The notes under the pieces: model-generated
What the model was told of the DNA's origin: nothing
Database searches by the model: none
Seen by the model: the letters and a program-made list of their open reading frames with translations, nothing else
Position numbers and translations under genes: made by a program
In this document: in pieces, positions 1-64,000 of the stretch
How positions within the stretch are numbered: position 1 is the stretch's first letter
How the letters are laid out: each line of letters opens with the position of its first letter
Source: Biomaibacter acetigenes
GTDB lineage: Bacteria; Bacillota; Thermosediminibacteria; Thermosediminibacterales; Tepidanaerobacteraceae
DNA length: 64,000 nucleotides
Direction of reading: 5' to 3'
Assembly: GCF_003691585.1 (NCBI RefSeq)
Contig: NZ_CP033169.1
Location: forward strand, 1,364,001-1,428,000

Positions 1-2
1 GG

Positions 3-1253
3 GCTGAAGGCTGTTATGTATGGGACAGCGATGGCAATAAGTACATAGATTTTCTGGGGGCATACGGCGCTTTGAACCTTGGCCACAACCCGCCCGAGAT
101 TCGTGAGGCGCTGTCTAAAGTCAGCTCCAGGCCAAATTTGCTTCAGGCTTCCCTGAGTACATATGCTGCCGTTCTGGGTCATAACCTTTCTGAAGTAGCT
201 CCTTCAGGCTTAAAAAATAGCTTTTTTTGCAACAGCGGCACTGAAGCCGTGGAGGGTGCGTTGAAAACAGCCCGGGCAGCTACCGGGAAGTTTAAAATCA
301 TATCCTGCGAAGGTTCCTTTCATGGAAAGACCATGGGGGCCCTTTCTGCTACCGGCAGGAAGAAATATCAGATACCCTTTTCACCCCTTGTTCCGGGATT
401 TGAAACGGTGGAGTATGGCTGCCTCGATACTCTGGAGGAAAAATTAAAAGCAAAAGATGTGGCGGCATTCATAGTGGAACCCATCCAGGGGGAAGGTGGG
501 ATAATCGTACCACCGGAAGGCTACTTAAAAGGTGCCCGGAAACTCTGCAGTCAATATGGAGCCCTGCTTATAGTGGATGAAATCCAGACCGGTCTTGGCC
601 GCACTGGCAGGATGTTTGCCTGTGAAGAGGAAGGGGTAACTCCTGATATAATGTGCGTGGCCAAGTCTATTGGCGGTGGGATCATGCCCATAGGGGCCTT
701 TATAACCACTTCGGAAGTATGGGAAAAAGCCTTCGGCGGCATGGAAAAATGCCTTCTGCATACTTCCACCTTTGGCGGCAACACCATGGCATGCGCCGCA
801 GGTATAGCCTCGATAAATGCCATTGTGGAAAACAAACTGCCCGAACGCGCTCGGGAAATGGGAGAATATATGCTAAATGGCCTGAAAGCTTTAAAAGATC
901 GCTACAACATGATAAAAGATGTCCGGGGCCGGGGCCTCATGGTAGGAATTGAATTCGAGACAGAGGAAAGAGGTTTGTTAAATAGGATTACGGGTGGTGC
1001 TGTGAACAAATTTTATCAGGAGTTCGCAGGAGCCATGGTGGCTGGAGAACTTCTAAACGGCCACCGGATTATTACTGCTTATACCCTGAATAACCCCAAT
1101 GTAATAAGGATGGAACCGCCCCTTATTATCACGAAACAGGATATTGACCAGATGTTGAATGCGCTGGAGGATATATTTACCAAAAACCGAGGTCTTTTAA
1201 AACTTACCTTCAGCACCGTTAAAACAGCAGCAGGTTCACTTTTTTCAAGATAG
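3..1253 (+). CDS. Class III PLP-dependent aminotransferase (putrescine/acetylornithine type), 5'-truncated by window edge
   Basis: Pyridoxal-phosphate aminotransferase of fold type I, class III, the family of acetylornithine, putrescine and 4-aminobutyrate aminotransferases. The frame is open to the left edge (residues resembling YVWDSDGNKYIDF lie before the first possible internal start at 72), so the N-terminus is outside the window. Visible motifs are NSGTEAVEGALK (cofactor phosphate binding), VDEIQTGLGRTG near 571-606, and AKSIGGG, whose lysine codon at 663-665 should be the Schiff-base residue. A putrescine aminotransferase is the closest guess, but substrate cannot be settled from sequence alone. 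The stop codon abuts the next gene, suggesting cotranscription with the AarF-like kinase. Confidence 0.9.
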   Translation, partial: AEGCYVWDSDGNKYIDFLGAYGALNLGHNPPEIREALSKVSSRPNLLQASLSTYAAVLGHNLSEVAPSGLKNSFFCNSGTEAVEGALKTARAATGKFKIISCEGSFHGKTMGALSATGRKKYQIPFSPLVPGFETVEYGCLDTLEEKLKAKDVAAFIVEPIQGEGGIIVPPEGYLKGARKLCSQYGALLIVDEIQTGLGRTGRMFACEEEGVTPDIMCVAKSIGGGIMPIGAFITTSEVWEKAFGGMEKCLLHTSTFGGNTMACAAGIASINAIVENKLPERAREMGEYMLNGLKALKDRYNMIKDVRGRGLMVGIEFETEERGLLNRITGGAVNKFYQEFAGAMVAGELLNGHRIITAYTLNNPNVIRMEPPLIITKQDIDQMLNALEDIFTKNRGLLKLTFSTVKTAAGSLFSR

Positions 1254-1262
1254 GTGAAAAGT

Positions 1263-2921
1263 ATGTCATTTTATACGCGGTATAGAAATATTCGACGGGC
1301 TCGGGAAATTGCCAATGTTTTCATCAAGCATGGGCTTGGCTATTTGATAGATCATGTCGGGCTTTTCGAATATCTACCGCTTAAAAAAAGAGGAAAGGCA
1401 GTAGACTCCAGTAAAATTCCCGCTCCAGTAAGAATAAGGCAGGTGCTGGAAGAATTGGGACCTACCTTTATAAAACTGGGGCAAATGCTGAGCACTCGCA
1501 AGGATATAATTCCCGGAGATATTTTAAGAGAATTGGAAAAATTGCAGGATGAAGTAAAGCCTTTCAGCAGTCAGGAAGCCAGGAGCATTGTGTCAGAAGA
1601 ACTATCAAGTCCTGTGGAGGAGGTTTTCAGCAATTTTTCCGCAGAACCTATAGCTTCAGCGTCCATAGGGCAGGTCTATAAAGCCAGGCTCACCACCGGC
1701 GAAGATGTGATAGTAAAGGTAAAAAGGCCTAATATAGAAAGGGTCGTGTCCGAAGACCTGGAGATACTTTTTGATCTGGCGGGATTTCTTGAGCATCGCT
1801 TCGAGTGGGCAAGGATGTATGGTCTTGTAGATTTAGTTGAAGAATTTTCCGATTCCTTGAAAAAGGAAATGGATTTTGCTCGGGAAGGCAGAAATGCCGA
1901 ACGTTTCAAGAAAAATTTTGAGAGTTCCGTAGAGGTATACATACCTGAAGTTTTTTGGAAATTTACTACCTCCCGGGTACTGACTCAGGAGTATCTTGAA
2001 GGAATAAAGGTGTCGGAAGTCGAAGCCTTGAAAGAAGCTCACATAAATACTGAAAAAGTGGCCAGAAATCTTGCAGGATGCTATCTCAAACAGATAGCAA
2101 AGTTCGGGTTTTTTCACGCAGATCCGCATCCCGGCAATATAGTAATCTTAAATGACGGCAGAATCGGGCTTCTGGATTTTGGAATGGTGGGCACCCTAAG
2201 GGAAGAAATGAAACAGATGGGCACCAGGTTGATGGTTGCAGTAGCTAAAAAAGACTCGGATAGAATCAGCGAAGTGCTGCTGGATATGGGCATTGCCCAA
2301 AAGAAGGTAAACCGGGAAGAATTGAAAAATGATATCGAACATCTCATGTCAAAATACTATGATGTACCTTTTGATGAGATAAGTATAGGTGAAGTAATGA
2401 CAGAGATGCTGGAAATGGCCCGGAAGTATCAGATAAAAGTGCCGTCAGAGCTGGCCTTGCTGGCAAAAACCTTTATAACATTGGAAGGCATACTGGCAAC
2501 CCTGGCCCCTGAAATGAGCATTATTGAGATGGCCGAACCCTATGTTAAAGAAGTTATAAGGCAGACCTATTCTATAAAGGGAATTACCGCGGGGCTTTAT
2601 AATTCTATCAATAAAATAAAGGACTACGGATGGGGTTTGCCGCGGCATTCTTTAAAAATACTGGAAATGATTGAGCGCGGAGAGATAGAGCTTGTTTTAA
2701 AGCACGAAAAGCTTGACCGGCTGATAAGCCGCCTGGATATCATAAGCAACCGCCTATCTTTCAGCATAATCGTGGCAAGCCTCATCATGGGGTCATCCTT
2801 GATGGCTGACCAGAGCCGCAGGATTTTCATGAAAGTGCCAGTGGCGGAACTGGGTTTCGTTATTGCTGGTTTTATGGGTTTCTGGCTATTGATTTCCATC
2901 ATGAGGTCGGGCAGGTTTTAG
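1263..2921 (+). CDS. AarF/UbiB/ABC1-family atypical kinase, membrane-anchored
   Basis: Member of the AarF/UbiB (ABC1, ADCK) family of atypical kinase/ATPases, linked in other bacteria to ubiquinone synthesis; its role in anaerobic Firmicutes is unclear. The family signature FIKLGQMLSTR (KxGQ), the alanine-rich loop ASASIGQVYKA, the HADPHPGN catalytic segment and LLDFGMVG (metal-binding DFG) are all present. Two hydrophobic segments close the C-terminus, as usual for the family. A GTG at 1254 directly follows the upstream stop, but ATG 1263 has AGGTG at a good distance and is preferred. It converges with, and overlaps by 23 bases, the minus-strand gene ending at 2899. Confidence 0.9.
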   Translation: MSFYTRYRNIRRAREIANVFIKHGLGYLIDHVGLFEYLPLKKRGKAVDSSKIPAPVRIRQVLEELGPTFIKLGQMLSTRKDIIPGDILRELEKLQDEVKPFSSQEARSIVSEELSSPVEEVFSNFSAEPIASASIGQVYKARLTTGEDVIVKVKRPNIERVVSEDLEILFDLAGFLEHRFEWARMYGLVDLVEEFSDSLKKEMDFAREGRNAERFKKNFESSVEVYIPEVFWKFTTSRVLTQEYLEGIKVSEVEALKEAHINTEKVARNLAGCYLKQIAKFGFFHADPHPGNIVILNDGRIGLLDFGMVGTLREEMKQMGTRLMVAVAKKDSDRISEVLLDMGIAQKKVNREELKNDIEHLMSKYYDVPFDEISIGEVMTEMLEMARKYQIKVPSELALLAKTFITLEGILATLAPEMSIIEMAEPYVKEVIRQTYSIKGITAGLYNSINKIKDYGWGLPRHSLKILEMIERGEIELVLKHEKLDRLISRLDIISNRLSFSIIVASLIMGSSLMADQSRRIFMKVPVAELGFVIAGFMGFWLLISIMRSGRF

Positions 2922-3561
2922 ATAAACAGTCTTCATGCAGATACAGTATGTTTTGCTTGTTGCTGAAAAACTTCAGGATTTTAACAGGACTTTTAGTCCT
3001 GATTTTTTTGCCGCATTTTAAGCAAAAATAACCGGGTGTGTCCATAAAACCGAAATATGTCTCTACCGGTAAATTACCGTACTTTTTCCAGCTTTTCCAA
3101 CCGGTTTTACAAAGCTGCTTCCTGTTTTCATAATCCGCATACACCCATCGGAGCAGTTTATGAAAATGGAAGGGATATTTTGTATATAATACATAGTTTC
3201 TGGGAAGGCCCAGGGATACCGAATAATCGGCAAAGGCTCTTTCTACTTTTTCCTGAAGCGTCCCCTGTATTTTGACATTTTTCCAGATGTAATTATTCTG
3301 TCTGAAGTAATCTCTGAGGGCGTCAAAGATATAACCCTGGCATATCTCTATGGATTCATCTCCGGAAATGGAAAACTGTTCAAAAAAATTTAATACTATA
3401 TTAATAACATGCTGCTGATACAGCTTCTTTTTGAAATTTTCCGGAGTATAAAACTCCAGGGGAATAAAATCAAATTTAAATACATTTTTTTTATCGTAAT
3501 AAAGCCCTATGCATGTGCCGCCGATAAGACTTCCGCTACCGGCGTCATCTATCTGTATCAA
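2899..3561 (-). CDS. Hypothetical protein with RNase HII-like N-terminus and C-terminal zinc-ribbon-like cysteines
   Basis: A 220-residue protein of unknown function. The start is a TTG at 3561, preceded by AAAGGA about 12 bases upstream, shortly after tRNA-Pro on the same strand. Its first residues, IQIDDAGSGSLIGG, resemble the first active-site strand of RNase HII (IDEAGRGPLAGP), with an acidic pair in place of D-E. The C-terminal third has CLKCGKK followed by an H-x3-C, which looks like a small zinc ribbon. The middle is rich in aromatic and charged residues with no motif I recognise. An RNase H-like fold is my inference from the N-terminus only. It could be cotranscribed with the tRNA. 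Confidence 0.7.
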   Translation of the reverse strand: MIQIDDAGSGSLIGGTCIGLYYDKKNVFKFDFIPLEFYTPENFKKKLYQQHVINIVLNFFEQFSISGDESIEICQGYIFDALRDYFRQNNYIWKNVKIQGTLQEKVERAFADYSVSLGLPRNYVLYTKYPFHFHKLLRWVYADYENRKQLCKTGWKSWKKYGNLPVETYFGFMDTPGYFCLKCGKKIRTKSPVKILKFFSNKQNILYLHEDCLSKTCPTS

Positions 3562-3592
3562 TCAAATCAGCGTCCTTTAATAGCAAAAAAAA

Positions 3593-3669
3593 TGGTCGGG
3601 GCGGCGGGATTTGAACCCACGACCTTTCGGACCCGAACCGAACGCGCTACCAAACTGCGCTACGCCCCG
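3593..3669 (-). tRNA. tRNA-Pro (anticodon CGG)
   Basis: A 77-base tRNA cloverleaf on the minus strand: acceptor CGGGGCG pairs with CGCCCCG, followed by A and an encoded CCA. The anticodon stem TTCGG/CCGAA encloses the loop TTCGGGT, giving anticodon CGG (reads CCG). The T arm is GTGGG-TTCAAAT-CCCGC. The end is followed by a short T run on the minus strand. Confidence 0.97.
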
Positions 3670-3678
3670 ACGAATGAT

Positions 3679-3707
3679 ATTATACTATAAATCCCCTGTT
3701 TTTTCAA
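3679..3707 (-). promoter_or_regulatory. SigA promoter for tRNA-Pro(CGG)
   Basis: On the minus strand TTGAAA (3702-3707) and TATAAT (3679-3684) are separated by exactly 17 bases, and the predicted start falls just upstream of the tRNA 5' end. Confidence 0.8.
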
Positions 3708-3844
3708 ATGCTTTTTTTAAAAATTTGTTCCACGCATACTGATTTTCTTCCGGGGAAATATAAAACATAGGGCTACAAGCAGGAATTTTTAAGTAAAAGT
3801 GGAAAATATAATAAATGCTAGATACCATCAAGGAGGTAAAAAAT

Positions 3845-5113
3845 TTGAAGGATATTTTTACTCACAGGACTCTGAAAAACGGCATAAATCTCTTTATTCA
3901 CTCCACGGATAAGTTCAAAACAAATACTTTCTGTATTTTTATCCATCAAAATTTAAGGAAAGAAACTGCCACCATGACGGCCCTTCTGCCTTTTGTCTTA
4001 AAACGTGGAACCCGGAGCTTCCCTACTTCCAGGCATTTAAGCCTTTATCTTGAAAACCTCTACGGTGCCGACATGGGCGGGGATATTTTAAAAAGGGGTG
4101 AAAGTCAAATACTCCAGTTCTTCATGGAGACGGTGAATCAGAAATATGTGACAGGAGACGATATAATTGACAGCAGCCTGAAGGCGTTTAAAGAACTTGT
4201 TTTAAATCCCGTTGAAGAAGATGGCAGCTTTAAGCAGGCTTATGTGGAGCAGGAAAAAGATGTGCTAAGAAGGAACATTGAATCCCTCTACAATGACAAG
4301 TTCAATTACGCCATAGAGCGGTGCTTTCAGGAGATGTGTAAAGATGAGGCTTTCAGCATATACAAGTACGGCAATATAGAAGACCTTAAAACCATAGATA
4401 AAAATAATCTGTATGAATATTACCTGGATTGCCTGCAGCACTGCCCCATGGACTTTTTTGTGCTGGGTGATGTAAATGAAGATGAGATGTCTGAGAAAAT
4501 CGAGAAACTGTTTGATTTCGCCCGCAAGGAGGAAAAACTGGTGAAAACCTCTTTTGTGAGAAAGGAAATAAAAGAAGAAAAAATTGTGGAAGAAAAACAG
4601 GATGTTAACCAGGGTAAGCTGTCCATGGGCTTTCGAACCAATACCCGCTACGGTGACGATGACTATTATGCCCTGATGGTGTATAACGGCATTCTGGGGG
4701 GAGGACCTCATTCCAAGCTGTTCCAAAACGTTCGGGAAAAAGCAAGTCTTGCTTATTATGCCTTTTCAAAGCTGGAAAAAAATAAAGGGCTTATGCTAAT
4801 CGGTTGCGGCATAGAATTTGCAAATTTCGACAGAACCGTGAAAATAATAAAGGAGCAGCTCGAAGACATAAAAGCCGGAAAGATTTCCGATTATGAATTC
4901 GACAGCACCGTAAAAAGCCTGGTAAATTCTTTTAAAGAAAGTTCCGATAGCCCTTCCATGATCATTAGCCTGTACCTTGATGGCATAATCAACGGAGTAA
5001 GGGAATCGACCGATGATATGATTAAAAAAATACAGGACGTTACCAAGGAAGATGTAAAGAAAGTAGCCCAAAAAATTAATCTTGATACCATATTTTTCCT
5101 AAATAAAAAGTGA
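3845..5113 (+). CDS. ymfF: M16 peptidase-like protein, YmfF type (non-catalytic partner)
   Basis: M16 (pitrilysin/insulinase) family protein corresponding to B. subtilis YmfF. It lacks the HxxEH zinc motif at its N-terminus, as expected for the inactive partner, and pairs with the zinc-motif protein encoded immediately downstream. In B. subtilis the ymfF-ymfH-ymfI region has been connected with 5-aminopentanol modification of elongation factor P. An ATG at 3815 is in frame, but AAGGAGGT at 3830-3837 lies 7 bases before TTG 3845, which gives the conventional N-terminus MKDIFTHRT. The protein is about 422 residues, normal for the family. It is spaced 19 bases from the next gene, so the two are probably cotranscribed. 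Confidence 0.88.
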   Translation: MKDIFTHRTLKNGINLFIHSTDKFKTNTFCIFIHQNLRKETATMTALLPFVLKRGTRSFPTSRHLSLYLENLYGADMGGDILKRGESQILQFFMETVNQKYVTGDDIIDSSLKAFKELVLNPVEEDGSFKQAYVEQEKDVLRRNIESLYNDKFNYAIERCFQEMCKDEAFSIYKYGNIEDLKTIDKNNLYEYYLDCLQHCPMDFFVLGDVNEDEMSEKIEKLFDFARKEEKLVKTSFVRKEIKEEKIVEEKQDVNQGKLSMGFRTNTRYGDDDYYALMVYNGILGGGPHSKLFQNVREKASLAYYAFSKLEKNKGLMLIGCGIEFANFDRTVKIIKEQLEDIKAGKISDYEFDSTVKSLVNSFKESSDSPSMIISLYLDGIINGVRESTDDMIKKIQDVTKEDVKKVAQKINLDTIFFLNKK

Positions 5114-5132
5114 TTCGAAAGGTGGAAATTCG

Positions 5133-6404
5133 ATGGATGCTTTTCTTGGAGAAAAATTATTTTCTAAAAGGTCCAAAAACGGCCTAATGACATATGTGCT
5201 GCCTAAAAAAAACTTTAATAAGGTTTTTGCCATGTACTCCACTCATTACGGTTCCATAGACAGCGAGTTTATTGTCCCGGGTACCGGGGAGCGCCTTAAG
5301 GTTCCCGAGGGCATAGCCCATTTTCTCGAACACAAAATGTTCGAGATGGAATATGGCAATGTTTTTGACAAATTTGCCGAATTGGGTGCTTCATCCAATG
5401 CATTTACAAATTATACTAATACCACATATCTTTTTTCGGCCACTTCATCCTTTGAACAAAATCTGGACCTTTTGCTGGAATTTGTGGAAACTCCGTATTT
5501 TACGAAGGAAAGTGTTGAAAAGGAAAAGGGGATAATCACCCAGGAACTCAGGATGTACGAGGATGAACCCGAGTGGCAGGTGCTTTTGAACCTTTTAAGG
5601 TGTCTTTACCACAACCACCCTGTCAGGATAGACATAGGCGGGACCGTGGAATCTATACAAAAGATTGATGTGGATACCCTATACAAGTGCTACAACACCT
5701 TTTACCATCCCAGCAACATGATATTATTTGTGACGGGATGTATAGAGCCCAACGAGGTTTTTGAGCTGGTAGAAAGGCATGAAAACCGGAAGAATATAGG
5801 CGTTCAACCCCCTATAGAACGGATTTATCCCGAGGAACCCGGTTCTATCCACAACCCGACTTCCACAGTAAAGCTTGATGTGGCTGAGCCCATGTTTCTG
5901 ATGGGATTTAAGGACAATGATGTGGGCTACGAGGGGTTTGAGCTACTGAAAAAAGAAATATGCATAGGAATTCTGTTGGAGGTGCTGTTCGGCAAAAGTT
6001 CCGTATTATATGAAAGACTGTATGAGGAAGGCCTGATAGACGACAGGTTCAGTTTTAGCTATGAAGGGCAAAAGGACTATGGTTTTTGCACCATAGGCGG
6101 AGAGACCAGGACCCCGGAAAGGCTCCATAAAGAAATACTGGAGAGTATTTCACAGAACCAGGCCAGAGGAGTTATGGAAGAGGATTTTGCCAGGGTCAAA
6201 AAAAAGTTTTTGGGGGATTTTATCCAGGGTTTTAATTCCGTAGAATTTATCGCTACTTCTTTTGTGTCTTACTATCACAAGAAAATCGACATATTTGACT
6301 ACATGAAAGCCTTGAACGAAGTTACATTTGAAGATGTAAACTGGAGGCTCAAAACTTTTCTTGATTTCTCAAGGCACGCCACATCGACCGTTATGCCAAA
6401 GTAA
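5133..6404 (+). CDS. ymfH: M16 zinc peptidase-like protein, YmfH type
   Basis: Zinc-dependent M16 family peptidase homologue of about 423 residues. The inverted zinc-binding motif HFLEH is clear near residues 64-68, with the downstream glutamate supplied by the segment around KGIITQELRMYEDEP. Together with the upstream YmfF-like protein it should form the two-chain M16B arrangement (one chain with the zinc site, one without). The ATG at 5133 has AAGGTGGA about 7 bases upstream. In B. subtilis the counterpart is next to genes for elongation factor P modification; here it is followed by a strong terminator and then the dcw cluster, so that link is by homology only. Confidence 0.88.
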   Translation: MDAFLGEKLFSKRSKNGLMTYVLPKKNFNKVFAMYSTHYGSIDSEFIVPGTGERLKVPEGIAHFLEHKMFEMEYGNVFDKFAELGASSNAFTNYTNTTYLFSATSSFEQNLDLLLEFVETPYFTKESVEKEKGIITQELRMYEDEPEWQVLLNLLRCLYHNHPVRIDIGGTVESIQKIDVDTLYKCYNTFYHPSNMILFVTGCIEPNEVFELVERHENRKNIGVQPPIERIYPEEPGSIHNPTSTVKLDVAEPMFLMGFKDNDVGYEGFELLKKEICIGILLEVLFGKSSVLYERLYEEGLIDDRFSFSYEGQKDYGFCTIGGETRTPERLHKEILESISQNQARGVMEEDFARVKKKFLGDFIQGFNSVEFIATSFVSYYHKKIDIFDYMKALNEVTFEDVNWRLKTFLDFSRHATSTVMPK

Positions 6405-6421
6405 TAAATCATGAACGATTT

Positions 6422-6453
6422 ATGATGGATTAGAAAATCCATCATTTTTTTTT
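6422..6453 (+). terminator. Rho-independent terminator after ymfH
   Basis: Perfect 10-bp stem ATGATGGATT (6422-6431) / AATCCATCAT (6436-6445) with the 4-base loop AGAA, followed by a long T run. It separates the M16 pair from the dcw cluster. Confidence 0.93.
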
Positions 6454-6502
6454 AATTTTTTACTTTGAAAGGAAGGATTTTTAAAATATTCCTAGAATAG
6501 AT

Positions 6503-6550
6503 AAAGTGGAATAAAGTGGAGGAAAGTGGTTTATCAAGATATTAAAGTGG
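6503..6550 (+). promoter_or_regulatory. MraZ operator: four AAAGTGG boxes
   Basis: AAAGTGG occurs at 6503, 6513, 6523 and 6544, so three boxes are spaced by exactly 10 bases and the fourth is 21 bases further, all on about the same helix face. MraZ is known to bind direct repeats of this kind (AAAGTG-type in Mollicutes, TGGG-type in E. coli) upstream of its own gene. The last box overlaps the GGAGTG ribosome binding site of mraZ. A possible -10 element TAGAAT lies at 6493-6498, without a convincing -35. Confidence 0.85.
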
Positions 6551-6561
6551 AGTGAAATGAC

Positions 6562-6990
6562 ATGTTTATGGGTCAGTTCCAGCACTCGCTAGACCCCAAA
6601 GGAAGATTGATTATCCCCGCAAAGTTCAGAGAACTTCTGGGCGACACTTTTATTTTAACAAAAGGTTTAGACCGCTGCCTGTTTGTATATCCTAAAGATG
6701 AGTGGGCGGTGCTGGAACAAAAGCTCAAATCCCTTCCCTTCACCCAGAAAGATGCCAGAGCATTTATCAGGTTCTTTTTCTCGGGAGCCGTGGAGATAGA
6801 AATGGATAAGCAGGGCAGGATATTGATACCGCCGCAACTTCGGGAACATGCCCGCATTGACAGGGACCTCGTGATTATAGGGGTTTCAAACAGGGCGGAA
6901 ATATGGAGTGCGGAGGAATGGGAGACTTACAACAGGGAAGCTTCGGCATCTTATGAAGAAATAGCCGAAAAACTGGACCTGGGTTTATAG
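6562..6990 (+). CDS. mraZ: Transcriptional regulator MraZ
   Basis: MraZ, first gene of the dcw cluster: a ring-forming DNA-binding protein with two AbrB-like swapped-hairpin repeats that controls its own operon. Both DxxxR signatures are visible: [14 protein letters not shown] near residues 10-23 and [14 protein letters not shown] near residues 81-94. At 142 residues it is of normal length. The ATG at 6562 follows GGAGTG at 6549-6554; an ATG two codons later is possible but less usual for the family ([11 protein letters not shown]). It should bind the four boxes directly upstream. Its stop codon nearly overlaps the start of rsmH. Confidence 0.96.
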
Positions 6991-6999
6991 GTGATAAAA

Positions 7000-7943
7000 A
7001 TGGATTACAGCTATCACAAGCCGGTGCTTTTGAAAGAAACCATAGATATGCTTTCTCCAAAACCGGAGGGAGTTTATGTGGATGCCACCCTGGGAGGAGG
7101 CGGCCATTTCAGGGAAATTTTAAAAAGGGCAGATGGACGGGGCAGATTTATAGGCATTGACCGGGATGAGGATGCTATATTAAATGCCAGAAACGGGTTT
7201 CAGAATATGGTGGGAATGTAGAGTTTATCCATGACAATTTTAAAAATATAAAGCGTATAATTGAAAACCTCAATCTTGAAGGCATTGACGGTATCGTGTT
7301 CGACCTGGGGGTTTCCTCCTTTCAACTGGATGAGGAATCCCGGGGATTTTCCTACATGAAAGACGCCCCCCTTGATATGCGGATGGACAGGCGGGCCCGG
7401 CTTACCGCAGAACAAGTGGTAAATGAGATGGATAGGGAAACCCTTAAAAAAATTTTTCAGGAATATGGCGAAGAGGCATGGGCGAGCAGAATAGCCGATT
7501 TTATCTGTGAGAGGAGAAAAAACGGGAGAATTGCGACCACTGGCCAGCTGGTGGAAATCATAAAGGATGCTATTCCGGCCAGGGCGCGAAGAAAGGGGCC
7601 CCATCCCGCCAAAAGGGTGTTTCAGGCTTTGCGGATATATGTTAACGGGGAACTTGAAATACTGGAGTCCAGTATAAAAGATGCTGTGGATGCATTAAAT
7701 CCCGGAGGGAGAATTTGTGTTATAACTTTTCATTCCCTGGAAGACAGGATTGTAAAAAACACTTTCAAGCAGCAGGCAGCGGGTTGTATATGCCCCAAGG
7801 ATGCTCCCATTTGCACCTGCGGACACAAAAAAGCCATCAAAGTTCTGACACCAAAACCCATATACCCCTCACCCGAAGAAGTTGAAGGCAATCCCCGCTC
7901 CCGGAGCGCAAAGCTGAGGGTGGCAGAGAAGCTGAGGTTCTAA
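7000..7943 (+). pseudogene. rsmH: 16S rRNA (cytosine-1402-N4)-methyltransferase RsmH, interrupted by a one-base frameshift
   Basis: RsmH (MraW) methylates N4 of C1402 in 16S rRNA using SAM. The first part ([12 protein letters not shown], then DATLGGGGH, the SAM-binding loop) runs from ATG 7000 and stops at 7221; the second part continues in another frame as [13 protein letters not shown] and then [11 protein letters not shown] to 7943. The break is near 7203, where CAGAATAT reads as if one G had been lost from CAG-GAA-TAT. Restoring it gives about 314 residues, normal for RsmH. A GTG at 6991 is also in frame, but ATG 7000 has AGGTGA at proper spacing. There is no classical slippery heptamer at the break. 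Sequencing error or a genuine mutation are both possible. Confidence 0.9.
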
Positions 7944-7964
7944 AACATCAAAGGAGTGAATAAA

Positions 7965-8330
7965 GTGGTAGTAGCTGAAAAAGTTGTAAGACGGCAATGG
8001 TACGGGCAAAGATACGAACATAATTATGACCATACCCCGGAGCTTCGAAAAAAGACACAACCCCACAAGAAGGGGCGGTTGATACTTACTCTAGGTATTA
8101 TAGCTGTTGTTGCCATAATAATCCTTTCGCGGTATTCCATGATCACCGAAAGCCAATATAGAATTAGCAAATTAAAGACGGACCTGAAAGACTTGAGCGC
8201 TCAAAATGAAAGGCTCCGGGTGGAAGTTGCCAATTTAAGTTCCGTAGCCAGGATTGAAAATATTGCCAGGAACAAATTAAATATGAAAGCGCCTGAAAGC
8301 CGTCAGATAATATATTTGAATATGAACTAA
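7965..8330 (+). CDS. ftsL: Cell division protein FtsL (septum formation initiator family)
   Basis: Short bitopic division protein: a basic cytoplasmic N-terminus, one transmembrane segment (LILTLGIIAVVAIIIL) near residues 40-58, and an extracytoplasmic coiled coil (KLKTDLKDLSAQNERLRVEV) ending in a typical FtsL/DivIC tail. In the divisome it pairs with DivIC and FtsQ/DivIB. It lies between rsmH and the penicillin-binding protein gene, the standard dcw position. GTG 7965 is preferred because AAGGAGTG at 7951-7958 sits 7 bases upstream; a GTG at 7956 overlaps that ribosome binding site. Sequence conservation in the family is low, so position carries much of the assignment. Confidence 0.88.
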   Translation: MVVAEKVVRRQWYGQRYEHNYDHTPELRKKTQPHKKGRLILTLGIIAVVAIIILSRYSMITESQYRISKLKTDLKDLSAQNERLRVEVANLSSVARIENIARNKLNMKAPESRQIIYLNMN

Positions 8331-8361
8331 CCTTAAAAATCGACTTGTGCGGGTGATTTAA

Positions 8362-10437
8362 ATGACAGTTCCCCTGACACTGATTAAAAGGAGATTGGTT
8401 GTACTCCTTTTATTTTCATTAATTGCAAGTTTTACCATAATGGGCAGGGTTTTCTGGATACAGCTTGTTCGCAGCGACGAACTTAAGGCGCGGGCTCAGG
8501 ACCAGTGGACAATGGATGTGCCCGTAGAACCACAAAGGGGAACCATATACGATAGAAATAATAACCCCCTGGCCATAAGTGCCACCGTAGATACTGTAAT
8601 GGCAAGTCCGCCGGATATCATTGATGTGGAAAAGACCGCTACACTTCTTTCTTCGGCGCTCAATTTGAACAAAGAAGAACTTGTTCAGACCATTACCGAT
8701 GCCAAAGCCAGAAAGAGGGCTACGATTTACATTAAACGAAAGATAACCGATGAGGAATCGGCAGCCGTCCGCAAATTAAACCTTAAAGGCATATATTTTA
8801 CAAAAGAGAATAAGCGTTTTTATCCCGAGAGGAATCTGGCATCCCACATCCTGGGATTTACCGGAATAGATAGCCAGGGGCTTGATGGAGCAGAATTGAT
8901 ATATGACAAATATCTGAAAGGCGTTCCGGGCAGGATAGTGGCGGAAACCGATGCCATGAGCAGGAAGTTGCCCTTTGGTGTCGAGAGGTACATACCCCCG
9001 GAAGATGGGTATAATCTTCAACTTACCATAGATAAGGTTATTCAACATATTGCGGAAAGAGAACTGGAAAAGGCCATCGCAGAGCACAAGGCCAAGAGGG
9101 GAACCATCATTGTGATGGACCCCAGGACAGGGGAGATCCTGGCACTGGCCAACAAGCCGGATTATGATCCCAACAATTATGCAAAATATACTCCAAAACT
9201 ATGGAGAAACCCCGCTGTGTCCGATGTATATGAACCGGGTTCTACATTTAAGATCGTGACTGCGTCGGCGGGCCTTGAAGAAAATGTAGTCCACCCGGAG
9301 GATAAATTTTTTGACCCCGGGTATGCCATCGTGTCCGGAGTCCGCATAGGATGCTGGTATCACGGGGGCCACGGGAGCCAGACTTTTATCCAGGTGGTTG
9401 AAAACTCGTGCAACCCCGGTTTTGTAAGTGTTGTTCAAAAGCTCGGCAAGGAGCGGTTTATAAAATACATTAAAGGTTTCGGTTTCGGCCAAACCACCGG
9501 TATCGATCTGCCGGGAGAAGCCGGAGGACTTTTTGATCCTTCTAAAATAGGGCCTGTGGAGCTGGCGACCATTTCCTTCGGTCAGGGCATTTCGGTGACG
9601 CCCATTCAACTCATAACAGCACTGTCCGCCATAGCCAATGACGGCAAGATGGTACAGCCCCATGTGGCCAGAGCTATTCTGGACAAGAATGGCAAGGTAA
9701 TCCATGAGTTTGGCGTAACTCCGGTAAGGCAGGTCATATCTTACGAAACTGCCCAGGAAATGAAGAAGATACTGGAAAGCGTCGTTACCAACGGTACTGG
9801 CGGCAGGGGTAAAATAGAAGGATTTAGAGTAGCGGGTAAGACCGGTACCGCGGAAAAATATGCCGCAGGCAAGTATGTGGCTTCTTACGAAGGGTTTGTC
9901 CCTGCCGATGACCCGAAGCTGGCCGCGCTGGTGATTATAGATGAACCATCGGCGGGTATCATATATGGTGGTCAAATAGCGGGACCGGTTTTCCAGAGAG
10001 TGATGAGCGACACCTTGAATTACCTCGGAATAAAACCGGAAATTCCTCAAAAACAGGATAATGTATCGGTTAAAGTACCGGATGTACGGAATCTTTTCGT
10101 GGAAGATGCCAAAAAGATACTGCAAAAGGAAGGACTGGCAGTCAGGGTAGAGGGAGAGGGATATGTGGTTTCAAGCCAGGTGCCGATGCCTGGAGCCGAG
10201 GTCAATAAAAATTCCACGGTGATTTTAAAAGTTACCAATTCCCGAACAAATAAAGACCCGGTGGTGATTCCCGATTTGAAAGGCAGAACTGTCAAGGAAT
10301 CCACGGATATTTTGAATGCCATAGGCCTGAATATAGATATAAGCGGCAGTGGCTTTGCCCAAAAGCAAAACCCTCCGCCGGGAATCGAAGTAGGCCTGGG
10401 TACCACCGTAAAAGTTGAATTTGACCAGAAGCCATAA
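8362..10437 (+). CDS. spoVD: Class B penicillin-binding transpeptidase, SpoVD/FtsI type with two PASTA domains
   Basis: Peptidoglycan D,D-transpeptidase of 691 residues. It has an N-terminal membrane anchor (residues about 10-30), a dimerisation domain (RGTIYDRNNNPLA), a transpeptidase domain with the three active-site motifs STFK, SCN and KTGTA, and two PASTA domains at the C-terminus (about 570-620 and 630-690). PASTA-bearing class B PBPs in this dcw slot include SpoVD (spore cortex) and PbpB/FtsI (division). Only one such gene is present here, so it may serve either or both roles; I use spoVD for its overall resemblance. It follows ftsL by 31 bases and precedes murE. Confidence 0.9.
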   Translation: MTVPLTLIKRRLVVLLLFSLIASFTIMGRVFWIQLVRSDELKARAQDQWTMDVPVEPQRGTIYDRNNNPLAISATVDTVMASPPDIIDVEKTATLLSSALNLNKEELVQTITDAKARKRATIYIKRKITDEESAAVRKLNLKGIYFTKENKRFYPERNLASHILGFTGIDSQGLDGAELIYDKYLKGVPGRIVAETDAMSRKLPFGVERYIPPEDGYNLQLTIDKVIQHIAERELEKAIAEHKAKRGTIIVMDPRTGEILALANKPDYDPNNYAKYTPKLWRNPAVSDVYEPGSTFKIVTASAGLEENVVHPEDKFFDPGYAIVSGVRIGCWYHGGHGSQTFIQVVENSCNPGFVSVVQKLGKERFIKYIKGFGFGQTTGIDLPGEAGGLFDPSKIGPVELATISFGQGISVTPIQLITALSAIANDGKMVQPHVARAILDKNGKVIHEFGVTPVRQVISYETAQEMKKILESVVTNGTGGRGKIEGFRVAGKTGTAEKYAAGKYVASYEGFVPADDPKLAALVIIDEPSAGIIYGGQIAGPVFQRVMSDTLNYLGIKPEIPQKQDNVSVKVPDVRNLFVEDAKKILQKEGLAVRVEGEGYVVSSQVPMPGAEVNKNSTVILKVTNSRTNKDPVVIPDLKGRTVKESTDILNAIGLNIDISGSGFAQKQNPPPGIEVGLGTTVKVEFDQKP

Positions 10438-10493
10438 TCGAATAATTGTCACAAATTTGGAGGATAATATTTTAGTAAAGAAAGGGATAAAAT

Positions 10494-11945
10494 GTGAAAA
10501 TAGGAAATCTCATAACAAAAATGTCAGATATTGTATATGTGAAAGGTCCCGGCGATGCGGATATATCTTCTGTGGCTTACGACTCCAGAATGGTTTCGGA
10601 AGGCTGTCTTTTCGTGGCTATTAAGGGGTTTAACGTGGATGGCCATGACTTTGTTCCCCAGGCGATTTCTAGAGGCGCTGCAGCGATAATAGGTGAACAG
10701 GATCTGGATTTGCCTGGCATTATATATATAAGGGTGAGGAACAGCCGAAAAGCTCTGGCTGAAGCTTCGGCATGGTTTTACGGCTATCCTTCCCGCAAAC
10801 TCGGGATAATTGGAGTAACAGGTACCAACGGCAAGACCACCACCACTTATCTGGTTAAGGCCATGCTGGACCGGGCGGGCTACAAAACCGGAGTGATAGG
10901 TACCATCGGGAACCTCATAGGAGATAAAATTCTCCATGCGGAGCGGACTACGCCGGAATCCCTGGAACTCAACCGACTGTTCCTGAATATGGTGCAGCAG
11001 GGCGTGAATTATGTGGCTATGGAGGTATCTTCACATTCTCTGAAACTTCACCGGGTCGATGGCATTGATTTTCAGGTAGGTATATTTACCAATCTAACTC
11101 AGGACCATCTGGATTTTCACAAAACCTTTGAGGATTATTACGAATCCAAAAAGAAGCTTTTTGACCTTTCCAGAAAGGCAGTGGTAAATGTAGATGATGA
11201 GAGCGGGAGAAAGATTCTGCAGAGCATAGATATTCCGGCTATTTCTTACGGTATCGACACTGATGCGGATTTGAGAGCCAGGAATGTCAATATATCTCTC
11301 GAAGGAGTATTTTACGATATAGAGGTTAAAGGTGAAAAGTTCTCCATCTCATACCACGTTCCCGGAAGATTCAGTGTCTATAACTCCCTGGCAGCCCTGG
11401 GCGCGGGTCTTGCACTGGGGATTCCAATGGATACCCTGATAGATGCCCTGGGAAAAGTCAGGGGTGTTCCCGGAAGATTTGAACCTGTAATAGTGGGGCA
11501 GGATTTTGCGGTAATTGTTGACTATGCCCATACTCCCGACGGCCTGGAGAATGTGTTAAAGACTATAAAAAGCTTTGCCAGGGGTAGGATCATCACCGTT
11601 TTTGGATGTGGTGGAGACCGAGACCGCAAGAAGAGGCCGATTATGGGGAGCATTGCATCCCGGCTTTCTGATTATTGTATAATTACCAGCGACAATCCGA
11701 GAAGTGAGGAGCCTGAAGCTATTATAGACGAGATAGAAAAAGGTGTAGTGAGCAGCAATTATGAAAAGATTGCGGACAGGAGAGAGGCCATTGCAAAAGC
11801 CATAGAAATGGCAAAAAAAGACGATGTGATTTTGATAGCCGGAAAGGGCCATGAAGACTATCAGATTTTAAAGGATAGGACCATCCATTTTGACGATAGG
11901 GAAGTAGCAGCCGAGTTGCTGGTCAAGAAGGGGAAATTGAGATGA
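10494..11945 (+). CDS. murE: UDP-N-acetylmuramoyl-L-alanyl-D-glutamate--2,6-diaminopimelate ligase MurE
   Basis: Mur ligase that adds the third residue of the peptidoglycan stem peptide in the cytoplasm. Domain order is the N-terminal UDP-binding domain, the central ATPase domain with GVTGTNGKTTTTYL near residues 107-120, and the C-terminal domain. The motif DNPR in the C-terminal domain marks meso-diaminopimelate-adding enzymes rather than lysine-adding ones. At 483 residues it is of normal length. GTG 10494 is the start, with AAAGGGA about 7 bases upstream. The stop overlaps murF by 4 bases (ATGA), indicating translational coupling. Confidence 0.97.
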   Translation: MKIGNLITKMSDIVYVKGPGDADISSVAYDSRMVSEGCLFVAIKGFNVDGHDFVPQAISRGAAAIIGEQDLDLPGIIYIRVRNSRKALAEASAWFYGYPSRKLGIIGVTGTNGKTTTTYLVKAMLDRAGYKTGVIGTIGNLIGDKILHAERTTPESLELNRLFLNMVQQGVNYVAMEVSSHSLKLHRVDGIDFQVGIFTNLTQDHLDFHKTFEDYYESKKKLFDLSRKAVVNVDDESGRKILQSIDIPAISYGIDTDADLRARNVNISLEGVFYDIEVKGEKFSISYHVPGRFSVYNSLAALGAGLALGIPMDTLIDALGKVRGVPGRFEPVIVGQDFAVIVDYAHTPDGLENVLKTIKSFARGRIITVFGCGGDRDRKKRPIMGSIASRLSDYCIITSDNPRSEEPEAIIDEIEKGVVSSNYEKIADRREAIAKAIEMAKKDDVILIAGKGHEDYQILKDRTIHFDDREVAAELLVKKGKLR

Positions 11946-13333
11946 TTCCATTAAAAATAGAAGAAGTAATAAAGGCCACCTCGGGTTTTACGGACGGTGT
12001 TATTGAGGGCGTCATCAAAGGTGTATCTACCGATTCTAGAAACATAAAGGGCGGCGAGCTCTTTGTGCCTCTTGCAGGCGAAAATTTCGACGGCCATGAT
12101 TTCATAAAACACGCACTGGAAAAGGGCGCGGCCGCCGCTTTATGCGAGATGCGCAAAAAGGGAAAACTTGGTCCATGTAATGACAGAAGTTTGATTATTT
12201 TTGTGGATAATACTCAAAAAGCCCTGCTCATGCTTGCCGGATATTACCGCAACCTTTTTAACATTCCTTTTGTAGCTGTTACGGGGAGCGTAGGAAAGAC
12301 CACCACCAAGAATATGATTGCGGAAGTTTTAAAGACCAGGTTTGAGGTGCTGAAGACCGAGGGCAATTTCAACAATGAAATTGGACTTCCCCTTACTTTG
12401 TTTTGCCTTGATAAGCGCCACCAGATAGGCGTTGTGGAAATGGGCATGAGCGGATTGGGAGAAATTAGGCGTCTTTCAGCAGTGGTTAAACCCAATGTTT
12501 CGGTGATAACAAACATAGGAGTGGCTCACATAGAAAAACTCGGAAGCAAACAAAATATAGCCCGGGCAAAGATGGAAATACTGGAACCCCTGAAAAGGGA
12601 CGATCTGGCGGTGCTGAATGCAGACAGCCCGGAGTTATGGGAAAAGAGGGATGACATAGTTCCCAGGACGGTTTATTTTGGCCTTGAAAGGGGCGATGTC
12701 AGGGTAGGAAATATAGAATCTTTTGGTAATAACGGGATAAAGTTTCATATATATGGCAAGTACGGAGATATGAGGTTTGAGGTGCCCCTGCCCGGGAGTC
12801 ACAATGCGAAAAATGCGGCGGCTGCCCTGGCAGTGGGTTTTGAACTGGGTCTTTCTGAGAAGCAAATTCAAGAGGGATTTTCCAACCTGAAAGCCGCGAA
12901 GATGAGGATGGAATTTAAAAAGTCTAAAACAGGAGCTGTGATTATAGATGATACCTACAATGCCAATCCGGACTCCATGAAGGCTGCCCTGGATATACTG
13001 GCGGAAAGCGGCAGAGGTAAAAAGAAAGCTGCAGTTTTAGGGGATATGCGGGAACTCGGCGATTACTCAAAAACAGCCCATAGGGAAGTGGGCCGCTATG
13101 CTGCGGATAAAACCGATATTCTGGTCGCCATCGGAGAATTTTCCGGCGATATGGCTGAAGGGTTTTGTGAAAAGCGATCTGATACAAATAGTTTATTTAA
13201 ATATAACGCCACAAGTAGTGCCGCGAAAGATATAAAAAAAATTGTCGAAGATTGTGATATAATCTTAATTAAGGCATCCCGGGTGATGAAGCTTGAGGAA
13301 ATAACTATGGTTCTAATGGGGGTTTTAGATTGA
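11942..13333 (+). CDS. murF: UDP-N-acetylmuramoyl-tripeptide--D-alanyl-D-alanine ligase MurF
   Basis: Mur ligase that adds D-Ala-D-Ala to the UDP-MurNAc-tripeptide, finishing the cytoplasmic peptidoglycan precursor. The ATP-binding loop TGSVGKTTTKN lies near residues 115-125, followed by the conserved EGNFNNEIGLPLT segment typical of MurF, and DDTYNANPDSMKAAL in the C-terminal domain. The length of 463 residues is standard. It overlaps murE by 4 bases and mraY by 4 bases, so the three genes are translationally coupled. No ddl gene lies in this window, so the D-Ala-D-Ala substrate must come from elsewhere in the genome. Confidence 0.97.
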   Translation: MIPLKIEEVIKATSGFTDGVIEGVIKGVSTDSRNIKGGELFVPLAGENFDGHDFIKHALEKGAAAALCEMRKKGKLGPCNDRSLIIFVDNTQKALLMLAGYYRNLFNIPFVAVTGSVGKTTTKNMIAEVLKTRFEVLKTEGNFNNEIGLPLTLFCLDKRHQIGVVEMGMSGLGEIRRLSAVVKPNVSVITNIGVAHIEKLGSKQNIARAKMEILEPLKRDDLAVLNADSPELWEKRDDIVPRTVYFGLERGDVRVGNIESFGNNGIKFHIYGKYGDMRFEVPLPGSHNAKNAAAALAVGFELGLSEKQIQEGFSNLKAAKMRMEFKKSKTGAVIIDDTYNANPDSMKAALDILAESGRGKKKAAVLGDMRELGDYSKTAHREVGRYAADKTDILVAIGEFSGDMAEGFCEKRSDTNSLFKYNATSSAAKDIKKIVEDCDIILIKASRVMKLEEITMVLMGVLD

Positions 13334-14298
13334 AAACCGAGTTTTACGCGGCTCTTTTCAGTTTTTTGATTGTGGCTTTTTTCGGTATATATACTGTGCC
13401 AATGCTTGCCAGATTGAAATTTGGTCAGACTGTAAGGGCTGACGGCCCCAAAAGGCACTTTAAAAAAATGGGCACACCAACCATGGGCGGAATAATGTTT
13501 ATTCCGGCTATAGCCATTTCGGCGCTGGTTTTTTCCCATAGGTCTACAAATGTGTTAATGGCTATTTTCTCTATGGTTGCCTTTGCTCTGATCGGTTTTG
13601 TGGATGATTTTATTAAAATAGCAAAAAAAAGGTCTTTAGGCTTGAGGGCAAATCATAAACTGCTTTTTCAACTAATTGTTTCTTTCATCCTGGCTTTTTA
13701 TGCCTACAGTTTTTATCCTGGAACCACCGTTCTGCTGGCACCGGGATTTTCGAAGGGTTTAAACCTGGGCATGATGTTTATTCCATTTACGGTATTTGTA
13801 ATTCTCGGGACCGTCAATAGTGTGAATCTGACTGACGGCCTTGATGGACTTGTGTCGGGGATTGTTGTTGTCATTAGCTTTTTTTATACATTGATTTCAC
13901 TTTTTTTGGGCAATTATAGTCTTGCAGTGTTTGGAGCGGCCATAAGCGGCGGTTGTCTGGGATTCTTGATATATAATCATCATCCTGCCAGGGTTTTTAT
14001 GGGAGATACCGGTTCCCTAGGCCTGGGAGGAGCTCTGGCGGCCCTGGCAGTGCTTACGGGCACGCAGTTATATTTGATATTATTCGGCATGATTTTTATT
14101 ATAGAAACTCTTTCCGTTATCCTTCAGGTGATTTTTTTTAGAATGACAGGAAAGAGAATTTTCAAAATGAGCCCTATTCATCATCACTTCGAACTTGTAG
14201 GATGGAGCGAGGACAAAGTGGTTTTGTTTTTTTGGGCTTTTACGATTGTTACCGGGATTCTGGGTATAGTACTTTTTAATGCAACTGGTTTAAGATAA
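13330..14298 (+). CDS. mraY: Phospho-N-acetylmuramoyl-pentapeptide transferase MraY
   Basis: Integral membrane enzyme that moves phospho-MurNAc-pentapeptide onto undecaprenyl phosphate to form lipid I. It has about ten hydrophobic segments in 322 residues. Family motifs are present: GTPTMGG in the N-terminal region, FVDDFIK (aspartate pair), NLTDGLDGL with metal-binding aspartate, and the C-terminal HHHFE (MSPIHHHFELVGW). The start is TTG at 13330, overlapping the murF stop by 4 bases. It works between MurF and MurG, both encoded in the same operon. Confidence 0.97.
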   Translation: MKTEFYAALFSFLIVAFFGIYTVPMLARLKFGQTVRADGPKRHFKKMGTPTMGGIMFIPAIAISALVFSHRSTNVLMAIFSMVAFALIGFVDDFIKIAKKRSLGLRANHKLLFQLIVSFILAFYAYSFYPGTTVLLAPGFSKGLNLGMMFIPFTVFVILGTVNSVNLTDGLDGLVSGIVVVISFFYTLISLFLGNYSLAVFGAAISGGCLGFLIYNHHPARVFMGDTGSLGLGGALAALAVLTGTQLYLILFGMIFIIETLSVILQVIFFRMTGKRIFKMSPIHHHFELVGWSEDKVVLFFWAFTIVTGILGIVLFNATGLR

Positions 14299-14330
14299 AA
14301 AGACAAGTCTTTGAAAGGGGAATATAAGTT

Positions 14331-15695
14331 ATGGATGTAAGGGGTAAAAATGTGCTCATAATTGGCCTTGCCCGAAGCGGCATAGCGGCGGCCATAGAAC
14401 TTAAAAAAATGGGCGCAAAAGTCACTGGCAACGATGCAAAGCCCAGGGAGGACCTGAAGGATATCGGTCCCCTGGAATCCCTTGGAATTAATCTGGTGTG
14501 CGGCGGCCATCCATTAAAATTGTTGGAAGACTGTGACCTTGTAGTGGTAAGCCCGGGAGTTCCCAATGACCTTGCCATTCTTGAAGAAGCCAGAAAGAGA
14601 GACATATCGGTTATAAGCGAACTGGAGCTGGGTTACTGGTTTGCAAAAGCCACGATCATTGCGGTGACCGGAACTAACGGCAAGACCACCACTACTACCC
14701 TCATTGGTGAAATTTTGAAGAATGATGGAAGGAATATTGCCGTAGCAGGGAATATAGGTATTCCCCTTGTACGGGAAATCGATGAATATGGTCAAAAGGA
14801 TTATCTGGTAGTGGAAGTAAGTAGTTTCCAGTTGGAGAATATTGTGCATTTTAAGCCCAAAATAAGCGTAATATTAAATATTACCGAAGACCACCTGAAC
14901 CGGCATAAAACTTTCGAAAACTATATAGAAGCCAAGGCAAGGGTTATGGAAAACCAGGATGAAGGAGATTATACGGTTTTAAATTTTGACGATCCCATTG
15001 TTTCATCCCTGGCAAAGAGGGCAAAGAGCAAGGTGGTATTTTTCAGCAGGCAGAAGGAACTGGAAAGGGGCATATTTGTCAAAAATGGTGTCATTGTTAT
15101 TAAAGAGAATGGAAATATGTATCCAATTCTCAAAACTAAAGAATTGGGAATAAAGGGGTCTCACAATCTGGAGAATGCCCTGGCAGCTGTGAGCGTAGCG
15201 TGGATAACCAGAGTCAATCTAAACAATCTGGCCGAAACCCTTAAGGACTTTCACGGTGTGGAACACAGGCTGGAATTTGTAGCTACTATTGATGGAGTAA
15301 AATACATAAATGACTCTAAAGGAACAAACCCTGATGCGGCGCAAAAGGCCATAGAAGCCGTGGAAGAGCCCATAGTGCTAATAGCAGGGGGGTATGACAA
15401 GAAGAGTGATTTTACTGGTTTTGTAAAATCCTTTGAGGGTAAGGTGAAAAAAGTGATTCTTATCGGAGCCACTGCGGATGCTATTGAAAAAACTGCCCGG
15501 GAAAACGGTTTTTTCAATACCCAGAGGGCCAGATCTATGCAGGAAGCGGTGGACCTGGCAAGCGAATCAGCCCAGCCCGGTGATGTGGTGCTTTTGTCAC
15601 CCGCTTGTGCCAGCTGGGATATGTTTGAAAACTTTGAGGAGCGGGGGCGGATTTTTAAAGAAGCTGTTCACTCTTTAAAAGTTAAAAAGGGGTGA
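14331..15695 (+). CDS. murD: UDP-N-acetylmuramoylalanine--D-glutamate ligase MurD
   Basis: Mur ligase adding D-glutamate to UDP-MurNAc-L-Ala in the cytoplasm. It has an N-terminal Rossmann-like domain (VLIIGLARSGIAAA), an ATPase domain with VTGTNGKTTTTTLIGEIL near residues 111-128, and a C-terminal domain with NDSKGTNPDAAQKA, a characteristic MurD segment. At 454 residues the length is normal. ATG 14331 has AAAGGGG upstream, and the gene sits 32 bases after mraY and 7 bases before ftsW in the operon. Confidence 0.97.
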   Translation: MDVRGKNVLIIGLARSGIAAAIELKKMGAKVTGNDAKPREDLKDIGPLESLGINLVCGGHPLKLLEDCDLVVVSPGVPNDLAILEEARKRDISVISELELGYWFAKATIIAVTGTNGKTTTTTLIGEILKNDGRNIAVAGNIGIPLVREIDEYGQKDYLVVEVSSFQLENIVHFKPKISVILNITEDHLNRHKTFENYIEAKARVMENQDEGDYTVLNFDDPIVSSLAKRAKSKVVFFSRQKELERGIFVKNGVIVIKENGNMYPILKTKELGIKGSHNLENALAAVSVAWITRVNLNNLAETLKDFHGVEHRLEFVATIDGVKYINDSKGTNPDAAQKAIEAVEEPIVLIAGGYDKKSDFTGFVKSFEGKVKKVILIGATADAIEKTARENGFFNTQRARSMQEAVDLASESAQPGDVVLLSPACASWDMFENFEERGRIFKEAVHSLKVKKG

Positions 15696-15702
15696 TACAA
15701 AA

Positions 15703-16803
15703 ATGAGAAATCAAAAGCCTCCGGATTTTGCTATTCTTTTTTCTTCACTGACGCTTTTATGTTTTGGCATTATCATGGTTTTCAGTTCCAGCAGTGTGTG
15801 GGCATATTATTTGCACAAGGACAGCCTGTATTTTTTAAAACGGCAGATGGCCTGGGCAGCTCTGGGGTTTTTAGCCATGATATTTTTTATGAACTATGAT
15901 TACTGGAATATTAAAAAACATGAGAAAATCATTGTTTTTTTTATGTTTTTGCTGCTCTTAATCGTGCTAATCCCGGGTGTAGGCATTGAGCTAAACGGAG
16001 CCAGGAGATGGATAGGGGTCGGCTCCCTCACCGTTCAACCTTCCGAGCTGGCAAAGCTGGGTATGGTAATATATCTTGCAGATGGTCTTGAAAGAAAGCA
16101 GGACAAAATAAGGAATTTTTTTACGGGAATTTTGCCATTTTTGATTGTTACAGGCCTGGTTTGCGGGCTGATAGTTATTGAACCACATTTGAGCGCTACG
16201 GTACTGGTGGGGATGACGGCTTTTGTCATGCTTTTTGCGGCCGGGGCCAGTATGATTCAGCTTTTTTCTCTTGGTACCGTGGGTTTTGCGGCGGTCATGG
16301 TACTTATCTTTACAAAAGGTTACCGTATGGGCAGATTTATTTCCTTTTTAAACCCATGGGAGGATATTCAGGATAAAGGATATCACATTGTCCAATCCCT
16401 TTATGCTCTGGGGTCGGGAGGATTGATAGGGGTAGGGCTGGGCCATAGCCGCCAGAAATTTTTTTATCTGCCAGAGCCTCAAACCGATTTTATTTTTGCT
16501 ATAATAGGAGAAGAACTGGGATTTCTTGGTGCGTGTTTTGTTATTTTACTCTTTATGTTTTTTATCTGGCGGGGTTACAGAACAGCTTTGACAGCTCCGG
16601 ACCTGTTTGGTAAATTTCTGGCTACGGGTCTTACAACACTTATTGCACTGCAGTTTTTAATAAATATCGCCGTAGTTACGGCATCAATGCCGGTAACGGG
16701 TATGCCGCTGCCTTTCATAAGCTACGGCGGATCCTCATTGATAATAACCATGTCGCAGGTAGGCATTCTATTAAATATATCCAGATACACGGAGGCAAAA
16801 TAA
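15703..16803 (+). CDS. ftsW: SEDS-family peptidoglycan polymerase FtsW/SpoVE
   Basis: Polytopic membrane glycosyltransferase of the SEDS family (FtsW, RodA, SpoVE), about ten membrane segments in 366 residues. It polymerises lipid II at the septum together with a class B PBP, here probably the SpoVD/FtsI-type protein of the same cluster. Recognisable segments are NGARRWIGVGSLTVQPSELAKL and the C-terminal PLPFISYGGSSL, both conserved in the family. Whether it acts in vegetative division (FtsW) or spore cortex synthesis (SpoVE) cannot be told from sequence; its dcw location is compatible with both. Confidence 0.93.
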   Translation: MRNQKPPDFAILFSSLTLLCFGIIMVFSSSSVWAYYLHKDSLYFLKRQMAWAALGFLAMIFFMNYDYWNIKKHEKIIVFFMFLLLLIVLIPGVGIELNGARRWIGVGSLTVQPSELAKLGMVIYLADGLERKQDKIRNFFTGILPFLIVTGLVCGLIVIEPHLSATVLVGMTAFVMLFAAGASMIQLFSLGTVGFAAVMVLIFTKGYRMGRFISFLNPWEDIQDKGYHIVQSLYALGSGGLIGVGLGHSRQKFFYLPEPQTDFIFAIIGEELGFLGACFVILLFMFFIWRGYRTALTAPDLFGKFLATGLTTLIALQFLINIAVVTASMPVTGMPLPFISYGGSSLIITMSQVGILLNISRYTEAK

Positions 16804-16805
16804 AA

Positions 16806-17921
16806 ATGCCGAGGAAAAGATTTATTTTAGCCGGTGGAGGCACTGGAGGGCATATCTATCCTGCCATTGCCATAGCTTCAGGTCTTAAGCGGGATTTTTC
16901 CGATGCCGATATTGTTTTTGTCGGAACAGACAGGGGCCTTGAAAGGGATTTAGTGCCGAAAGCCGGATTTAATTTAAAAAAAATTAGAGTTAAAGGTTTT
17001 CAACGGAAGCTCTCTCTGGATACCCTTTCTTCGATAAAAGAAATGTTTCTTGGGGGCCTTGATTCTGTTAAAATATTAAGGCAAATCAAGCCGGACCTTG
17101 TTATCGGGACCGGGGGCTATGTGGCTGGTCCCGTCATATTTTTTGCATCGGTCATGGGTATCCCTACCATAATACATGAACAGAATGTCAAACCGGGCAT
17201 TACCAACAGGTTCCTTTCAAACTTCGTGGATAGGGTAGCAATAAGCTTTCAGGATTCTGTAAAATATTTTCCTAAAAACAAGACTGTGTTGACGGGAAAT
17301 CCCGTGAGGCCTGAAATAGCCGGGGGAAATCGGATAAAGGCATTGAAGGAATACGGTCTTGCGCCCGATATCCCGGTGGTGTTGTGTTTTGGAGGAAGTC
17401 AGGGAGCAGCCCGGCTGAACGATGCAATGATATATGTAATTGAGAAGGTCATGCGCACTAAAATGTTTCAGGTAATTCTGGTTACCGGGCAGAGACATTA
17501 TATGAACTTTACCCAATTACTGGAAAATAAAGGAATAAATACAGATGCTTTGGGGCATATTAAATTAAAACCTTATATTTATGATATGCAGGATGCCTAT
17601 GCAGCAGCGGATCTGGTTATAGCCCGGGCCGGAGCCATCAGCATTTCCGAGATTACCCTATGCGGCAAGCCGGCCATTCTAATACCATTTCCGAACGCTG
17701 CAGGCCATCATCAAGACTATAACGCCATCTTTTTGAAAAAAAATGGAGCTGCATTGGTCATAGAAGATAAGGACTTAACGGGTGAACGCCTGTTAAAAAC
17801 CATAGAAAGCATCGTTCTGGACAAAAACAAGCTTTCCAGCATGGCTGCAGCCAGTAGGAAACTTTCACAACCCGATGCCCTGGAAAAAATACTGTCTGAA
17901 ATAAAAAAACTCATCGGGTAA
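16806..17921 (+). CDS. murG: UDP-GlcNAc--lipid I GlcNAc transferase MurG
   Basis: GT28-family glycosyltransferase that adds GlcNAc to lipid I to make lipid II on the inner membrane face. The N-terminal glycine-rich loop AGGGTGGHIYPA is present near residues 8-19, as are the family segments GTGGYVAGPV, HEQNVKPG and GGSQGAARLN; the C-terminal domain has ARAGAISISE, the UDP-GlcNAc binding region. The protein has 371 residues. It starts 2 bases after ftsW ends. A gap of about 130 bases follows before murC, with no clear promoter. Confidence 0.96.
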   Translation: MPRKRFILAGGGTGGHIYPAIAIASGLKRDFSDADIVFVGTDRGLERDLVPKAGFNLKKIRVKGFQRKLSLDTLSSIKEMFLGGLDSVKILRQIKPDLVIGTGGYVAGPVIFFASVMGIPTIIHEQNVKPGITNRFLSNFVDRVAISFQDSVKYFPKNKTVLTGNPVRPEIAGGNRIKALKEYGLAPDIPVVLCFGGSQGAARLNDAMIYVIEKVMRTKMFQVILVTGQRHYMNFTQLLENKGINTDALGHIKLKPYIYDMQDAYAAADLVIARAGAISISEITLCGKPAILIPFPNAAGHHQDYNAIFLKKNGAALVIEDKDLTGERLLKTIESIVLDKNKLSSMAAASRKLSQPDALEKILSEIKKLIG

Positions 17922-18053
17922 ACAGTTTACTTGAGCTTTTACATATGTTAAGATGATTTTGTACAAGCAGCGTTGGTAGTAACAATCATTATTTTTTTTG
18001 CATATCATAATTATATACCCCACTTATCGGTCTTATGGAAGGAGAGAAACAAC

Positions 18054-19442
18054 TTGCTGGGCAATTATAATCGAATTCACTTCATCGGCATAGGCGGAAC
18101 CGGTATGAGCGGCATAGCGAAAATCCTTATGGATATGGGATATAAGGTTTCTGGTTCAGACCTCAAAGAATCGGAGGCTCTCCATCGCCTTCAAGATAGC
18201 GGAGCAGAAGTCCATATAGGACACCGGGCTTCTAATGTGGCAGGTGCTGAACTGGTGGTGCTGTCATCAGCGATTCCCAGCACTAACCCGGAATATATCA
18301 AAGCTGTGGAATCGAATATCCCAGTAGTCCACAGGGCAGATATACTGAGCTTGCTCATGGCTCCCAAAAAAGGCATAGCCATATCGGGCGCCCATGGAAA
18401 GACCACCACCACATCTATGATTTCTTTAATTCTGGAAAAAAGCGGATTGAATCCAACAGTAGTAATAGGCGGAGAATTGAATGATATTGGGGGCAATGCC
18501 ACACTGGGCATGGGCGATTATCTTGTAGCGGAAGCTGATGAAAGTGATGGCTCTTTTTTAAAGTTAAACCCCTTTATAGCCGTGGTGACAAACATTGAAA
18601 ATGACCATCTGGACTATTACAAAAACATGGAAAATATGAAAGCAGCCTTTAAGAAATTTACAGGCAATATCAAGGAGGGCGGATTTGCCGTTCTCGGAAC
18701 AGATAATGAGAATGTCAGGAATATTATCAAAGACATTGACAGGGAATATTATACTTATGGGATAAATTTTGCAGCGGATTATATGCCGAAAAATATTAAA
18801 ATAGATGGCATGAGAACACTCTTTGATGTATATTTCAGGGAAAATTTTTTAGGAACAGTGGAACTTCACGTACCCGGCATGCATAATATATCTAATGCGA
18901 CGGCAGCTGTGGCGATAGGAAACAGGCTCGGCATAGATTTTGATAAAATAGCCGAGGCGTTGAAAACTTTCAGGGGAGTTCAGCGGCGGTTTCAGATCAT
19001 TGGAGATATTAACAACATAAAGGTAATAGACGATTACGGGCATCATCCCACAGAAATCAAAGCTACACTAAAAGCGGCAAGATCATGTAATCCCAGAAAA
19101 ATCTATGCTATTTTTCAACCTCATAGGTTTACAAGAACAAAAATACTGGCCGATGAATTTGGCACGGCATTTTTAGATGCTGATGAAGTGATAATTACCA
19201 GGATTTACAGCGCAGGGGAAAAGCCCATACCCGGTGTTTCGTCAGAACTTATATATGATGCGGTAAGGCGAAATGGCACACAGATCGCATATATAGAGGA
19301 AAAACGAGATATTCCCGGTTTTATAATGGGCAAACTTCAGCCGGGAGACTTTGTCTTGACTATAGGAGCGGGTGATATATTCACTGTGGCCTACAGTATT
19401 GCCGAAAAACTGAGAGACACTGTAGAGGGAGGGAAACGGTAA
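18054..19442 (+). CDS. murC: UDP-N-acetylmuramate--L-alanine ligase MurC
   Basis: Mur ligase adding L-alanine, the first stem-peptide residue, to UDP-MurNAc. The N-terminal dinucleotide-like loop HFIGIGGTGMSGIA starts at residue 9, and the ATP-binding loop ISGAHGKTTTTSMI is near residues 107-120. The open frame extends upstream to 17973, but TTG 18054 has AAGGAGAG at 18039-18046 and gives the usual short N-terminus before HFIGIGG, about 462 residues. Next comes murA. murB, which sits near here in B. subtilis, is absent from the window. Confidence 0.96.
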   Translation: MLGNYNRIHFIGIGGTGMSGIAKILMDMGYKVSGSDLKESEALHRLQDSGAEVHIGHRASNVAGAELVVLSSAIPSTNPEYIKAVESNIPVVHRADILSLLMAPKKGIAISGAHGKTTTTSMISLILEKSGLNPTVVIGGELNDIGGNATLGMGDYLVAEADESDGSFLKLNPFIAVVTNIENDHLDYYKNMENMKAAFKKFTGNIKEGGFAVLGTDNENVRNIIKDIDREYYTYGINFAADYMPKNIKIDGMRTLFDVYFRENFLGTVELHVPGMHNISNATAAVAIGNRLGIDFDKIAEALKTFRGVQRRFQIIGDINNIKVIDDYGHHPTEIKATLKAARSCNPRKIYAIFQPHRFTRTKILADEFGTAFLDADEVIITRIYSAGEKPIPGVSSELIYDAVRRNGTQIAYIEEKRDIPGFIMGKLQPGDFVLTIGAGDIFTVAYSIAEKLRDTVEGGKR

Positions 19443-19463
19443 TTTTTCGGAGGTGAAATGTGA

Positions 19464-20726
19464 GTGGGGGCTTATGTCATTACCGGAGGCAAGAGCCTTT
19501 CCGGCAAAATCAGGGTTCAGGGTTCAAAAAACTCCAGCCTTCCCATTCTTGCTTCTACATTGTTGAATGCAGGTAAAAATGTGATAAAAGATGTACCCAA
19601 CCTTAAGGATATAAAGGTAATGACCGATATTTTAGAGAAACTCGGGGCGAAAGTAAGTAAGAGTGGGAATATATTAGAGATGGATTCCAGCAACGTAAAT
19701 ATATGGGAAGTTCCGGAAGACTTGATGCGGGAGATGCGCTCTTCAATTGTCTTAATGGGCCCCCTGCTGGGAAGGTTCAAAAAGGTAAGGGTATCCTATC
19801 CGGGCGGATGTGAAATCGGTCCAAGGCCTATTGACCTTCATTTGAAAGGTCTTTCTCTCATGGGAGCTACATTGAGAGAAAAACACGGTTTTATCTACGC
19901 CGAAGCACCTGCATTGAGAGGAGCAGATATTCACCTGGATTTTCCCAGCGTGGGAGCTACCGAAAATCTCATGATGGCTGGAGTTCTGGCCAATGGTAAG
20001 ACCATAATTAGGAATGCCGCCAAAGAACCGGAAATAGTAGACCTCCAGAACTTTTTAAACAGGATGGGCGCTGATATTAAAGGAGCGGGAACCGATACCA
20101 TAAAGATAGATGGATGCGGCTCGGATGAGTTAAAACCGGTAGAGGATTATACGGTCATACCTGACCGCATTGTGGCTGGAACTTATCTTGTGGCAGCAGC
20201 CATTACCAGAGGACAGGTGACATTAAAAAATGTGGTGCTGGAACATATGGAACCTATCCTGGCAAAATTGCGGGAAACAGGATGCAAGCTTGAATGCTGT
20301 GATGATTGTATAAACTTAACGGCTGATACCACATTGAGGTCTCTAGACAGCTTGAGGACTTTACCTTACCCTGGATTTCCTACAGATATGCAGGCACCCA
20401 TGATGGCACTTCTCGCAACTGTAGAAGGCACTTCAATTTTAACCGAAACCGTATTTGAAAACCGCTTTAAACATGCGGAAGAATTGCGAAGGATGGGAGC
20501 CCATATCACCATAAATGGAAATACTGCCATTATTAAAGGTGTCAGGAAGTTAACGGGAGCCATAGTGGAAGCCAAAGATCTGAGAGCTGGAGCTGCCCTG
20601 GTCATTGCAGCTCTGGCTGCCGAGGGTGAAACCACGGTATATGGTTCGAGTCACGTGGAGAGGGGATATGAAAGGCTGGAAGACAACCTTTCTTCACTGG
20701 GGGCGGAAATTGTCAAAAAAAAATAA
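19464..20726 (+). CDS. murA: UDP-N-acetylglucosamine 1-carboxyvinyltransferase MurA
   Basis: Catalyses the committed step of peptidoglycan synthesis, transfer of enolpyruvate from PEP to UDP-GlcNAc. It has the two-domain inside-out barrel sequence pattern and 420 residues. Lys-Asn of the substrate site is seen in VQGSKNSSLP, and the active-site cysteine (site of fosfomycin alkylation in the family) is in GGCEIGPRPIDLH. GTG 19464 follows CGGAGGTG at 19448-19455. It is the last Mur enzyme of the operon and is followed by the frameshifted ftsQ gene after 66 bases of AT-rich sequence. Confidence 0.96.
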   Translation: MGAYVITGGKSLSGKIRVQGSKNSSLPILASTLLNAGKNVIKDVPNLKDIKVMTDILEKLGAKVSKSGNILEMDSSNVNIWEVPEDLMREMRSSIVLMGPLLGRFKKVRVSYPGGCEIGPRPIDLHLKGLSLMGATLREKHGFIYAEAPALRGADIHLDFPSVGATENLMMAGVLANGKTIIRNAAKEPEIVDLQNFLNRMGADIKGAGTDTIKIDGCGSDELKPVEDYTVIPDRIVAGTYLVAAAITRGQVTLKNVVLEHMEPILAKLRETGCKLECCDDCINLTADTTLRSLDSLRTLPYPGFPTDMQAPMMALLATVEGTSILTETVFENRFKHAEELRRMGAHITINGNTAIIKGVRKLTGAIVEAKDLRAGAALVIAALAAEGETTVYGSSHVERGYERLEDNLSSLGAEIVKKK

Positions 20727-20792
20727 AAACAACTGAAGTTTTAAAAGTATCTATATTTAAATGTCATTATTTTTTTAATAAAAAAAGGACAA

Positions 20793-21604
20793 GTGGTAGA
20801 GATGCCTGGGACATATTTGCAGGAAAACATTTACACCAATAGTAGAAAAAGGAAGATTAACAAAAAAAGACTATTGTTGTTGATGGCCTTTTTATGTATA
20901 ATAGCAGTAATGCCGGTAATCTACAGCCCCTTGTTTGCGGTAAAAAATATCCAGGTGTTGGGTAATAAAAATATCTCTTCCGACGAAGTTATTAAAGTTG
21001 CCAGCTTTTTTATAATAAAAATCTGCTGATGATTAAAAAAGGGGATGTACAGAAAGCCCTATATGAGTCTATTCCGGTAAAGGAGGTTCAGATAAACTAC
21101 AGGCTCCCCCATACTCTTGTGATATGCATAAAGGAAAGAGAGATAGCCGCGGCCCTGCCGTACCTGGGCAGCTTCGTTTTAATTGACTCCGACGGTATAG
21201 TAGTTAAAATAGTTCCCAAACTTGATTATCTTGCGGTTCCAGTAGTTACGGGGTTTAATGTAACACATGCGTCAGTGGCCGGGCCACCCGTGATTGAAAA
21301 TAATGCGGATTCTTTTAAAAAGTTTCTGGAATTAATTTCGGCTGTATCACCTATCGCTTCGGAACTTTCGGAGATACATGTAACCGTTGATGAAAGCAAT
21401 GATACCGCATTTTATTTATATACTCTTGATGGGTTTAAGGTTTTTTTGGGGTGTTACGACGATAAAAAGATCCCTGTGATGGAACAGATTCTGGAAGATC
21501 TGAGAAAAAACAACAGGGGAAAGGGAGAACTGAATATAAGTGGTGATACACCGGTGTTTAAGCCTTTTAATCGTGAAGGTGAAGGAAAGGAGGGCAAACC
21601 ATGA
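20793..21604 (+). pseudogene. ftsQ: Cell division protein FtsQ/DivIB, interrupted by a one-base frameshift
   Basis: Bitopic divisome protein with a cytoplasmic N-terminus, one membrane segment (LLLLMAFLCIIAVMPVIY), a POTRA domain (VKNIQVLGNKNISSDEVIK) and a beta domain. The first frame stops at 21029 and the second frame continues from the same place to 21604. Adding one T to the run of six at 21006-21011 joins them smoothly as ASFFYNKNLLMIKKGDV, giving about 270 residues, the normal size. GTG 20793 and ATG 20802 are both possible starts. The 3' end overlaps the next gene by 4 bases. A homopolymer deletion, real or technical, is the likely cause. Confidence 0.88.
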
Positions 21605-22335
21605 AAAATACTTTCCAAGCACATTTTTTGATTGCTGCGGTATGCTTTATACTGGGTATGATGTTGGTAGCGCAGTTTAGAAGCGTTCAGATAAATGGGG
21701 GAGCCATGACCTCCCTGCAGAGGGTTCAGGAACTGACATCTGAGTTGAAAAATGTTATTGATGAAAGGGAAATGTTGAAAAAAGAAGTCACGGAGCTGCG
21801 CGGGCGGTTGGCCGAATATGAAAATTCCGCCTCAAAGGTTAGCAGTTTAACGGATGCCATGAAAAAAGAGCTCGAAAAAGCCCGCATGACAGCAGGTTTA
21901 TTGGAAGGAACAGGTCCGGGTGTTGTCATCACCCTGGATGACAGCAATGTCCCGAGACAGCCCGGGGAAGACCCTAATTTGTTCTTGATACACGATGAAG
22001 ACCTTTTGAAAGTGGTAAACGAACTGTTTGCCGCAGGGGCTGAAGCCGTATCTATCAATGGTCAGAGGATCATTGCCAACAGTGAAATCAGGTGCGTAGG
22101 GCCAACAATAATTGTAAACTCAGTCAGACTGGCACCGCCTTTCATAGTACAGGCCATTGGTGATCCTGACACACTGGAAAGTTCCCTGAAGATGAGGGGC
22201 GGGGTGATCGAATCCCTGCAGGTGTTCGGTATCCAGGTTAATATTAAAAAACAGGATAACATCGATATGCCGGCTTATAACGGTCCGGTGCAATTTAAGT
22301 ATTTTAAACCTGTGAAGGCAGGTGAAAAACAATGA
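21601..22335 (+). CDS. DUF881 family membrane-anchored protein (YlxW/YlxX-like)
   Basis: Protein of 244 residues with an N-terminal membrane segment (FLIAAVCFILGMMLVAQF), a coiled coil around residues 36-85 (VQELTSELKNVIDEREMLKK) and the conserved DUF881 domain, including GTGPGVVITLDDSN and the segment INGQRIIANSEIRCVGPTI. Homologues are found between divIB and ftsA in many spore formers; no biochemical role is established. It is coupled to ftsQ at its start and to sbp at its end by 4-base overlaps, which suggests these membrane proteins are made in balanced amounts. Confidence 0.88.
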   Translation: MKNTFQAHFLIAAVCFILGMMLVAQFRSVQINGGAMTSLQRVQELTSELKNVIDEREMLKKEVTELRGRLAEYENSASKVSSLTDAMKKELEKARMTAGLLEGTGPGVVITLDDSNVPRQPGEDPNLFLIHDEDLLKVVNELFAAGAEAVSINGQRIIANSEIRCVGPTIIVNSVRLAPPFIVQAIGDPDTLESSLKMRGGVIESLQVFGIQVNIKKQDNIDMPAYNGPVQFKYFKPVKAGEKQ

Positions 22336-22679
22336 TTTATCCCCTTATAGGACTGTTACTGGGAATATTTGTAGGTATTTATGCTCCTATAAATGTGCCC
22401 GTTATATATGCTCCTTATATGTCTATTGCGGTGCTGGCAGCTCTGGATTCGGTGTTTGGAGGCATCCGGGCCATCGAGGAAAATAATTTCAATATGAATA
22501 TTTTTATAACAGGGTTTTTTAGCAATGCCCTTTTGGCAGGTTTTCTGGCTTATTTTGGCGACAGGCTGGGGATTCCTATATACCTGGCTGCCATATTCGC
22601 CTTCGGAGTTCGCATATTTCAGAATCTGGCAATAATCCGCAGGGAGATTATAGAGCGGCTTTTTAAAAAAAATAATTAA
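22332..22679 (+). CDS. sbp: Small basic protein Sbp (DUF1290)
   Basis: Small integral membrane protein, 115 residues with about three or four hydrophobic segments and a basic C-terminus (IRREIIERLFKKNN). It belongs to the DUF1290 family; the B. subtilis member sbp lies in the same place, before ftsA. Function is unknown. The segment LAALDSVFGGIRAIEE is the most conserved part of the family. It overlaps the DUF881 gene by 4 bases. Confidence 0.88.
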   Translation: MIYPLIGLLLGIFVGIYAPINVPVIYAPYMSIAVLAALDSVFGGIRAIEENNFNMNIFITGFFSNALLAGFLAYFGDRLGIPIYLAAIFAFGVRIFQNLAIIRREIIERLFKKNN

Positions 22680-22752
22680 AAAATAAAAGGGAAATTTATT
22701 TATTTGTTGAATTAATACAGATAAGAACCTGCCCATGGGGGGAGGTGCAGCT

Positions 22753-23970
22753 TTGGGGAAAAACAGCATTGTGGCAAGCCTGGATCTTGGTACATCCAAG
22801 GTATGCTGTATGATTGGTGAAATAACCCGTACCGGTGATCTGGATATACTGGGCTATGGTATAGCCGAATCATCGGGTATTAAAAAAGGTAATATTATCA
22901 ATGTGGATTCTGTAGTCCAGAGTGTATTTAAAGCCGTGGAACAGGCTGGTCAAATGGCAGGGAACAAAATAAACCGGGCAATAATTGGGCTATCAGGAAG
23001 CAATATCTCACTGTTTAACAACAGAGGGGTTGTTGCCATACCCAGAAATGCTCGGGAAATAACGCCTCTGGATGTTGAAAGGGTTTTACAGGCAGCAAAA
23101 ATCGTGGCAATACCTTATGATAGGGAGATGATAGATGTCATCCCAAGGGAATTTATAGTAGATGGCTGTGATGGAATAAAAGACCCTGTGGGAATGGTAG
23201 GTACAAGGCTGGAGGTATCGGCATGTATCATAACAGGTCTTTTAACAGCTGTGCAAAACGTTGCAAGGTGTGTGCAAAAAGCCGGTATTGATATTGAGGC
23301 TATGGTTTTAAAGCCCCTGGCTGCTGCAGAGATGCTCTTGACTGAAGATGAAATGGACATGGGTGCGGTTTTGGTCGATGTAGGTGCGGGAACTACCGAA
23401 GTCGCAGTTTTTCAGGAAGGATGCATCGCAGCCTATGACTTGATTCCTCTTGGAGGAGACCATATTACAAATGATATTGCTATAGGTTTAAGATTGCCTT
23501 ATTCCAGAGCTGAAGAAATTAAACGCAAATACGCTTGTGCAAGGCCGGCTCTGGCTTCTGACAAGGCGGAAATTGAAATACAAAGCATAGGAGAAGTTTC
23601 CGGCAGGAAAATTTCCCAAAAAGACCTTACTGCTATAGTGGAACCCAGAATACAGGAAATACTTTCCTTTGTATCAAACTGTTTAAAGAACTTAAATTTA
23701 AAGTCGCTGCTGCCGGCCGGTGTAGTTTTGACCGGCGGCGGCCTGGTACATATCAAGGGTTCGATGGAAACTGCCCAGCAGATTTTGGGGCTACCGGTTA
23801 GATTGGGTGTGATCGACTCTTATGATCGAGAACAAACTTTTACCGTGGCTTTAGGACTGCTGTATTATGGTCTCAGGCACGGTATCTTTAATAGTGGCAC
23901 GATGGCTAAAGAAAAAGCAGTATATGGATTTTTAGAAAAGGCAAGGCGTATCTTTAAAGAATATTTTTAG
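22753..23970 (+). CDS. ftsA: Cell division protein FtsA
   Basis: Actin-like ATPase that tethers FtsZ to the membrane through a C-terminal amphipathic helix. The actin-fold phosphate loops are visible: SLDLGTSKVCCMIGE at the N-terminus and LVDVGAGTTEVAVF near residues 205-218, then LTGGGLVHIKG. The C-terminus (EKARRIFKEYF) is a plausible amphipathic membrane helix. The frame opens at 22735, but TTG 22753 lies 5 bases beyond a strong GGGAGGTG and gives the usual MGKN start, about 405 residues. ftsZ follows 24 bases downstream. Confidence 0.96.
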   Translation: MGKNSIVASLDLGTSKVCCMIGEITRTGDLDILGYGIAESSGIKKGNIINVDSVVQSVFKAVEQAGQMAGNKINRAIIGLSGSNISLFNNRGVVAIPRNAREITPLDVERVLQAAKIVAIPYDREMIDVIPREFIVDGCDGIKDPVGMVGTRLEVSACIITGLLTAVQNVARCVQKAGIDIEAMVLKPLAAAEMLLTEDEMDMGAVLVDVGAGTTEVAVFQEGCIAAYDLIPLGGDHITNDIAIGLRLPYSRAEEIKRKYACARPALASDKAEIEIQSIGEVSGRKISQKDLTAIVEPRIQEILSFVSNCLKNLNLKSLLPAGVVLTGGGLVHIKGSMETAQQILGLPVRLGVIDSYDREQTFTVALGLLYYGLRHGIFNSGTMAKEKAVYGFLEKARRIFKEYF

Positions 23971-23994
23971 CAAATAAGGGGGTTACCAAATTTT

Positions 23995-25047
23995 ATGCTG
24001 GATTTTGAGGTTGATCTGGAACAATTCGCTAACATAAAAGTTATTGGAATAGGTGGTGGAGGCAACAATGCCATCAACCGCATGATAGATTCTGGGCTTA
24101 AGGGTGTGGAATTTATATCGGTTAACACCGATGCCCAGGCATTGTATCTATCTAAAGCGGATAAAAAAATACAGATAGGAGAGAAGCTCACCAAGGGCCT
24201 GGGAGCGGGAGCTAATCCGGAAATCGGCAAAAAGGCTGCAGAAGAAAGTAAAAATGAAATTGAAGAGGTCTTAAAAGGTGCCGATATGATTTTCGTCACT
24301 GCCGGTATGGGAGGAGGTACCGGTACCGGGGCGGCGCCGGTGATAGCTGAGATTTCAAAAAATCTTGGAATCCTGACTGTGGGAGTTGTAACAAAACCCT
24401 TTGCATTCGAAGGCAAGAAACGTATGAGCAATGCGGAGTTGGGAATTACCAATATTAAGAATAGCGTGGATACCTTAATAACCATCCCCAATGATAGGCT
24501 GCTGTCCATAGCCGAAAAAAAGACATCGATGATCGATGCTTTCAGGATGGCAGATGATGTGTTGAGACAGGGCGTTCAGGGCATTTCGGACTTGATTGCG
24601 GTGCCGGGCCTTATAAATCTTGACTTTGCCGATGTGAGGACCATCATGATGGGCACGGGATTGGCACACATGGGTATAGGAAAAGGGACCGGCGAAAACA
24701 GAGCTGTGGAAGCCGCAAAGCAGGCCATCTCCAGTCCCTTGCTGGAAACTTCCATAGAAGGGGCCAAAGGAGTGCTGCTAAACATAACCGGAGGGCCAAA
24801 CCTGGGATTACTGGAAGTAAATGAGGCAGCAGAACTTATTTCTTCTGCGGCTGACCCCGAAGCTAATATTATTTTCGGGGCGGTTATAGATGAAAAATTG
24901 CAGGATGAAATAAGAATTACCGTCATAGCGACAGGATTTGAACAGTTTAAAGAAAAATCCATAGAAATGGAAGAATTTGAAGTAGGTCCCTTCGCCGACG
25001 AAGACCTGGATATACCGGCATTTCTGCGGAGGAACCGCAAAAAATAA
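23995..25047 (+). CDS. ftsZ: Cell division protein FtsZ
   Basis: Tubulin-like GTPase that forms the Z-ring. The GTP-binding loops are clear: [15 protein letters not shown] near residue 16 and the tubulin signature [10 protein letters not shown] near residues 103-112. The C-terminal tail carries the short conserved peptide DIPAFLRR that binds FtsA and other partners; the linker before it is short, for a total of 350 residues. It ends the dcw cluster and is followed by a terminator at 25072-25098. Confidence 0.98.
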
Positions 25048-25071
25048 AATAATAAAAAATATCAAGTCTTT

Positions 25072-25098
25072 AAAAGCGCAAAATCAGCGCTTTTTTTT
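25072..25098 (+). terminator. Rho-independent terminator after ftsZ
   Basis: Stem AAAAGCGC (25072-25079) / GCGCTTTT with a 7-base loop, running into nine T residues. It closes the dcw cluster before spoIIGA. Confidence 0.85.
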
Positions 25099-25214
25099 AT
25101 GCCCGAAATCATAATATGACATTTTTTTAAATAAAGGGGTGCTAAAATATATCATAAAGGACAAGAAAAACGAATATAGTTTTTTATAGACTGGTAATTA
25201 TTTTGGAGGATAAT

Positions 25215-26117
25215 ATGGTCATATATTTGGATATGGTATTTTTAATAAACCTGCTGATGAATTTTTTGATTCTGTTGTTTGTGGCGATTGTTCTAAATCT
25301 AAAAAAAAATTTCTTCAGAATCTTTTTGGGAGCGGCAGCGGGATGTATATTTCTGCTTTCCATTGTGTTGCCGCATTTTCCGGTTTTTCAAAGCCTTCCC
25401 TTTAAAATAGCCCTGTCGGCGGCAATGATATTGGTGAGTTTTCAACCACATAGTTTTAAGGATTTCATAAAAATTTTGGGTTTTTTTTATCTGATTTCCT
25501 TTATGGTGGGTGGAGGAGCCTTTGCGCTTTTTTACTTTTATAATTTAAAAGATACTTTTTTGAACAGTATGCTTTTAATAAATAATATTTCAGTACCATG
25601 GTGGATATTACTCGTTTCTTCTTTTATGCTGTTTTTATTTTTTAAGCTCCTCTGGCCTCTTGTTTACCGTATGCTTTCAAAAGATACACTGCTGGTGCCG
25701 ATGACCGTTACCTTTGATGAAAAGAGCCTGGAAATCAAGGCACTGATTGATACCGGCAATAACCTGCATGACCCTATATCGGACTTTCCTGTAGTCATTG
25801 TAGAGTTTGAGGCAGTTAAAGACCTTTTCAGCACCGATTTACAGGCCGCATTGATGAAGGGAGCCGAAGAAAACCTTCAGTATATGGGAGAACTTATTTC
25901 GGGATCCAAATGGGCCACTAGATTTAGAGTAATTCCTTTTGAAAGCATAGGAAAAAGCAAGGGTCTTATGATTGGTTTCAAACCCGATATGATTACCGTA
26001 ATTTTTAACAATAAAATCCTGGAAATAAAAGATGCAATTCTGGGTATTTACCAGAGGATTCTATCCCCCGATGGAACATATAGGGCTTTGTTAAATCCGG
26101 ATTTATTAAATGAATAA
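25215..26117 (+). CDS. spoIIGA: Sigma-E processing peptidase SpoIIGA
   Basis: Membrane aspartic protease that cleaves pro-SigE in the mother cell. The N-terminal half has about five membrane segments ([20 protein letters not shown] onward); the C-terminal half carries the aspartic protease-like motif [11 protein letters not shown], whose aspartate is the catalytic residue in B. subtilis SpoIIGA. ATG 25215 follows GGAGGA by 4 bases; the frame opens 12 bases earlier in the ribosome binding site. About 300 residues, normal. It is followed by sigE with a small overlap of reading frames. No exact Spo0A box was found in the 116 bases upstream. Confidence 0.95.
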
Positions 26118-26139
26118 AAAATATGCTGGAGGGAAAAAT

Positions 26140-26865
26140 ATGTTTAAATTTAAAAAAATAAATTTAAAACTGATTATTGTTAGGCTGCTAAAACAACTCG
26201 GTATATATAAAAAGTCTCTCATTTATTACATCGGCGGAACGGAAGCGCTGCCGCCGCCGCTCAGCGGCGAAGAAGAAATTTTTCTGCTCAATAAGCTTGT
26301 CATGGGCGATATGGGAGTAAAAAGTGTCCTGATTGAGCGGAACCTCCGGCTTGTGGTTTATATAGCAAAGAAATTCGAGAACACAGGGGTGGGTATAGAA
26401 GATCTGGTCTCCATTGGAACCATTGGCCTTATAAAAGCCATAAATACCTTTGATCCAAACAAGAAAATCAAACTGGCCACCTATGCCTCGAAGTGCATAG
26501 AGAATGAAATTTTGATGTACCTGAGAAGGAACAACAAGACAAGAGTCGAGGTTTCCTTTGATGAACCCCTCAACATTGACTGGGATGGGAATGAACTCTT
26601 GCTGTCCGATATTCTCGGCACTGATAATGACATGATATATAAATGTATAGAGGAAGAAGTGGATAAAGAATTGCTGGATGCCGCAATAAAGCGGCTTTCA
26701 AAGAGGGAAAGATGTATTATCAAACTTCGTTTCGGTTTGAATGACGGCGTGGAAAAAACTCAAAAAGAAGTGGCTGACCTGCTGGGTATTTCTCAATCTT
26801 ACATCTCACGCCTGGAAAAAAGAATAATTAAAAGGCTGAAAAAAGAAATGGTGAGAATGATGTAA
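26140..26865 (+). CDS. sigE: RNA polymerase sporulation sigma factor SigE
   Basis: Early mother-cell sigma factor, made as an inactive precursor. The pro-sequence is the basic, hydrophobic N-terminus, with the processing region before [14 protein letters not shown]. Region 2 has [22 protein letters not shown], and the C-terminal region 4 helix-turn-helix has [25 protein letters not shown] 26140 has GGAGGG 6 bases upstream; an earlier in-frame ATG at 26110 overlaps spoIIGA and lacks such a site. About 241 residues. Its processing enzyme SpoIIGA is encoded directly upstream. Confidence 0.95.
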
Positions 26866-26879
26866 TTAAATAGAAGCAT

Positions 26880-26908
26880 GTATAAAAACCTCCCCCGCTG
26901 GCAAGACT
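26880..26908 (+). promoter_or_regulatory. SigF-type promoter of sigG
   Basis: GTATA (26880-26884), 15 bases, then GGCAAGACT (26900-26908). This fits the SigF consensus GYATA-N15-GGNNANANT at every fixed position. Transcription should start near 26914-26916. In B. subtilis sigG (spoIIIG) is transcribed by SigF in the forespore. Confidence 0.8.
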
Positions 26909-26943
26909 TTAAATGATAGTTTCAGGAAAACGGGGGGAGGTTT
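26885..26943 (+). promoter_or_regulatory. Hairpin sequestering the sigG ribosome binding site
   Basis: AAACCTCCCCC (26886-26896) is the exact reverse complement of GGGGGAGGTTT (26933-26943), which contains the whole Shine-Dalgarno sequence of sigG and ends at its ATG (26944). The left arm lies inside the spacer of the SigF promoter, so only transcripts entering from spoIIGA-sigE would contain both arms. Transcripts initiated by SigF would lack the left arm and leave the ribosome binding site free. Confidence 0.82.
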
Positions 26944-27717
26944 ATGATTTTAAACAAGGTTGAAATATGCGGAGTCAATACTTCAAAGCTCCCGGTGCTT
27001 TCCAACAGCAAGATGAAAGAACTCTTTTTGCTTTTGAAGAAGGGCGATAAAGAAGCCAGGGAAAAGTTGATAAATGGCAATCTGCGCCTTGTCTTAAGTG
27101 TGATACAAAGGTTCAATAACCGCGGTGAATATGTGGATGACCTTTTCCAGGTAGGCTGTATAGGCCTGATGAAGGCCATTGATAATTTCGATTTAAATCA
27201 AAATGTCAAGTTTTCAACCTATGCCGTTCCCATGATAATAGGGGAGATAAGAAGATATTTGCGGGACAATAACCCAATAAGGGTGAGCCGTTCACTGAGA
27301 GATGTGGCATACAAAGCCCTACAGGTAAGAGATGTGCTTGTCAATAAAAACTCAAGGGAGCCGTCCATTAATGAAATCGCCTCGGAGATGAATGTACCAC
27401 GAGAGGAAATAGTTTTTGCCCTGGATGCCATACAGGAGCCTATTTCTCTCTTCGAACCAATATATCATGACGGTGGAGACCCGATTTTTGTAATGGACCA
27501 GATAAGCGATGAAAAAAATCAGGATGAAAACTGGCTTCAGGGTATTTCCATTAAGGAGGCCATGCAGAAACTCAATGAAAGAGAAAAACGCATATTAAAC
27601 CTCAGGTTTTTCGAGGGCAAGACCCAGATGGAAGTAGCGCAGGAGATTGGTATATCCCAGGCTCAGGTATCCAGACTTGAAAAGGCTGCGTTAAAGCATA
27701 TGAGGAAATATATATGA
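26944..27717 (+). CDS. sigG: RNA polymerase sporulation sigma factor SigG
   Basis: Late forespore sigma factor of 257 residues. The N-terminal segment NKVEICGVNTSKLPVL is the characteristic SigG start, containing the region linked to anti-sigma factor control in B. subtilis. Region 2 shows NLRLVLSVIQRFNNRGEYVDDLFQ, region 3 follows NPIRVSRSLRDVAYKA, and region 4 has TQMEVAQEIGISQAQVSRLEK. Its expression appears controlled by a SigF promoter and a hairpin over the ribosome binding site directly upstream. Gene order spoIIGA-sigE-sigG is the standard arrangement in Clostridia and Bacilli. Confidence 0.96.
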   Translation: MILNKVEICGVNTSKLPVLSNSKMKELFLLLKKGDKEAREKLINGNLRLVLSVIQRFNNRGEYVDDLFQVGCIGLMKAIDNFDLNQNVKFSTYAVPMIIGEIRRYLRDNNPIRVSRSLRDVAYKALQVRDVLVNKNSREPSINEIASEMNVPREEIVFALDAIQEPISLFEPIYHDGGDPIFVMDQISDEKNQDENWLQGISIKEAMQKLNEREKRILNLRFFEGKTQMEVAQEIGISQAQVSRLEKAALKHMRKYI

Positions 27718-27749
27718 TTGACCAAAAGTATATCTATGAGGTGGGGAAA

Positions 27750-27914
27750 ATGCTTAAAACTATAGAAAAATATATAGTAATAATTATAGCAGCATTTGTC
27801 ATATTTAACTTTTACTTTGCCCCGAGAAGCGTGGTGGCATATAACACCAGGAACCTGACATCGATGAGTCAAACGGTCCAGGAAGATATATTGAAGGTTG
27901 CTCAGGAAAAATAA
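27750..27914 (+). CDS. Small membrane-anchored or secreted protein of unknown function
   Basis: A 54-residue open frame starting at ATG 27750, with GAGGTGGGG 5-6 bases upstream. The frame also opens at 27714, overlapping the sigG stop, but that start lacks a ribosome binding site. The N-terminus has two lysines and a single hydrophobic stretch (YIVIIIAAFVIFNFYFA), followed by a short polar tail. I do not recognise a family. The tight position after sigG and before a strong terminator suggests it is cotranscribed with sigG and acts in the forespore, which is inference. A chance frame cannot be excluded. Confidence 0.6.
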   Translation: MLKTIEKYIVIIIAAFVIFNFYFAPRSVVAYNTRNLTSMSQTVQEDILKVAQEK

Positions 27915-27916
27915 AA

Positions 27917-27945
27917 AAGGCCTTGAAAAAAGGCCTTATTTTTTT
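27917..27945 (+). terminator. Rho-independent terminator after the sigG unit
   Basis: Perfect 8-bp stem AAGGCCTT / AAGGCCTT with loop GAAAA (27917-27937), then ATTTTTTT. It begins 2 bases after the small protein's stop codon. Confidence 0.93.
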
Positions 27946-28033
27946 GGTCACTTTTTTGGGTCAAACCGAATATAATTATGATAGTAACTATAAAGCCGGT
28001 GCTGCACAAATCGCATATGAGGGGGTGAATAAT

Positions 28034-28234
28034 GTGATTAAAACATCGGACCTGCGGCAGAGGGAGGTAATCAATATGGTCGACGGCAAGAGACTGGGGT
28101 TTGTGAGCGACCTTGATATAGACCTGGAGGAAGGCCGGGTAAAATCCATAATTATTCCGGCACAGGGTAAATTTTTTAGCCTGTTTGCCCGGTCGGGAGA
28201 CTATGTCATCCCATGGGAACAGATTAAAAAATAG
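28034..28234 (+). CDS. YlmC/YmxH family PRC-barrel sporulation protein
   Basis: Small 66-residue PRC-barrel protein of the YlmC/YmxH family, found throughout spore formers and annotated as sporulation-related; its molecular role is not known. Conserved pattern: LRQREVINMVDGKRLGFVSD, then GRVKSIIIP and DYVIPWEQIKK. The open frame reaches back to 27923 inside the terminator, but GTG 28034, preceded by GGGGGTG at 28021-28027, gives the family's normal N-terminus MIKTSDL. It lies between the sigG terminator and nrdR. Confidence 0.9.
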   Translation: MIKTSDLRQREVINMVDGKRLGFVSDLDIDLEEGRVKSIIIPAQGKFFSLFARSGDYVIPWEQIKK

Positions 28235-28303
28235 GTTCTGATGTGATTTTAGTAGAATTAAAGGAGTTCATCAACCCCAAAAAAAATGAAAATAAATTAT
28301 GAC

Positions 28304-28332
28304 TTTTAATTTGTTCCAAAAAACATTATAAT
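28304..28332 (+). promoter_or_regulatory. Possible SigA promoter for nrdR
   Basis: A perfect TATAAT at 28327-28332, 20 bases before the nrdR start. The best -35 at 17-base spacing (TTTTAA, 28304-28309) is weak. Confidence 0.4.
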
Positions 28333-28351
28333 ATTAGGGAGGGGTGGTCTT

Positions 28352-28813
28352 ATGAAGTGCCCTTTTTGCGGTTATCTCGACAGCAAGGTGATGGATTCGA
28401 GACCTACCGATGAGGGAAGTATCATCAGAAGGCGCAGAGAATGCCCTTCATGCAAGAAGAGGTTTACAACATATGAACGGATAGATGAACTTCCCATCAT
28501 GGTAATAAAAAAGAGCGGCAACCGGGAAGTCTTTGATCCCCATAAAATAATAAACGGTCTTATAAAAGCATGTGAAAAACGGCCGGTTACGATGGAAGTA
28601 TTACAAAACATTGCTTATGATGTGGAAAAAGAATTGAAGAATTCCATGGAACAGGAAGTGGAAAGCCGAAAAATAGGCGAAATGGTTATGAAAAGGCTGA
28701 AGAACGTGGATGAAGTGGCGTATGTCCGTTTCGCCTCGGTATACCGGCAGTTCAAGGACATCAACTCATATATAGAAGAAATAAAGAAACTGCAAAAGCA
28801 AAAGCAAGAGTAG
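28352..28813 (+). CDS. nrdR: Transcriptional repressor NrdR
   Basis: Repressor of ribonucleotide reductase genes, sensing dATP/ATP. The N-terminal zinc ribbon is MKCPFCGYLDSKVMDSRP followed by RRRRECPSCKKRFTTYER, giving two CxxC pairs. The ATP-cone domain runs from about residue 48 to 138 (VIKKSGNREVFDPHKIINGL). The length of 153 residues is standard. No clear pair of NrdR boxes was seen upstream of the gene itself, and no nrd genes lie in this window. The next gene encodes a radical SAM protein. Confidence 0.97.
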   Translation: MKCPFCGYLDSKVMDSRPTDEGSIIRRRRECPSCKKRFTTYERIDELPIMVIKKSGNREVFDPHKIINGLIKACEKRPVTMEVLQNIAYDVEKELKNSMEQEVESRKIGEMVMKRLKNVDEVAYVRFASVYRQFKDINSYIEEIKKLQKQKQE

Positions 28814-28835
28814 ATACATCCGGAGGTATAAAATA

Positions 28836-30551
28836 GTGACCTGGGAAAATACCAAAAACATAAAAAAGCTTGCAGATGAAGAAATATCATTTGTGCCTTT
28901 GAAGAGCTTTAAGTCGGTCCCTACAAATGTGGTGCTTATATATCCCAACTCATATAGCCTAGGGATGTCCAACCTGGGTTTTCATTCAATATATCATCAG
29001 ATAAACTCCAGGGAGGATTCCCTCTGTCACAGGGCTTTTGTTTCGCTAATGGATGAAAATTTTTCAAGAATCCAGGCTTTTGAATCAGAACAACCTCTGG
29101 ATGTTTATGATATATTGGGTTTTTCCATCTCCTTTGAGCTTGACTATATCAATGTCCTTAAGATTTTAGACAGGTCCGGTTTACCGTTGCTGGCAAAAGA
29201 CCGGGAAAGACCGCTGGTGATAGCCGGCGGGCCTGCGGTGACCTTTAATCCGGAGCCTCTTACTCCGTTTTTTGATGCTTTCGTCATCGGTGAGGGGGAG
29301 GAAGTGATACATGAAATTATTGAGACTTTTACAAATCTCAGACACCGGTCAAAACAGGAAATACTGGAGAGTTTGTCGGCAGTTCAGGGAGTTTACGTGC
29401 CGGACTTTTATGAAGTGAAATATGACAAAACCGGGCGGGTTCTAGAGTTTACTGCAAAAAATAAAGCGCATGACTGTATCAGGAAAAGGTGGATAAAAAA
29501 ACTTGATGATATAAAAACCGAATCGGTGATCCTTACTCCCAATACCGAGTTCAAGGACATGTTTTTGCTGGAAGTGTCCAGGGGATGCGGAAGGAACTGC
29601 AGATTCTGCATGGCCGGATATTGTTACAGGGTCCCCAGGGCAAGGTCCCTCGGCTATGTCCTCGATAGAGCCGAATTTGGTTTTAAATTTAAAAAAAAGA
29701 TAGGGCTGGTGGGGGCTGCCATATCGGATTATCCTTATATCGATGAGCTTTCAGAAAATTTTATTAGAAGACAGATAAAGTTTTCCGTATCTTCCCTGAG
29801 GGCCGATACATTGAGGGAACCGTTGATGGAGGGGCTCGCCAGAAGCGGCCACAGGACTCTCACCATAGCTCCCGAAGCCGGGTCTCAGAGATTAAGAGAT
29901 GTAATAAATAAAGGTATTAATGAAGGTCATGTATTGAACTCCATAAGCCTTGCCCACAAATACGGCATTCACAATGTCAAACTATATTATATTATAGGGC
30001 TTCCTACTGAAACTGACGGTGATATAGATGAAATGATAGATTTTCTAGTACAGATTAAAGATTTCATGAAAAAGATAGGCAACAAGACGGGCAATTTATC
30101 CATCAGCGTAAACCCTTTCATTCCGAAACCATGGACTCCCTTTCAATGGGTTGGAATGGAATCCATAGACACCCTGAATAAAAAAATAAACAGGCTCAAA
30201 AACAGCTTGAAGCCTAAAGGCATAAGGGTTATCTTTGAAAGTCCCAGGCTTTCCGAGATTCAGTCGGCCCTGGCCAGGGGCGACAGACTCATGGGAATTT
30301 TATTATATGAAGCTTATAAGCTGGGAGGAAAGACTTCCTCCTATAAAAAAATCGAGATAGAGGGAAGGAATATAGAATATTATGCCCACAGGCATTTAGC
30401 ATTTGAAGATACACTGCCGTGGGACCATATAGACATAGGACTGAAAAAGGAGTATTTTATAAATGAGTATAAACGGGCTCTTCAAGGAAAATTTACCCGA
30501 AGATGTACCGATGAAATATGCAGTACATGCAGGATTTGCCAGCATAAATGA
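28836..30551 (+). CDS. B12-binding-domain-type radical SAM protein (TIGR03960-like)
   Basis: Radical SAM enzyme of 571 residues and unknown substrate. The N-terminal third resembles a cobalamin-binding domain (VLIYPNSYSLGMSNLGFHSIY, then a GGP motif), and the central barrel has the iron-sulfur motif CGRNCRFC (CxxxCxxC). The segment TLTIAPEAGSQRLRDVINKG is usual for this group. The C-terminus ends in a cysteine cluster (CSTCRIC). It begins with GTG at 28836. The function of this family is not established. It is followed by pgeF 15 bases downstream. Confidence 0.85.
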   Translation: MTWENTKNIKKLADEEISFVPLKSFKSVPTNVVLIYPNSYSLGMSNLGFHSIYHQINSREDSLCHRAFVSLMDENFSRIQAFESEQPLDVYDILGFSISFELDYINVLKILDRSGLPLLAKDRERPLVIAGGPAVTFNPEPLTPFFDAFVIGEGEEVIHEIIETFTNLRHRSKQEILESLSAVQGVYVPDFYEVKYDKTGRVLEFTAKNKAHDCIRKRWIKKLDDIKTESVILTPNTEFKDMFLLEVSRGCGRNCRFCMAGYCYRVPRARSLGYVLDRAEFGFKFKKKIGLVGAAISDYPYIDELSENFIRRQIKFSVSSLRADTLREPLMEGLARSGHRTLTIAPEAGSQRLRDVINKGINEGHVLNSISLAHKYGIHNVKLYYIIGLPTETDGDIDEMIDFLVQIKDFMKKIGNKTGNLSISVNPFIPKPWTPFQWVGMESIDTLNKKINRLKNSLKPKGIRVIFESPRLSEIQSALARGDRLMGILLYEAYKLGGKTSSYKKIEIEGRNIEYYAHRHLAFEDTLPWDHIDIGLKKEYFINEYKRALQGKFTRRCTDEICSTCRICQHK

Positions 30552-30566
30552 GGAGGGGAGTAAACC

Positions 30567-31379
30567 TTGGATTTTGAGTTGAGGCAAAAGGGGGCTTTGA
30601 AATACCTTGTCATCCCCTCTTTTGAAAAAACACATCTTGTAAAACACGGTTTTTCCACCCGCGTTGGAGGAGTTAGCCGGGGAGCATATCAGTCTTTAAA
30701 TCTCGGCCTGAAAAAAGCTGATGAAAAAGATAGGGTTATGGAAAATTACAGACTGCTCTGTGATGCTCTTGGTATAGATATGAATAATCTGGTGGCATCA
30801 GACCAGGTCCACGGCGACGACATATATGAAGTTTTGCTTCAGGATCGTGGAAAGGGTATAAAGAGGGAGTCTGATATAATAAATAAGGATGCCCTGATGA
30901 CAAAACAAAAAGGCGTGGCCCTGGTAACATATTATGCGGACTGCGTCCCCCTGCTTTTTCTGGATGTCGGGACTCCGGCCATTGCCCTTGCCCATGCCGG
31001 ATGGCGAGGCACCGTCAAGAAGATAGGTCAGAAGACCGTATCCCAAATGGTGAAAAAATTTGGGTCTCATCCGGAAAACATCCTGGTAGGGATAGGTCCC
31101 TGCATCAAAAGCTGCTGTTATGAGGTGGATGAACCTGTAGTGCAAGAATTTAAAAGGGCCTTCAGTTACCTGGAAGAGTTGATTGAAGATAAAGGCGGCG
31201 GTCACTGGATGCTTGACCTGGTGAAAGCCAATAAAGAACAACTGGAGGATGCCGGAATAAAGCCTCAAAATATCACCGTAAGCCATTACTGCACTTCCTG
31301 TAGCAATGACCTGTTTTTTTCCTATAGGGCCGACCATGGAAAAACCGGAAGCCTGGCGGCCGTAATTGAATTAATTTAG
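30567..31379 (+). CDS. pgeF: Peptidoglycan editing factor PgeF (YfiH/YlmD family, multicopper-oxidase-like fold)
   Basis: Protein of the YfiH (Cu-oxidase_4, laccase-domain) family. The E. coli member PgeF edits misincorporated L-serine in peptidoglycan precursors, and other members act as purine nucleoside phosphorylases/adenosine deaminases. Conserved parts are HGFSTRVGGVS at the start, DQVHGD, ADCVPLLF and HAGWRGT, with metal-binding histidine and cysteine residues, then GPCIKSCCYEV. Start TTG 30567 follows GAGGAGGGGAG. In B. subtilis the homologue ylmD precedes ylmE-sepF; here it lies about 20 kb away from those genes. Confidence 0.93.
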   Translation: MDFELRQKGALKYLVIPSFEKTHLVKHGFSTRVGGVSRGAYQSLNLGLKKADEKDRVMENYRLLCDALGIDMNNLVASDQVHGDDIYEVLLQDRGKGIKRESDIINKDALMTKQKGVALVTYYADCVPLLFLDVGTPAIALAHAGWRGTVKKIGQKTVSQMVKKFGSHPENILVGIGPCIKSCCYEVDEPVVQEFKRAFSYLEELIEDKGGGHWMLDLVKANKEQLEDAGIKPQNITVSHYCTSCSNDLFFSYRADHGKTGSLAAVIELI

Positions 31380-31409
31380 CCTATAAAATGGAAACACGGA
31401 GGAAGATTT

Positions 31410-32108
31410 ATGTCAAAAGAAAAAATCCTTATAGTTGACGATGAACCGCACATACTGGAACTGGTGCGATTTAACCTTGAAGCCGGCGGGTTTAAGGTGA
31501 TAGAAGCTCCTGATGGACAAAAGGCTATTGAACTTGCCCAAACGGAAAACCCCGATCTGATATTGCTGGATTTGATGCTTCCCGGAACCGACGGGTTAGA
31601 GGTCTGCAGGATTTTGCGCCAGCAAAAGGCAACCCGGGAAATTCCCATTATTATGCTGACCGCCAAGAGTGAGGAGATAGACAAGGTCCTGGGGCTTGAA
31701 ATTGGAGCCGATGATTATATCACAAAACCCTTTAGCCCACGGGAGTTGACGGCCAGGGTGAAAGCGGTGCTGCGAAGGTCGGCCGGTTCAGAAAAGACCG
31801 AAAATAATATAAAAATAGGAAATCTGGTCATAGATATAGAAAAGCATGAGGTGCTGGTGGATGGAGAAAAACAGGAATTTACGCCCAAGGAGTTTGATTT
31901 GTTAAAGCTGCTGGCATCCAATCCCGGCAAGGTTTTTTCAAGGGAATACCTCCTTGAGAATATCTGGGGTTATGATTATCTCGGAGATACCAGAACTGTA
32001 GATGTCCATATACGGCATCTTCGGCAAAAAGTTGAAAAAGATTCGGACAGGCCAGTTTATATAGAAACTGTCAGGGGAATCGGATACAAGTTCAATAAGC
32101 CGGAGTGA
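31410..32108 (+). CDS. phoP: PhoP/PhoB-type response regulator (OmpR family)
   Basis: Two-component response regulator, 232 residues: an N-terminal receiver domain with acidic pocket DDEP, phosphoacceptor aspartate in LILLDLMLPGTDG, and the conserved lysine in DDYITKPFSPREL; then an OmpR-type winged helix domain (DVHIRHLRQKVEKD, YIETVRGIGYKF). The downstream PhoR-like kinase overlaps by 4 bases, and pstB and phoU follow, which supports a role in phosphate control. Four PhoP-type direct repeats precede pstB. Gene symbol phoP (phoB in other nomenclature) is by context. Confidence 0.93.
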   Translation: MSKEKILIVDDEPHILELVRFNLEAGGFKVIEAPDGQKAIELAQTENPDLILLDLMLPGTDGLEVCRILRQQKATREIPIIMLTAKSEEIDKVLGLEIGADDYITKPFSPRELTARVKAVLRRSAGSEKTENNIKIGNLVIDIEKHEVLVDGEKQEFTPKEFDLLKLLASNPGKVFSREYLLENIWGYDYLGDTRTVDVHIRHLRQKVEKDSDRPVYIETVRGIGYKFNKPE

Positions 32109-33850
32109 TGTTTTTGCAAAAACAGCTTTCAAAAGCCCTTATATTATTAATAATACTTTCTGTAAGCATAGTGGGCCTTTTTTCATTTATCGTGCTGGAA
32201 GATTATTACCTCAAAAGCGTTAAGGCCGACCTTTTGTCTGATGCGCTACTGGCAAGAGACATAATAGGACCATATCTTGCCGATACCAAGCAGCAAAGCT
32301 TACAGAATAAGGTTGAGTTTATTTCTTTACAGATAAATAAAAATATAACCGTTATTCAAAGGGGTGTTGTAATAGCGGATTCTAAAAATCCGATGCGCTG
32401 TGGAATGAAGGAACCGGTAATTTCCGGTTCTTTAACCCAGCTGTTTACTTTTCCCTCTTTTCCTGATATATGGAAAAGGCAGATGTTTTTTATTGAGGTG
32501 CCTGGAGTTTTACCGGAGGCCCCTTTTATAGTGCGCGTATCGACACCCCTGGTTCAGGTCAAAGAAACGATTCTTAAAATAAGTCTGGTCATAGTAATAG
32601 CAGCTTTGCTCAGCGGGATAGCCGCATTGTTTTTTTCTATCCGGTTTTCGAAGAGGATAGTGTCTCCCATAAAAGAAATGATACGGGTGACAAAGGAATT
32701 TTCAAGAGGAAATTTTACAGAATTGATTCAAACCAGGTCCGATAACGAATTGGGAGAACTGGGAGATACCCTCAATTTTATGGCTGCCAGGCTTGAAAAA
32801 TCGCTGCAAGAACTGGATGACAGGACTACAAAAATGGAAGCCATTCTTAGAGGAATGGTGGATGGGGTCCTTGCCGTGGATAATACCGGCAGGATACTTC
32901 TGGTAAATCCCGCGGCTGAAAAAATGTTTAATATCAGCGCAAAAAATGCATCCGGCAGGCATTTAATTGAAGTAATAAGGAATTATGAACTGAATGAATT
33001 TATAAACGCATCTTTAAAAAAAGGAATTGTTTCATTTAAAGAGCTGATTTTATTGCCGGGAGAGCAAATTTTGAGGGTTCATGTGAGCCCCTTCAGGGAC
33101 TATTCGGGGAAAACCTTCGGCATAGTGGCAGTCATTAGAGATATAACGGAACTTCGCAGGCTTGAGAAAGTGCGCTCTGATTTTGTGGCTAACGTTTCCC
33201 ACGAGCTAAGAACACCGCTAACTTCCATAAAGGGCTTTGTGGAGACCTTGCTGGACGGAGCTTATAAGGATCCCAATCTTGCTAAAAGATTTCTTAATAT
33301 AATCGACTTTGAAACGGGAAGACTTTACCGGCTAATAAATGACCTTCTGGATCTGTCACAACTGGAAACCAATCAGGTAAAGCTAAACATGGAAAATGTC
33401 AAATTGCCTGTTATAATAGAAGAAATAATGATGATATTTGATGTCCGATTGAAAGAAAAAAACTTGAGTTTTTCCACACATTTTCCCGAAAATCTTCCGG
33501 AGGTAAAAGCTGACCCTGACTGGCTGCGGCAGGTATTCATAAATCTTGTGGACAATGCGGTGAAATTCACTCCCCGTAATGGAAAAATATGGATTGAAGC
33601 TGCGGAGAAAGGCAATTTTGTAGAAATACGGGTTTGTGATACGGGCATAGGTATTCCAAAAGAGGATATACCCAGGCTTTTTGAAAGATTTTACCGGGTG
33701 GATAAGGCCAGGTCCCGGCAGATGGGAGGAACGGGCCTGGGCCTTTCAATTGTTAAACATATTATTAAATCTCTGGGCGGAGAAATAAAAGTGGAAAGCA
33801 AAGTCGGTGAAGGAAGTAAATTCATCTTTTTATTGCAAAAAGCGGATTAA
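32105..33850 (+). CDS. phoR: Phosphate-responsive sensor histidine kinase PhoR
   Basis: Membrane histidine kinase of 581 residues: membrane segment near residues 10-32, extracytoplasmic domain, second membrane segment around residues 160-182, HAMP, PAS domain (GMVDGVLAVDNTGRILLVNP), the HisKA helix with phosphoacceptor histidine in FVANVSHELRTPLTSIKGF, and an ATPase domain with N, G1 and G2 boxes (NLVDNAVKFTP, DTGIGIP, GGTGLGLSIVK). It overlaps phoP by 4 bases. The stop codon overlaps the first Pho-box repeat upstream of pstB. Confidence 0.93.
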   Translation: MMFLQKQLSKALILLIILSVSIVGLFSFIVLEDYYLKSVKADLLSDALLARDIIGPYLADTKQQSLQNKVEFISLQINKNITVIQRGVVIADSKNPMRCGMKEPVISGSLTQLFTFPSFPDIWKRQMFFIEVPGVLPEAPFIVRVSTPLVQVKETILKISLVIVIAALLSGIAALFFSIRFSKRIVSPIKEMIRVTKEFSRGNFTELIQTRSDNELGELGDTLNFMAARLEKSLQELDDRTTKMEAILRGMVDGVLAVDNTGRILLVNPAAEKMFNISAKNASGRHLIEVIRNYELNEFINASLKKGIVSFKELILLPGEQILRVHVSPFRDYSGKTFGIVAVIRDITELRRLEKVRSDFVANVSHELRTPLTSIKGFVETLLDGAYKDPNLAKRFLNIIDFETGRLYRLINDLLDLSQLETNQVKLNMENVKLPVIIEEIMMIFDVRLKEKNLSFSTHFPENLPEVKADPDWLRQVFINLVDNAVKFTPRNGKIWIEAAEKGNFVEIRVCDTGIGIPKEDIPRLFERFYRVDKARSRQMGGTGLGLSIVKHIIKSLGGEIKVESKVGEGSKFIFLLQKAD

Positions 33851-33885
33851 CAATTTGTTTAAATAAAATTAAACAAAAATTAACA
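33847..33885 (+). promoter_or_regulatory. Pho box: four 6-base direct repeats with 11-base period
   Basis: TTAACA (33847), TTTAAA (33858), TTAAAC (33869) and TTAACA (33880) occur at exact 11-base steps. This is the layout of PhoP binding sites known from B. subtilis (TT[A/T/C]ACA repeats, one per helical turn). A possible -10 TAAAAT is at 33886-33891. The first repeat includes the phoR stop codon. Confidence 0.82.
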
Positions 33886-33923
33886 TAAAATGTTTTAATA
33901 TAGATATAAGGGAGGCGATTAAG

Positions 33924-34679
33924 ATAGAAAATAAAATTTACACTGAGGGGTTAAACCTTTATTATGGCAAATTTCAGGCTCTTAAGGGTATTAAGATGGA
34001 GGTGAAAAAGAATAAGGTCACAGCACTTATTGGACCATCTGGATGTGGAAAATCCACCTTTTTGAGAACACTGAACCGTATGAATGACCTCATAGAAGAT
34101 GCACGCATAGAAGGTAAAATTTTTCTGGATAATAAAAATATTTATGACCCGGATGTGGATGTGGTTGATCTCAGAAAACGTGTTGGGATGGTGTTTCAAA
34201 AGCCAAATCCCTTTCCCATGTCCATATATGATAATGTCGCATATGGCCCTAGAATCCACGGCGACAGGGATAAGAAGAAACTGGATGAAATAGTTGAAAA
34301 AAGTCTCCGGGGGGCGGCTCTGTGGGACGAGGTGAAAGACCGTTTGCGGGATTCGGCATTGGGATTGTCAGGAGGCCAGCAGCAGAGGCTGTGCATTGCT
34401 AGAGTGCTGGCTGTAGAGCCCGAGGTTGTTTTGATGGATGAGCCGTGTTCCGCCCTGGACCCCATTTCTACCATGAAAATCGAAGAGTTGATTGAACAGC
34501 TCAAGGAAAATTACACAATTGTAATCGTTACCCATAATATGCAGCAGGCTGGTAGAATATCGGACTATACGGCTTTTTTCTTGACCGGTGAGATTATTGA
34601 ATTTGGATTGACGGAAGAACTGTTTTATAATCCCAAAAATAAAAAGACAGAAGATTATATTACGGGCCGTTTCGGTTAA
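33924..34679 (+). CDS. pstB: Phosphate ABC transporter ATP-binding protein PstB, non-canonical start codon
   Basis: ATPase of the high-affinity phosphate importer. Walker [11 protein letters not shown], the signature [13 protein letters not shown], Walker [14 protein letters not shown] and the switch histidine in VTHNMQQA are all intact. The first ATG (33996) would remove the conserved leading residues [19 protein letters not shown], including the aromatic A-loop. That sequence is present upstream in frame, but with no ATG, GTG or TTG. Ribosome binding site AAGGGAGG (33908-33915) points to ATA 33924 as start, with ATT 33918 as an alternative. An ATG-to-ATA change or sequencing error could also explain it. 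pstS, pstC and pstA are not in the window. Confidence 0.88.
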
Positions 34680-34685
34680 TTTATA

Positions 34686-34745
34686 TTGGGGACGTTCCTC
34701 CGCCTCCCCCAGCTGACTGCCCTAGAAGAGGAGGCGCTCCCCTAA
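34686..34745 (+). repeat. 60-bp dispersed palindromic repeat, copy A
   Basis: Starts TTGGGGACGTTCCTCC and ends GCTCCCCTAA. Nearly identical, in inverted orientation, to 38553-38613. The ends are partly self-complementary (GGGGACG versus CGTCCCC in copy B; CCTCC versus GGAGG), so it can fold as an interrupted hairpin, like REP or MITE-type repeats. It lies between pstB and phoU. Confidence 0.8.
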
Positions 34746-34766
34746 CATTAAAGGAGGTAATGTAAA

Positions 34767-35429
34767 ATGATTTCAACACGGCCTTCTTTTGACAGGGAAC
34801 TGCAGGAACTTCAGCAGGACATACTCAGAATGGGAAGTATGGTGGAACAGCAAATTTACAATGCGGTGGAATCGCTGGTAAAAAAAGATGAAAAATTGGC
34901 TAAAAAGGTTATAGAAGATGATGATATTGTGGATGACATGGAACACCAGATAGAAGATAAGTGTGTGAAGCTCATTGCAAGACAGCACCCGCTGGCAAAA
35001 GATTTACGGGTAATTTTCACGGGGGTTAAGATCGCCACCGACCTTGAAAGAATGTCCGACAATTCCATAGACATCGCCAGGACCACCATAAGATTGCTGG
35101 GGCAGCAGTATATCAAACCTTTAATTGATATACCCCGTATGGCGTATTTGACCAGGGAAATGGTGAGGACAGCCCTGGATGCATATATTAACCAGGACGT
35201 GGAAGCAGCCCAGAGGGTCTGCAATTCCGATGATGAAATTGACCACCTTTATTCACAAATCTTCAGGGAACTTCTGGTCATAATGATGGAAGACCCAAAG
35301 ACCATATCCCAGGCAACACAACTGCTTTTTGTAGGAAGATACCTGGAACGCATTGCGGACCATGCCACGAACCTGGGCGAGTGGATAATATACCTTGTCA
35401 CTGGCGAAAAGAAAGAACTGAATAATTAA
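34767..35429 (+). CDS. phoU: Phosphate signalling protein PhoU
   Basis: Negative regulator linking the Pst transporter to PhoR. Two three-helix PhoU repeats are visible, with the paired signature DDxxD/E..E patterns: EDDDIVDDMEHQIEDKC in the first and NSDDEIDHLYSQIFRELL in the second, each followed by an arginine-aspartate segment (TDLERMSDNSIDIA; YLERIADHATNLGEW). The length of 220 residues is normal. It has AAGGAGGTAATG before the ATG at 34767. The palindromic repeat copy A separates it from pstB. Confidence 0.95.
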   Translation: MISTRPSFDRELQELQQDILRMGSMVEQQIYNAVESLVKKDEKLAKKVIEDDDIVDDMEHQIEDKCVKLIARQHPLAKDLRVIFTGVKIATDLERMSDNSIDIARTTIRLLGQQYIKPLIDIPRMAYLTREMVRTALDAYINQDVEAAQRVCNSDDEIDHLYSQIFRELLVIMMEDPKTISQATQLLFVGRYLERIADHATNLGEWIIYLVTGEKKELNN

Positions 35430-35430
35430 G

Positions 35431-35462
35431 AAAAGGCAGCCGAAAACCGGCTGCTTTTATTT
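35431..35462 (+). terminator. Rho-independent terminator after phoU
   Basis: Stem GCAGCCG / CGGCTGC (35436-35442 / 35448-35454) extended by flanking AAAA/TTTT, loop AAAAC, then TTTTATTTT. It starts just after the phoU stop codon. Confidence 0.9.
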
Positions 35463-35537
35463 TGTGTGTAGAATAAATTAAAAAATCCCAGGGCAACATA
35501 AGAATAGAAATTTCTTCAAATAGGCGAGGTGTTTTCC

Positions 35538-36248
35538 ATGCCCGTGGGAGTTATTTTACTGCTGGTAATAGCAGTGCTTATTTATTTTGGTCTTTTGCAT
35601 AGGGTTCTTGACAGGATGCATATGTCAGACAAAGTGGCTTTTGTCTTTATAGGAGCCATGATATTGGGCACATTTTTACCCAATATTCCCTTGAGTCCCG
35701 GATTATCAATAAACCTGGGAGGCGGGGTGGTGCCCATAGTTGTTGCCATATACCTGATTGCCACGTCAGATACGGGGCTGGAAAAAATGAGAGCCATTGC
35801 GGCATCGATTATTACGGGGATAGTGATATATACCGCAGGAAGACTGCTGCCCGCAGAGCCCGGGACCATGTTCATAGACCCCATGATAGCATTTTCCATC
35901 CTGGCAGGTATAGTGGCGTATATATTCGGCCGCTCCCGCCGGGGAGCTTTCATTGCGGGTATTTTTGGAGTGGTTATCAGTGATATTATATATGCCCTGG
36001 GTGTAACCACAAGGCCTATCGGCACGGTGATAGGCGGAGCGGGAGTGTTTGATGCGGCCATAATTGCCGGAGTTATAGGAGTGGCATTGTGTGAAATTGT
36101 GGGAGAAACCCGCGAGAGGCTCCAGGGTGGTACGGCCAAAGCAGACAAAAAGCCCCGGGAAAATCCGGAAATGGCCAGTATGCTGGTAAAGGATGAGGAA
36201 AATTCATCGAAAGAAGGTGAATATAGTAATGATGAAGGGAATAATTAA
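35538..36248 (+). CDS. DUF1614 family membrane protein
   Basis: Polytopic membrane protein of 236 residues with about six or seven hydrophobic segments and a charged cytoplasmic-looking tail (EDEENSSKEGEYSNDE type composition). It matches the DUF1614 family, which has no known function. ATG 35538 is preferred over GTG 35529 because GAGGTG lies 7 bases before it. Its 3' end overlaps the start of spoIIP by 20 bases, so the two are likely coexpressed; a link to sporulation is inference from that neighbourhood. Confidence 0.82.
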   Translation: MPVGVILLLVIAVLIYFGLLHRVLDRMHMSDKVAFVFIGAMILGTFLPNIPLSPGLSINLGGGVVPIVVAIYLIATSDTGLEKMRAIAASIITGIVIYTAGRLLPAEPGTMFIDPMIAFSILAGIVAYIFGRSRRGAFIAGIFGVVISDIIYALGVTTRPIGTVIGGAGVFDAAIIAGVIGVALCEIVGETRERLQGGTAKADKKPRENPEMASMLVKDEENSSKEGEYSNDEGNN

Positions 36249-37443
36249 AACAATAGCCGTAAGCCTGCTTTTTGCACTCACCTTATATACATTTTGCTCC
36301 ATGGCGCTGGCCGAAGAAGAGAAGGAAGATGGCTACTTTACTGTATATGAAGAAGGAACAAATAAGAAGATATTTGCCACCAGCATGATAGTAAGTATAG
36401 GCGACCAGTACCTGGACGAGGAAAATAATTTTTATGAAGTTGTAAAGGTTTCTGGAGATAAAGCATATGCCAGGTTTAAACAAAAGGTGGACATCGAGCG
36501 TTCGCTGGATTACCCCGAGGCTAAAGCTATGGCTGCGGCCGCTCAGGAGGATTATAACACTTTAAAAGCCGCGGAGCTCAAGAAAGATAGGGTTATTGCC
36601 ATATACCATACCCACAGCGATGAATCATATATACCTACCGATGGCACATCCAGCATTCCGTATAAAGGCGGGATATTTAAAGTCGGGGATTCCCTTACGG
36701 CGGCTTTGGAAAGAAAAGGTATAAAAGTCACTCATTCCTTGAAACCGCATGACCCCCATGATTCCATGGCATATCAAAGGTCGCGCCGTACTGCCATGGA
36801 CCTTTTGAAAAATGGGCCCGATGCATTGGTTGATGTCCATAGAGATGCGGTTCCTGCCGAAGAGTACCAGGGAAATGTAAATGGCCGTCCATTGGCCAAA
36901 GTTAGACTGGTGGTAGGGCGCCAGAACCCACAGATGAGCACCATCAACAACTTCGCATGGCAGTTGAAAGCCAATGCGGATAGAAAGTACCCGGGTCTGG
37001 TAAAAGGAATATTTTATGGCAAGGGTGGATATAATCAAGACCTTTTCCCTCACTCTATATTAATCGAAGCGGGAACTTATACCAACTCACGCTATAAGGC
37101 TGAGGATGGAGCCGATATCATGGCTGATGTTTTAGCAACTACCATATATGGTCCAGATTATCAAAAAAAGGTCACACCGGGTGGAGGAACCACGACACAG
37201 ATTCCCGGTGAAGGTGGTGGAGCCGCCAGAGCTCTGGGGTGGATTGTGGGCATCGCCATAGTAGGGGTAGGTGCATATATATTCATAAGTACCGGCGGAT
37301 GGAATGAACTTTCGGCTAAAGTAAGACGTTTTGCAGGTTCAGAATTTGCCAATTTCCTGGGAAATATAAGGAAAATAGGCAGTAGCAGTAAAAAAGGAGA
37401 GGATTCCGGGAAAAATGACAACGACAACGATATCAATGAATGA
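36229..37443 (+). CDS. spoIIP: Stage II sporulation protein P (peptidoglycan amidase/endopeptidase)
   Basis: SpoIIP degrades septal peptidoglycan with SpoIID and SpoIIM during engulfment. An N-terminal membrane/signal segment (residues about 5-22) precedes a catalytic domain with zinc-type residues in IYHTHSDESYIPTDG, the DVHRDA segment and LIEAGTYTNS. A second hydrophobic stretch near residues 335-355 (LGWIVGIAIVGVGAYIFI) and a charged tail lie at the C-terminus, a form seen in some clostridial homologues but not in B. subtilis SpoIIP. ATG 36229 or 36232 follows AAGGTGA. Confidence 0.92.
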   Translation: MMKGIIKTIAVSLLFALTLYTFCSMALAEEEKEDGYFTVYEEGTNKKIFATSMIVSIGDQYLDEENNFYEVVKVSGDKAYARFKQKVDIERSLDYPEAKAMAAAAQEDYNTLKAAELKKDRVIAIYHTHSDESYIPTDGTSSIPYKGGIFKVGDSLTAALERKGIKVTHSLKPHDPHDSMAYQRSRRTAMDLLKNGPDALVDVHRDAVPAEEYQGNVNGRPLAKVRLVVGRQNPQMSTINNFAWQLKANADRKYPGLVKGIFYGKGGYNQDLFPHSILIEAGTYTNSRYKAEDGADIMADVLATTIYGPDYQKKVTPGGGTTTQIPGEGGGAARALGWIVGIAIVGVGAYIFISTGGWNELSAKVRRFAGSEFANFLGNIRKIGSSSKKGEDSGKNDNDNDINE

Positions 37444-37452
37444 GGGGTTCTT

Positions 37453-38346
37453 ATGTCAAAATACCTGGCGGTGGTGGCAGTCGGTGTAGTTATGGGAGTA
37501 TTGGCCCGGCTCTATATGCTGCGGGTCGATTACAGGCAATATCCAAGCTACCCCCAGGGTTATTTGATACACTTATCACTGGGCTTGATAGCCGCATTTT
37601 TAGGTGCGGTAGCTGTACCCGCACTGATTGCCAGGGAATATACCGCCGTGACTTTTCTGGCGCTGGCGGCACAGCAGTTCCGAGACATACGGGAAATGGA
37701 ACGTAAAAGTCTCGAGAACATAGAGGATACCGAACTGGTCCCCCGGGGGTCGGCTTATATCGAAGATATTGCCAAGGCTTTTGAGTCAAGGAATTATCTT
37801 GCCATCTTAACTTCGCTTTTCACCAGCCTGGTTTTACAGTTTTCTAATAACATCCCTGCGGCCATTTTGGCCGGAATGGTAATTATCCTGGTTTTAAGCC
37901 TGATGGCCAGGAGAAAGAAAATAAGAGATATAGCTGTGGTAAGGCCCGCAAAAATCAACTTTGAAAATTCTCTCTTGTGCGTGGAGAACATCATAGTGAT
38001 GAATGTAGGTTATCCCGATTCCCGAAAAATAATAGAAGAAAAGGGTCTTGCGGTAATGATAGAACCCAAAAATGACAATGCCAGGGCAACTCTTTCCAAT
38101 GTGGGTCAGCGTCAGGCCATAGTCCATGATGTGGCATCGCTTTTGGGTGTAAAAAGGGATGTGACGGATGTAGACTTTATGCCCCTGGCAAGGATTGACC
38201 TTGATACCGGCAGGGTGGGCCTTATAATAGTGCCCATGGAACGGGATATGGAAAGCCTGGTGGAAGCGGTTAAAAGAGTCCCCGTCCTGGAAAGTTCCAG
38301 GCGCAAGCCTCTGGAGTCCTTCGCCGGGAAACAAGCTGCCGATTAG
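37453..38346 (+). CDS. YIEGIA-family membrane protein
   Basis: Membrane protein of 297 residues belonging to the family named after its YIEGIA motif, here YIEDIA (AYIEDIAKAFESRNYLAIL). The first half has three to five hydrophobic segments; the second half is a soluble domain with VENIIVMNVGYPDSRKIIEEKG and DVASLLGVKRDV. The family occurs in spore-forming Clostridia and has no proven function. It follows spoIIP by 9 bases and is followed by its known small partner gene (capping complex subunit), which supports membership in a sporulation module. Confidence 0.85.
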   Translation: MSKYLAVVAVGVVMGVLARLYMLRVDYRQYPSYPQGYLIHLSLGLIAAFLGAVAVPALIAREYTAVTFLALAAQQFRDIREMERKSLENIEDTELVPRGSAYIEDIAKAFESRNYLAILTSLFTSLVLQFSNNIPAAILAGMVIILVLSLMARRKKIRDIAVVRPAKINFENSLLCVENIIVMNVGYPDSRKIIEEKGLAVMIEPKNDNARATLSNVGQRQAIVHDVASLLGVKRDVTDVDFMPLARIDLDTGRVGLIIVPMERDMESLVEAVKRVPVLESSRRKPLESFAGKQAAD

Positions 38347-38355
38347 GTGATAGTT

Positions 38356-38550
38356 ATGGACAATGTTGGAATAAAAGAGGCCATTCTGGCTGTTGTAACT
38401 CTGGATAAACAACAACCCGCATCAGGAGTACCCGTTTTTTATGCAAAAGATGAAAAGGAACGGGATAAAATAGCGATGTACCTTTCTAAGATTCTTTCAG
38501 CCATGACGCATGACCTTGAAAACGGAACTTATATTATTGTTAGACATTAA
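38356..38550 (+). CDS. Capping complex subunit for YIEGIA
   Basis: Small soluble protein of 64 residues that regularly accompanies YIEGIA-family genes and is annotated as their capping complex subunit. It contains EAILAVVTLDKQQPASGVPVFYA-like sequence and a C-terminal DLENGTYIIVRH. ATG 38356 is preferred over GTG 38347, which directly abuts the upstream stop; TAGGTG gives the ribosome binding site. The biochemical meaning of 'capping' is not established. Palindromic repeat copy B begins 3 bases after its stop codon. Confidence 0.82.
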   Translation: MDNVGIKEAILAVVTLDKQQPASGVPVFYAKDEKERDKIAMYLSKILSAMTHDLENGTYIIVRH

Positions 38551-38552
38551 GG

Positions 38553-38613
38553 TTAGGGGACGCACCTCCTTTTCTAGGGCAGTCAGCTGGGGGAGGCGGA
38601 GGAACGTCCCCAA
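38553..38613 (-). repeat. 61-bp dispersed palindromic repeat, copy B (inverted relative to copy A)
   Basis: The reverse complement starts TTGGGGACGTTCCTCC and ends GCGTCCCCTAA, matching 34686-34745 with only a few differences and one indel. The two copies are 3.8 kb apart in opposite orientation, both in short intergenic gaps. Its ends GGGGACG and CGTCCCC are complementary, and so are the inner CCTCC and GGAGG. Confidence 0.8.
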
Positions 38614-38631
38614 CTAATTGGAGGAGTTGTT

Positions 38632-39093
38632 TTGAAAGTTATATATTCCTGTTACTGGGGCAGCTACCTGGCGGTGGTAGCTGCTTCATTGCATCTTGGA
38701 CTCTTAAAAGGCAATGACGACTTATCAAATGAAAAAATATTAAACCTACCCTTTTTTGGGAAAATAAAAAAAAGGGACCTCGGAGAAATGACATTCATTG
38801 GGACTGACAACCGGGGCCGGGAAATATATGTGATGGGCTCAAAAAAGTCCGGCCGAATAATCGAAAGGACTCTCAACGGTTTTGCGCAAATCTATGGGCT
38901 AGAAAAACACACGGTGGATTTTATTGATTTGATGAAATACAATAATTTTTATACTTGCTGCGGGACATTTATGATTCATAAATTAGGTCTTAAAAATGCC
39001 GGTATGGCAGTGCTTATCTGGGGAATAAAAAAAAGCTTTGGCCGGTTGAGAAATCTAGTGAGCAAGGTCTTGAATGAACCGGCATATTTTTAG
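38632..39093 (+). CDS. DUF3189 family protein, first copy
   Basis: A 153-residue protein of the DUF3189 family, found in spore-forming Clostridia, function unknown. It has the N-terminal family pattern YSCYWGSYLAVVAASLHLGLL and a middle GTDNRGREIYVMGSKKSG. TTG 38632 follows GGAGGAG by 5 bases. A paralogue with similar pattern is encoded 14 bases downstream, so the pair comes from an old tandem duplication. Cysteine positions at the N-terminus (C in CYWGS) are conserved between copies. Confidence 0.8.
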   Translation: MKVIYSCYWGSYLAVVAASLHLGLLKGNDDLSNEKILNLPFFGKIKKRDLGEMTFIGTDNRGREIYVMGSKKSGRIIERTLNGFAQIYGLEKHTVDFIDLMKYNNFYTCCGTFMIHKLGLKNAGMAVLIWGIKKSFGRLRNLVSKVLNEPAYF

Positions 39094-39107
39094 GAGAGTA
39101 TGTTTTT

Positions 39108-39581
39108 ATGAAAATTTTCTACTACTGTTACGGCAGTGCCCATTCTTCAGTGGTGGCTGCATGTATCCATCTGGGAATACTTCCAACCGACAGGCTTCCT
39201 TCCGCAGAAGAGTTTAAACGCCTTCCGCATTATGATAAAACAGATTCATATGAAATAGGAACGCCGTTTTTTATGGGTATAGATGAATACGGAGCGGAAA
39301 TTTTCATAACGGGAATGACAGGTGAAAGGCAACTGGTTAAAAAGGCCATATACAGTTTTTTAAAAAAATGTGGGATAGATGTAAACGACCTGATGATGGT
39401 GAATGCCCTTAATAATGTTAACCTCAAGACAAAAATAGGAGGTTTCATCTCGAGACGTCTGGGCCTTGTTACAATAGGCAGGCCTCTTACCATTAAAGGA
39501 ATACAGGAAAAATATGCAGGATTTGTGACATTGGTGGAGAACACAAAACGGGAAGAGCGGAAGCGCCTAAATAAAACTTGA
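39108..39581 (+). CDS. DUF3189 family protein, second copy
   Basis: A 157-residue paralogue of the preceding gene. It shares the pattern CYGSAHSSVVAACIHLGILP, then MGIDEYGAEIFITGMTGER and a C-terminal RRLGLVTIGRPLTIKGIQ. Overall similarity between the two copies looks like about 30 percent by eye, so the duplication is not recent, and this copy looks closer to the family consensus (CYGSAHSSV). No catalytic motif is recognised. It is likely cotranscribed with the first copy. Confidence 0.8.
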   Translation: MKIFYYCYGSAHSSVVAACIHLGILPTDRLPSAEEFKRLPHYDKTDSYEIGTPFFMGIDEYGAEIFITGMTGERQLVKKAIYSFLKKCGIDVNDLMMVNALNNVNLKTKIGGFISRRLGLVTIGRPLTIKGIQEKYAGFVTLVENTKREERKRLNKT

Positions 39582-39606
39582 CTTAACAATGTTTTTTGGC
39601 AATAAT
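39578..39606 (+). promoter_or_regulatory. SigA promoter for the DUF512-der-plsY-gpsA unit
   Basis: TTGACT (39578-39583), 17 bases, then AATAAT (39601-39606), located 45 bases before the next start codon. The -35 overlaps the stop codon of the preceding gene. Confidence 0.65.
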
Positions 39607-39650
39607 ATTAGTAGCAGGTAATATAAGTAACTATAAAAAAGAGGGTAAAA

Positions 39651-40970
39651 ATGGGGAAAAAAGCAATTATAAAGGCCGTCGACAGGAATAGTATTGCCGG
39701 AAAAATAGGGCTTTTGCCGGGAGATGAGATATTAAGCATAAATGGGCAGGATTTTCGGGATTTTCTGGAATATAAGTTTTTGATGACCGATGAAAAAATA
39801 AAATTGAAGGTTAAAGGCAATGATGGAAGTATAAAAGAATTCACTGTATACAAAAGTTTCGATGAGGGTCTTGGAGTGGAGTTTGAAAATCCGCTGATGG
39901 ATGATATAAAAAGATGTAAAAACAAGTGTATTTTCTGCTTTGTGGATCAGATGCCCCCGGGCCTTCGGCAATCCCTTTATGTAAAGGATGACGATTATCG
40001 GCTTTCCACGGCTTTCGGAACTTTTGTCACCCTTACAAATCTCTCGCAGCAAGAATTAAATAGAATCGTGAAACTCAGTTTGAGTCCGATATATGTCTCT
40101 GTTCATGCTACTTCTCCGGAAGTTAGAAATTTTATGATGAAAAATCCCCATTCCGGTGAAGTTTTAAACGTACTCAAGTTTTTAACTTCGCACCACATCC
40201 TGGTACACTGCCAGATTGTATTATGCCCGGAAATAAATGACGGCAGGATACTGGAACAGACACTGATGGACCTTGCGAACTTGTGGCCTCACATTTTGTC
40301 CATTGCCGTAGTGCCTGTAGGTCTTACAAAGTTCAGGGAAAGGCTTTATCCATTGAGAGCTTTTACAAAAGATGAAGCCGATGATGTGATAAATTTCATA
40401 GAGGATTTTCAAAAGCAAAGCCTTAAGCGGTTCAAGACCCGGCTGGTATTTGCCGCTGATGAGTTTTATTGTATAGCCCAAAGACAGGTTCCCGCATATG
40501 AAACTTATGAAGAATTCTATCAACTTGAAAATGGTGTGGGTATGATGGCATTGTTGAAAAGACAAATGGAACAAAACATGGTAAAGCTTCCACCCGCACT
40601 GCCCCGGAGACGGAAAGTAGCCATAGCCACCGGGGTTTCGGCCCATAAATTCTTGCGGCAAATTCTAAACCCCCTGCAGAAGGTAAAAGGTCTGGAGTAT
40701 ACAGTTTACCCCGTGGTTAATAATTTTTTCGGCAATTCCGTGACGGTGGCAGGTTTAATTACCGGTGCGGACCTTGCGGAACAGTTGAAAGGCAAAGAAA
40801 AGGGAAGTGTCATCCTGATACCTGATGTTATGTTGAGGGATGGGGACATTTTTTTGGATGATTTAACAGTAGAAGATGTAGGTAATTTTCTTGAAAGCAA
40901 ACTTGAAGTAGTTAAAGTGAATGGGAAAGATTTTTTAAATGCCATACTCGGTAAAAATGGGGGGATATAA
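39651..40970 (+). CDS. DUF512 family protein: PDZ domain fused to radical SAM-like domain
   Basis: Protein of 439 residues. An N-terminal PDZ-like domain (DRNSIAGKIGLLPGDEILSINGQ) is followed by a radical SAM-type cysteine motif CKNKCIFC (CxxxCxxC) near residues 94-101 and then FVDQMPPGLRQSLYVKDDDYRLS, the hallmark of the DUF512 family (DUF512 is the C-terminal part). The family is nearly always next to der (engA) in Clostridia, as here, where the genes abut. Its substrate is unknown; a role in ribosome or tRNA biogenesis with Der has been suggested only by gene neighbourhood. Confidence 0.9.
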   Translation: MGKKAIIKAVDRNSIAGKIGLLPGDEILSINGQDFRDFLEYKFLMTDEKIKLKVKGNDGSIKEFTVYKSFDEGLGVEFENPLMDDIKRCKNKCIFCFVDQMPPGLRQSLYVKDDDYRLSTAFGTFVTLTNLSQQELNRIVKLSLSPIYVSVHATSPEVRNFMMKNPHSGEVLNVLKFLTSHHILVHCQIVLCPEINDGRILEQTLMDLANLWPHILSIAVVPVGLTKFRERLYPLRAFTKDEADDVINFIEDFQKQSLKRFKTRLVFAADEFYCIAQRQVPAYETYEEFYQLENGVGMMALLKRQMEQNMVKLPPALPRRRKVAIATGVSAHKFLRQILNPLQKVKGLEYTVYPVVNNFFGNSVTVAGLITGADLAEQLKGKEKGSVILIPDVMLRDGDIFLDDLTVEDVGNFLESKLEVVKVNGKDFLNAILGKNGGI

Positions 40971-42293
40971 ATGAGTTTTACCGTTGCCATAGTAGGACGC
41001 CCCAATGTGGGAAAATCTACTCTTTTCAACAGGATAATAGGAAAGAGAGTTTCAATAGTTGACGATAAACCCGGAGTTACCAGAGATAGAATTTACGGTC
41101 AAATAGAATGGAATGGAAAAAAATTAACCGTGGTTGATACTGGAGGTGTAGAACCCGCCTCCAGAGATATTATTCTCAATCAGATGAAGCGGCAGGTGGA
41201 TTTTGCCATTGATACCGCCGACGTTATAGTTTTTCTGGTGGATGGTAAGGAAGGCCTGACTTCTGCCGATGAGGACGTGGCCAGTATATTGAGAAAGAGC
41301 GGAAAACCGGTTTTACTGGTGGTCAATAAAGTAGATAATTTTAGAAATGTGCCCGAAAATTACGAATTCTACAGGTTGGGTTTCGATGATATTATATTTA
41401 TATCGGCGTCCCATGGTCTGGCGGTAGGAGATTTACTGGACAGGTTGACGGATTATATAAAAGATATGCCGGAGGAGCCCGAAGATGAAGATATAATCAA
41501 AGTTGCGGTAGTGGGCAAACCCAATGTAGGTAAGTCATCCCTCGTTAATGCCATACTGGGCGAAGAAAGGGTCATTGTCAGTGATATACCAGGAACCACC
41601 CGTGATGCCATCGATACCTTTTTTGAGGTGGATGGCAAAAAGATGGTTTTTATAGATACTGCGGGAATGAGAAGAAAGAGCAAGGTAAAGGAAGATGTGG
41701 AATTTTACAGCAATGTTAGAGCCCTGGGAGCCATAGAGAGGTCGGATGTGGTGCTTATGGTCCTGGATGCCACCCAGGATATATCCGAACAGGATAAAAG
41801 AATAGCCGGAATTGCCCATGAAGCCGGAAAAGCCATTATCGTGGTTGTGAATAAGTGGGACCTTATAGAAAAAGACGAACATACTATGAATCAATTCAGG
41901 GAAAAGATAAAAACAGAATTTGCATTCATGCAGTATGCTCCCACACTTTTTATTTCCGCCAAAACCGGGCAGAGGGTCCACCGTATAATTGAACTCATAA
42001 ATTTTGTCATGGACCAATATACTTTCAGGGTGAAGACCCCCCTGTTGAATGACCTGGTGCGGGAAGCTACGGCCATTGTGGAACCTCCCAGCATCAAGGG
42101 GAAAAAATTAAAAATATATTATGCGGTTCAAACTGGTATAAAACCCCCTACCTTTGTGTTCTTCATAAATGATTTGAAGCTCTTTCATTTTTCATATGCC
42201 AGGTTTCTTGAAAATAAACTCAGGGAGACTTTCGGCCTGGAGGGCACTCCTGTGGTAATAAAGGGCAAGGAGAAAGGGGAGAAAAACCGGTGA
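40971..42293 (+). CDS. der: Ribosome biogenesis GTPase Der (EngA)
   Basis: Double-domain GTPase required for 50S subunit assembly. The two G domains have P-loops GRPNVGKST (residues about 8-16) and GKPNVGKSS (about 182-190), DTGG and DTAG switch motifs, and NKVD and NKWD specificity motifs. A C-terminal KH-like domain follows (LKIYYAVQTGIKPPTFVFFIND). It is 440 residues long. The start directly abuts the DUF512 stop codon, and the end overlaps plsY by 4 bases. Confidence 0.98.
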   Translation: MSFTVAIVGRPNVGKSTLFNRIIGKRVSIVDDKPGVTRDRIYGQIEWNGKKLTVVDTGGVEPASRDIILNQMKRQVDFAIDTADVIVFLVDGKEGLTSADEDVASILRKSGKPVLLVVNKVDNFRNVPENYEFYRLGFDDIIFISASHGLAVGDLLDRLTDYIKDMPEEPEDEDIIKVAVVGKPNVGKSSLVNAILGEERVIVSDIPGTTRDAIDTFFEVDGKKMVFIDTAGMRRKSKVKEDVEFYSNVRALGAIERSDVVLMVLDATQDISEQDKRIAGIAHEAGKAIIVVVNKWDLIEKDEHTMNQFREKIKTEFAFMQYAPTLFISAKTGQRVHRIIELINFVMDQYTFRVKTPLLNDLVREATAIVEPPSIKGKKLKIYYAVQTGIKPPTFVFFINDLKLFHFSYARFLENKLRETFGLEGTPVVIKGKEKGEKNR

Positions 42294-42886
42294 TAGTGTT
42301 AGGTTTAATTGCGAGCTATTTTTTAGGTTCCATCTCCACTGCATATGTCCTGGTAAAACTAATGAAGGGTATTGACATAAGGACTGTGGGAAGCAGGAAC
42401 GCGGGAGCTACAAATGTCCAGAGGGTTTTGGGAACCGGTCCGGCACTGCTGGTATTTGTTCTTGATGTATTAAAGGGAGTTTTAGCGGTAATGATAGGCA
42501 GGCTCGTGGGAGGACCCATTATTTCACTCTGGTGCGGCATTGCAGCCGTGGTGGGCCACAACTGGCCTCTGTTTTTCGGATTGCGCGGAGGAAAGGGCAC
42601 GGCTACCAGCTTCGGAGTACTGTGGGCCATCATGCCGAACATCGCCCTAATCATCACGGTGGTGGGTTTTACTACCATTGCCATTACAAAGTATGTTTCC
42701 CTGGGGTCCATACTGGGTGCGCCGCTTCTTTTGATTCTGGTGATAGTTACAGGCAAGTCCTGGCATTATATAATTTTTGCTTTTATTTTAATGTCAATGA
42801 CACTCTACAGGCACAGGGAAAATATTGTGAGATTGCTGGAAGGAAGGGAATCCCGCCTGGGACAAAAGGTAAAAAGGGTTAAGTAA
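42290..42886 (+). CDS. plsY: Acyl-phosphate glycerol-3-phosphate acyltransferase PlsY
   Basis: Integral membrane acyltransferase that makes lysophosphatidate from acyl-phosphate and glycerol 3-phosphate, the first step of phospholipid synthesis. Family motifs are GSISTAYV, SRNAGATNVQR and GHNWPLFFGLRGGKGTATS. It has 198 residues and about five to six membrane segments. GTG 42290 overlaps the der stop. Its substrate glycerol 3-phosphate is made by GpsA, the next gene. Confidence 0.96.
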   Translation: MIVLGLIASYFLGSISTAYVLVKLMKGIDIRTVGSRNAGATNVQRVLGTGPALLVFVLDVLKGVLAVMIGRLVGGPIISLWCGIAAVVGHNWPLFFGLRGGKGTATSFGVLWAIMPNIALIITVVGFTTIAITKYVSLGSILGAPLLLILVIVTGKSWHYIIFAFILMSMTLYRHRENIVRLLEGRESRLGQKVKRVK

Positions 42887-42900
42887 TGGAGGGTATAGAA

Positions 42901-43932
42901 ATGAAAGCTGCAGTTGTAGGTGCGGGTAGCTGGGGTACAACACTGGCCAATGTACTCGCCCAAAATGGTATTACAGTTGCTTTATGGGCGCGAAGGGCCG
43001 AACTGGCTGAGGAGATAAAAAATTACAGGGAAAATAGGACTTATCTTCCGGGAGTTAAAATATCAAGCAGCATAAACGTTTCCTCCGACCTGGAACAAGT
43101 AATACATGATTCCAATTATGTGGTGATGGTGGTCCCATCTCACTCCATGAGCGCAATATGCAGACAGCTTGGTAAATACATAATAGATGAGGCAATAATT
43201 ATCAGCGCTTCCAAGGGTCTGGAAAGTGATACATTCAGAAGAATGTCCCAGGTCCTGGCGGATGAACTGCCTTCGCGGTTTTCTGAAAGAATAGCCGTTC
43301 TTTCAGGCCCAAGCCATGCAGAGGAAGTTTCAAAAGAGCTTCCTACGACGGTGGTGGCAGCTTCAGCCAAAAGGCAGGTGGCAGAACAGGTACAGGATAT
43401 TTTCATGAATGCTTACTTTAGAGTATATACTAATCCCGATGTGGTGGGAGTTGAATTAGGTGGAGCATTAAAAAATGTTATTGCCATCTGTTCGGGCATT
43501 TCCGATGGGCTCGGTTTTGGAGACAATACCCGGGCCGCACTGATGACACGTGGTATTGCGGAGATAACAAGATTAGGGGTAAAGTTAGGGGCAAAACCCG
43601 CTACCTTTGGCGGGCTGTCGGGTATAGGTGATCTGATTGTTACATGTAGCAGTTTGTACAGCAGGAACAGGAGAGCCGGTATGGAAATTGGCCGGGGTAA
43701 AACAGTGAAAGAAGTTGTGGAATCGACAAAAATGGTCATCGAGGGTATCAATACTACAAAAGCCGCTTATTTGCTGGCAAATAAGCTTCATATAGAAATG
43801 CCCATTACAGAACAGGCTTATGAGGTGCTTTTTCAAAATAAGAGTCCGCTGGATGCCGTTTCAACGCTCATGAAACGGCAGGGCAAACATGAAATCGAAG
43901 ACATGGTTTTCGAAAAGTCTGTAGAATGGTAA
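42901..43932 (+). CDS. gpsA: NAD(P)H-dependent glycerol-3-phosphate dehydrogenase GpsA
   Basis: Reduces dihydroxyacetone phosphate to glycerol 3-phosphate, the PlsY substrate. The N-terminal dinucleotide-binding loop is VGAGSWGTTLA; the catalytic lysine lies in ELGGALKNVIAI and the substrate region in NTRAALMTRGIAE. ATG 42886 and ATG 42901 are both in frame; GGAGGG at 42888-42893 selects 42901, which gives the usual start MKAAVVGAGSWG and about 343 residues. A terminator overlaps its 3' end. Confidence 0.96.
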   Translation: MKAAVVGAGSWGTTLANVLAQNGITVALWARRAELAEEIKNYRENRTYLPGVKISSSINVSSDLEQVIHDSNYVVMVVPSHSMSAICRQLGKYIIDEAIIISASKGLESDTFRRMSQVLADELPSRFSERIAVLSGPSHAEEVSKELPTTVVAASAKRQVAEQVQDIFMNAYFRVYTNPDVVGVELGGALKNVIAICSGISDGLGFGDNTRAALMTRGIAEITRLGVKLGAKPATFGGLSGIGDLIVTCSSLYSRNRRAGMEIGRGKTVKEVVESTKMVIEGINTTKAAYLLANKLHIEMPITEQAYEVLFQNKSPLDAVSTLMKRQGKHEIEDMVFEKSVEW

Positions 43933-43957
43933 AAACGTGGTTTTCCACGTTTTTTTC
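43932..43957 (+). terminator. Rho-independent terminator after gpsA
   Basis: Perfect 9-bp stem AAAACGTGG / CCACGTTTT with loop TTTT, followed by more T residues. It starts at the gpsA stop codon. Confidence 0.93.
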
Positions 43958-43967
43958 ATTTTTTAAG

Positions 43968-43996
43968 TAATATTCATGGGACCATGTCATATATAT
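43968..43996 (+). promoter_or_regulatory. Possible SigE promoter for spoIVA
   Basis: TAATATT (43968-43974), 13 bases, then CATATATAT (43988-43996) resembles the SigE pattern KMATATT / CATACANT at slightly short spacing. spoIVA is SigE-dependent in B. subtilis. The local AT repeat makes other alignments possible. The following bases to 44087 show no further signal beyond the ribosome binding site. Confidence 0.4.
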
Positions 43997-44087
43997 ATAT
44001 TGTATATAAAAAGTGAACTACCCCTCCTCTTTAAATAAAATTAAAAAAACGTGGAAAGGGGGGGAAAGAAAATAAAAAGGAGGGAAA

Positions 44088-45569
44088 ATGATGGAAAAGT
44101 TTGACCTATTCAGAGATATTGCCGAACGGACCGGAGGGGATATTTATATAGGCGTGGTGGGACCAGTAAGAGCCGGTAAGTCAACATTTGTGAAAAAGTT
44201 TATGGAATTGATGGTAATACCTAACATTCCGGATTCCAATGATAAAACCAGAGCAAAGGATGAACTTCCGCAGGCCGGTGCGGGCAGGACCATAACCACA
44301 GCCGAACCCAAGTTTATCCCCAGTGAAGCCGTAGAGATAACCTTTAAAGAAAATATCAAATTTAGAGTGAGACTGGTGGATAATGTGGGCTTTACGGTAA
44401 GGGGCGCCCTGGGATATGAAGATGAAAACGGCCCGCGCATGGTTTCAACTCCCTGGTTTGAAAAGGAAATTCCTTTTCAGGAAGCTGCAGAAATAGGCAC
44501 CAGGAAAGTTATAGAAGAACACTCGACTATAGGCCTGGTAATAACGACAGACGGGTCCATCACGGAAATACCCCGGGAAAACTATGTGCAGGCTGAAGAA
44601 AGGGTAGTAGAAGAACTAAAAGCAATCGGCAAGCCCTTCGTTATAGTATTAAACACCGCAAGACCAATGGATGAAAGAACAATGGACCTCAAGGAAATAC
44701 TCGAGTCCAAATACGATGTGCCGGTTATGCCAATGGATTGTCAGGATTTGACCACTGAAGACATTTATGCCATTCTGGAAGAAGTACTTTATGAGTTCCC
44801 GTTGATGGAAATTAATATACGCCTGCCAAAATGGGTAGAAGTGCTGGAAAAAGAACACTGGCTCAGGAAACAGTTTGAGGAAACCATCAGGAATACAATT
44901 AAAGATGTGTACCGGCTGCGGGATATGGAAAAAACCCTTGCCGTTTTTAATACCTTTGACTTTTTAGACAATGTAAAATTGAAAGAGATGAACCTTGGGC
45001 TTGGAACTGCGGAAATAGAAATGGAAGCAAGGAAAGATCTTTTCTATAAAGTACTGAGTGAGATGGCCGGCATTTCCATAACGGGAGACCACCAGCTGAT
45101 GAAATTGATGAAAGAACTAACTGTGGCTAAAAAGGCCTATGACAAAGTTTCAAAGGCCCTTGAGGATGTTCAAAAAGTCGGTTACGGCATAGTTCCTCCA
45201 CAGCTTAATGAATTGACCCTCGAAGAGCCGGAGATTATAAGACAGGGGTCTAAATTCGGAGTTAAATTGAAAGCCGTAGCTCCCTCCATCCATATGATAA
45301 GAGCAGATATCCAGGCTGAAGTTTCTCCAATTATCGGTACAGAAAAACAAAGCGAAGAACTTATAAACTACCTAATGAACGAATTTGAAAACAATCCGGC
45401 TAAAATCTGGGAGACCAATATCTTCGGCAAGTCCTTGAACGACCTGGTGCGGGAGGGTATTCAAAACAAATTGTTCAGCATGCCCGAATCCGCCCAAGCC
45501 AAACTGCAGGAAACCCTGCAGCGTATAGTTAATGAAGGAAGCGGAGGACTGATTTGCATAATACTATAA
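44088..45569 (+). CDS. spoIVA: Stage IV sporulation protein A (coat morphogenetic ATPase SpoIVA)
   Basis: ATPase that polymerises on the forespore surface as the base layer of the spore coat. The Walker A motif GPVRAGKST is near residues 25-33; the TRAFAC-like GTPase-derived N-terminal domain and the sporulation-specific C-terminal domain (MAGISITGDHQLMKL, then SGGLICIIL-like end) are intact. The length of 493 residues is normal. ATG 44088 and ATG 44091 both follow AAGGAGGG. It is likely transcribed on its own by SigE, being flanked by terminators. Confidence 0.96.
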   Translation: MMEKFDLFRDIAERTGGDIYIGVVGPVRAGKSTFVKKFMELMVIPNIPDSNDKTRAKDELPQAGAGRTITTAEPKFIPSEAVEITFKENIKFRVRLVDNVGFTVRGALGYEDENGPRMVSTPWFEKEIPFQEAAEIGTRKVIEEHSTIGLVITTDGSITEIPRENYVQAEERVVEELKAIGKPFVIVLNTARPMDERTMDLKEILESKYDVPVMPMDCQDLTTEDIYAILEEVLYEFPLMEINIRLPKWVEVLEKEHWLRKQFEETIRNTIKDVYRLRDMEKTLAVFNTFDFLDNVKLKEMNLGLGTAEIEMEARKDLFYKVLSEMAGISITGDHQLMKLMKELTVAKKAYDKVSKALEDVQKVGYGIVPPQLNELTLEEPEIIRQGSKFGVKLKAVAPSIHMIRADIQAEVSPIIGTEKQSEELINYLMNEFENNPAKIWETNIFGKSLNDLVREGIQNKLFSMPESAQAKLQETLQRIVNEGSGGLICIIL

Positions 45570-45651
45570 GAGGCCAGAGGTCAGAAGTCGGAATTGAGGG
45601 AACTTGCCAATCGCAAATTCCTAATCCAATATCTTGCCTCCCGTAACAGAT

Positions 45652-45692
45652 AAAGCAAGACTTATGTCAATAACGACAGTCTTGCTTTTTTT
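45652..45692 (+). terminator. Rho-independent terminator upstream of the ACT-hom operon
   Basis: Perfect 11-bp stem AAAGCAAGACT (45652-45662) / AGTCTTGCTTT (45678-45688) with a 15-base loop, followed by T residues. Between spoIVA and this stem (45570-45651) I see only a non-coding stretch with short GGTCAGAAGTC-like sequence. Confidence 0.88.
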
Positions 45693-45710
45693 ATTTTCTT
45701 ATGCTATAAT
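45682..45710 (+). promoter_or_regulatory. SigA promoter of the ACT-hom-thrC-thrB operon
   Basis: TTGCTT (45682-45687), 17 bases, then TATAAT (45705-45710) with an extended TG two bases upstream. The -35 lies inside the right arm of the preceding terminator. Confidence 0.75.
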
Positions 45711-45765
45711 GTCTGCCATAAAAAAATGATTGTTTACTATCCGTGAACAGTAAGGGGGGATAATT

Positions 45766-46209
45766 TTGACCGAAAAAAGAGGATTTTATATCATAAAGGA
45801 TGAAATTCTGCCTGAGATTGTGAGAAAGACAGTAAAGGCAAAAGAACTTCTTAAAAGCGGTAAAGCCCGTACTATCAATGAGGCCACGGAAAAGGTGGGC
45901 ATGAGCAGAAGCGCTTTTTACAAGTATAAGGATTTTATTTTTCCTTTTTACGAAGCAAGTCTGGGCAAAATAATCACCATTTCCCTGGTGCTGGAACATA
46001 GACCCGGCGTTTTATCGGGGATTCTTGATGAGATTGCCAGGGCCCACGGCAATGTTCTGACTATCAACCAGAACATCCCCATTCAGGGTCTTGCAAATGT
46101 TACTATTTCTTTTGAAACAGGAGGTCTGATAAAAAATATCGAAGAACTAATAGAAGACATGCAGAGTAAGCCCGGTGTACAAAAGGTTGATATAATAGCG
46201 GGAGAATAA
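45766..46209 (+). CDS. ACT domain-containing protein (PheB-like)
   Basis: A 147-residue protein with an N-terminal helix-turn-helix-like part (INEATEKVGMSRSAFYKYKDFIFPF) and a C-terminal ACT domain (ISLVLEHRPGVLSGILDEIARAHGN). It matches the family of B. subtilis PheB, annotated as an ACT domain protein near aromatic or threonine genes. ACT domains bind amino acids, so a regulatory role for the following homoserine/threonine genes is plausible, but not shown. Start TTG 45766 follows AAGGGGGGA. It heads the operon with hom 28 bases downstream. Confidence 0.87.
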   Translation: MTEKRGFYIIKDEILPEIVRKTVKAKELLKSGKARTINEATEKVGMSRSAFYKYKDFIFPFYEASLGKIITISLVLEHRPGVLSGILDEIARAHGNVLTINQNIPIQGLANVTISFETGGLIKNIEELIEDMQSKPGVQKVDIIAGE

Positions 46210-46237
46210 TAAAATCCATTTTTGGGAGAGGATTATA

Positions 46238-47509
46238 TTGATTCAACTGGGAATTTTAGGTCTTGGCACGGTAGGGTCGGGAGTTGCGGAATTAATCCAG
46301 AAAAATCAGGAAACTATTGCCAAAAGGCTTGGAAAGAATATTGAAATTAAAAAAGTCCTGGTAAGAGATTTAAGAAAAAAAAGGCCATTCATAGCAGAAG
46401 GCAAAATAACGGACAATCCGGGAGATATCCTTGAAGACAGTGATATATCCATTGTGGTGGAATTAATGGGTGGTGAAGAGCCTGCCCTTACATATATCCG
46501 TCAGGCTCTTGCCTCAGGCAAGCACGTGGTTACCGCCAATAAGGAAGTGATATCCAAGCATGGCAAGGAACTACTGGACCTTGCCCAGAAAGAGGGGGTA
46601 AACCTTTTTTTTGAAGCCAGCGTAGGAGGGGGAATTCCAATAATCCGGCCCATGAAGCAGTGCCTCGCTGCCAATGAAATAATAAAGATAATGGGAATAT
46701 TAAACGGTACGACCAATTACATTTTGACTCAAATGACCGAAAAAAATAAAAGCTTTGGAGATGCCTTGCTTGAAGCGCAGAAGGAAGGTTACGCTGAAAG
46801 TGATCCTACTGCAGACATCAAGGGCTCGGATGCCGCCCGGAAACTCGCCATTTTATCTTCCATTGCTTTTAATACACGTATTACCCCTGATCAGGTCTAT
46901 ACTGAAGGAATTGATTCCGTAAATCTGGTAGACATAAATTATGCCAGGGAACTGGGTTATAGGGTAAAACTGGTAGCTATGGGTAAAAGGCACAGTGATG
47001 AAGTGGAGGTTTTGGTAGCTCCTATGCTTTTAAGAGAGAGGCACCCGCTGGCAGGTGTGAGTGGTGTCTTTAACGCAATTCTGGTGGAAGGAAATGCGGT
47101 GGGCAGGGTTATGTTTTACGGCCAGGGAGCCGGGAAAATGCCTACTGCCAGTGCCGTGGTGGCGGATATTATCGATGCTGTCAGAAGCAAGAATGGAAAT
47201 AAAATTTACTGCACCTGTTACGATGAATTGAATGTTATGAATCCTGGGCTATCCACCGCAAGATTTTATTTGAGGTTAAGGGTTATGGACAAACCCGGCG
47301 TGCTTTCTAAAATCTCCGGAGCAATGGGCGAAAATCAGATAAGCCTGTCTCAAGTTTTTCAAAAAAATACCCAGAATGGAACTGCGGAAATCGTTATGGT
47401 CACATATGAAGTGCCTTTTGAAAATCTTCAAAATGCCCTGGATGAGATAAAAGCATACAGGCAGGTGGAAGAAATATCCAGCGTCATAAGAGTAGAGGGG
47501 GAATCTTGA
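46238..47509 (+). CDS. hom: Homoserine dehydrogenase
   Basis: NAD(P)H-dependent reduction of aspartate semialdehyde to homoserine, the branch point to threonine and methionine. The Rossmann loop GLGTVGSGV is at the N-terminus; catalytic region [14 protein letters not shown] and [19 protein letters not shown] are typical. A C-terminal ACT domain ([24 protein letters not shown]) suggests feedback control by an amino acid. 423 residues. Start TTG 46238 with GGGAGAGGA upstream. thrC begins 1 base after its stop codon. Confidence 0.97.
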
Positions 47510-47510
47510 A

Positions 47511-48566
47511 ATGAAACGAATTGGTGTTATAGAAAGATATTTTTCATATCTTCCGGTCAAAGATCCGAAAAATATAATCTCTCTCTGCGAGGGAAGTACG
47601 CCTCTAATCAGAGCCAAAAACCTTGAAAACCACCTGGGGATAGAGGCGGAAATTTATCTCAAATACGAAGGAATGAATCCTACGGGTTCTTTCAAGGACA
47701 GGGGAATGACAGTGGCCGTTTCAAAGGCCATAGAAGACAGAGCCTCAGCAGTTATTTGCGCATCCACCGGCAATACTTCAGCGTCGGCGGCAGCCTATGC
47801 GGCAAAGGCTTCAATAAAATGCATTGTATTGATTCCCGACGGGGCCATAGCCATGGGAAAACTGGCTCAGGCCATAGCCTACGGTGCCAGGGTAATTGCC
47901 GTAAAAGGAAATTTCGATGTGGCTTTAAAAATGGTAAGGGAGCTTTCGCAAAAACATCCCATTACCCTGGTAAACTCCATAAATCCCTATCGGATAGAAG
48001 GCCAGAAGACCGCGGCTTTTGAAATATGCGACCATTTGTCCGATGCGCCGGATTATCTGGCCATCCCTGTGGGAAATGCTGGAAACATAACAGCTTACTG
48101 GAAAGGTTTTAAGGAATACTACTCTCTCAAAAAATCTTCGAAGCTGCCCAAAATGTTTGGATTCCAGGCTGCCGGGGCGGCACCAATAGTGGAAAACAGA
48201 ATCATTGAAAATCCTTCCACCATAGCCACGGCCATACGCATTGGCAACCCGGCCAGTTGGAAGTTTGCAGTGGAGGCTGCTGCCGAATCCGGTGGGAAAA
48301 TAGACAGTGTTACAGATGAAGAGATTCTCGAAGCCTACTCACTGCTTTCAAAAAAGGAAGGAGTATTTGTAGAACCGGCTTCTGCGGCTTCGGTAGCGGG
48401 AGTCATAAAATACAGCAAGAAAAATGGTTTCAAAAAAGGAGAGAAAATAGTTTGCGTATTGACGGGCCACGGCCTCAAAGACCCGAATACCGCCATACAA
48501 AATGGCGTTTCACCTGTCGTTGTAGAGGCTAGCATAGGATCTCTTGAGAGGGAAATATACGGATAG
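47511..48566 (+). CDS. thrC: Threonine synthase
   Basis: PLP enzyme converting O-phosphohomoserine to threonine. The Schiff-base lysine is in [15 protein letters not shown], followed by [18 protein letters not shown] (phosphate-binding loop region), and the glycine-rich segment [15 protein letters not shown]. It has 351 residues, the short bacterial form. Its substrate is made by ThrB, encoded immediately downstream, whose real start lies 10 bases after the thrC stop although the thrB frame is open further upstream. Confidence 0.97.
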
Positions 48567-48576
48567 GGGTGATTTT

Positions 48577-49467
48577 ATGGTTCGGGTCAGAGTCCCGGCC
48601 ACCACAGCCAATTTCGGGCCGGGCTTCGATTGTATCGGTGCAGCCCTCGGGCTTTATAATTATATCGAAATGGAATTTTGGCCCAGGCCAGTAGTTGAAG
48701 TAATAGGAGAAGGGCAGGGCGAGCTCATAAGGGACGAATCCAATCTTGTTTACAGAGCGGCTACCAGAGTTCTCTCCGAGGCTGGGGTAAATAAAGCCCT
48801 GAGAATAAAGCTTGAAAACAACATTCCGTTGGCCCGGGGCCTTGGAAGCAGTGCGGCCTGTATAGCCGGAGGCATGATGGCTGCCAACAGGCTATTAGGC
48901 GGCCCTGTACCTTTTGATAGAATAATAAACCTGGCCACCGAGATGGAAGGTCACCCCGATAATGTGGTACCGGCCTTAATTGGTGGATTTTCGATTTCCA
49001 TATTGCATGAAGGTAAAGTGATTTACAGGAGTTTTCCCATGCCGGACAACTTGAGATTTGTAGCCGCCATACCCCGGTTTCACCTTGAGACCGTGAAAGC
49101 CAGAAAAGTTCTTCCCCGGGAAGTTCCTTTATCAGACGCCGTATTCAATCTAAGCCGGTCTGCTTTGATGGTAGCAGCCTTTTGCCGGGGAGATTTTACC
49201 GATATCGAAGTTTTTTGTCAGGATAAATTGCATCAACCATATAGAAGTCAGCTCATTCCGGGAATGGAAAAGGTCATAAAGATGGCTACTCAAAAGGGCG
49301 CATTGGGCTGTTTTCTGAGTGGGGCGGGGCCTGCCGTCATATGTCTTGCTTATGAAAAACAAGCTCCGATTCTGGGCGAAAGCATGGTAGAAATTTTCCT
49401 TGATGAGGGGATTGAATCTGAATATAAGATATTGACCCCGGATGGTGAAGGAACAATATTCTTATAA
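48577..49467 (+). CDS. thrB: Homoserine kinase
   Basis: GHMP-family kinase phosphorylating homoserine. The ATP-binding motif LARGLGSSAACIAGG is near residues 84-98; the N-terminal VRVPATTANFGPGFDCIGAAL and the C-terminal GAGPAVICLA motif are also typical. The open frame extends upstream into thrC (48544), but ATG 48577 has AGGGGTGA 4-5 bases upstream and yields 296 residues, the usual length. It ends the threonine operon. Confidence 0.96.
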   Translation: MVRVRVPATTANFGPGFDCIGAALGLYNYIEMEFWPRPVVEVIGEGQGELIRDESNLVYRAATRVLSEAGVNKALRIKLENNIPLARGLGSSAACIAGGMMAANRLLGGPVPFDRIINLATEMEGHPDNVVPALIGGFSISILHEGKVIYRSFPMPDNLRFVAAIPRFHLETVKARKVLPREVPLSDAVFNLSRSALMVAAFCRGDFTDIEVFCQDKLHQPYRSQLIPGMEKVIKMATQKGALGCFLSGAGPAVICLAYEKQAPILGESMVEIFLDEGIESEYKILTPDGEGTIFL

Positions 49468-49485
49468 AAAAATTTTCTTTGGGAC

Positions 49486-49514
49486 TTGAAAATAATTTAT
49501 TAATCCTTTATAAT
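49486..49514 (+). promoter_or_regulatory. SigA promoter for tRNA-Pro(GGG)
   Basis: TTGAAA (49486-49491), 17 bases, TATAAT (49509-49514); predicted start about 15 bases before the tRNA. Confidence 0.85.
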
Positions 49515-49535
49515 AAATAAGGAATTTAAACCTGT

Positions 49536-49612
49536 CTGGGTGTGGCGCAGTTTGGTAGCGCGCTTGAATGGGGTTCAAGAGGTCGGGGGTTCAAGTCCCC
49601 CCACTCAGACCA
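49536..49612 (+). tRNA. tRNA-Pro (anticodon GGG)
   Basis: A 77-base cloverleaf: acceptor CTGGGTG pairs with CACTCAG (one G-U pair), then A and an encoded CCA. The anticodon stem CTTGA/TCAAG encloses ATGGGGT, giving anticodon GGG. The T arm is GGGGG-TTCAAGT-CCCCC. Confidence 0.97.
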
Positions 49613-49627
49613 TATAAAGCCAACTTA

Positions 49628-49651
49628 AATGCCGATAACGGCATTTTTTTT
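49628..49651 (+). terminator. Terminator after tRNA-Pro(GGG)
   Basis: Stem AATGCCG / CGGCATT with loop ATAA-type, followed by T7 (49628-49651). From here to 49821 I see no gene; the open frame crossing the tRNA is a chance one. Confidence 0.88.
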
Positions 49652-49821
49652 ATATACCTGCCTTTTTCGGATTTCAGGCCGGTTTTTTATTTCTTTTGGA
49701 AGTGGACCGGGAGCCCCGCGTGGATTTATTTGATTGATGGTAACAAAAAAATTATGCCGGAAAAAAGAGGATTATTCCTGTTTTTGGAGAAAATATAAAT
49801 AAACTCAAAAAGGTGGAGAAA

Positions 49822-51030
49822 ATGCACCCTCAGATTAACAGGAAAGTGGTGTCTATAAGGCCTAAAAAACTTAATTCTTCCAAATATGTGCTTATCGGTG
49901 TAATGCTAGCGGCAGCCCTGACATTGATATTTTTATTATTAAACCATTTTTATTTCAACATTTACACGGTTGCTGAAGGGACCATACAAAAAACCCTTCC
50001 TGCCGATGCCCTGATTATAAAAAAAGAGGCGGTTGTCACTTCTCCGGCTGATGGCAAACTTCAAATGCTGGTGAAACCCGGCGAGAGAGTAAGGGTGGGC
50101 ACGCCACTTTTCATGGTGATCACCGATTTAAAGCAAAAAGAAAATTATGAGAAACAAATATCCGAACTGCAAGACAGCATAAAAGACCTGCGGGACAGTT
50201 TAAACTCATCTATACCCTTAAGTGTTATCAACAAATCCATAAATGATACCACTAAAAAATTGAAAGATGCTATAGCCCAGGGGCAATTGGACAAAGTGAA
50301 GGCCTTGAAAAGCGAACTGGCCCGGTTGATGAAGGAAAAGCAAAAACAAATCCAGTACAGTGAAACCAACCTCAAAGCCATGGAGAAGAGTATTAATGAA
50401 TTGAAAAATAAGTTGAGTTCGGTGGAGTTGCTGGTAAATGCTCCGGAGGCAGGAATGGTAAGTTTCAATATAGACGGTTTTGAAAATATATTGACTACCG
50501 ACCGTATAAAAAGCATATCCTCTTTCCAATTACAATCAATAAAAAGCCAGGTGCCGGAGCGGGAAATACCGCCAGCGGCGGGTATCAACAAACCTGTATT
50601 GAAAATAGTGGACAACTTTTCATGGTATTTAGCTGCCGACATTAAAAATGCCGAATTAAGAACGGGAAAAAATTACGATATCATAATCAAAAAATCACCT
50701 GTCAATGAAAAAATCAGAGCAAAGCTCGTGGATATCCATGAAAATAACACCGTAGGTATTTTTTTAATAGAAAAGGACCTGCCGGAAATAATGAAGTTTA
50801 GAAGAGTAAATGTAGAAATTATTATCCAGACTGCCACCGGCAATATGGTACCACTGTCAGCTATAGTCAACGTTGATGGTAATGAAGGAGTATATTTGTT
50901 AGAGGGAAGAAGCAAAGTTTTCCGGCCTGTTAAGATTATTGCTGATGACGGTTTCAATGTTATAGTGGAAGGTTTGAAATTAGGGGATAGAATATTAATA
51001 GATAAGAAGGGTTTAATATGGAAACATTAG
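49822..51030 (+). CDS. HlyD family secretion/efflux adaptor-like protein
   Basis: Membrane-fusion-protein-like polypeptide of about 402 residues: a short cytoplasmic N-terminus, one membrane segment (YVLIGVMLAAALTLIFLLL) near residues 26-45, a lipoyl-like half motif (VTSPADGKLQMLVKPGERVRVGTPLF), a long coiled coil (residues about 105-200) and a second half motif before beta-rich C-terminal domains. No transporter gene is adjacent. ATG 49822 has GGTGGAG upstream. Its end overlaps the ylmE start by 13 bases, tying it to the ylmE-sepF-yggT-divIVA genes, so a role at the division site rather than efflux is possible but is inference. Confidence 0.82.
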   Translation: MHPQINRKVVSIRPKKLNSSKYVLIGVMLAAALTLIFLLLNHFYFNIYTVAEGTIQKTLPADALIIKKEAVVTSPADGKLQMLVKPGERVRVGTPLFMVITDLKQKENYEKQISELQDSIKDLRDSLNSSIPLSVINKSINDTTKKLKDAIAQGQLDKVKALKSELARLMKEKQKQIQYSETNLKAMEKSINELKNKLSSVELLVNAPEAGMVSFNIDGFENILTTDRIKSISSFQLQSIKSQVPEREIPPAAGINKPVLKIVDNFSWYLAADIKNAELRTGKNYDIIIKKSPVNEKIRAKLVDIHENNTVGIFLIEKDLPEIMKFRRVNVEIIIQTATGNMVPLSAIVNVDGNEGVYLLEGRSKVFRPVKIIADDGFNVIVEGLKLGDRILIDKKGLIWKH

Positions 51031-51707
51031 AACAAAATATAGCTATTGTAAAATCGAAGATAGGTGAAGCTGCCGCAAAATCCGGAAGGTCTCCGGAAGA
51101 AATACACCTGGTGGCGGTAACAAAAACCGTTCCGCCGGAAACCGTTCAAAAAGCTGTAAACCTTGGCATAACCCTGCTGGGCGAAAACAGGGTACAGGAA
51201 GCCGGGGAAAAAGTTGATATAGTAAGGGGAAATGTCCAGTGGCACCTCATAGGCCACCTTCAAAAAAATAAGGTCAAACCGGCAATAAAACTTTTTTCCA
51301 TGATACAGTCCCTGGATAGCCTGGGCCTGGCTGAAGAAATAGAAAAAAGGGCGGGGGAAATCCGGAGGGTAATGGATGTCTTGATTCAGATAAATATAGG
51401 AAGGGAGGAAACCAAGTCCGGTATAGACGCTGATGACGCGGTGGAATTCATCAAAAAGGTATCACAATTGCCCCATATAAAAATCAAGGGATTAATGGCT
51501 ATACCTCCTTTCAAGGAAGATCCGGAAGAAGTAAGATATTATTTTAGAAAAATGAATGACATCTTCCAGAATATAAAGATGATGCAAATAGAAAATGTAG
51601 AGATGAATTTTTTATCAATGGGCATGACTCATGATTTTGGTATTGCCATTGAAGAAGGTTCTAATATGGTGAGAATAGGCACCGGTATTTTTGGCAAACG
51701 AAAATAA
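51018..51707 (+). CDS. ylmE: YggS/YlmE family PLP-binding protein
   Basis: Pyridoxal phosphate homeostasis protein (PLPBP/YggS family), an alanine-racemase-like barrel without the second domain; it buffers PLP and affects amino acid metabolism in several bacteria. PLP lysine lies in HLVAVTKTVPPE near residue 36; GENRVQEA and WHLIGHLQKNKVK are the family motifs, with C-terminal SMGMTHDFGIAIEEGSNMVRIG(TG). 229 residues. Located next to sepF as in B. subtilis (ylmE-sepF-ylmG). Confidence 0.94.
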   Translation: METLEQNIAIVKSKIGEAAAKSGRSPEEIHLVAVTKTVPPETVQKAVNLGITLLGENRVQEAGEKVDIVRGNVQWHLIGHLQKNKVKPAIKLFSMIQSLDSLGLAEEIEKRAGEIRRVMDVLIQINIGREETKSGIDADDAVEFIKKVSQLPHIKIKGLMAIPPFKEDPEEVRYYFRKMNDIFQNIKMMQIENVEMNFLSMGMTHDFGIAIEEGSNMVRIGTGIFGKRK

Positions 51708-51741
51708 TAAAAATAATATTTGTATGGAAAAGGGGAGAACC

Positions 51742-52177
51742 ATGGCTGGAAAAAAACATCTTAAACAGGATTCTTTATTTTTTGGGCATTGAAGATGAAA
51801 ATCCGGTCTCTACAGAAGACAGGGCGGATTATGAACCTTATGTAAACCGACCGGAGATAAAGCCGAAAGGCAGGGTTATCAATATTCACCAGACATCGAA
51901 AAACAAAATGGTGATTTACAAACCGGCTTCATTTGATGAAGTGAGGGAAATATCCGATGAAGTGAAGAGCCGCCGGGCTGTAATTGTTAACATGGAAAAA
52001 CTTGACAAGGATAGCGCCAAGCGCGTGCTGGATTTTATGAGCGGAAGCATATATGCGCTCAATGGCACGGTTAAAAAAATAGGTCCGGGAATTTTTATTT
52101 TTGCTCCCGATAATGTGGATATTTCCGGAACGGCGATAGAAGAAAGTTTTCAAGAAAAATCCTTTTTGCTGAAATAA
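51742..52177 (+). pseudogene. sepF: Cell division protein SepF, interrupted by a one-base frameshift near its start
   Basis: SepF bundles FtsZ filaments and anchors them to the membrane by an N-terminal amphipathic helix. ATG 51742, preceded by AAAGGGGAG, begins MAGK, then the frame is lost at the run of seven A (51750-51756). With six A it would read MAGKNILNRILYFLGIEDENP, a typical SepF start, joined to the intact DUF552 domain (VINIHQTSKNKMVIYKPASFDE ... FIFAPDNVDI). Total about 144 residues. A single-base insertion is indicated. The downstream frame alone (from TTG 51782) would lack the membrane helix. Confidence 0.9.
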
Positions 52178-52190
52178 AGGAGTGATATTT

Positions 52191-52472
52191 TTGGCGTTGA
52201 TCAGAGCCGTAGATTTATTTTTTCAATTCCTGTATTTAATGATTGTGGCAAGGGTTTTTTTATCCTGGGTGCCTGCAACTGCAAATTCCGGTATTGTCAG
52301 ATTTATTTATCAGGTGACCGATCCCATATTAGAACCTTTTAGGGTGTTGTTTTCAAGGTTTATGCCGAAAGGACCGGGGCTATACCTGGACTTTTCCCCT
52401 ATCGCTGCGCTGTTTGTGCTGGAGATTGTCAGGCGCTTCGTGTTGAGTATTCTTATAAGAATGACATTTTAA
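52191..52472 (+). CDS. ylmG: YggT family membrane protein (YlmG)
   Basis: Small integral membrane protein, 93 residues with two hydrophobic segments, of the YggT/YlmG family. The segment ARVFLSWVPATANSGIVRFIYQVTDPILEPFR is the family signature. In B. subtilis and other Firmicutes it lies between sepF and divIVA/ylmH and it affects septum placement in some relatives. TTG 52191 is chosen because AAAGGAG lies about 8 bases upstream; GTG 52182 overlaps that site. The gene for the S4-domain protein YlmH, expected next, is absent. Confidence 0.9.
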   Translation: MALIRAVDLFFQFLYLMIVARVFLSWVPATANSGIVRFIYQVTDPILEPFRVLFSRFMPKGPGLYLDFSPIAALFVLEIVRRFVLSILIRMTF

Positions 52473-52485
52473 GGAGATGAGCATT

Positions 52486-53135
52486 ATGACCCTGGCTCCT
52501 ATTGAAATCCAAAAAAGGAATTTCACCGTTCTTTTAGAGGGTATAATGAGGAAGAAGTTAAAAGCTTTCTTGAAAAGATTTCAATGGACTATGAAAAAAT
52601 TTATAAACAAAACCAGGATTTAAAAGAAGAAATAAAGCACTTACAGGAAAAATTGCAGGAATACAAGGATATGGAATCAACACTGAAAAATACCCTGATA
52701 CTGGCTGAAAAAACAGCGGAGGATACCAGAAGAAATGCATTGAAAGAAAAAGAAATAATCCTCAAAGAAGCACTGGCCAAGGCCGGTAAGTTAGTAGACA
52801 GGGCGGAGCAAAGGTATGTGTCGTTAAATAACCAGTATGAAGAACTTCGAAGGCATTTCAGTTTATTCAAGACAAGATTCTCTAACTTTTTACAATCCCA
52901 GATCGAGATTGTAAACTCCTGCGAACTGAATGAGATGGCGGAAGACCGGTATCTGTTTGATTCATTTAGACAGGCCGCCGCCGGCTGTGATGAAGAAATT
53001 AAAAAAGAATATGAATCGGATAGGGAGAATGTAGATGATACGAATGTTAGTGAAGAAGCTCATGAAAACCCGGATGATATAGCAGCCCAAGACACATCGG
53101 AAGAATCCGATTCAAAGGATAATGAGTCGGAGTAA
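52486..53135 (+). pseudogene. divIVA: Cell division initiation protein DivIVA, interrupted by a one-base frameshift
   Basis: DivIVA senses curved membrane at septa and poles. ATG 52486 follows AAGGAGATG and encodes MTLAPIEIQK, then the frame is lost at a run of six A (52511-52516). One more A gives KKEFHRSFRGYNEEEVKSFLEKI, the canonical membrane-binding N-terminal domain, which continues into the frame ending at 53135 with a long coiled coil (residues about 35-140) and an acidic tail. Restored length is about 216 residues. Without the repair the open frame would begin at 52584 and lack the lipid-binding domain. The tail (SDRENVDDTNVSEEAHE type) is rich in acidic residues. Confidence 0.9.
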
Positions 53136-53152
53136 AAAAGGAGCCGTGTAAT

Positions 53153-53404
53153 ATGCCGGGAGAAAAGCGCATATCTGTAATTGGAATTATTGTAACTAAC
53201 CGGGAAAAATCGGCAGAAAAGGTCAATGATATACTTTCCACATACGGGCAGTACATAATTGGTCGGATGGGGATTCCCTATCGTGAAAAGGGCATCTCGG
53301 TCATAGCATTGATTGTTGACGCTTCCACCGATGAGCTGGGGGCCCTCACAGGCCGGTTGGGAAGCATACCCGGCGTAAAAGTTAAATCTGCCGTTACCGC
53401 ATGA
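53153..53404 (+). CDS. TM1266-family putative iron-only hydrogenase system regulator
   Basis: An 83-residue ferredoxin-like-fold protein of the TM1266 family, named for its neighbourhood with iron-only hydrogenase genes. The pattern RISVIGIIVTNREKSAEKVNDILSTYGQYIIGRMGIPYREKGISVIALIVDAS is characteristic. There are no hydrogenase genes here; it follows divIVA by 17 bases. ATG 53153 with AAAGGAGCC upstream. The true function of the family is not established. Confidence 0.88.
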   Translation: MPGEKRISVIGIIVTNREKSAEKVNDILSTYGQYIIGRMGIPYREKGISVIALIVDASTDELGALTGRLGSIPGVKVKSAVTA

Positions 53405-53467
53405 CAAAAATGTATGACGGGAAGAATAAATAGGAGTCTGTTGGATAAATTAATTCTGGGGGAAAAC

Positions 53468-53764
53468 ATGAGCGAGGAAAAATTGATGAGGCACCTGTAC
53501 CAAAAACTTGATGACCTGTCGGTACAGATAGAAAAATTGAATCTAACCGAATATCTTGAACTCCTCCGCAATCCCAGGCGACTGTTATATGTCAATTTTT
53601 TGGGTGGTGTAGCCCGTGGTTTTGGAATGGCCATCGGATTCACCCTTTTGGGGGCGCTGGTAATATATATATTGCAGCGCCTGGTTATTTTAAGGCTTCC
53701 CTTTATAGGTGATTTCATTGCGGACATTATAAGAATAGTACAAAAGGAATTGGCGACTAAATAG
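53468..53764 (+). CDS. DUF5665 domain-containing membrane protein
   Basis: About 98 residues from ATG 53468 with a central hydrophobic segment (GMAIGFTLLGALVIYIL) and a conserved part NLTEYLELLRNPRRLLYVNFLGGVARG, matching DUF5665. The start is uncertain: TTG 53441 (AGGAG 4-5 bases upstream) and ATG 53414 are in frame, and 53468 has only GGGG before it. Function unknown; it is common in Clostridia near division and spore genes. It is followed by yteA 36 bases downstream. Confidence 0.8.
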   Translation: MSEEKLMRHLYQKLDDLSVQIEKLNLTEYLELLRNPRRLLYVNFLGGVARGFGMAIGFTLLGALVIYILQRLVILRLPFIGDFIADIIRIVQKELATK

Positions 53765-53800
53765 TCAATAGGACAAAAGCGGCTTAAGGAGGCTTTGCCT

Positions 53801-54442
53801 TTGACAGACTTTCAACATTTCAAAACCAAGCTGGAAGGATTGAAAAAGCAACTGGAAGACGAGATGCAGGTGTTAATTCAGAGGGGGTCAGAGCCGTTAA
53901 AGGAGTCTGTAGGGGAACTTTCCAGTTATGACAATCACACATCGGACCTGGGGGCGGAAATCTTCGAAAGAGAGAAGGACCTGGGTTTAAAGGATAACAC
54001 AAAAATCCTGCTGATGAAAGTCAATCATGCTCTGGATAAAATCAGGGACGGGACATATGGAATATGTGAAAGGTGCGGAAAACCCATAGATAAAGAAAGG
54101 CTGGAAGCGGTCCCGTATACCACTTTTTGCATAGAATGTAAAAAAGAAGAAGAAAAACCGGATGATCCACGCTCAAGACCACTGGAAGAAGACATTCTGA
54201 AATACCCCTTCGGCAGAAGTTTCCTGGATGACACCGACCAAAACCAGTATGATGGAGAAGATGCCTGGCAGGATGTGGCACGCTACGGAACTGCCAATAC
54301 CCCCCAGGATGAACCGGGAGCGGTGGATTACACCGAGACCTATGTGGATGGAAATGAAAAAAGGGGTATTGTGGAAAGAGGAGATATGATTATTGATGAA
54401 GAGGACCCCGATGAGGATGACAAAAACGAGCTTGGGGAATAA
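53801..54442 (+). CDS. yteA: YteA family sporulation protein (TraR/DksA-type C4 zinc finger)
   Basis: Protein of 213 residues with a DksA/TraR fold: coiled-coil N-terminal part (KTKLEGLKKQLEDEMQVL), a C4 zinc finger CERCGKPIDKERLEAVPYTTFCIEC near residues 95-119, and an acidic C-terminus. It fits the YteA family, annotated as sporulation-associated; members may act on RNA polymerase like DksA, though this is unproven. Start TTG 53801 is 8 bases after AAGGAGG; TTG 53795 would be too close. A terminator follows directly. Confidence 0.9.
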   Translation: MTDFQHFKTKLEGLKKQLEDEMQVLIQRGSEPLKESVGELSSYDNHTSDLGAEIFEREKDLGLKDNTKILLMKVNHALDKIRDGTYGICERCGKPIDKERLEAVPYTTFCIECKKEEEKPDDPRSRPLEEDILKYPFGRSFLDDTDQNQYDGEDAWQDVARYGTANTPQDEPGAVDYTETYVDGNEKRGIVERGDMIIDEEDPDEDDKNELGE

Positions 54443-54468
54443 AAATGCCTTCAAAAGGCATTTTTTTT
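54443..54468 (+). terminator. Rho-independent terminator after yteA
   Basis: Stem AAATGCCTT / AAGGCATTT with a loop of a few bases (54443-54463), then T residues to 54468. Confidence 0.9.
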
Positions 54469-54483
54469 ACAGCAGTATTCTGA

Positions 54484-54489
54484 TATAAT
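54484..54489 (+). promoter_or_regulatory. Extended -10 promoter element for lspA
   Basis: TGATATAAT gives a perfect TATAAT (54484-54489) with the TG extension at 54481-54482; no good -35 at 17 bases. It lies 32 bases before the lspA start. Confidence 0.5.
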
Positions 54490-54520
54490 AAAATGAATAA
54501 CCGATATGGAGGTGCGAATT

Positions 54521-54985
54521 TTGGATGTGATATTCTACGGGCTTTTGGTACTTGCGGCCGATCAACTATCCAAATATATAATCCGGGCGAACATGGAACC
54601 CCATGAGTCCCTTCCGATAATCAAAGGCATTTTTCACATTACATATGTACAAAATACCGGAGCGGCCTTCAGTATTCTGCAGGGTAAAACTTATTTTTTC
54701 ACCATAGTTTCCCTTGCAATTATTTTAGCTATAATTTTCTTTTTAAGAAAAGTTCCCCCCGAAAAAAGGCTTTTAAGGTTTGTTATGGCTCTGGTGTTGG
54801 GCGGGGCTGCGGGAAATTTAATAGACCGCTTCAGATTCGGATATGTGGTGGATTTTTTTGATTTCAGGATATGGCCGGTTTTCAATATTGCGGATTCGGC
54901 TATTGTGGTGGGAGTTATAATTCTGGCATATTTGATAGCCTTCGATCCCGGATTTTCCGGGCAATACGGAAAGAGCGGGAGGTAA
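54521..54985 (+). CDS. lspA: Lipoprotein signal peptidase LspA (signal peptidase II)
   Basis: Aspartic membrane protease cleaving prolipoprotein signal peptides. About 154 residues with four membrane segments. Family motifs are AADQLSKYII, VQNTGAAFSIL, the first catalytic aspartate in GNLIDRFRFG and the second in FNIADSAIV. TTG 54521 follows GGAGGTG by 7 bases; the frame opens at 54506 but that start precedes the ribosome binding site. rluD begins 5 bases after the stop, the usual Firmicutes pair. Confidence 0.96.
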   Translation: MDVIFYGLLVLAADQLSKYIIRANMEPHESLPIIKGIFHITYVQNTGAAFSILQGKTYFFTIVSLAIILAIIFFLRKVPPEKRLLRFVMALVLGGAAGNLIDRFRFGYVVDFFDFRIWPVFNIADSAIVVGVIILAYLIAFDPGFSGQYGKSGR

Positions 54986-54990
54986 ACAAT

Positions 54991-58204
<3,214 letters not shown>

Positions 58205-58223
58205 TTCCAATCCTCCCGATAAA

Positions 58224-58247
58224 TTTATGATATTAGTATATCATAAA
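58224..58247 (-). promoter_or_regulatory. 24-bp palindrome upstream of rqcH
   Basis: TTTATGATAT (58224-58233), spacer TAGT, ATATCATAAA (58238-58247): a perfect 10-bp inverted repeat. On the minus strand it overlaps a possible -10 (TATACT) for rqcH and could be an operator or a 5' UTR hairpin. Confidence 0.5.
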
Positions 58248-58289
58248 GCAGCAAAAAATTAGAAGGATTATAATAACTTGATAAATTTG

Positions 58290-58318
58290 TTGTTTAAAAC
58301 CCATTTAGATGGTATAAT
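58290..58318 (+). promoter_or_regulatory. SigA promoter of the yicC-remA-gmk-rpoZ-coaBC-priA operon
   Basis: TTGTTT (58290-58295), 17 bases, TATAAT (58313-58318), leaving a leader of about 105 bases before yicC in which I see no strong structure. Confidence 0.8.
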
Positions 58319-58430
58319 ATTTTTAACGATTTTGGAAGAAAATGCGAGGGTGGTCTTGAAACATGAAGTTTACATGAATGAATAGACCGGAAAACCATTT
58401 TTTTAGTTAATTCGAAGGAAAGGATTTTTT

Positions 58431-59303
58431 ATGATCAGAAGCATGACTGGTTATGGCCGTGGAGAACAATCAGGAAAAATTTCCTGGGTAGTTGAGATTA
58501 GATCTGTAAACCACAGGTTTCTTGAAATTTTTGTGAAGCTGCCGAGAACCTGGCTTCTCCTGGAGGAAAAAATAAAAAGTTTCATTAAGGGGAAAATATC
58601 AAGGGGCAGGGTAGATGTTTTTGTGAATTTATCCTGTGAAAACTTTCCCATGAATATAAAAATTGACAAATCCGCCGTCAGGAACTATTATAATAAATTG
58701 ATGGAAATAAAACAGGAGACGGGGTTTGAAGGGCCTGTTTCGCTTTCTCTGTTATCAATGATGCCGGACCTGTTTTCCATTGAAGAAGAAATGCCCCAGG
58801 AACAGGAATTGTGGGAAATGTTAGAACCTGCTCTGGATTTGGCGGTAAAAAATATGATAATCATGAGAGAAAGGGAAGGAGAAAACCTCTGGCATGATAT
58901 CGTCACGAGGCTTGATTTAATCGATGGCAAGGTGGATTTCATCGGTGAAAGAACCGATATGGTGGTTGAGGAATATAGAAAAAGGCTTGCCCAAGATGTG
59001 GAGCGGGTTTTGAAAGATGTTACCCTGGAACGAGATAGGATAGAGACTGAAGTGGTGTTTTTTGCGGAAAGATCAAATATAACAGAGGAGTTAATAAGAT
59101 TAAAGAGTCATATCAGGCAGATGAAGAACCTTGAACAGGCCAATGATTCCGTAGGTAAAAAAGCGGATTTTATAATTCAGGAAATGTATCGCGAGGCTAA
59201 TACAATAGCTTCAAAGTCTTCGGACTATGACATATCCAAGGAAATAATAGAAATAAAAAGTGAACTGGAAAAAATTAGGGAACAAGTACAGAATATAGAG
59301 TAA
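58431..59303 (+). CDS. yicC: YicC/YloC family endoribonuclease
   Basis: Protein of 290 residues in the YicC family, shown in some bacteria to be an endoribonuclease affecting small-RNA turnover. The N-terminal [13 protein letters not shown] and the segment [13 protein letters not shown] are family hallmarks, with the C-terminal DUF1732 part ([22 protein letters not shown]). ATG 58431 follows AAGGAAAGGA. It heads the operon with remA and gmk, the standard Firmicutes order yloC-remA-gmk-rpoZ-coaBC-priA. Confidence 0.94.
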
Positions 59304-59322
59304 AAAATCAGGAGGGAATTGT

Positions 59323-59619
59323 GTGGAGATAAAACTTGTAAATATCGGATTTGGCAACATTGTTTCGGCAAACCGTATAATCGCCATTGTAAGCCCCGAA
59401 TCAGCCCCCATAAAGCGGATTATTCAAGAAGCCAGAGACAGGGGAATGCTCATCGATGCCACTTATGGCAGGAGGACTCGCGCTGTAATTATAACCGACA
59501 GTGATCATGTTATTCTGTCGGCAGTGCAGCCCGAAACAGTGGCGCACAGGCTGGATGAGTCTGATCGTGATGAACTTGAAAGGGATAGCGAAACCGAGGA
59601 AGAATTTGTAGAGGAATAG
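59323..59619 (+). CDS. remA: Extracellular matrix regulator RemA (DUF370)
   Basis: DNA-binding protein of 98 residues, DUF370 family. In B. subtilis RemA activates extracellular matrix genes by binding direct repeats. The conserved segment is [28 protein letters not shown], followed by [20 protein letters not shown]; the acidic tail ([15 protein letters not shown]) is slightly longer than in Bacillus. GTG 59323 follows AGGAGGGA. It lies between yicC and gmk as in other spore formers. Confidence 0.94.
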
Positions 59620-59630
59620 GAAGGTTTTTT

Positions 59631-60251
59631 ATGAAACGTCAGGGTATGTTGATCGTTGTCTCTGGACCATCCGGTGCGGGAAAGGGAACATTGTGCAACT
59701 TATTGTTAAAAAGGGATAGAAACCTTACACTGTCGGTATCTGTTACAACAAGACTTCCTCGGGAAGGTGAAAAAGAAGGAGTGAATTACTTTTTCACCAG
59801 TGTCGATGATTTCCAGCGGAAAATAAGAAATAATGAGTTTCTTGAATGGGCCATAGTTTACAATAATTATTACGGCACACCAAGGGAATTTGTGGAAAAA
59901 CAAATAGAAGATGGCAGGGACGTCATCCTGGAAATAGATATACAGGGTGCCGCCCAGGTTAAAAAAAATTATCCCGAAGCTGTTTTTATATTTATCCTTC
60001 CTCCGGATCTTGAAGAATTAAAGAGCCGTATAATAAAGAGAGGCAGTGAAACCGTAGATTCCTTTAATCTCCGCATGAAAAGCGCCAGGGAAGAGTTAAA
60101 GGCGATTTTTATGTATGATTATGCCGTGCTCAATGACAACCTGGAGAGCGCGCTGTTGAAAATGCAATATATAGTTTGCGCCGAGAGGTGCAGGGTGTCT
60201 AGAAATAAAAATTTGCTTGAGTTTATTGATGGGAGGGAAGAGTTTTTATGA
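59631..60251 (+). CDS. gmk: Guanylate kinase
   Basis: Phosphorylates GMP to GDP using ATP. The P-loop GPSGAGKGTL is near residues 11-20; the GMP-binding region follows (TTRLPREGEKEGVNYFFTS, ILEIDIQGAAQVK). The length of 206 residues is standard. The stop overlaps the rpoZ start by 4 bases, coupling the two genes. Confidence 0.98.
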   Translation: MKRQGMLIVVSGPSGAGKGTLCNLLLKRDRNLTLSVSVTTRLPREGEKEGVNYFFTSVDDFQRKIRNNEFLEWAIVYNNYYGTPREFVEKQIEDGRDVILEIDIQGAAQVKKNYPEAVFIFILPPDLEELKSRIIKRGSETVDSFNLRMKSAREELKAIFMYDYAVLNDNLESALLKMQYIVCAERCRVSRNKNLLEFIDGREEFL

Positions 60252-60454
60252 TGTATCCATCCATAGATTCCCTTAGCAGAAAATATGACAGCAGGTACAC
60301 CATTGCCGTGGCGGCAGCAAAAAGAGCTCGTCAATTGGTGGAAGGGGCTCAAAAACTTGTGGATGTAAAAACTACAAAACCTGTATCCATAGCTTTGTTT
60401 GAGCTAGATGCAGAAAAAATAAGAATAGAAAGGCCTAAAGCCGGAATCAAGTGA
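60248..60454 (+). CDS. rpoZ: DNA-directed RNA polymerase omega subunit
   Basis: Small RNA polymerase subunit that assists assembly of the beta' subunit, 68 residues (67 if the second ATG is used). The conserved sequence is PSIDSLSRKYDSRYTIAVAAAKRARQL, then KPVSIALFELDAEKIRIE near the C-terminus. ATG 60248 overlaps the gmk stop; ATG 60251 is an alternative. Located in its usual place between gmk and coaBC. Confidence 0.95.
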   Translation: MMYPSIDSLSRKYDSRYTIAVAAAKRARQLVEGAQKLVDVKTTKPVSIALFELDAEKIRIERPKAGIK

Positions 60455-60466
60455 TGAGGTGTTTTC

Positions 60467-61663
60467 ATGTTAGAAGGTAAATTTGTGGTTTTAGGGGTTA
60501 CAGGCAGCATAGCCGCCTATAAATCTGTCGAACTGGTTAGATTATTGAAAAAGCGGGGAGCTTTGGTCCAGGTCATAATGACAAAATCTGCCTGTGAGTT
60601 TATCAAACCCCTGACCTTCCAGGTTCTCTCGCAGAACCAGGTTATTTGCGACATGTTCCGGGAACCATCTCATTGGGAAGTGGAACATGTGGCACTGGCC
60701 GACCGCGCGGACCTGTTTCTTGTCGCACCGGCCACCGCCAATATTATCGCCAAAATCGCCGCCGGTATCGCCGATGATATGCTTACCGCCACAATTCTCG
60801 CCACCAGGGCAAGAGTAGTGGTGGTGCCGGCCATGAATGTCCACATGTATGAACATCCTATAACTCAAAAAAACATCCGGAGTCTAAAGGAATCGGGAAT
60901 TGAAGTTATAGAACCGGCCGAAGGACTCCTAGCCTGCGGTTACTCCGGCAGGGGAAGATTCCCCGAACCGGTAGACATCGTAAATACTGTAGACCGATTA
61001 ATAGGAAAGGCACCGGATTTGAAAGGCAGAACAATCCTGATAACGGCTGGTCCTACCCGGGAACCGCTGGACCCTGTAAGGTTCATATCAAACCACTCAT
61101 CCGGCAAAATGGGGTATGCTCTGGCACGCCAAGCTACTCTAAGAGGAGCTCAGGTCGTACTAATTTCCGGCCCGACCAATATTGAGCCTCCAGTCGGGCT
61201 TTATAAATTTATACCTGTGGAAACGGCTCTTGAAATGGAAAAAGCTGTTCTGGATAACTTTAACCAGGCTCAGGTAGTAATTAAAGCGGCAGCGGTAGCT
61301 GATTTCAGGCCCAAAAAATATAATCTGGGGAAAATCAAAAAGCAGGACGGCGGGATGGTAATTGAACTGGTAAAGAATCCGGATATTCTCCAGGAATTGG
61401 GACAGAAAAAACAGCAACAGGTGTTGGTGGGGTTTGCCGCCGAAACCGATGAACCGGAGAAAAACGCTGTGGATAAGTTGAAAAGAAAAAATCTGGACTT
61501 TATTGTGTTGAATGATATCACACAGGAGGGCGCAGGTTTCGGCTCAGATACAAATATAGTCAAGATTATATACAGAGATGGAAGAATTGAAGTTTTGCCC
61601 CGAATGTTAAAAAGGGACGTGGCTGATGCTATCCTTGACCGTGTTTTACCGTATTTAAATTGA
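60467..61663 (+). CDS. coaBC: Bifunctional phosphopantothenoylcysteine decarboxylase/phosphopantothenate--cysteine ligase CoaBC
   Basis: Two steps of coenzyme A synthesis. The N-terminal FMN-dependent decarboxylase (CoaC) has GVTGSIAAYKSVELVR, the active-site histidine in SHWEVEHVALA, the PAMNVHMYEHP motif and the substrate-lid cysteine in LACGYSGRGRFPEP. The C-terminal ligase (CoaB) starts near residue 185 with ILITAGPTREPLDPVRFISN and has SSGKMGYALA. The length of 398 residues is normal. ATG 60467 sits 12 bases after rpoZ. Confidence 0.97.
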   Translation: MLEGKFVVLGVTGSIAAYKSVELVRLLKKRGALVQVIMTKSACEFIKPLTFQVLSQNQVICDMFREPSHWEVEHVALADRADLFLVAPATANIIAKIAAGIADDMLTATILATRARVVVVPAMNVHMYEHPITQKNIRSLKESGIEVIEPAEGLLACGYSGRGRFPEPVDIVNTVDRLIGKAPDLKGRTILITAGPTREPLDPVRFISNHSSGKMGYALARQATLRGAQVVLISGPTNIEPPVGLYKFIPVETALEMEKAVLDNFNQAQVVIKAAAVADFRPKKYNLGKIKKQDGGMVIELVKNPDILQELGQKKQQQVLVGFAAETDEPEKNAVDKLKRKNLDFIVLNDITQEGAGFGSDTNIVKIIYRDGRIEVLPRMLKRDVADAILDRVLPYLN

Positions 61664-61708
61664 AATCGGTAGGGAACGGTCCTTTGTTTTTGAAGGGGGA
61701 GGAGTTTT

Positions 61709-63898
61709 TTGCCAGGTGTAGCCCAGGTAGCCGTTGATGTCAGGCACCCCGACGCTAGAAAAGAATACAGTTATTTGATACCCGACGAACTTATGATCAA
61801 TGTAGGGGATGTGGTCCAGGTACATTTCAACAATTCCAGGGTAAACGGTATAGTTACCGGATTATCTGATGGAAGCGAAGTTTTAATAAATGTAAAGATG
61901 AAATACATCTTAAAAAAGGAATCCATAACACTATCTCCTGATTTTATCGGTTTTTGCAGGAAACTGGCCGAATATTACGGTTCATCATTGATAGATTTTT
62001 TAAAATTGATGCTTCCGCCCCGGGCAAACAAAAAACAGGAAGCTATATACACCGCGGTGGTTACCTGTGAAAACTTGCCTGATAAAGCTGTCAATCAAAA
62101 AAGGGTATGGGAACTTGTTTCAACCTCAGGAGGGCTTTCGGCCCGGGAAATATCTCAAAGAACCGGGCTGCCTGTTTCTTCGGTGCAGGCTGCCTTAACG
62201 GCGCTTATTAAAAAAAATATACTCAGTAAAAGTTACCGGGTTATAGACCGAAAACCGAAGATACCTGCAGGAGAAAGGCGTATGACACCGCTAAACCTTA
62301 CGCAGGACCAGGTATTGGCTTTGAAAAAGATATTTGCCAATCTTGAAAATCAAAGAAAAACCATACTTTTGTACGGTGTAACTGGCAGCGGCAAAACAGA
62401 AATATATATCAGAACCATAGAAAAGGTCCTAAATCAGGGGCAAAAAGCCATTGTGCTGGTTCCCGAAATTTCCCTAACACCTCAGATGCTGGCTATCTTT
62501 CAGACAAGATTTCCCGGAAGGGTAGCCGTTATTCACAGCAGGCTGTCCGCCGGGGAAAGATTTGATGAATGGCATATGATATATAACGGTCAGGCGGATG
62601 TGGTCATAGGAGCTCGGTCCGCCATCTTTGCACCAATAAAAAACCTGGGTCTGATTATAGTGGATGAAGAGCATGAGTCATCTTATAAACAGGCGGAACA
62701 TCCCTATTATGATGCCCGGGCTGCGGCTATTTTCAGGGCCCGGATGCAGAATGCGGCCCTTATATTTGGAAGTGCCACCCCTTCGGTGGAATCCTACTAC
62801 AAAGTGGTTACTGGCGAATACCTGCTTGTAAAAATGACAAAGAGAGCATCCGGTATGCCGCTTCCCGAACTGGAAGTTGTGGATATGAGGGAGGAACTAA
62901 AGGCCGGAAACCGCCACATATTTAGCCGAAAACTTGTTTCAAGCATAAAACAAACTTTGTCTTGCAACCGGCAGGCGATACTTTTTTTGAACCGGCGAGG
63001 ACATTCGACTTTTGTGATATGCCGCGATTGCGGGTTTGTATTGAAATGTCCTCACTGCGATATTTCGCTTACATATCATTTTGATGATAAAAGTGTAAAA
63101 TGTCATTATTGCGGATACCGTGTAAAAGCCCCGGATATCTGCCCCGTTTGCGGCAGCAGCCATATACGTTATTTTGGCGCCGGGACAGAAAAGGTGGAAC
63201 AGGAGGTGTGCCGGCTTTTTCCGGGAGTGAAAGCTCTACGCATAGATGCGGACACGATTTCAAAAAAAGGGTCTCTGGAGCGTATATTATCCAGCTTCAG
63301 GAAGGGAGATGCCCAGATTTTAATAGGCACCCAAACCGTAGCCAAGGGTCTTGATTTCCCGAAAGTATCCCTTGTAAGTGTTATAACTGCCGACACAGCT
63401 CTTAATATGCCTGATTTCAGGGCCGGGGAGAGGACTTTTCAACTGATTACCCAGGTGGCAGGCAGGGCGGGAAGGGCGGATTTTCCCGGAAAAGTTCTGG
63501 TCCAAACATACTGCCCCGAGTCTTTTGCCATAAAAGCAGCATGTGAAAAGGGCATTACAAAATTTTACCGGGAAGAATTAAAAAACAGACAAAAATCCAA
63601 CTATCCACCCTTTTGTCACCTGTTAAATATAACATTAACCGGTTCTAAACAGGATATGGTGGAGAAAAACGCTACGGAAGTTAAAAATATGTTGTGTGAA
63701 ATTACGGAAGGTGGCCTGGAGATATATGGCCCTGCTCCGGCTCCGCGATACCGCGTAAAAGACAATTACCGCTATCATGTACTATTAAAGAGCAAGAAAG
63801 TGGAAACATTAATTAAAGTTGAGGAATCTTTGAAAGCCATGAAAAAACAGCGAGACATCAAAATCGCGTGGGATATGGACCCGCAAGATTTATTATAA
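61709..63898 (+). CDS. priA: Primosomal protein N' (replication restart helicase PriA)
   Basis: 3'-to-5' DNA helicase that reloads the replisome at stalled forks. It has the N-terminal 3'BD domain, a winged-helix part, Walker A GVTGSGKTE, Walker B box DEEH (IIVDEEHESSYKQ), the zinc-binding insertion with eight cysteines (CRDCG, CPHC, CHYCGY, CPVCG), and helicase motifs V-VI (LIGTQTVAKGLDFP, QLITQVAGRAGR). 729 residues. Start TTG 61709 follows GGGGGAGGAG. It ends the operon here; def and fmt, often next, would be beyond the window if present. Confidence 0.97.
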   Translation: MPGVAQVAVDVRHPDARKEYSYLIPDELMINVGDVVQVHFNNSRVNGIVTGLSDGSEVLINVKMKYILKKESITLSPDFIGFCRKLAEYYGSSLIDFLKLMLPPRANKKQEAIYTAVVTCENLPDKAVNQKRVWELVSTSGGLSAREISQRTGLPVSSVQAALTALIKKNILSKSYRVIDRKPKIPAGERRMTPLNLTQDQVLALKKIFANLENQRKTILLYGVTGSGKTEIYIRTIEKVLNQGQKAIVLVPEISLTPQMLAIFQTRFPGRVAVIHSRLSAGERFDEWHMIYNGQADVVIGARSAIFAPIKNLGLIIVDEEHESSYKQAEHPYYDARAAAIFRARMQNAALIFGSATPSVESYYKVVTGEYLLVKMTKRASGMPLPELEVVDMREELKAGNRHIFSRKLVSSIKQTLSCNRQAILFLNRRGHSTFVICRDCGFVLKCPHCDISLTYHFDDKSVKCHYCGYRVKAPDICPVCGSSHIRYFGAGTEKVEQEVCRLFPGVKALRIDADTISKKGSLERILSSFRKGDAQILIGTQTVAKGLDFPKVSLVSVITADTALNMPDFRAGERTFQLITQVAGRAGRADFPGKVLVQTYCPESFAIKAACEKGITKFYREELKNRQKSNYPPFCHLLNITLTGSKQDMVEKNATEVKNMLCEITEGGLEIYGPAPAPRYRVKDNYRYHVLLKSKKVETLIKVEESLKAMKKQRDIKIAWDMDPQDLL

Positions 63899-63983
63899 CG
63901 AGGCGAAAAGATGTCCCCCACCTCTGCAGGTGGCGGGTGCCAATTTGTTTTTCAGGCGACGGGTCATAATCTCACGCCTCGTT
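63897..63983 (+). other. Unassigned structured element after priA
   Basis: AACGAGGCG (63897-63905) and CGCCTCGTT (63975-63983) form a 9-bp outer inverted repeat around about 69 bases. Inside, CCACCT-CTGC-AGGTGG (63918-63933) is a perfect hairpin. CAAC-GATGT-GTTG follows at 63985-63997. There is no T tract, so it is not a standard terminator. It may be a structured RNA, or the end of a mobile element or repeat cut by the window edge. Confidence 0.5.
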
Positions 63984-64000
63984 GCAACGATGTGTTGAAA

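Follow-up and report, generated by a model that had tools for sequence, protein, structure and literature searches.

A predicted transcript-origin filter at sigG: a promoter of Biomaibacter acetigenes that would double as half of an RNA hairpin over the sigG ribosome binding site

The stretch of DNA analysed here (the window, 64 kb from Biomaibacter acetigenes) contains, in this order, ftsZ, spoIIGA, sigE, sigG and a small ORF, followed by a terminator-like hairpin. All these genes except the small ORF were identified by NCBIfam equivalog models scoring above their cut-offs: ftsZ (23995-25047), spoIIGA (25215-26117, forward strand; TIGR02854, 231 bits), sigE (26140-26865, forward strand; TIGR02835, 414 bits) and sigG (26944-27717, forward strand; TIGR02850, 511.5 bits for a cut-off of 457), the last being the only match above the TIGR02850 cut-off in the genome. 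A terminator scan of the window revealed a terminator-like site at 25072-25094, before spoIIGA, the first gene of the operon upstream of sigG, and the hairpin at 27917-27937 (forward strand), which closes the spoIIGA-sigE-sigG-small ORF unit; it found none between sigE and sigG. The sigG gene, which starts with the ATG at 26944, lies directly 3' of spoIIGA-sigE and in the same direction, 78 nt beyond the sigE stop codon and with no terminator in between, which is the layout of a B. subtilis-type filter.

The small ORF right after sigG (27714-27914, probable start at 27750) encodes one hydrophobic segment and carries the conserved motif [KR]S[VI]VAYNT[KR]NL. It has no match in Pfam or NCBIfam, and most genomes of the order, as well as the locus L025, have it in this position. 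The gene may be co-transcribed with sigG and encode an as yet unnamed membrane protein of the forespore.

The gap between sigE and sigG holds a promoter of the sigF/sigG type, with a -35 element GTATA at 26880-26884 and a -10 element GGCAAGACT at 26900-26908 (both on the forward strand), separated by a spacer of 15 nt. Its score is 15.5, the 99th percentile of shuffled sequences being 13.5. The pattern GNATA-N15-GGNAANANT matches the genome 22 times and its reversed control 12 times, so that the promoter call rests on the conserved position of the element in relatives and not on its rarity. An ORF with a Shine-Dalgarno sequence (SD) follows only 3 of these matches, one of them at sigG, and the other two present no difference in SD-opening cost between long and short RNAs. 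Transcription is predicted to start at 26914-26918 on the forward strand, with 26916 as the best estimate and a resulting leader of 28 nt; the register used counts 16 nt from the first G of the -10 element to +1. The original prediction had placed the start at about 26914.

Two arms of 11 nt, complementary at 11 of 11 positions and separated by 36 nt, frame this promoter and the start of sigG. The left arm (26886-26896, forward strand; AAACCTCCCCC), which acts as an anti-SD, is located wholly within the promoter spacer. The right arm (26933-26943, forward strand; GGGGGAGGTTT) contains the whole SD, GGGGGAGG, and its last base adjoins the ATG. The original prediction had described exactly this arrangement, namely an 11-bp perfect inverted repeat burying the complete sigG SD up to the ATG, with its left arm between the -35 and -10 elements of a promoter at 26880-26908, and it is confirmed on each of these points. 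The sigE stop codon is 20 nt upstream of the left arm, and a terminating ribosome would therefore leave the stem closed.

The consequences of this geometry for translation were evaluated by computing the cost of opening the SD, as equilibrium predictions at standard salt that ignore co-transcriptional folding and ribosomes. This cost is 11.9 kcal/mol on a read-through RNA and 2.4 kcal/mol on the promoter-initiated RNA. The 46 other gene starts measured in the window all stay below the first value, with a median of 3.3 and a maximum of 8.4 kcal/mol, and it is not reached when the upstream part is shuffled (0 of 40). When the 5' end of the RNA is displaced, the cost passes from 13.6 at 26886 to 8.5 at 26890, 3.6 at 26893 and 2.4 from 26896 onwards, thereby collapsing as the end moves past 26893, and the in silico replacement of the five C of the left arm (26892-26896) by GGGGG lowers it to 2.1. 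At 68 C the long and short RNAs give 9.2 and 0.5, respectively, so that the difference would outlast thermophilic growth. The hairpin thus covers the SD while its left arm lies upstream of the predicted promoter-initiated 5' end. As a positive control we used the locus L249, which we take to be of the B. subtilis type, its SigG being identical to the B. subtilis query sequence: the opening cost is 12.4 for the long and 2.6 for the short RNA, with the left arm in a promoter spacer of 14 nt and the SD covered by the right arm. At this same locus the 16-nt register reproduces the published 30-nt leader (PMC5942855).

The arrangement is common to the whole order. Among the 22 genomes searched, sigG was found in 19, and all 19 loci share the same plan: a -35 element at the same position, a 15-nt spacer containing the anti-SD arm, a -10 element and an SD in the opposite arm. 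The sigE-sigG gap measures 73-80 nt in the 18 loci where sigE is in view; the contig ends at the 19th. The two arms have changed together, by paired exchanges of C-G for T-A (ACCTCC/GGAGGT, ACTTCC/GGAAGT, CTCCTCCT/AGGAGGAG) and with some G-U pairs. In an alignment-free swap test, in which each left arm is paired with the right arms of other species, the 15 distinct arm pairs have a native energy of -20.65 kcal/mol and a swapped energy of -18.64 kcal/mol, a difference attained in 0 of 20,000 permutations; with one representative for each of ten genera the values are -20.25 and -18.29 (p=0.0006), and shuffled left arms pair with an energy of -8.25. Both arms are thus kept by their pairing in relatives, the check that had been proposed for the hairpin. 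The conservation is not uniform: one relative (L017) displays a weak long/short difference only (5.4 vs 2.5), two pairs are lost in the genus g10, and a locus from another family of the class (L026) has a related, weaker version of the arrangement.

In one relative (L241, at the end of contig C73 of genome G006), a long imperfect palindrome replaces the sequence from about 30 nt 5' of the sigG -35 element and reaches the contig end. There sigE is not adjacent to sigG, and the hairpin and promoter are intact. Judged from its sequence, the palindrome looks like the end of an insertion element located between sigE and sigG.

The mechanism we propose, and which we regard as probably correct, is a transcript-origin filter in which the anti-SD arm embedded in the promoter blocks the translation of sigG on read-through RNA and spares the promoter-initiated RNA. 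The sigG promoter would double as the anti-Shine-Dalgarno half of an RNA hairpin. An RNA polymerase reading through from spoIIGA-sigE would copy the promoter spacer into RNA, and this copy would pair with the sigG SD and prevent ribosome entry. Read-through RNA, which we infer to be made in the predivisional cell and in the mother cell, would then yield little SigG. In the forespore, the polymerase carrying sigF, and then sigG, would start 3' of the left arm, near 26916, so that the hairpin could not form and the SD would be free; the expected result is a difference in translation in vivo according to the origin of the transcript. The geometry, the energetics and the covariation all argue for the filter, which the original prediction had put forward in this form. 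It had further spoken of confining SigG synthesis to the forespore; the filter itself is supported, and the word "confining" exceeds the evidence, since other layers of control are known to act on SigG, among them sigF control and anti-sigma factors. By analogy with B. subtilis, where sigG is also damped by the small hairpin and by further layers, the filter may account for only a minor part of sigG control.

The idea of such a filter is already in the literature, where according to passages of Mearls 2018 (PMC5942855) it was proposed in 1988 for B. subtilis. These passages credit Masuda 1988 and Sun 1991 with a large sigG hairpin of more than 20 bp that blocks read-through transcripts and cannot form in those initiated at PsigG, and state that sigG expression does not require the read-through transcript. 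They also describe a small hairpin of 5 bp, inside the promoter-initiated mRNA, which damps all sigG mRNA 2-4 fold, and a survey of spacing and of this small leader hairpin in 13 Clostridia; no survey of the read-through hairpin is described in them (PMC5942855). A 2008 study of C. acetobutylicum (PMC2530871) presents the early B. subtilis sigG transcript as an untranslated sigE read-through; for C. acetobutylicum itself, it cites three sigE-sigG transcripts. The original prediction had invoked a B. subtilis leader hairpin limiting sigG translation as its precedent; that hairpin exists, but it is the small 5-bp one, and the real precedent is the large read-through hairpin (PMC5942855, in the passages cited).

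The Biomaibacter sigG hairpin therefore belongs to a class that had been proposed before, for B. subtilis. As in sigG (spoIIIG) of that species, the gene stands behind spoIIGA-sigE, and the hairpin would act against read-through RNA and be absent from PsigG transcripts. The two systems differ in their stem, an uninterrupted 11 bp here and, in the published passages, a long imperfect one of more than 20 bp in B. subtilis, in the sigE-sigG gap (78 nt here, about 140 nt by eye in the Bacillus locus), in the start codon (ATG here, GTG in the B. subtilis type) and in the spacer (15 nt here, 14 nt there). Furthermore, no hairpin is apparent in the short leader, unlike that of B. subtilis.

We then surveyed 227 sigG loci from many families, with a sigF/sigG-type promoter scored for almost all of them, and classified 192 with distinct regulatory sequences for which this was possible. 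A locus was called filter-like when the long/short difference was at least 4 kcal/mol and the SD was paired to at least 0.6 with the promoter region. This was the case for 34 of the 54 loci with sigE less than 100 nt upstream and no terminator (a group that includes the order of the window), for 8 of the 39 that lack a terminator but have a longer gap, for 4 of the 52 with a terminator and for 5 of the 47 without sigE upstream; a profile search for sigE in the loci lacking it brought nothing new, sigE being non-adjacent or the contig ending. In an earlier cut excluding the window's own order, 18 of 38 loci were filter-like at gaps below 100 nt and 11 of 89 at gaps of at least 100 nt. After collapse into 54 families, a dependence on the gap persists for promoter pairing (p=0.0008) and for the energy difference (p=0.013), and outside the families f1 and f2 the effect of the gap on the energy has p=0.05. 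The effect of the terminator has, at the level of loci, p of 1e-7 and 2e-6 for two detection settings; at the level of families (3/25 vs 10/29, p=0.065, with p from 0.04 to 0.29 depending on the measure) it is borderline and only suggestive. Because the thresholds were set after part of the data had been seen, the survey result is a supported hypothesis and not a proof.

At Desulfosporosinus-like loci the -10 region itself serves as the left arm, which is again 5' of the start site (swap test, p=0.05). Two other loci depart from the common pattern. In Carboxydocella thermautotrophica (L061) the ORF upstream of sigG is a co-directional transporter-like gene and not sigE, and the promoter-embedded anti-SD arm is among the strongest (17.2 vs 2.9). 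In Alicyclobacillus sacchari (L098) a very strong read-through hairpin covers the sigG SD (21.6 vs 5.0 kcal/mol), its left arm being 5' of the called promoter, a geometry unlike that of the other loci. Taken over the endospore formers, a tentative reading, to which we give slightly less than an even chance, is that sigG is insulated from its upstream gene either by an intrinsic terminator or by an anti-SD arm embedded in the spacer or the -10 region of its promoter, that the two devices are interchangeable, and that the arm arose or was rebuilt several times; the lineages concerned would be the Thermosediminibacterales, the Desulfosporosinus-like clades, the family f26, Defluviitalea, Bacillus and Carboxydocella.

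Could the hairpin act on transcription instead? It might be an attenuator or weak terminator halting the read-through polymerase before sigG, given its GC-rich stem followed by TTTATGATTTTA and the intrinsic terminators that fill the sigE-sigG gap in many other lineages. We consider this unlikely: the loop is of 36 nt, no uninterrupted U tract follows the stem, the T residues beside the G-rich arm are part of the stem and of the start codon, the terminator scan did not report the site, and in every lineage it is the SD that is paired, even in those whose left arm is formed by the -10 region. As a candidate class, the intrinsic terminator, with its GC stem, short loop and U tract, was rejected for this site. 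The repeat might also be a DNA operator for a protein controlling the sigG promoter, the RNA pairing being incidental; its left arm is indeed inside the promoter, and operator halves too would stay complementary. This is less probable still, as the arms are 36 nt apart with the second always on the SD, the compensatory drift, with G-U pairs or bulges at L005, L006, L017 and L012, spoils a DNA palindrome and not an RNA stem, and the left arm shifts to the -10 region in other clades while still facing the SD. A covariance-model search with Rfam 15 yielded nothing relevant, its sole hit, to SurA, lying elsewhere and below threshold (E 0.061).

The hairpin could finally dampen every sigG transcript, as the small 5-bp hairpin over the ribosome binding site keeps sigG translation low in B. 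subtilis according to the passages of Mearls 2018 (PMC5942855), and in both cases the sigG SD is hidden. This would hold only if transcription started upstream of 26890, and it has very little probability in our opinion: no left arm is present in the predicted promoter-initiated leader, whose fold is no more stable than those of its shuffles (z 0.02), whose SD core is unpaired in the minimum-energy fold and whose SD opens for 2.4 kcal/mol. Both the fold of the short leader and the place of the left arm speak against that type. The class of small sigG leader hairpins was accordingly set aside for this locus, where the hairpin is not contained within the predicted promoter-initiated leader. An 11-bp repeat is by itself unremarkable in 64 kb, the window holding four perfect ones with loops of 3-60 nt, of which that of sigG is by far the most GC-rich, and ten whole-window shuffles holding 0-4. 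Chance complementarity between a C-rich spacer and a G-rich SD is nevertheless hardly credible, since dinucleotide shuffling of the intergenic region (81 nt, 2000 shuffles) produced such a repeat once anywhere and never over the SD, and the same design is kept in 19 of 19 order loci with compensatory pairing across ten genera.

The transcript-origin filter has parallels outside sporulation. In the transposase genes of IS10 and IS50, the inverted end of the element folds over the SD in RNAs that come in from outside; these are mobile elements, protected against any outside transcription, unlike the sigG filter. The late genes of phage T4 (I-TevI, I-TevII, I-TevIII, segB, e and soc) follow the same logic as that proposed for sigG: their early read-through RNA carries an SD-hiding hairpin, and the late promoter gives a short, translated RNA without the sequence that the structure requires (PMC2988022), but the genes and late promoters are those of a phage and the sequences are unrelated.

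In conclusion, our observations carry what was proposed in 1988 for B. subtilis over to a distant order of Clostridia, rich in thermophiles, with evidence of covariation throughout that order. What is added here is the conservation of the pairing across this order and the recurrence of filter-like hairpins in several other lineages of spore formers. The single clean stem found here would lend itself to tests more easily than the long imperfect one of B. subtilis, and a comparative prediction is gained: in any sporulating species, sigG may be expected to have either a terminator or a promoter-embedded anti-SD arm in front of it. More generally, the locus illustrates a design rule by which a promoter can mark the transcripts that did not start at it.

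Follow-up and report, generated by a model that had tools for sequence, protein, structure and literature searches.

The window analysed here, 64,000 nucleotides of Biomaibacter acetigenes contig NZ_CP033169.1, carries six tightly packed genes, all on the plus strand, encoding a DUF1614/YphA-like protein, SpoIIP, a YIEGIA protein, its small partner YIEGIA_cap and two DUF3189 proteins (Table 1). The first two genes overlap, YIEGIA follows spoIIP after 9 bases and is joined directly by the cap gene (0 bases), while 81 bases separate cap from the first DUF3189 gene and 14 bases lie between the DUF3189 genes. Open reading frames and Pfam matches confirm every protein named in an earlier note on this DNA, which had described a compact one-strand cluster apart from a repeat. 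A terminator-like hairpin after phoU is taken as the upstream border of the cluster; downstream, a gap of 69 bases precedes the DUF512 gene.

Table 1. Features of the cluster and its flanks, in window coordinates
Feature	Position	Strand	Basis
Terminator-like hairpin closing the pst/phoU unit, 3' of phoU	35432..35458	+	Consensus scan
Sigma-F-type promoter, GAATA-N15-GGGCAACATA	35471..35500	+	Pattern match in window
DUF1614/YphA-like multi-pass membrane protein	35529..36248	+	Pfam; ATG probably 35538
Second SpoIIP (SpoIIP2)	36229..37443	+	Pfam, tree, residue alignment
YIEGIA (YphB) membrane protein	37453..38346	+	Pfam
YIEGIA_cap small protein	38347..38550	+	Pfam; adjoins YIEGIA
Dispersed palindromic repeat (REP/MITE-like), cap-DUF3189 gap	38551..38630	+	Genome matches, hairpin
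DUF3189, degenerate motif	38632..39093	+	Pfam
DUF3189, intact motif	39108..39581	+	Pfam
Conserved downstream block: DUF512/radical-SAM-like, der, plsY, gpsA, spoIVA	39651..45569	+	Pfam, related loci

The gene order of the cluster is not due to chance. In the 80 loci retrieved with YIEGIA, all family matches share a single strand and cap invariably adjoins YIEGIA (80/80), so that the conserved order, which had been put forward as a check, is borne out. Among the 149 genomes sampled, an identical set of 71 carries YIEGIA and carries cap, and DUF1614 and two or more SpoIIP copies coincide in 111, each being found alone in 2 (Fisher tests, which ignore kinship between genomes). At the 70 loci whose left flank is complete, DUF1614 and SpoIIP2 are present together in 54 and both missing from 16, and neither was ever found alone. 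Of the 132 genomes that encode SpoIIP, 113 carry a second copy; the 17 genomes without SpoIIP also lack YIEGIA, cap and DUF3189. The claim that these families occur mainly in spore formers holds for the genomes sampled, except that DUF1614 was also found in two archaeal controls. Three genomes possess YIEGIA-cap without a second SpoIIP and 45 show the reverse; since YIEGIA-cap is so often apart from SpoIIP2, two complexes may be involved. Of the membrane module envisaged in the earlier note, the membrane nature of DUF1614, SpoIIP and YIEGIA stands, but a single module is doubtful, the pairs being often separate.

The cluster spoIIP had been taken as the spoIIP of this organism. It is instead a second, C-terminally anchored copy, a paralogue of the spoIIP found in the same genome at the usual gpr-spoIIP-lepA locus. 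SpoIIP2 (PF07454, 209 bits against a cut-off of 24.4) belongs to a cluster clade that is separate in the SpoIIP tree (62 vs 20 sequences, support 98/88). It comprises a signal or N-terminal hydrophobic segment, the amidase domain, a C-terminal transmembrane segment and a basic tail; the C-terminal segment is present in 62/62 cluster-clade proteins versus 0/20 others, and the basic tail in 55/62. The gpr/lepA locus expected of the canonical engulfment orthologue is occupied by another spoIIP, and in place of a single N-terminal anchor SpoIIP2 has a second, C-terminal membrane segment. With the SpoIIP of the DMP engulfment machine, SpoIIP2 has in common the amidase domain and the invariant His and Glu residues (H141, E144, H216 and E292, counted on the reading frame from 36193 and aligned across 62 cluster and 20 other copies), but it differs in its separate clade, its extra C-terminal helix and basic tail, its own conserved residues (D190, R196, R198, Y225 and N245), its location away from gpr-lepA and its sigma-F-type promoter. 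Two His are needed in C. difficile SpoIIP (PMC6221140), and from the motif, rather than an alignment, we infer that the catalytic His residues of SpoIIP2 are the equivalents of C. difficile H142/H222.

The consensus of sigma-F promoters is GYATA-N15-GG..A..TR. A strict GGG pattern, which like the 'sigFG' model was designed after the first matches had been seen, gave 19 matches in the 80 related loci (1.29 Mb), all of them upstream of the first operon gene and on the plus strand, versus none on the minus strand and one for the reversed pattern. The fairer tests are this position and strand of the matches and a cross-validated matrix, which recovered 29/56 operon starts against 3-16% in controls. 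The sigma-F consensus itself matched 18/56 operon starts versus 0-3 of 58-74 in controls. The motif also precedes YIEGIA at two loci without the first two genes (L084, L107). In the B. acetigenes genome the strict pattern matched 6 times versus 2 for its reversed control, and the 5 other matches have no obvious sporulation gene downstream. Positive controls for sigma-F failed upstream of spoIIR (2/30, with start codons guessed by script) and gpr (1/12), which leaves the sigma assignment uncalibrated in this phylum. To judge from its sequence, the operon promoter is sigma-F-like and looks forespore-specific. The SigE transcription that had been predicted is not borne out: the sigma-E motif was found at 3/56 operon starts, no better than controls, while 11/59 spoIVA upstream regions carry it, and at the head of the operon neither SigE nor SigA promoters rose above background, so both were rejected. 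No clear promoter class emerged upstream of the 20 non-cluster spoIIP copies. B. subtilis YphB is stated to be sigma-F regulated (PMC12017682); literature searches for yphA with sigF in subtilis found nothing.

The DUF1614 protein (42.0 bits, cut-off 23.9) also matches PF24124 YphA (34.4 bits, cut-off 28), and YphA occupies the equivalent place in 3 of the 4 Bacilli loci tested. In its surroundings, the cluster represents the clostridial version of a Bacilli block, YphA-YIEGIA(YphB)-cap-der-gpsA-spoIVA, whose order it matches in Metabacillus and two Paenibacillus loci; unlike the cluster, the Bacilli block is without SpoIIP2, DUF3189 and DUF512. The function had been called not yet described, which is true only in part: an association of DUF1614, SpoIIP and YIEGIA, with a membrane-remodelling complex suggested, was reported in 2015 (PMC5898192). 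The DUF1614 (arCOG02159)-SpoIIP-yphB neighbourhood outlined there has three genes in common with the cluster, and the SpoIIP paralogy and anchor, the cap, the DUF3189 pair and the promoter go beyond that outline.

YIEGIA (PF14045, 425 bits; cap, 97 bits) is predicted to have a helical N-terminal half and a C-terminal alpha/beta domain (AF2, pLDDT 91.6). An MscS-like channel was considered from this domain order and from weak fold matches (9 of 50 VIA matches MscS-type, Z 5.1-5.9, several with rmsd > 20), but comparison with a profile of 20 MscS proteins of relatives gave an hhalign probability of 0.1%, and the idea is kept as a lead only; a sequence search of the PDB gave no match. PMC12017682 states that B. 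subtilis YphB is dispensable for sporulation and germination, a statement that counts against a forespore module.

The two DUF3189 proteins differ in their motif, which is degenerate and lacks HSS and GRP in the first (151 bits) and is intact in the second (CYGSAHSS ... GGFISRR ... GRP; 191 bits; AF2 pLDDT 94). Low-molecular-weight (LMW) protein phosphatases carry the signature CX5R. A phosphatase identity was rejected for DUF3189: the best VIA match is weak (YwlE, Z 6.2, rmsd 3.2, 93 residues aligned), and in alignment A2 C7 is invariant but C+6 is Ser or another residue, not Arg. Foldseek returned no match below 0.001, and literature searches on DUF3189 and on seaA with sporulation in subtilis found nothing.

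The most likely function of the cluster is that of a peptidoglycan-remodelling module of the forespore membrane, which may have a part in engulfment. We give a probability of roughly 0.5 to the overall model, in which a sigma-F-read operon would serve SpoIIP2-based remodelling there. Going by the promoter motif, the operon would be switched on in the forespore soon after polar division. The predicted topology would have SpoIIP2 exported via the N-terminal segment and anchored in the membrane of the forespore through the C-terminal helix, the amidase domain pointing towards the peptidoglycan that separates the two cells. DUF1614/YphA, given its co-occurrence, may be an obligate multi-pass partner in contact with SpoIIP2, and YIEGIA and cap, which co-occur and are adjacent, may likewise be in contact, as another obligate complex within that membrane. 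The DUF3189 proteins, predicted to be soluble, would probably pair as a heterodimer on the cytoplasmic side. Acting together from the forespore, these proteins would reshape the peptidoglycan of the septum or of the germ-cell wall, beside the usual SpoIIP.

Later action at the spore inner membrane is possible, though we hold it to be the less probable course: sigma-F expression would only load the membrane, SpoIIP2 would act on the maturing or germinating spore by trimming its cortex or germ-cell wall, and YIEGIA-cap would control membrane permeability or germination. YIEGIA is listed among B. cereus spore inner-membrane proteins (PMC8624511) and is reported as the most depleted membrane protein of B. 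pumilus spores under pulsed light (PMC12017682), and the dispensability of YphB fits; these reports, however, cover YIEGIA rather than SpoIIP2, and no germination phenotype is known. It is improbable that the neighbourhood has no joint function, being an old sporulation and housekeeping block ordered for expression with YIEGIA-cap, DUF1614-SpoIIP2 and DUF3189 in separate pathways; der, plsY and gpsA do keep the same order and the two pairs do separate from each other, but the strict pairs, the tight spacing and a promoter heading the operon even at L084 and L107 argue against it. A mother-cell engulfment operon under SigE, as originally proposed, is very improbable despite the full set of catalytic residues in the SpoIIP domain, given the other spoIIP at gpr-lepA and a sigma-E motif at background level.

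A differently anchored second SpoIIP in a conserved operon with a forespore-looking promoter brings the idea of a cell-wall-cutting complex on the forespore side within reach of testing. We tentatively extend the forespore model to two SpoIIP machines, one per cell, in most spore formers of the phylum; the forespore one would be a sigma-F-made, C-terminally anchored SpoIIP2-DUF1614 that cuts septal peptidoglycan and is coupled to YIEGIA-cap, possibly a cap-closed pore, and to a DUF3189 enzyme/pseudoenzyme pair. Clostridial SpoIIP is handled as one protein in the published accounts consulted, and models disagree on which cell it acts from, mother cell or forespore (PMC6934232). Should each clade turn out to be the machine of one cell, this question could be tested directly, and it would become concrete where and when DUF1614/YphA, YIEGIA, cap and DUF3189 act. 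B. anthracis is reported to have two spoIIP genes, one under sigma-F and one under sigma-E (PMC3789822). Its sigma-F copy and the sigma-F-controlled spoIIP of C. difficile are forespore-made, like the proposed SpoIIP2; the C. difficile gene, unlike SpoIIP2, lies in the gpr operon (CD2470-CD2468), the canonical locus. The palindromic repeat between cap and DUF3189, which forms a hairpin and has 10 matches in the genome, is not part of the module.

The cluster is a real, conserved and sporulation-bound operon, whose most interesting part is a paralogous SpoIIP together with its partner DUF1614. The six proteins that the earlier note had grouped (DUF1614, SpoIIP, YIEGIA, its partner YIEGIA_cap, hereafter cap, and two DUF3189 proteins) all lie where it placed them, on one strand, each with a curated Pfam match; the DUF1614 protein also passes the YphA family cut-off. 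Upstream, pho/pst genes are closed by a terminator-like hairpin, and downstream a DUF512/radical-SAM-like gene is followed by der, plsY, gpsA and spoIVA (see the table). Loci carrying YIEGIA were fetched as the best 80 of 530 candidates, a choice that biases the sample towards closer loci. In these, all family matches lie on one strand and cap adjoins YIEGIA throughout (80/80); DUF3189, der and spoIVA were found in 49, 73 and 58 of the 80, many contigs stopping early. Gene order proved conserved as well: among the 70 of these loci with a complete left flank, 54 show DUF1614-SpoIIP-YIEGIA, 16 lack both DUF1614 and SpoIIP, and none retains just one of them. In the Paenibacillus/Metabacillus loci L122, L138 and L145, YphA precedes YIEGIA and the cluster-type SpoIIP (SpoIIP2) is missing; the cluster is therefore the yphA-yphB block in its clostridial form. 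The YphA comparison covered these three and the Cohnella locus L139, where YphA was not found before YIEGIA. A DUF1614-SpoIIP-yphB neighbourhood has been reported, and a membrane-remodelling complex proposed (PMC5898192).

Features of the cluster and its surroundings (positions in the window)
Feature	Position	Strand	Remark
Six-gene cluster	35538-39581	+	
YIEGIA	37453-38346	+	
Terminator-like hairpin	35432-35458		
Promoter motif G[ACT]ATA-N15-GGGNAANNTA	35471-35500	+	about 38 bases 5' of the ATG
Second strict motif match	20362-20391	-	within ORF 19464-20726, opposite strand
Palindromic element GGGGACG...CGTCCCC, about 62 nt, dispersed	38551-38630 and 34686-34746	opposite strands	two window copies
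PDZ + radical-SAM-like + DUF512 protein	39651-40970		between operon and der

Co-occurrence was followed across 149 genomes of the GTDB phylum (completeness at least 90%), 131 of which have the spore marker spoIVA. SpoIIP is present in 132, with two or more copies in 113 of them. DUF1614 likewise occurs in 113 genomes, and the two sets overlap in 111, the mismatches being G046 and G144 on one side and G073 and G096 on the other. YIEGIA and cap share an identical set of 71 genomes; in 3 genomes YIEGIA is present and a second SpoIIP missing, and 45 show the reverse. Nearly all genomes with DUF3189 (97 of 98) belong to the two-SpoIIP set. The statement that these families occur mainly in spore formers holds in the 149 genomes, and all 17 that lack SpoIIP are also free of YIEGIA, cap and DUF3189. 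DUF1614 is the exception in that it also matches in the Sulfolobus and Methanosarcina controls, and is therefore not spore-specific. Among the 17, a weak DUF1614 match was detected solely in G144. Two near relatives (G017, G025) possess spoIVA, two SpoIIP and DUF3189 and are devoid of YIEGIA and cap, a case of loss or patchy inheritance.

The genome of B. acetigenes contains two SpoIIP genes. The higher-scoring one sits between gpr-like and lepA-like genes, the classical spoIIP setting, preceded by comEC, holA and rpsT and followed by hemW and hrcA, as we read the translations; the cluster spoIIP is a paralogue. We compared 62 copies adjoining YIEGIA (the window and 61 from the best 80 of 530 loci) with 20 located elsewhere, the latter from hand-picked genomes (18 from genomes with at least two SpoIIP, two from the single-SpoIIP genomes G031 and G150); a gpr homologue lies near 12 of these 20. 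The domain tree splits the two groups by one change (support 98/88, 97% of bootstrap trees), some of the 20 having long branches. Extra tandem SpoIIP2 copies upstream of DUF1614 (L095:5468-6799, L111:5441-6823) group within the cluster clade. Both groups share invariant H141, E144, H216 and E292, whereas invariance of D190, R196, R198, Y225 and N245 is limited to the cluster group. A hydrophobic segment follows the catalytic domain in 62/62 cluster copies versus 0/20 others, the tail is net positive in 55/62, and the N-terminal segment carries an AxA-like site close to its end in 42/62 versus 7/20. Because of these features, SpoIIP2 may be read as an exported enzyme, C-terminally anchored, with its basic tail in the cytoplasm. 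Such a class is named in no title or abstract start among the literature matches listed; two spoIIP genes are described in B. anthracis (PMC3789822) and the catalytic His in C. difficile SpoIIP (PMC6221140). A role of the operon at the engulfing septum, as originally proposed, is plausible.

A conserved promoter at the operon start is well shown. Its motif occurs 19 times in the best 80 of 530 loci (1,289,540 bases), always on the plus strand and closely 5' of the operon's first gene (DUF1614 in 17, YIEGIA without DUF1614 in 2), with no minus-strand occurrence and one of the reversed pattern. The B. subtilis sigma-F consensus, scored against shuffles, is exceeded at 18/56 operon starts, versus 0/59 for spoIVA, 3/74 for der, 1/65 for DUF512, 0/58 for plsY and 2/59 for gpsA. 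Matrices trained on half of the loci find 16/28 and 13/28 of the opposite halves (same controls in order: 2/59, 6/74, 4/65, 9/58, 5/59). However, the sigma-F positive controls fail (gpr 1/12, spoIIR 2/30), and no recognisable sporulation gene lies behind any of the five other motif matches in the B. acetigenes genome. Reading by sigma-F is therefore likely, not proven. Transcription by SigE, expected in the earlier note, is disfavoured by sigma-E scores at only 3/56 operon starts versus 11/59 upstream of spoIVA; cell and sigma factor are probably the opposite of those expected. YphB is reported as sigma-F regulated and not essential (PMC12017682); C. difficile spoIIP is described under sigma-F, partly sigma-E by qRT-PCR, and sigma-F promoters there as marked by a G conserved 5' of the -10 (PMC3789822). 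The second strict motif match in the window probably reflects chance.

DUF3189 was analysed in 50 loci (the window and 49 from the best 80 of 530), 31 of which carry two copies. In 25 of the 31, one copy is intact (C-Y-G-x-x-H-S-S ... SRR ... GRP) and one motif-less; both are intact in 3 and both scored degenerate in 3, where one copy deviates mainly by R to K. Two loci encode the pair fused in a single protein, intact half first and degenerate half second (L090:5008-5961, L148:10090-11049). We infer from these arrangements that the pair might form an enzyme-pseudoenzyme heterodimer. The confident AF2 model (pLDDT 94) gave no Foldseek match below 0.001, and the top VIA row, arginine phosphatase YwlE (Z 6.2), is level with unrelated proteins including GTPases; our literature search found no paper on DUF3189.

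The YIEGIA model (pLDDT 91.6) has five helices followed by an alpha/beta domain, and fold searches gave no convincing match. Residues 153-290 weakly resemble MscS-type channels (9 of 50 fold rows, Z 5.1-5.9) and other alpha/beta domains, with no sequence support (no match to MscS profiles, 0.1%). A YIEGIA protein is listed among those of the spore inner membrane in B. cereus (PMC8624511). The PDZ-containing DUF512 protein has a match to the cyanobacterial model TIGR03279 that stays under the cut-off; its gene is present in most clostridial loci and missing from Bacilli loci. Finally, the palindromic element fills the 81-base gap that separates cap from DUF3189; it has 10 matches genome-wide, 4 of them, itself counted, of at least 60 bases at 95% identity or more. 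The gap is shorter in the near relatives L069-L072, and the element is presumably a mobile repeat that landed there.
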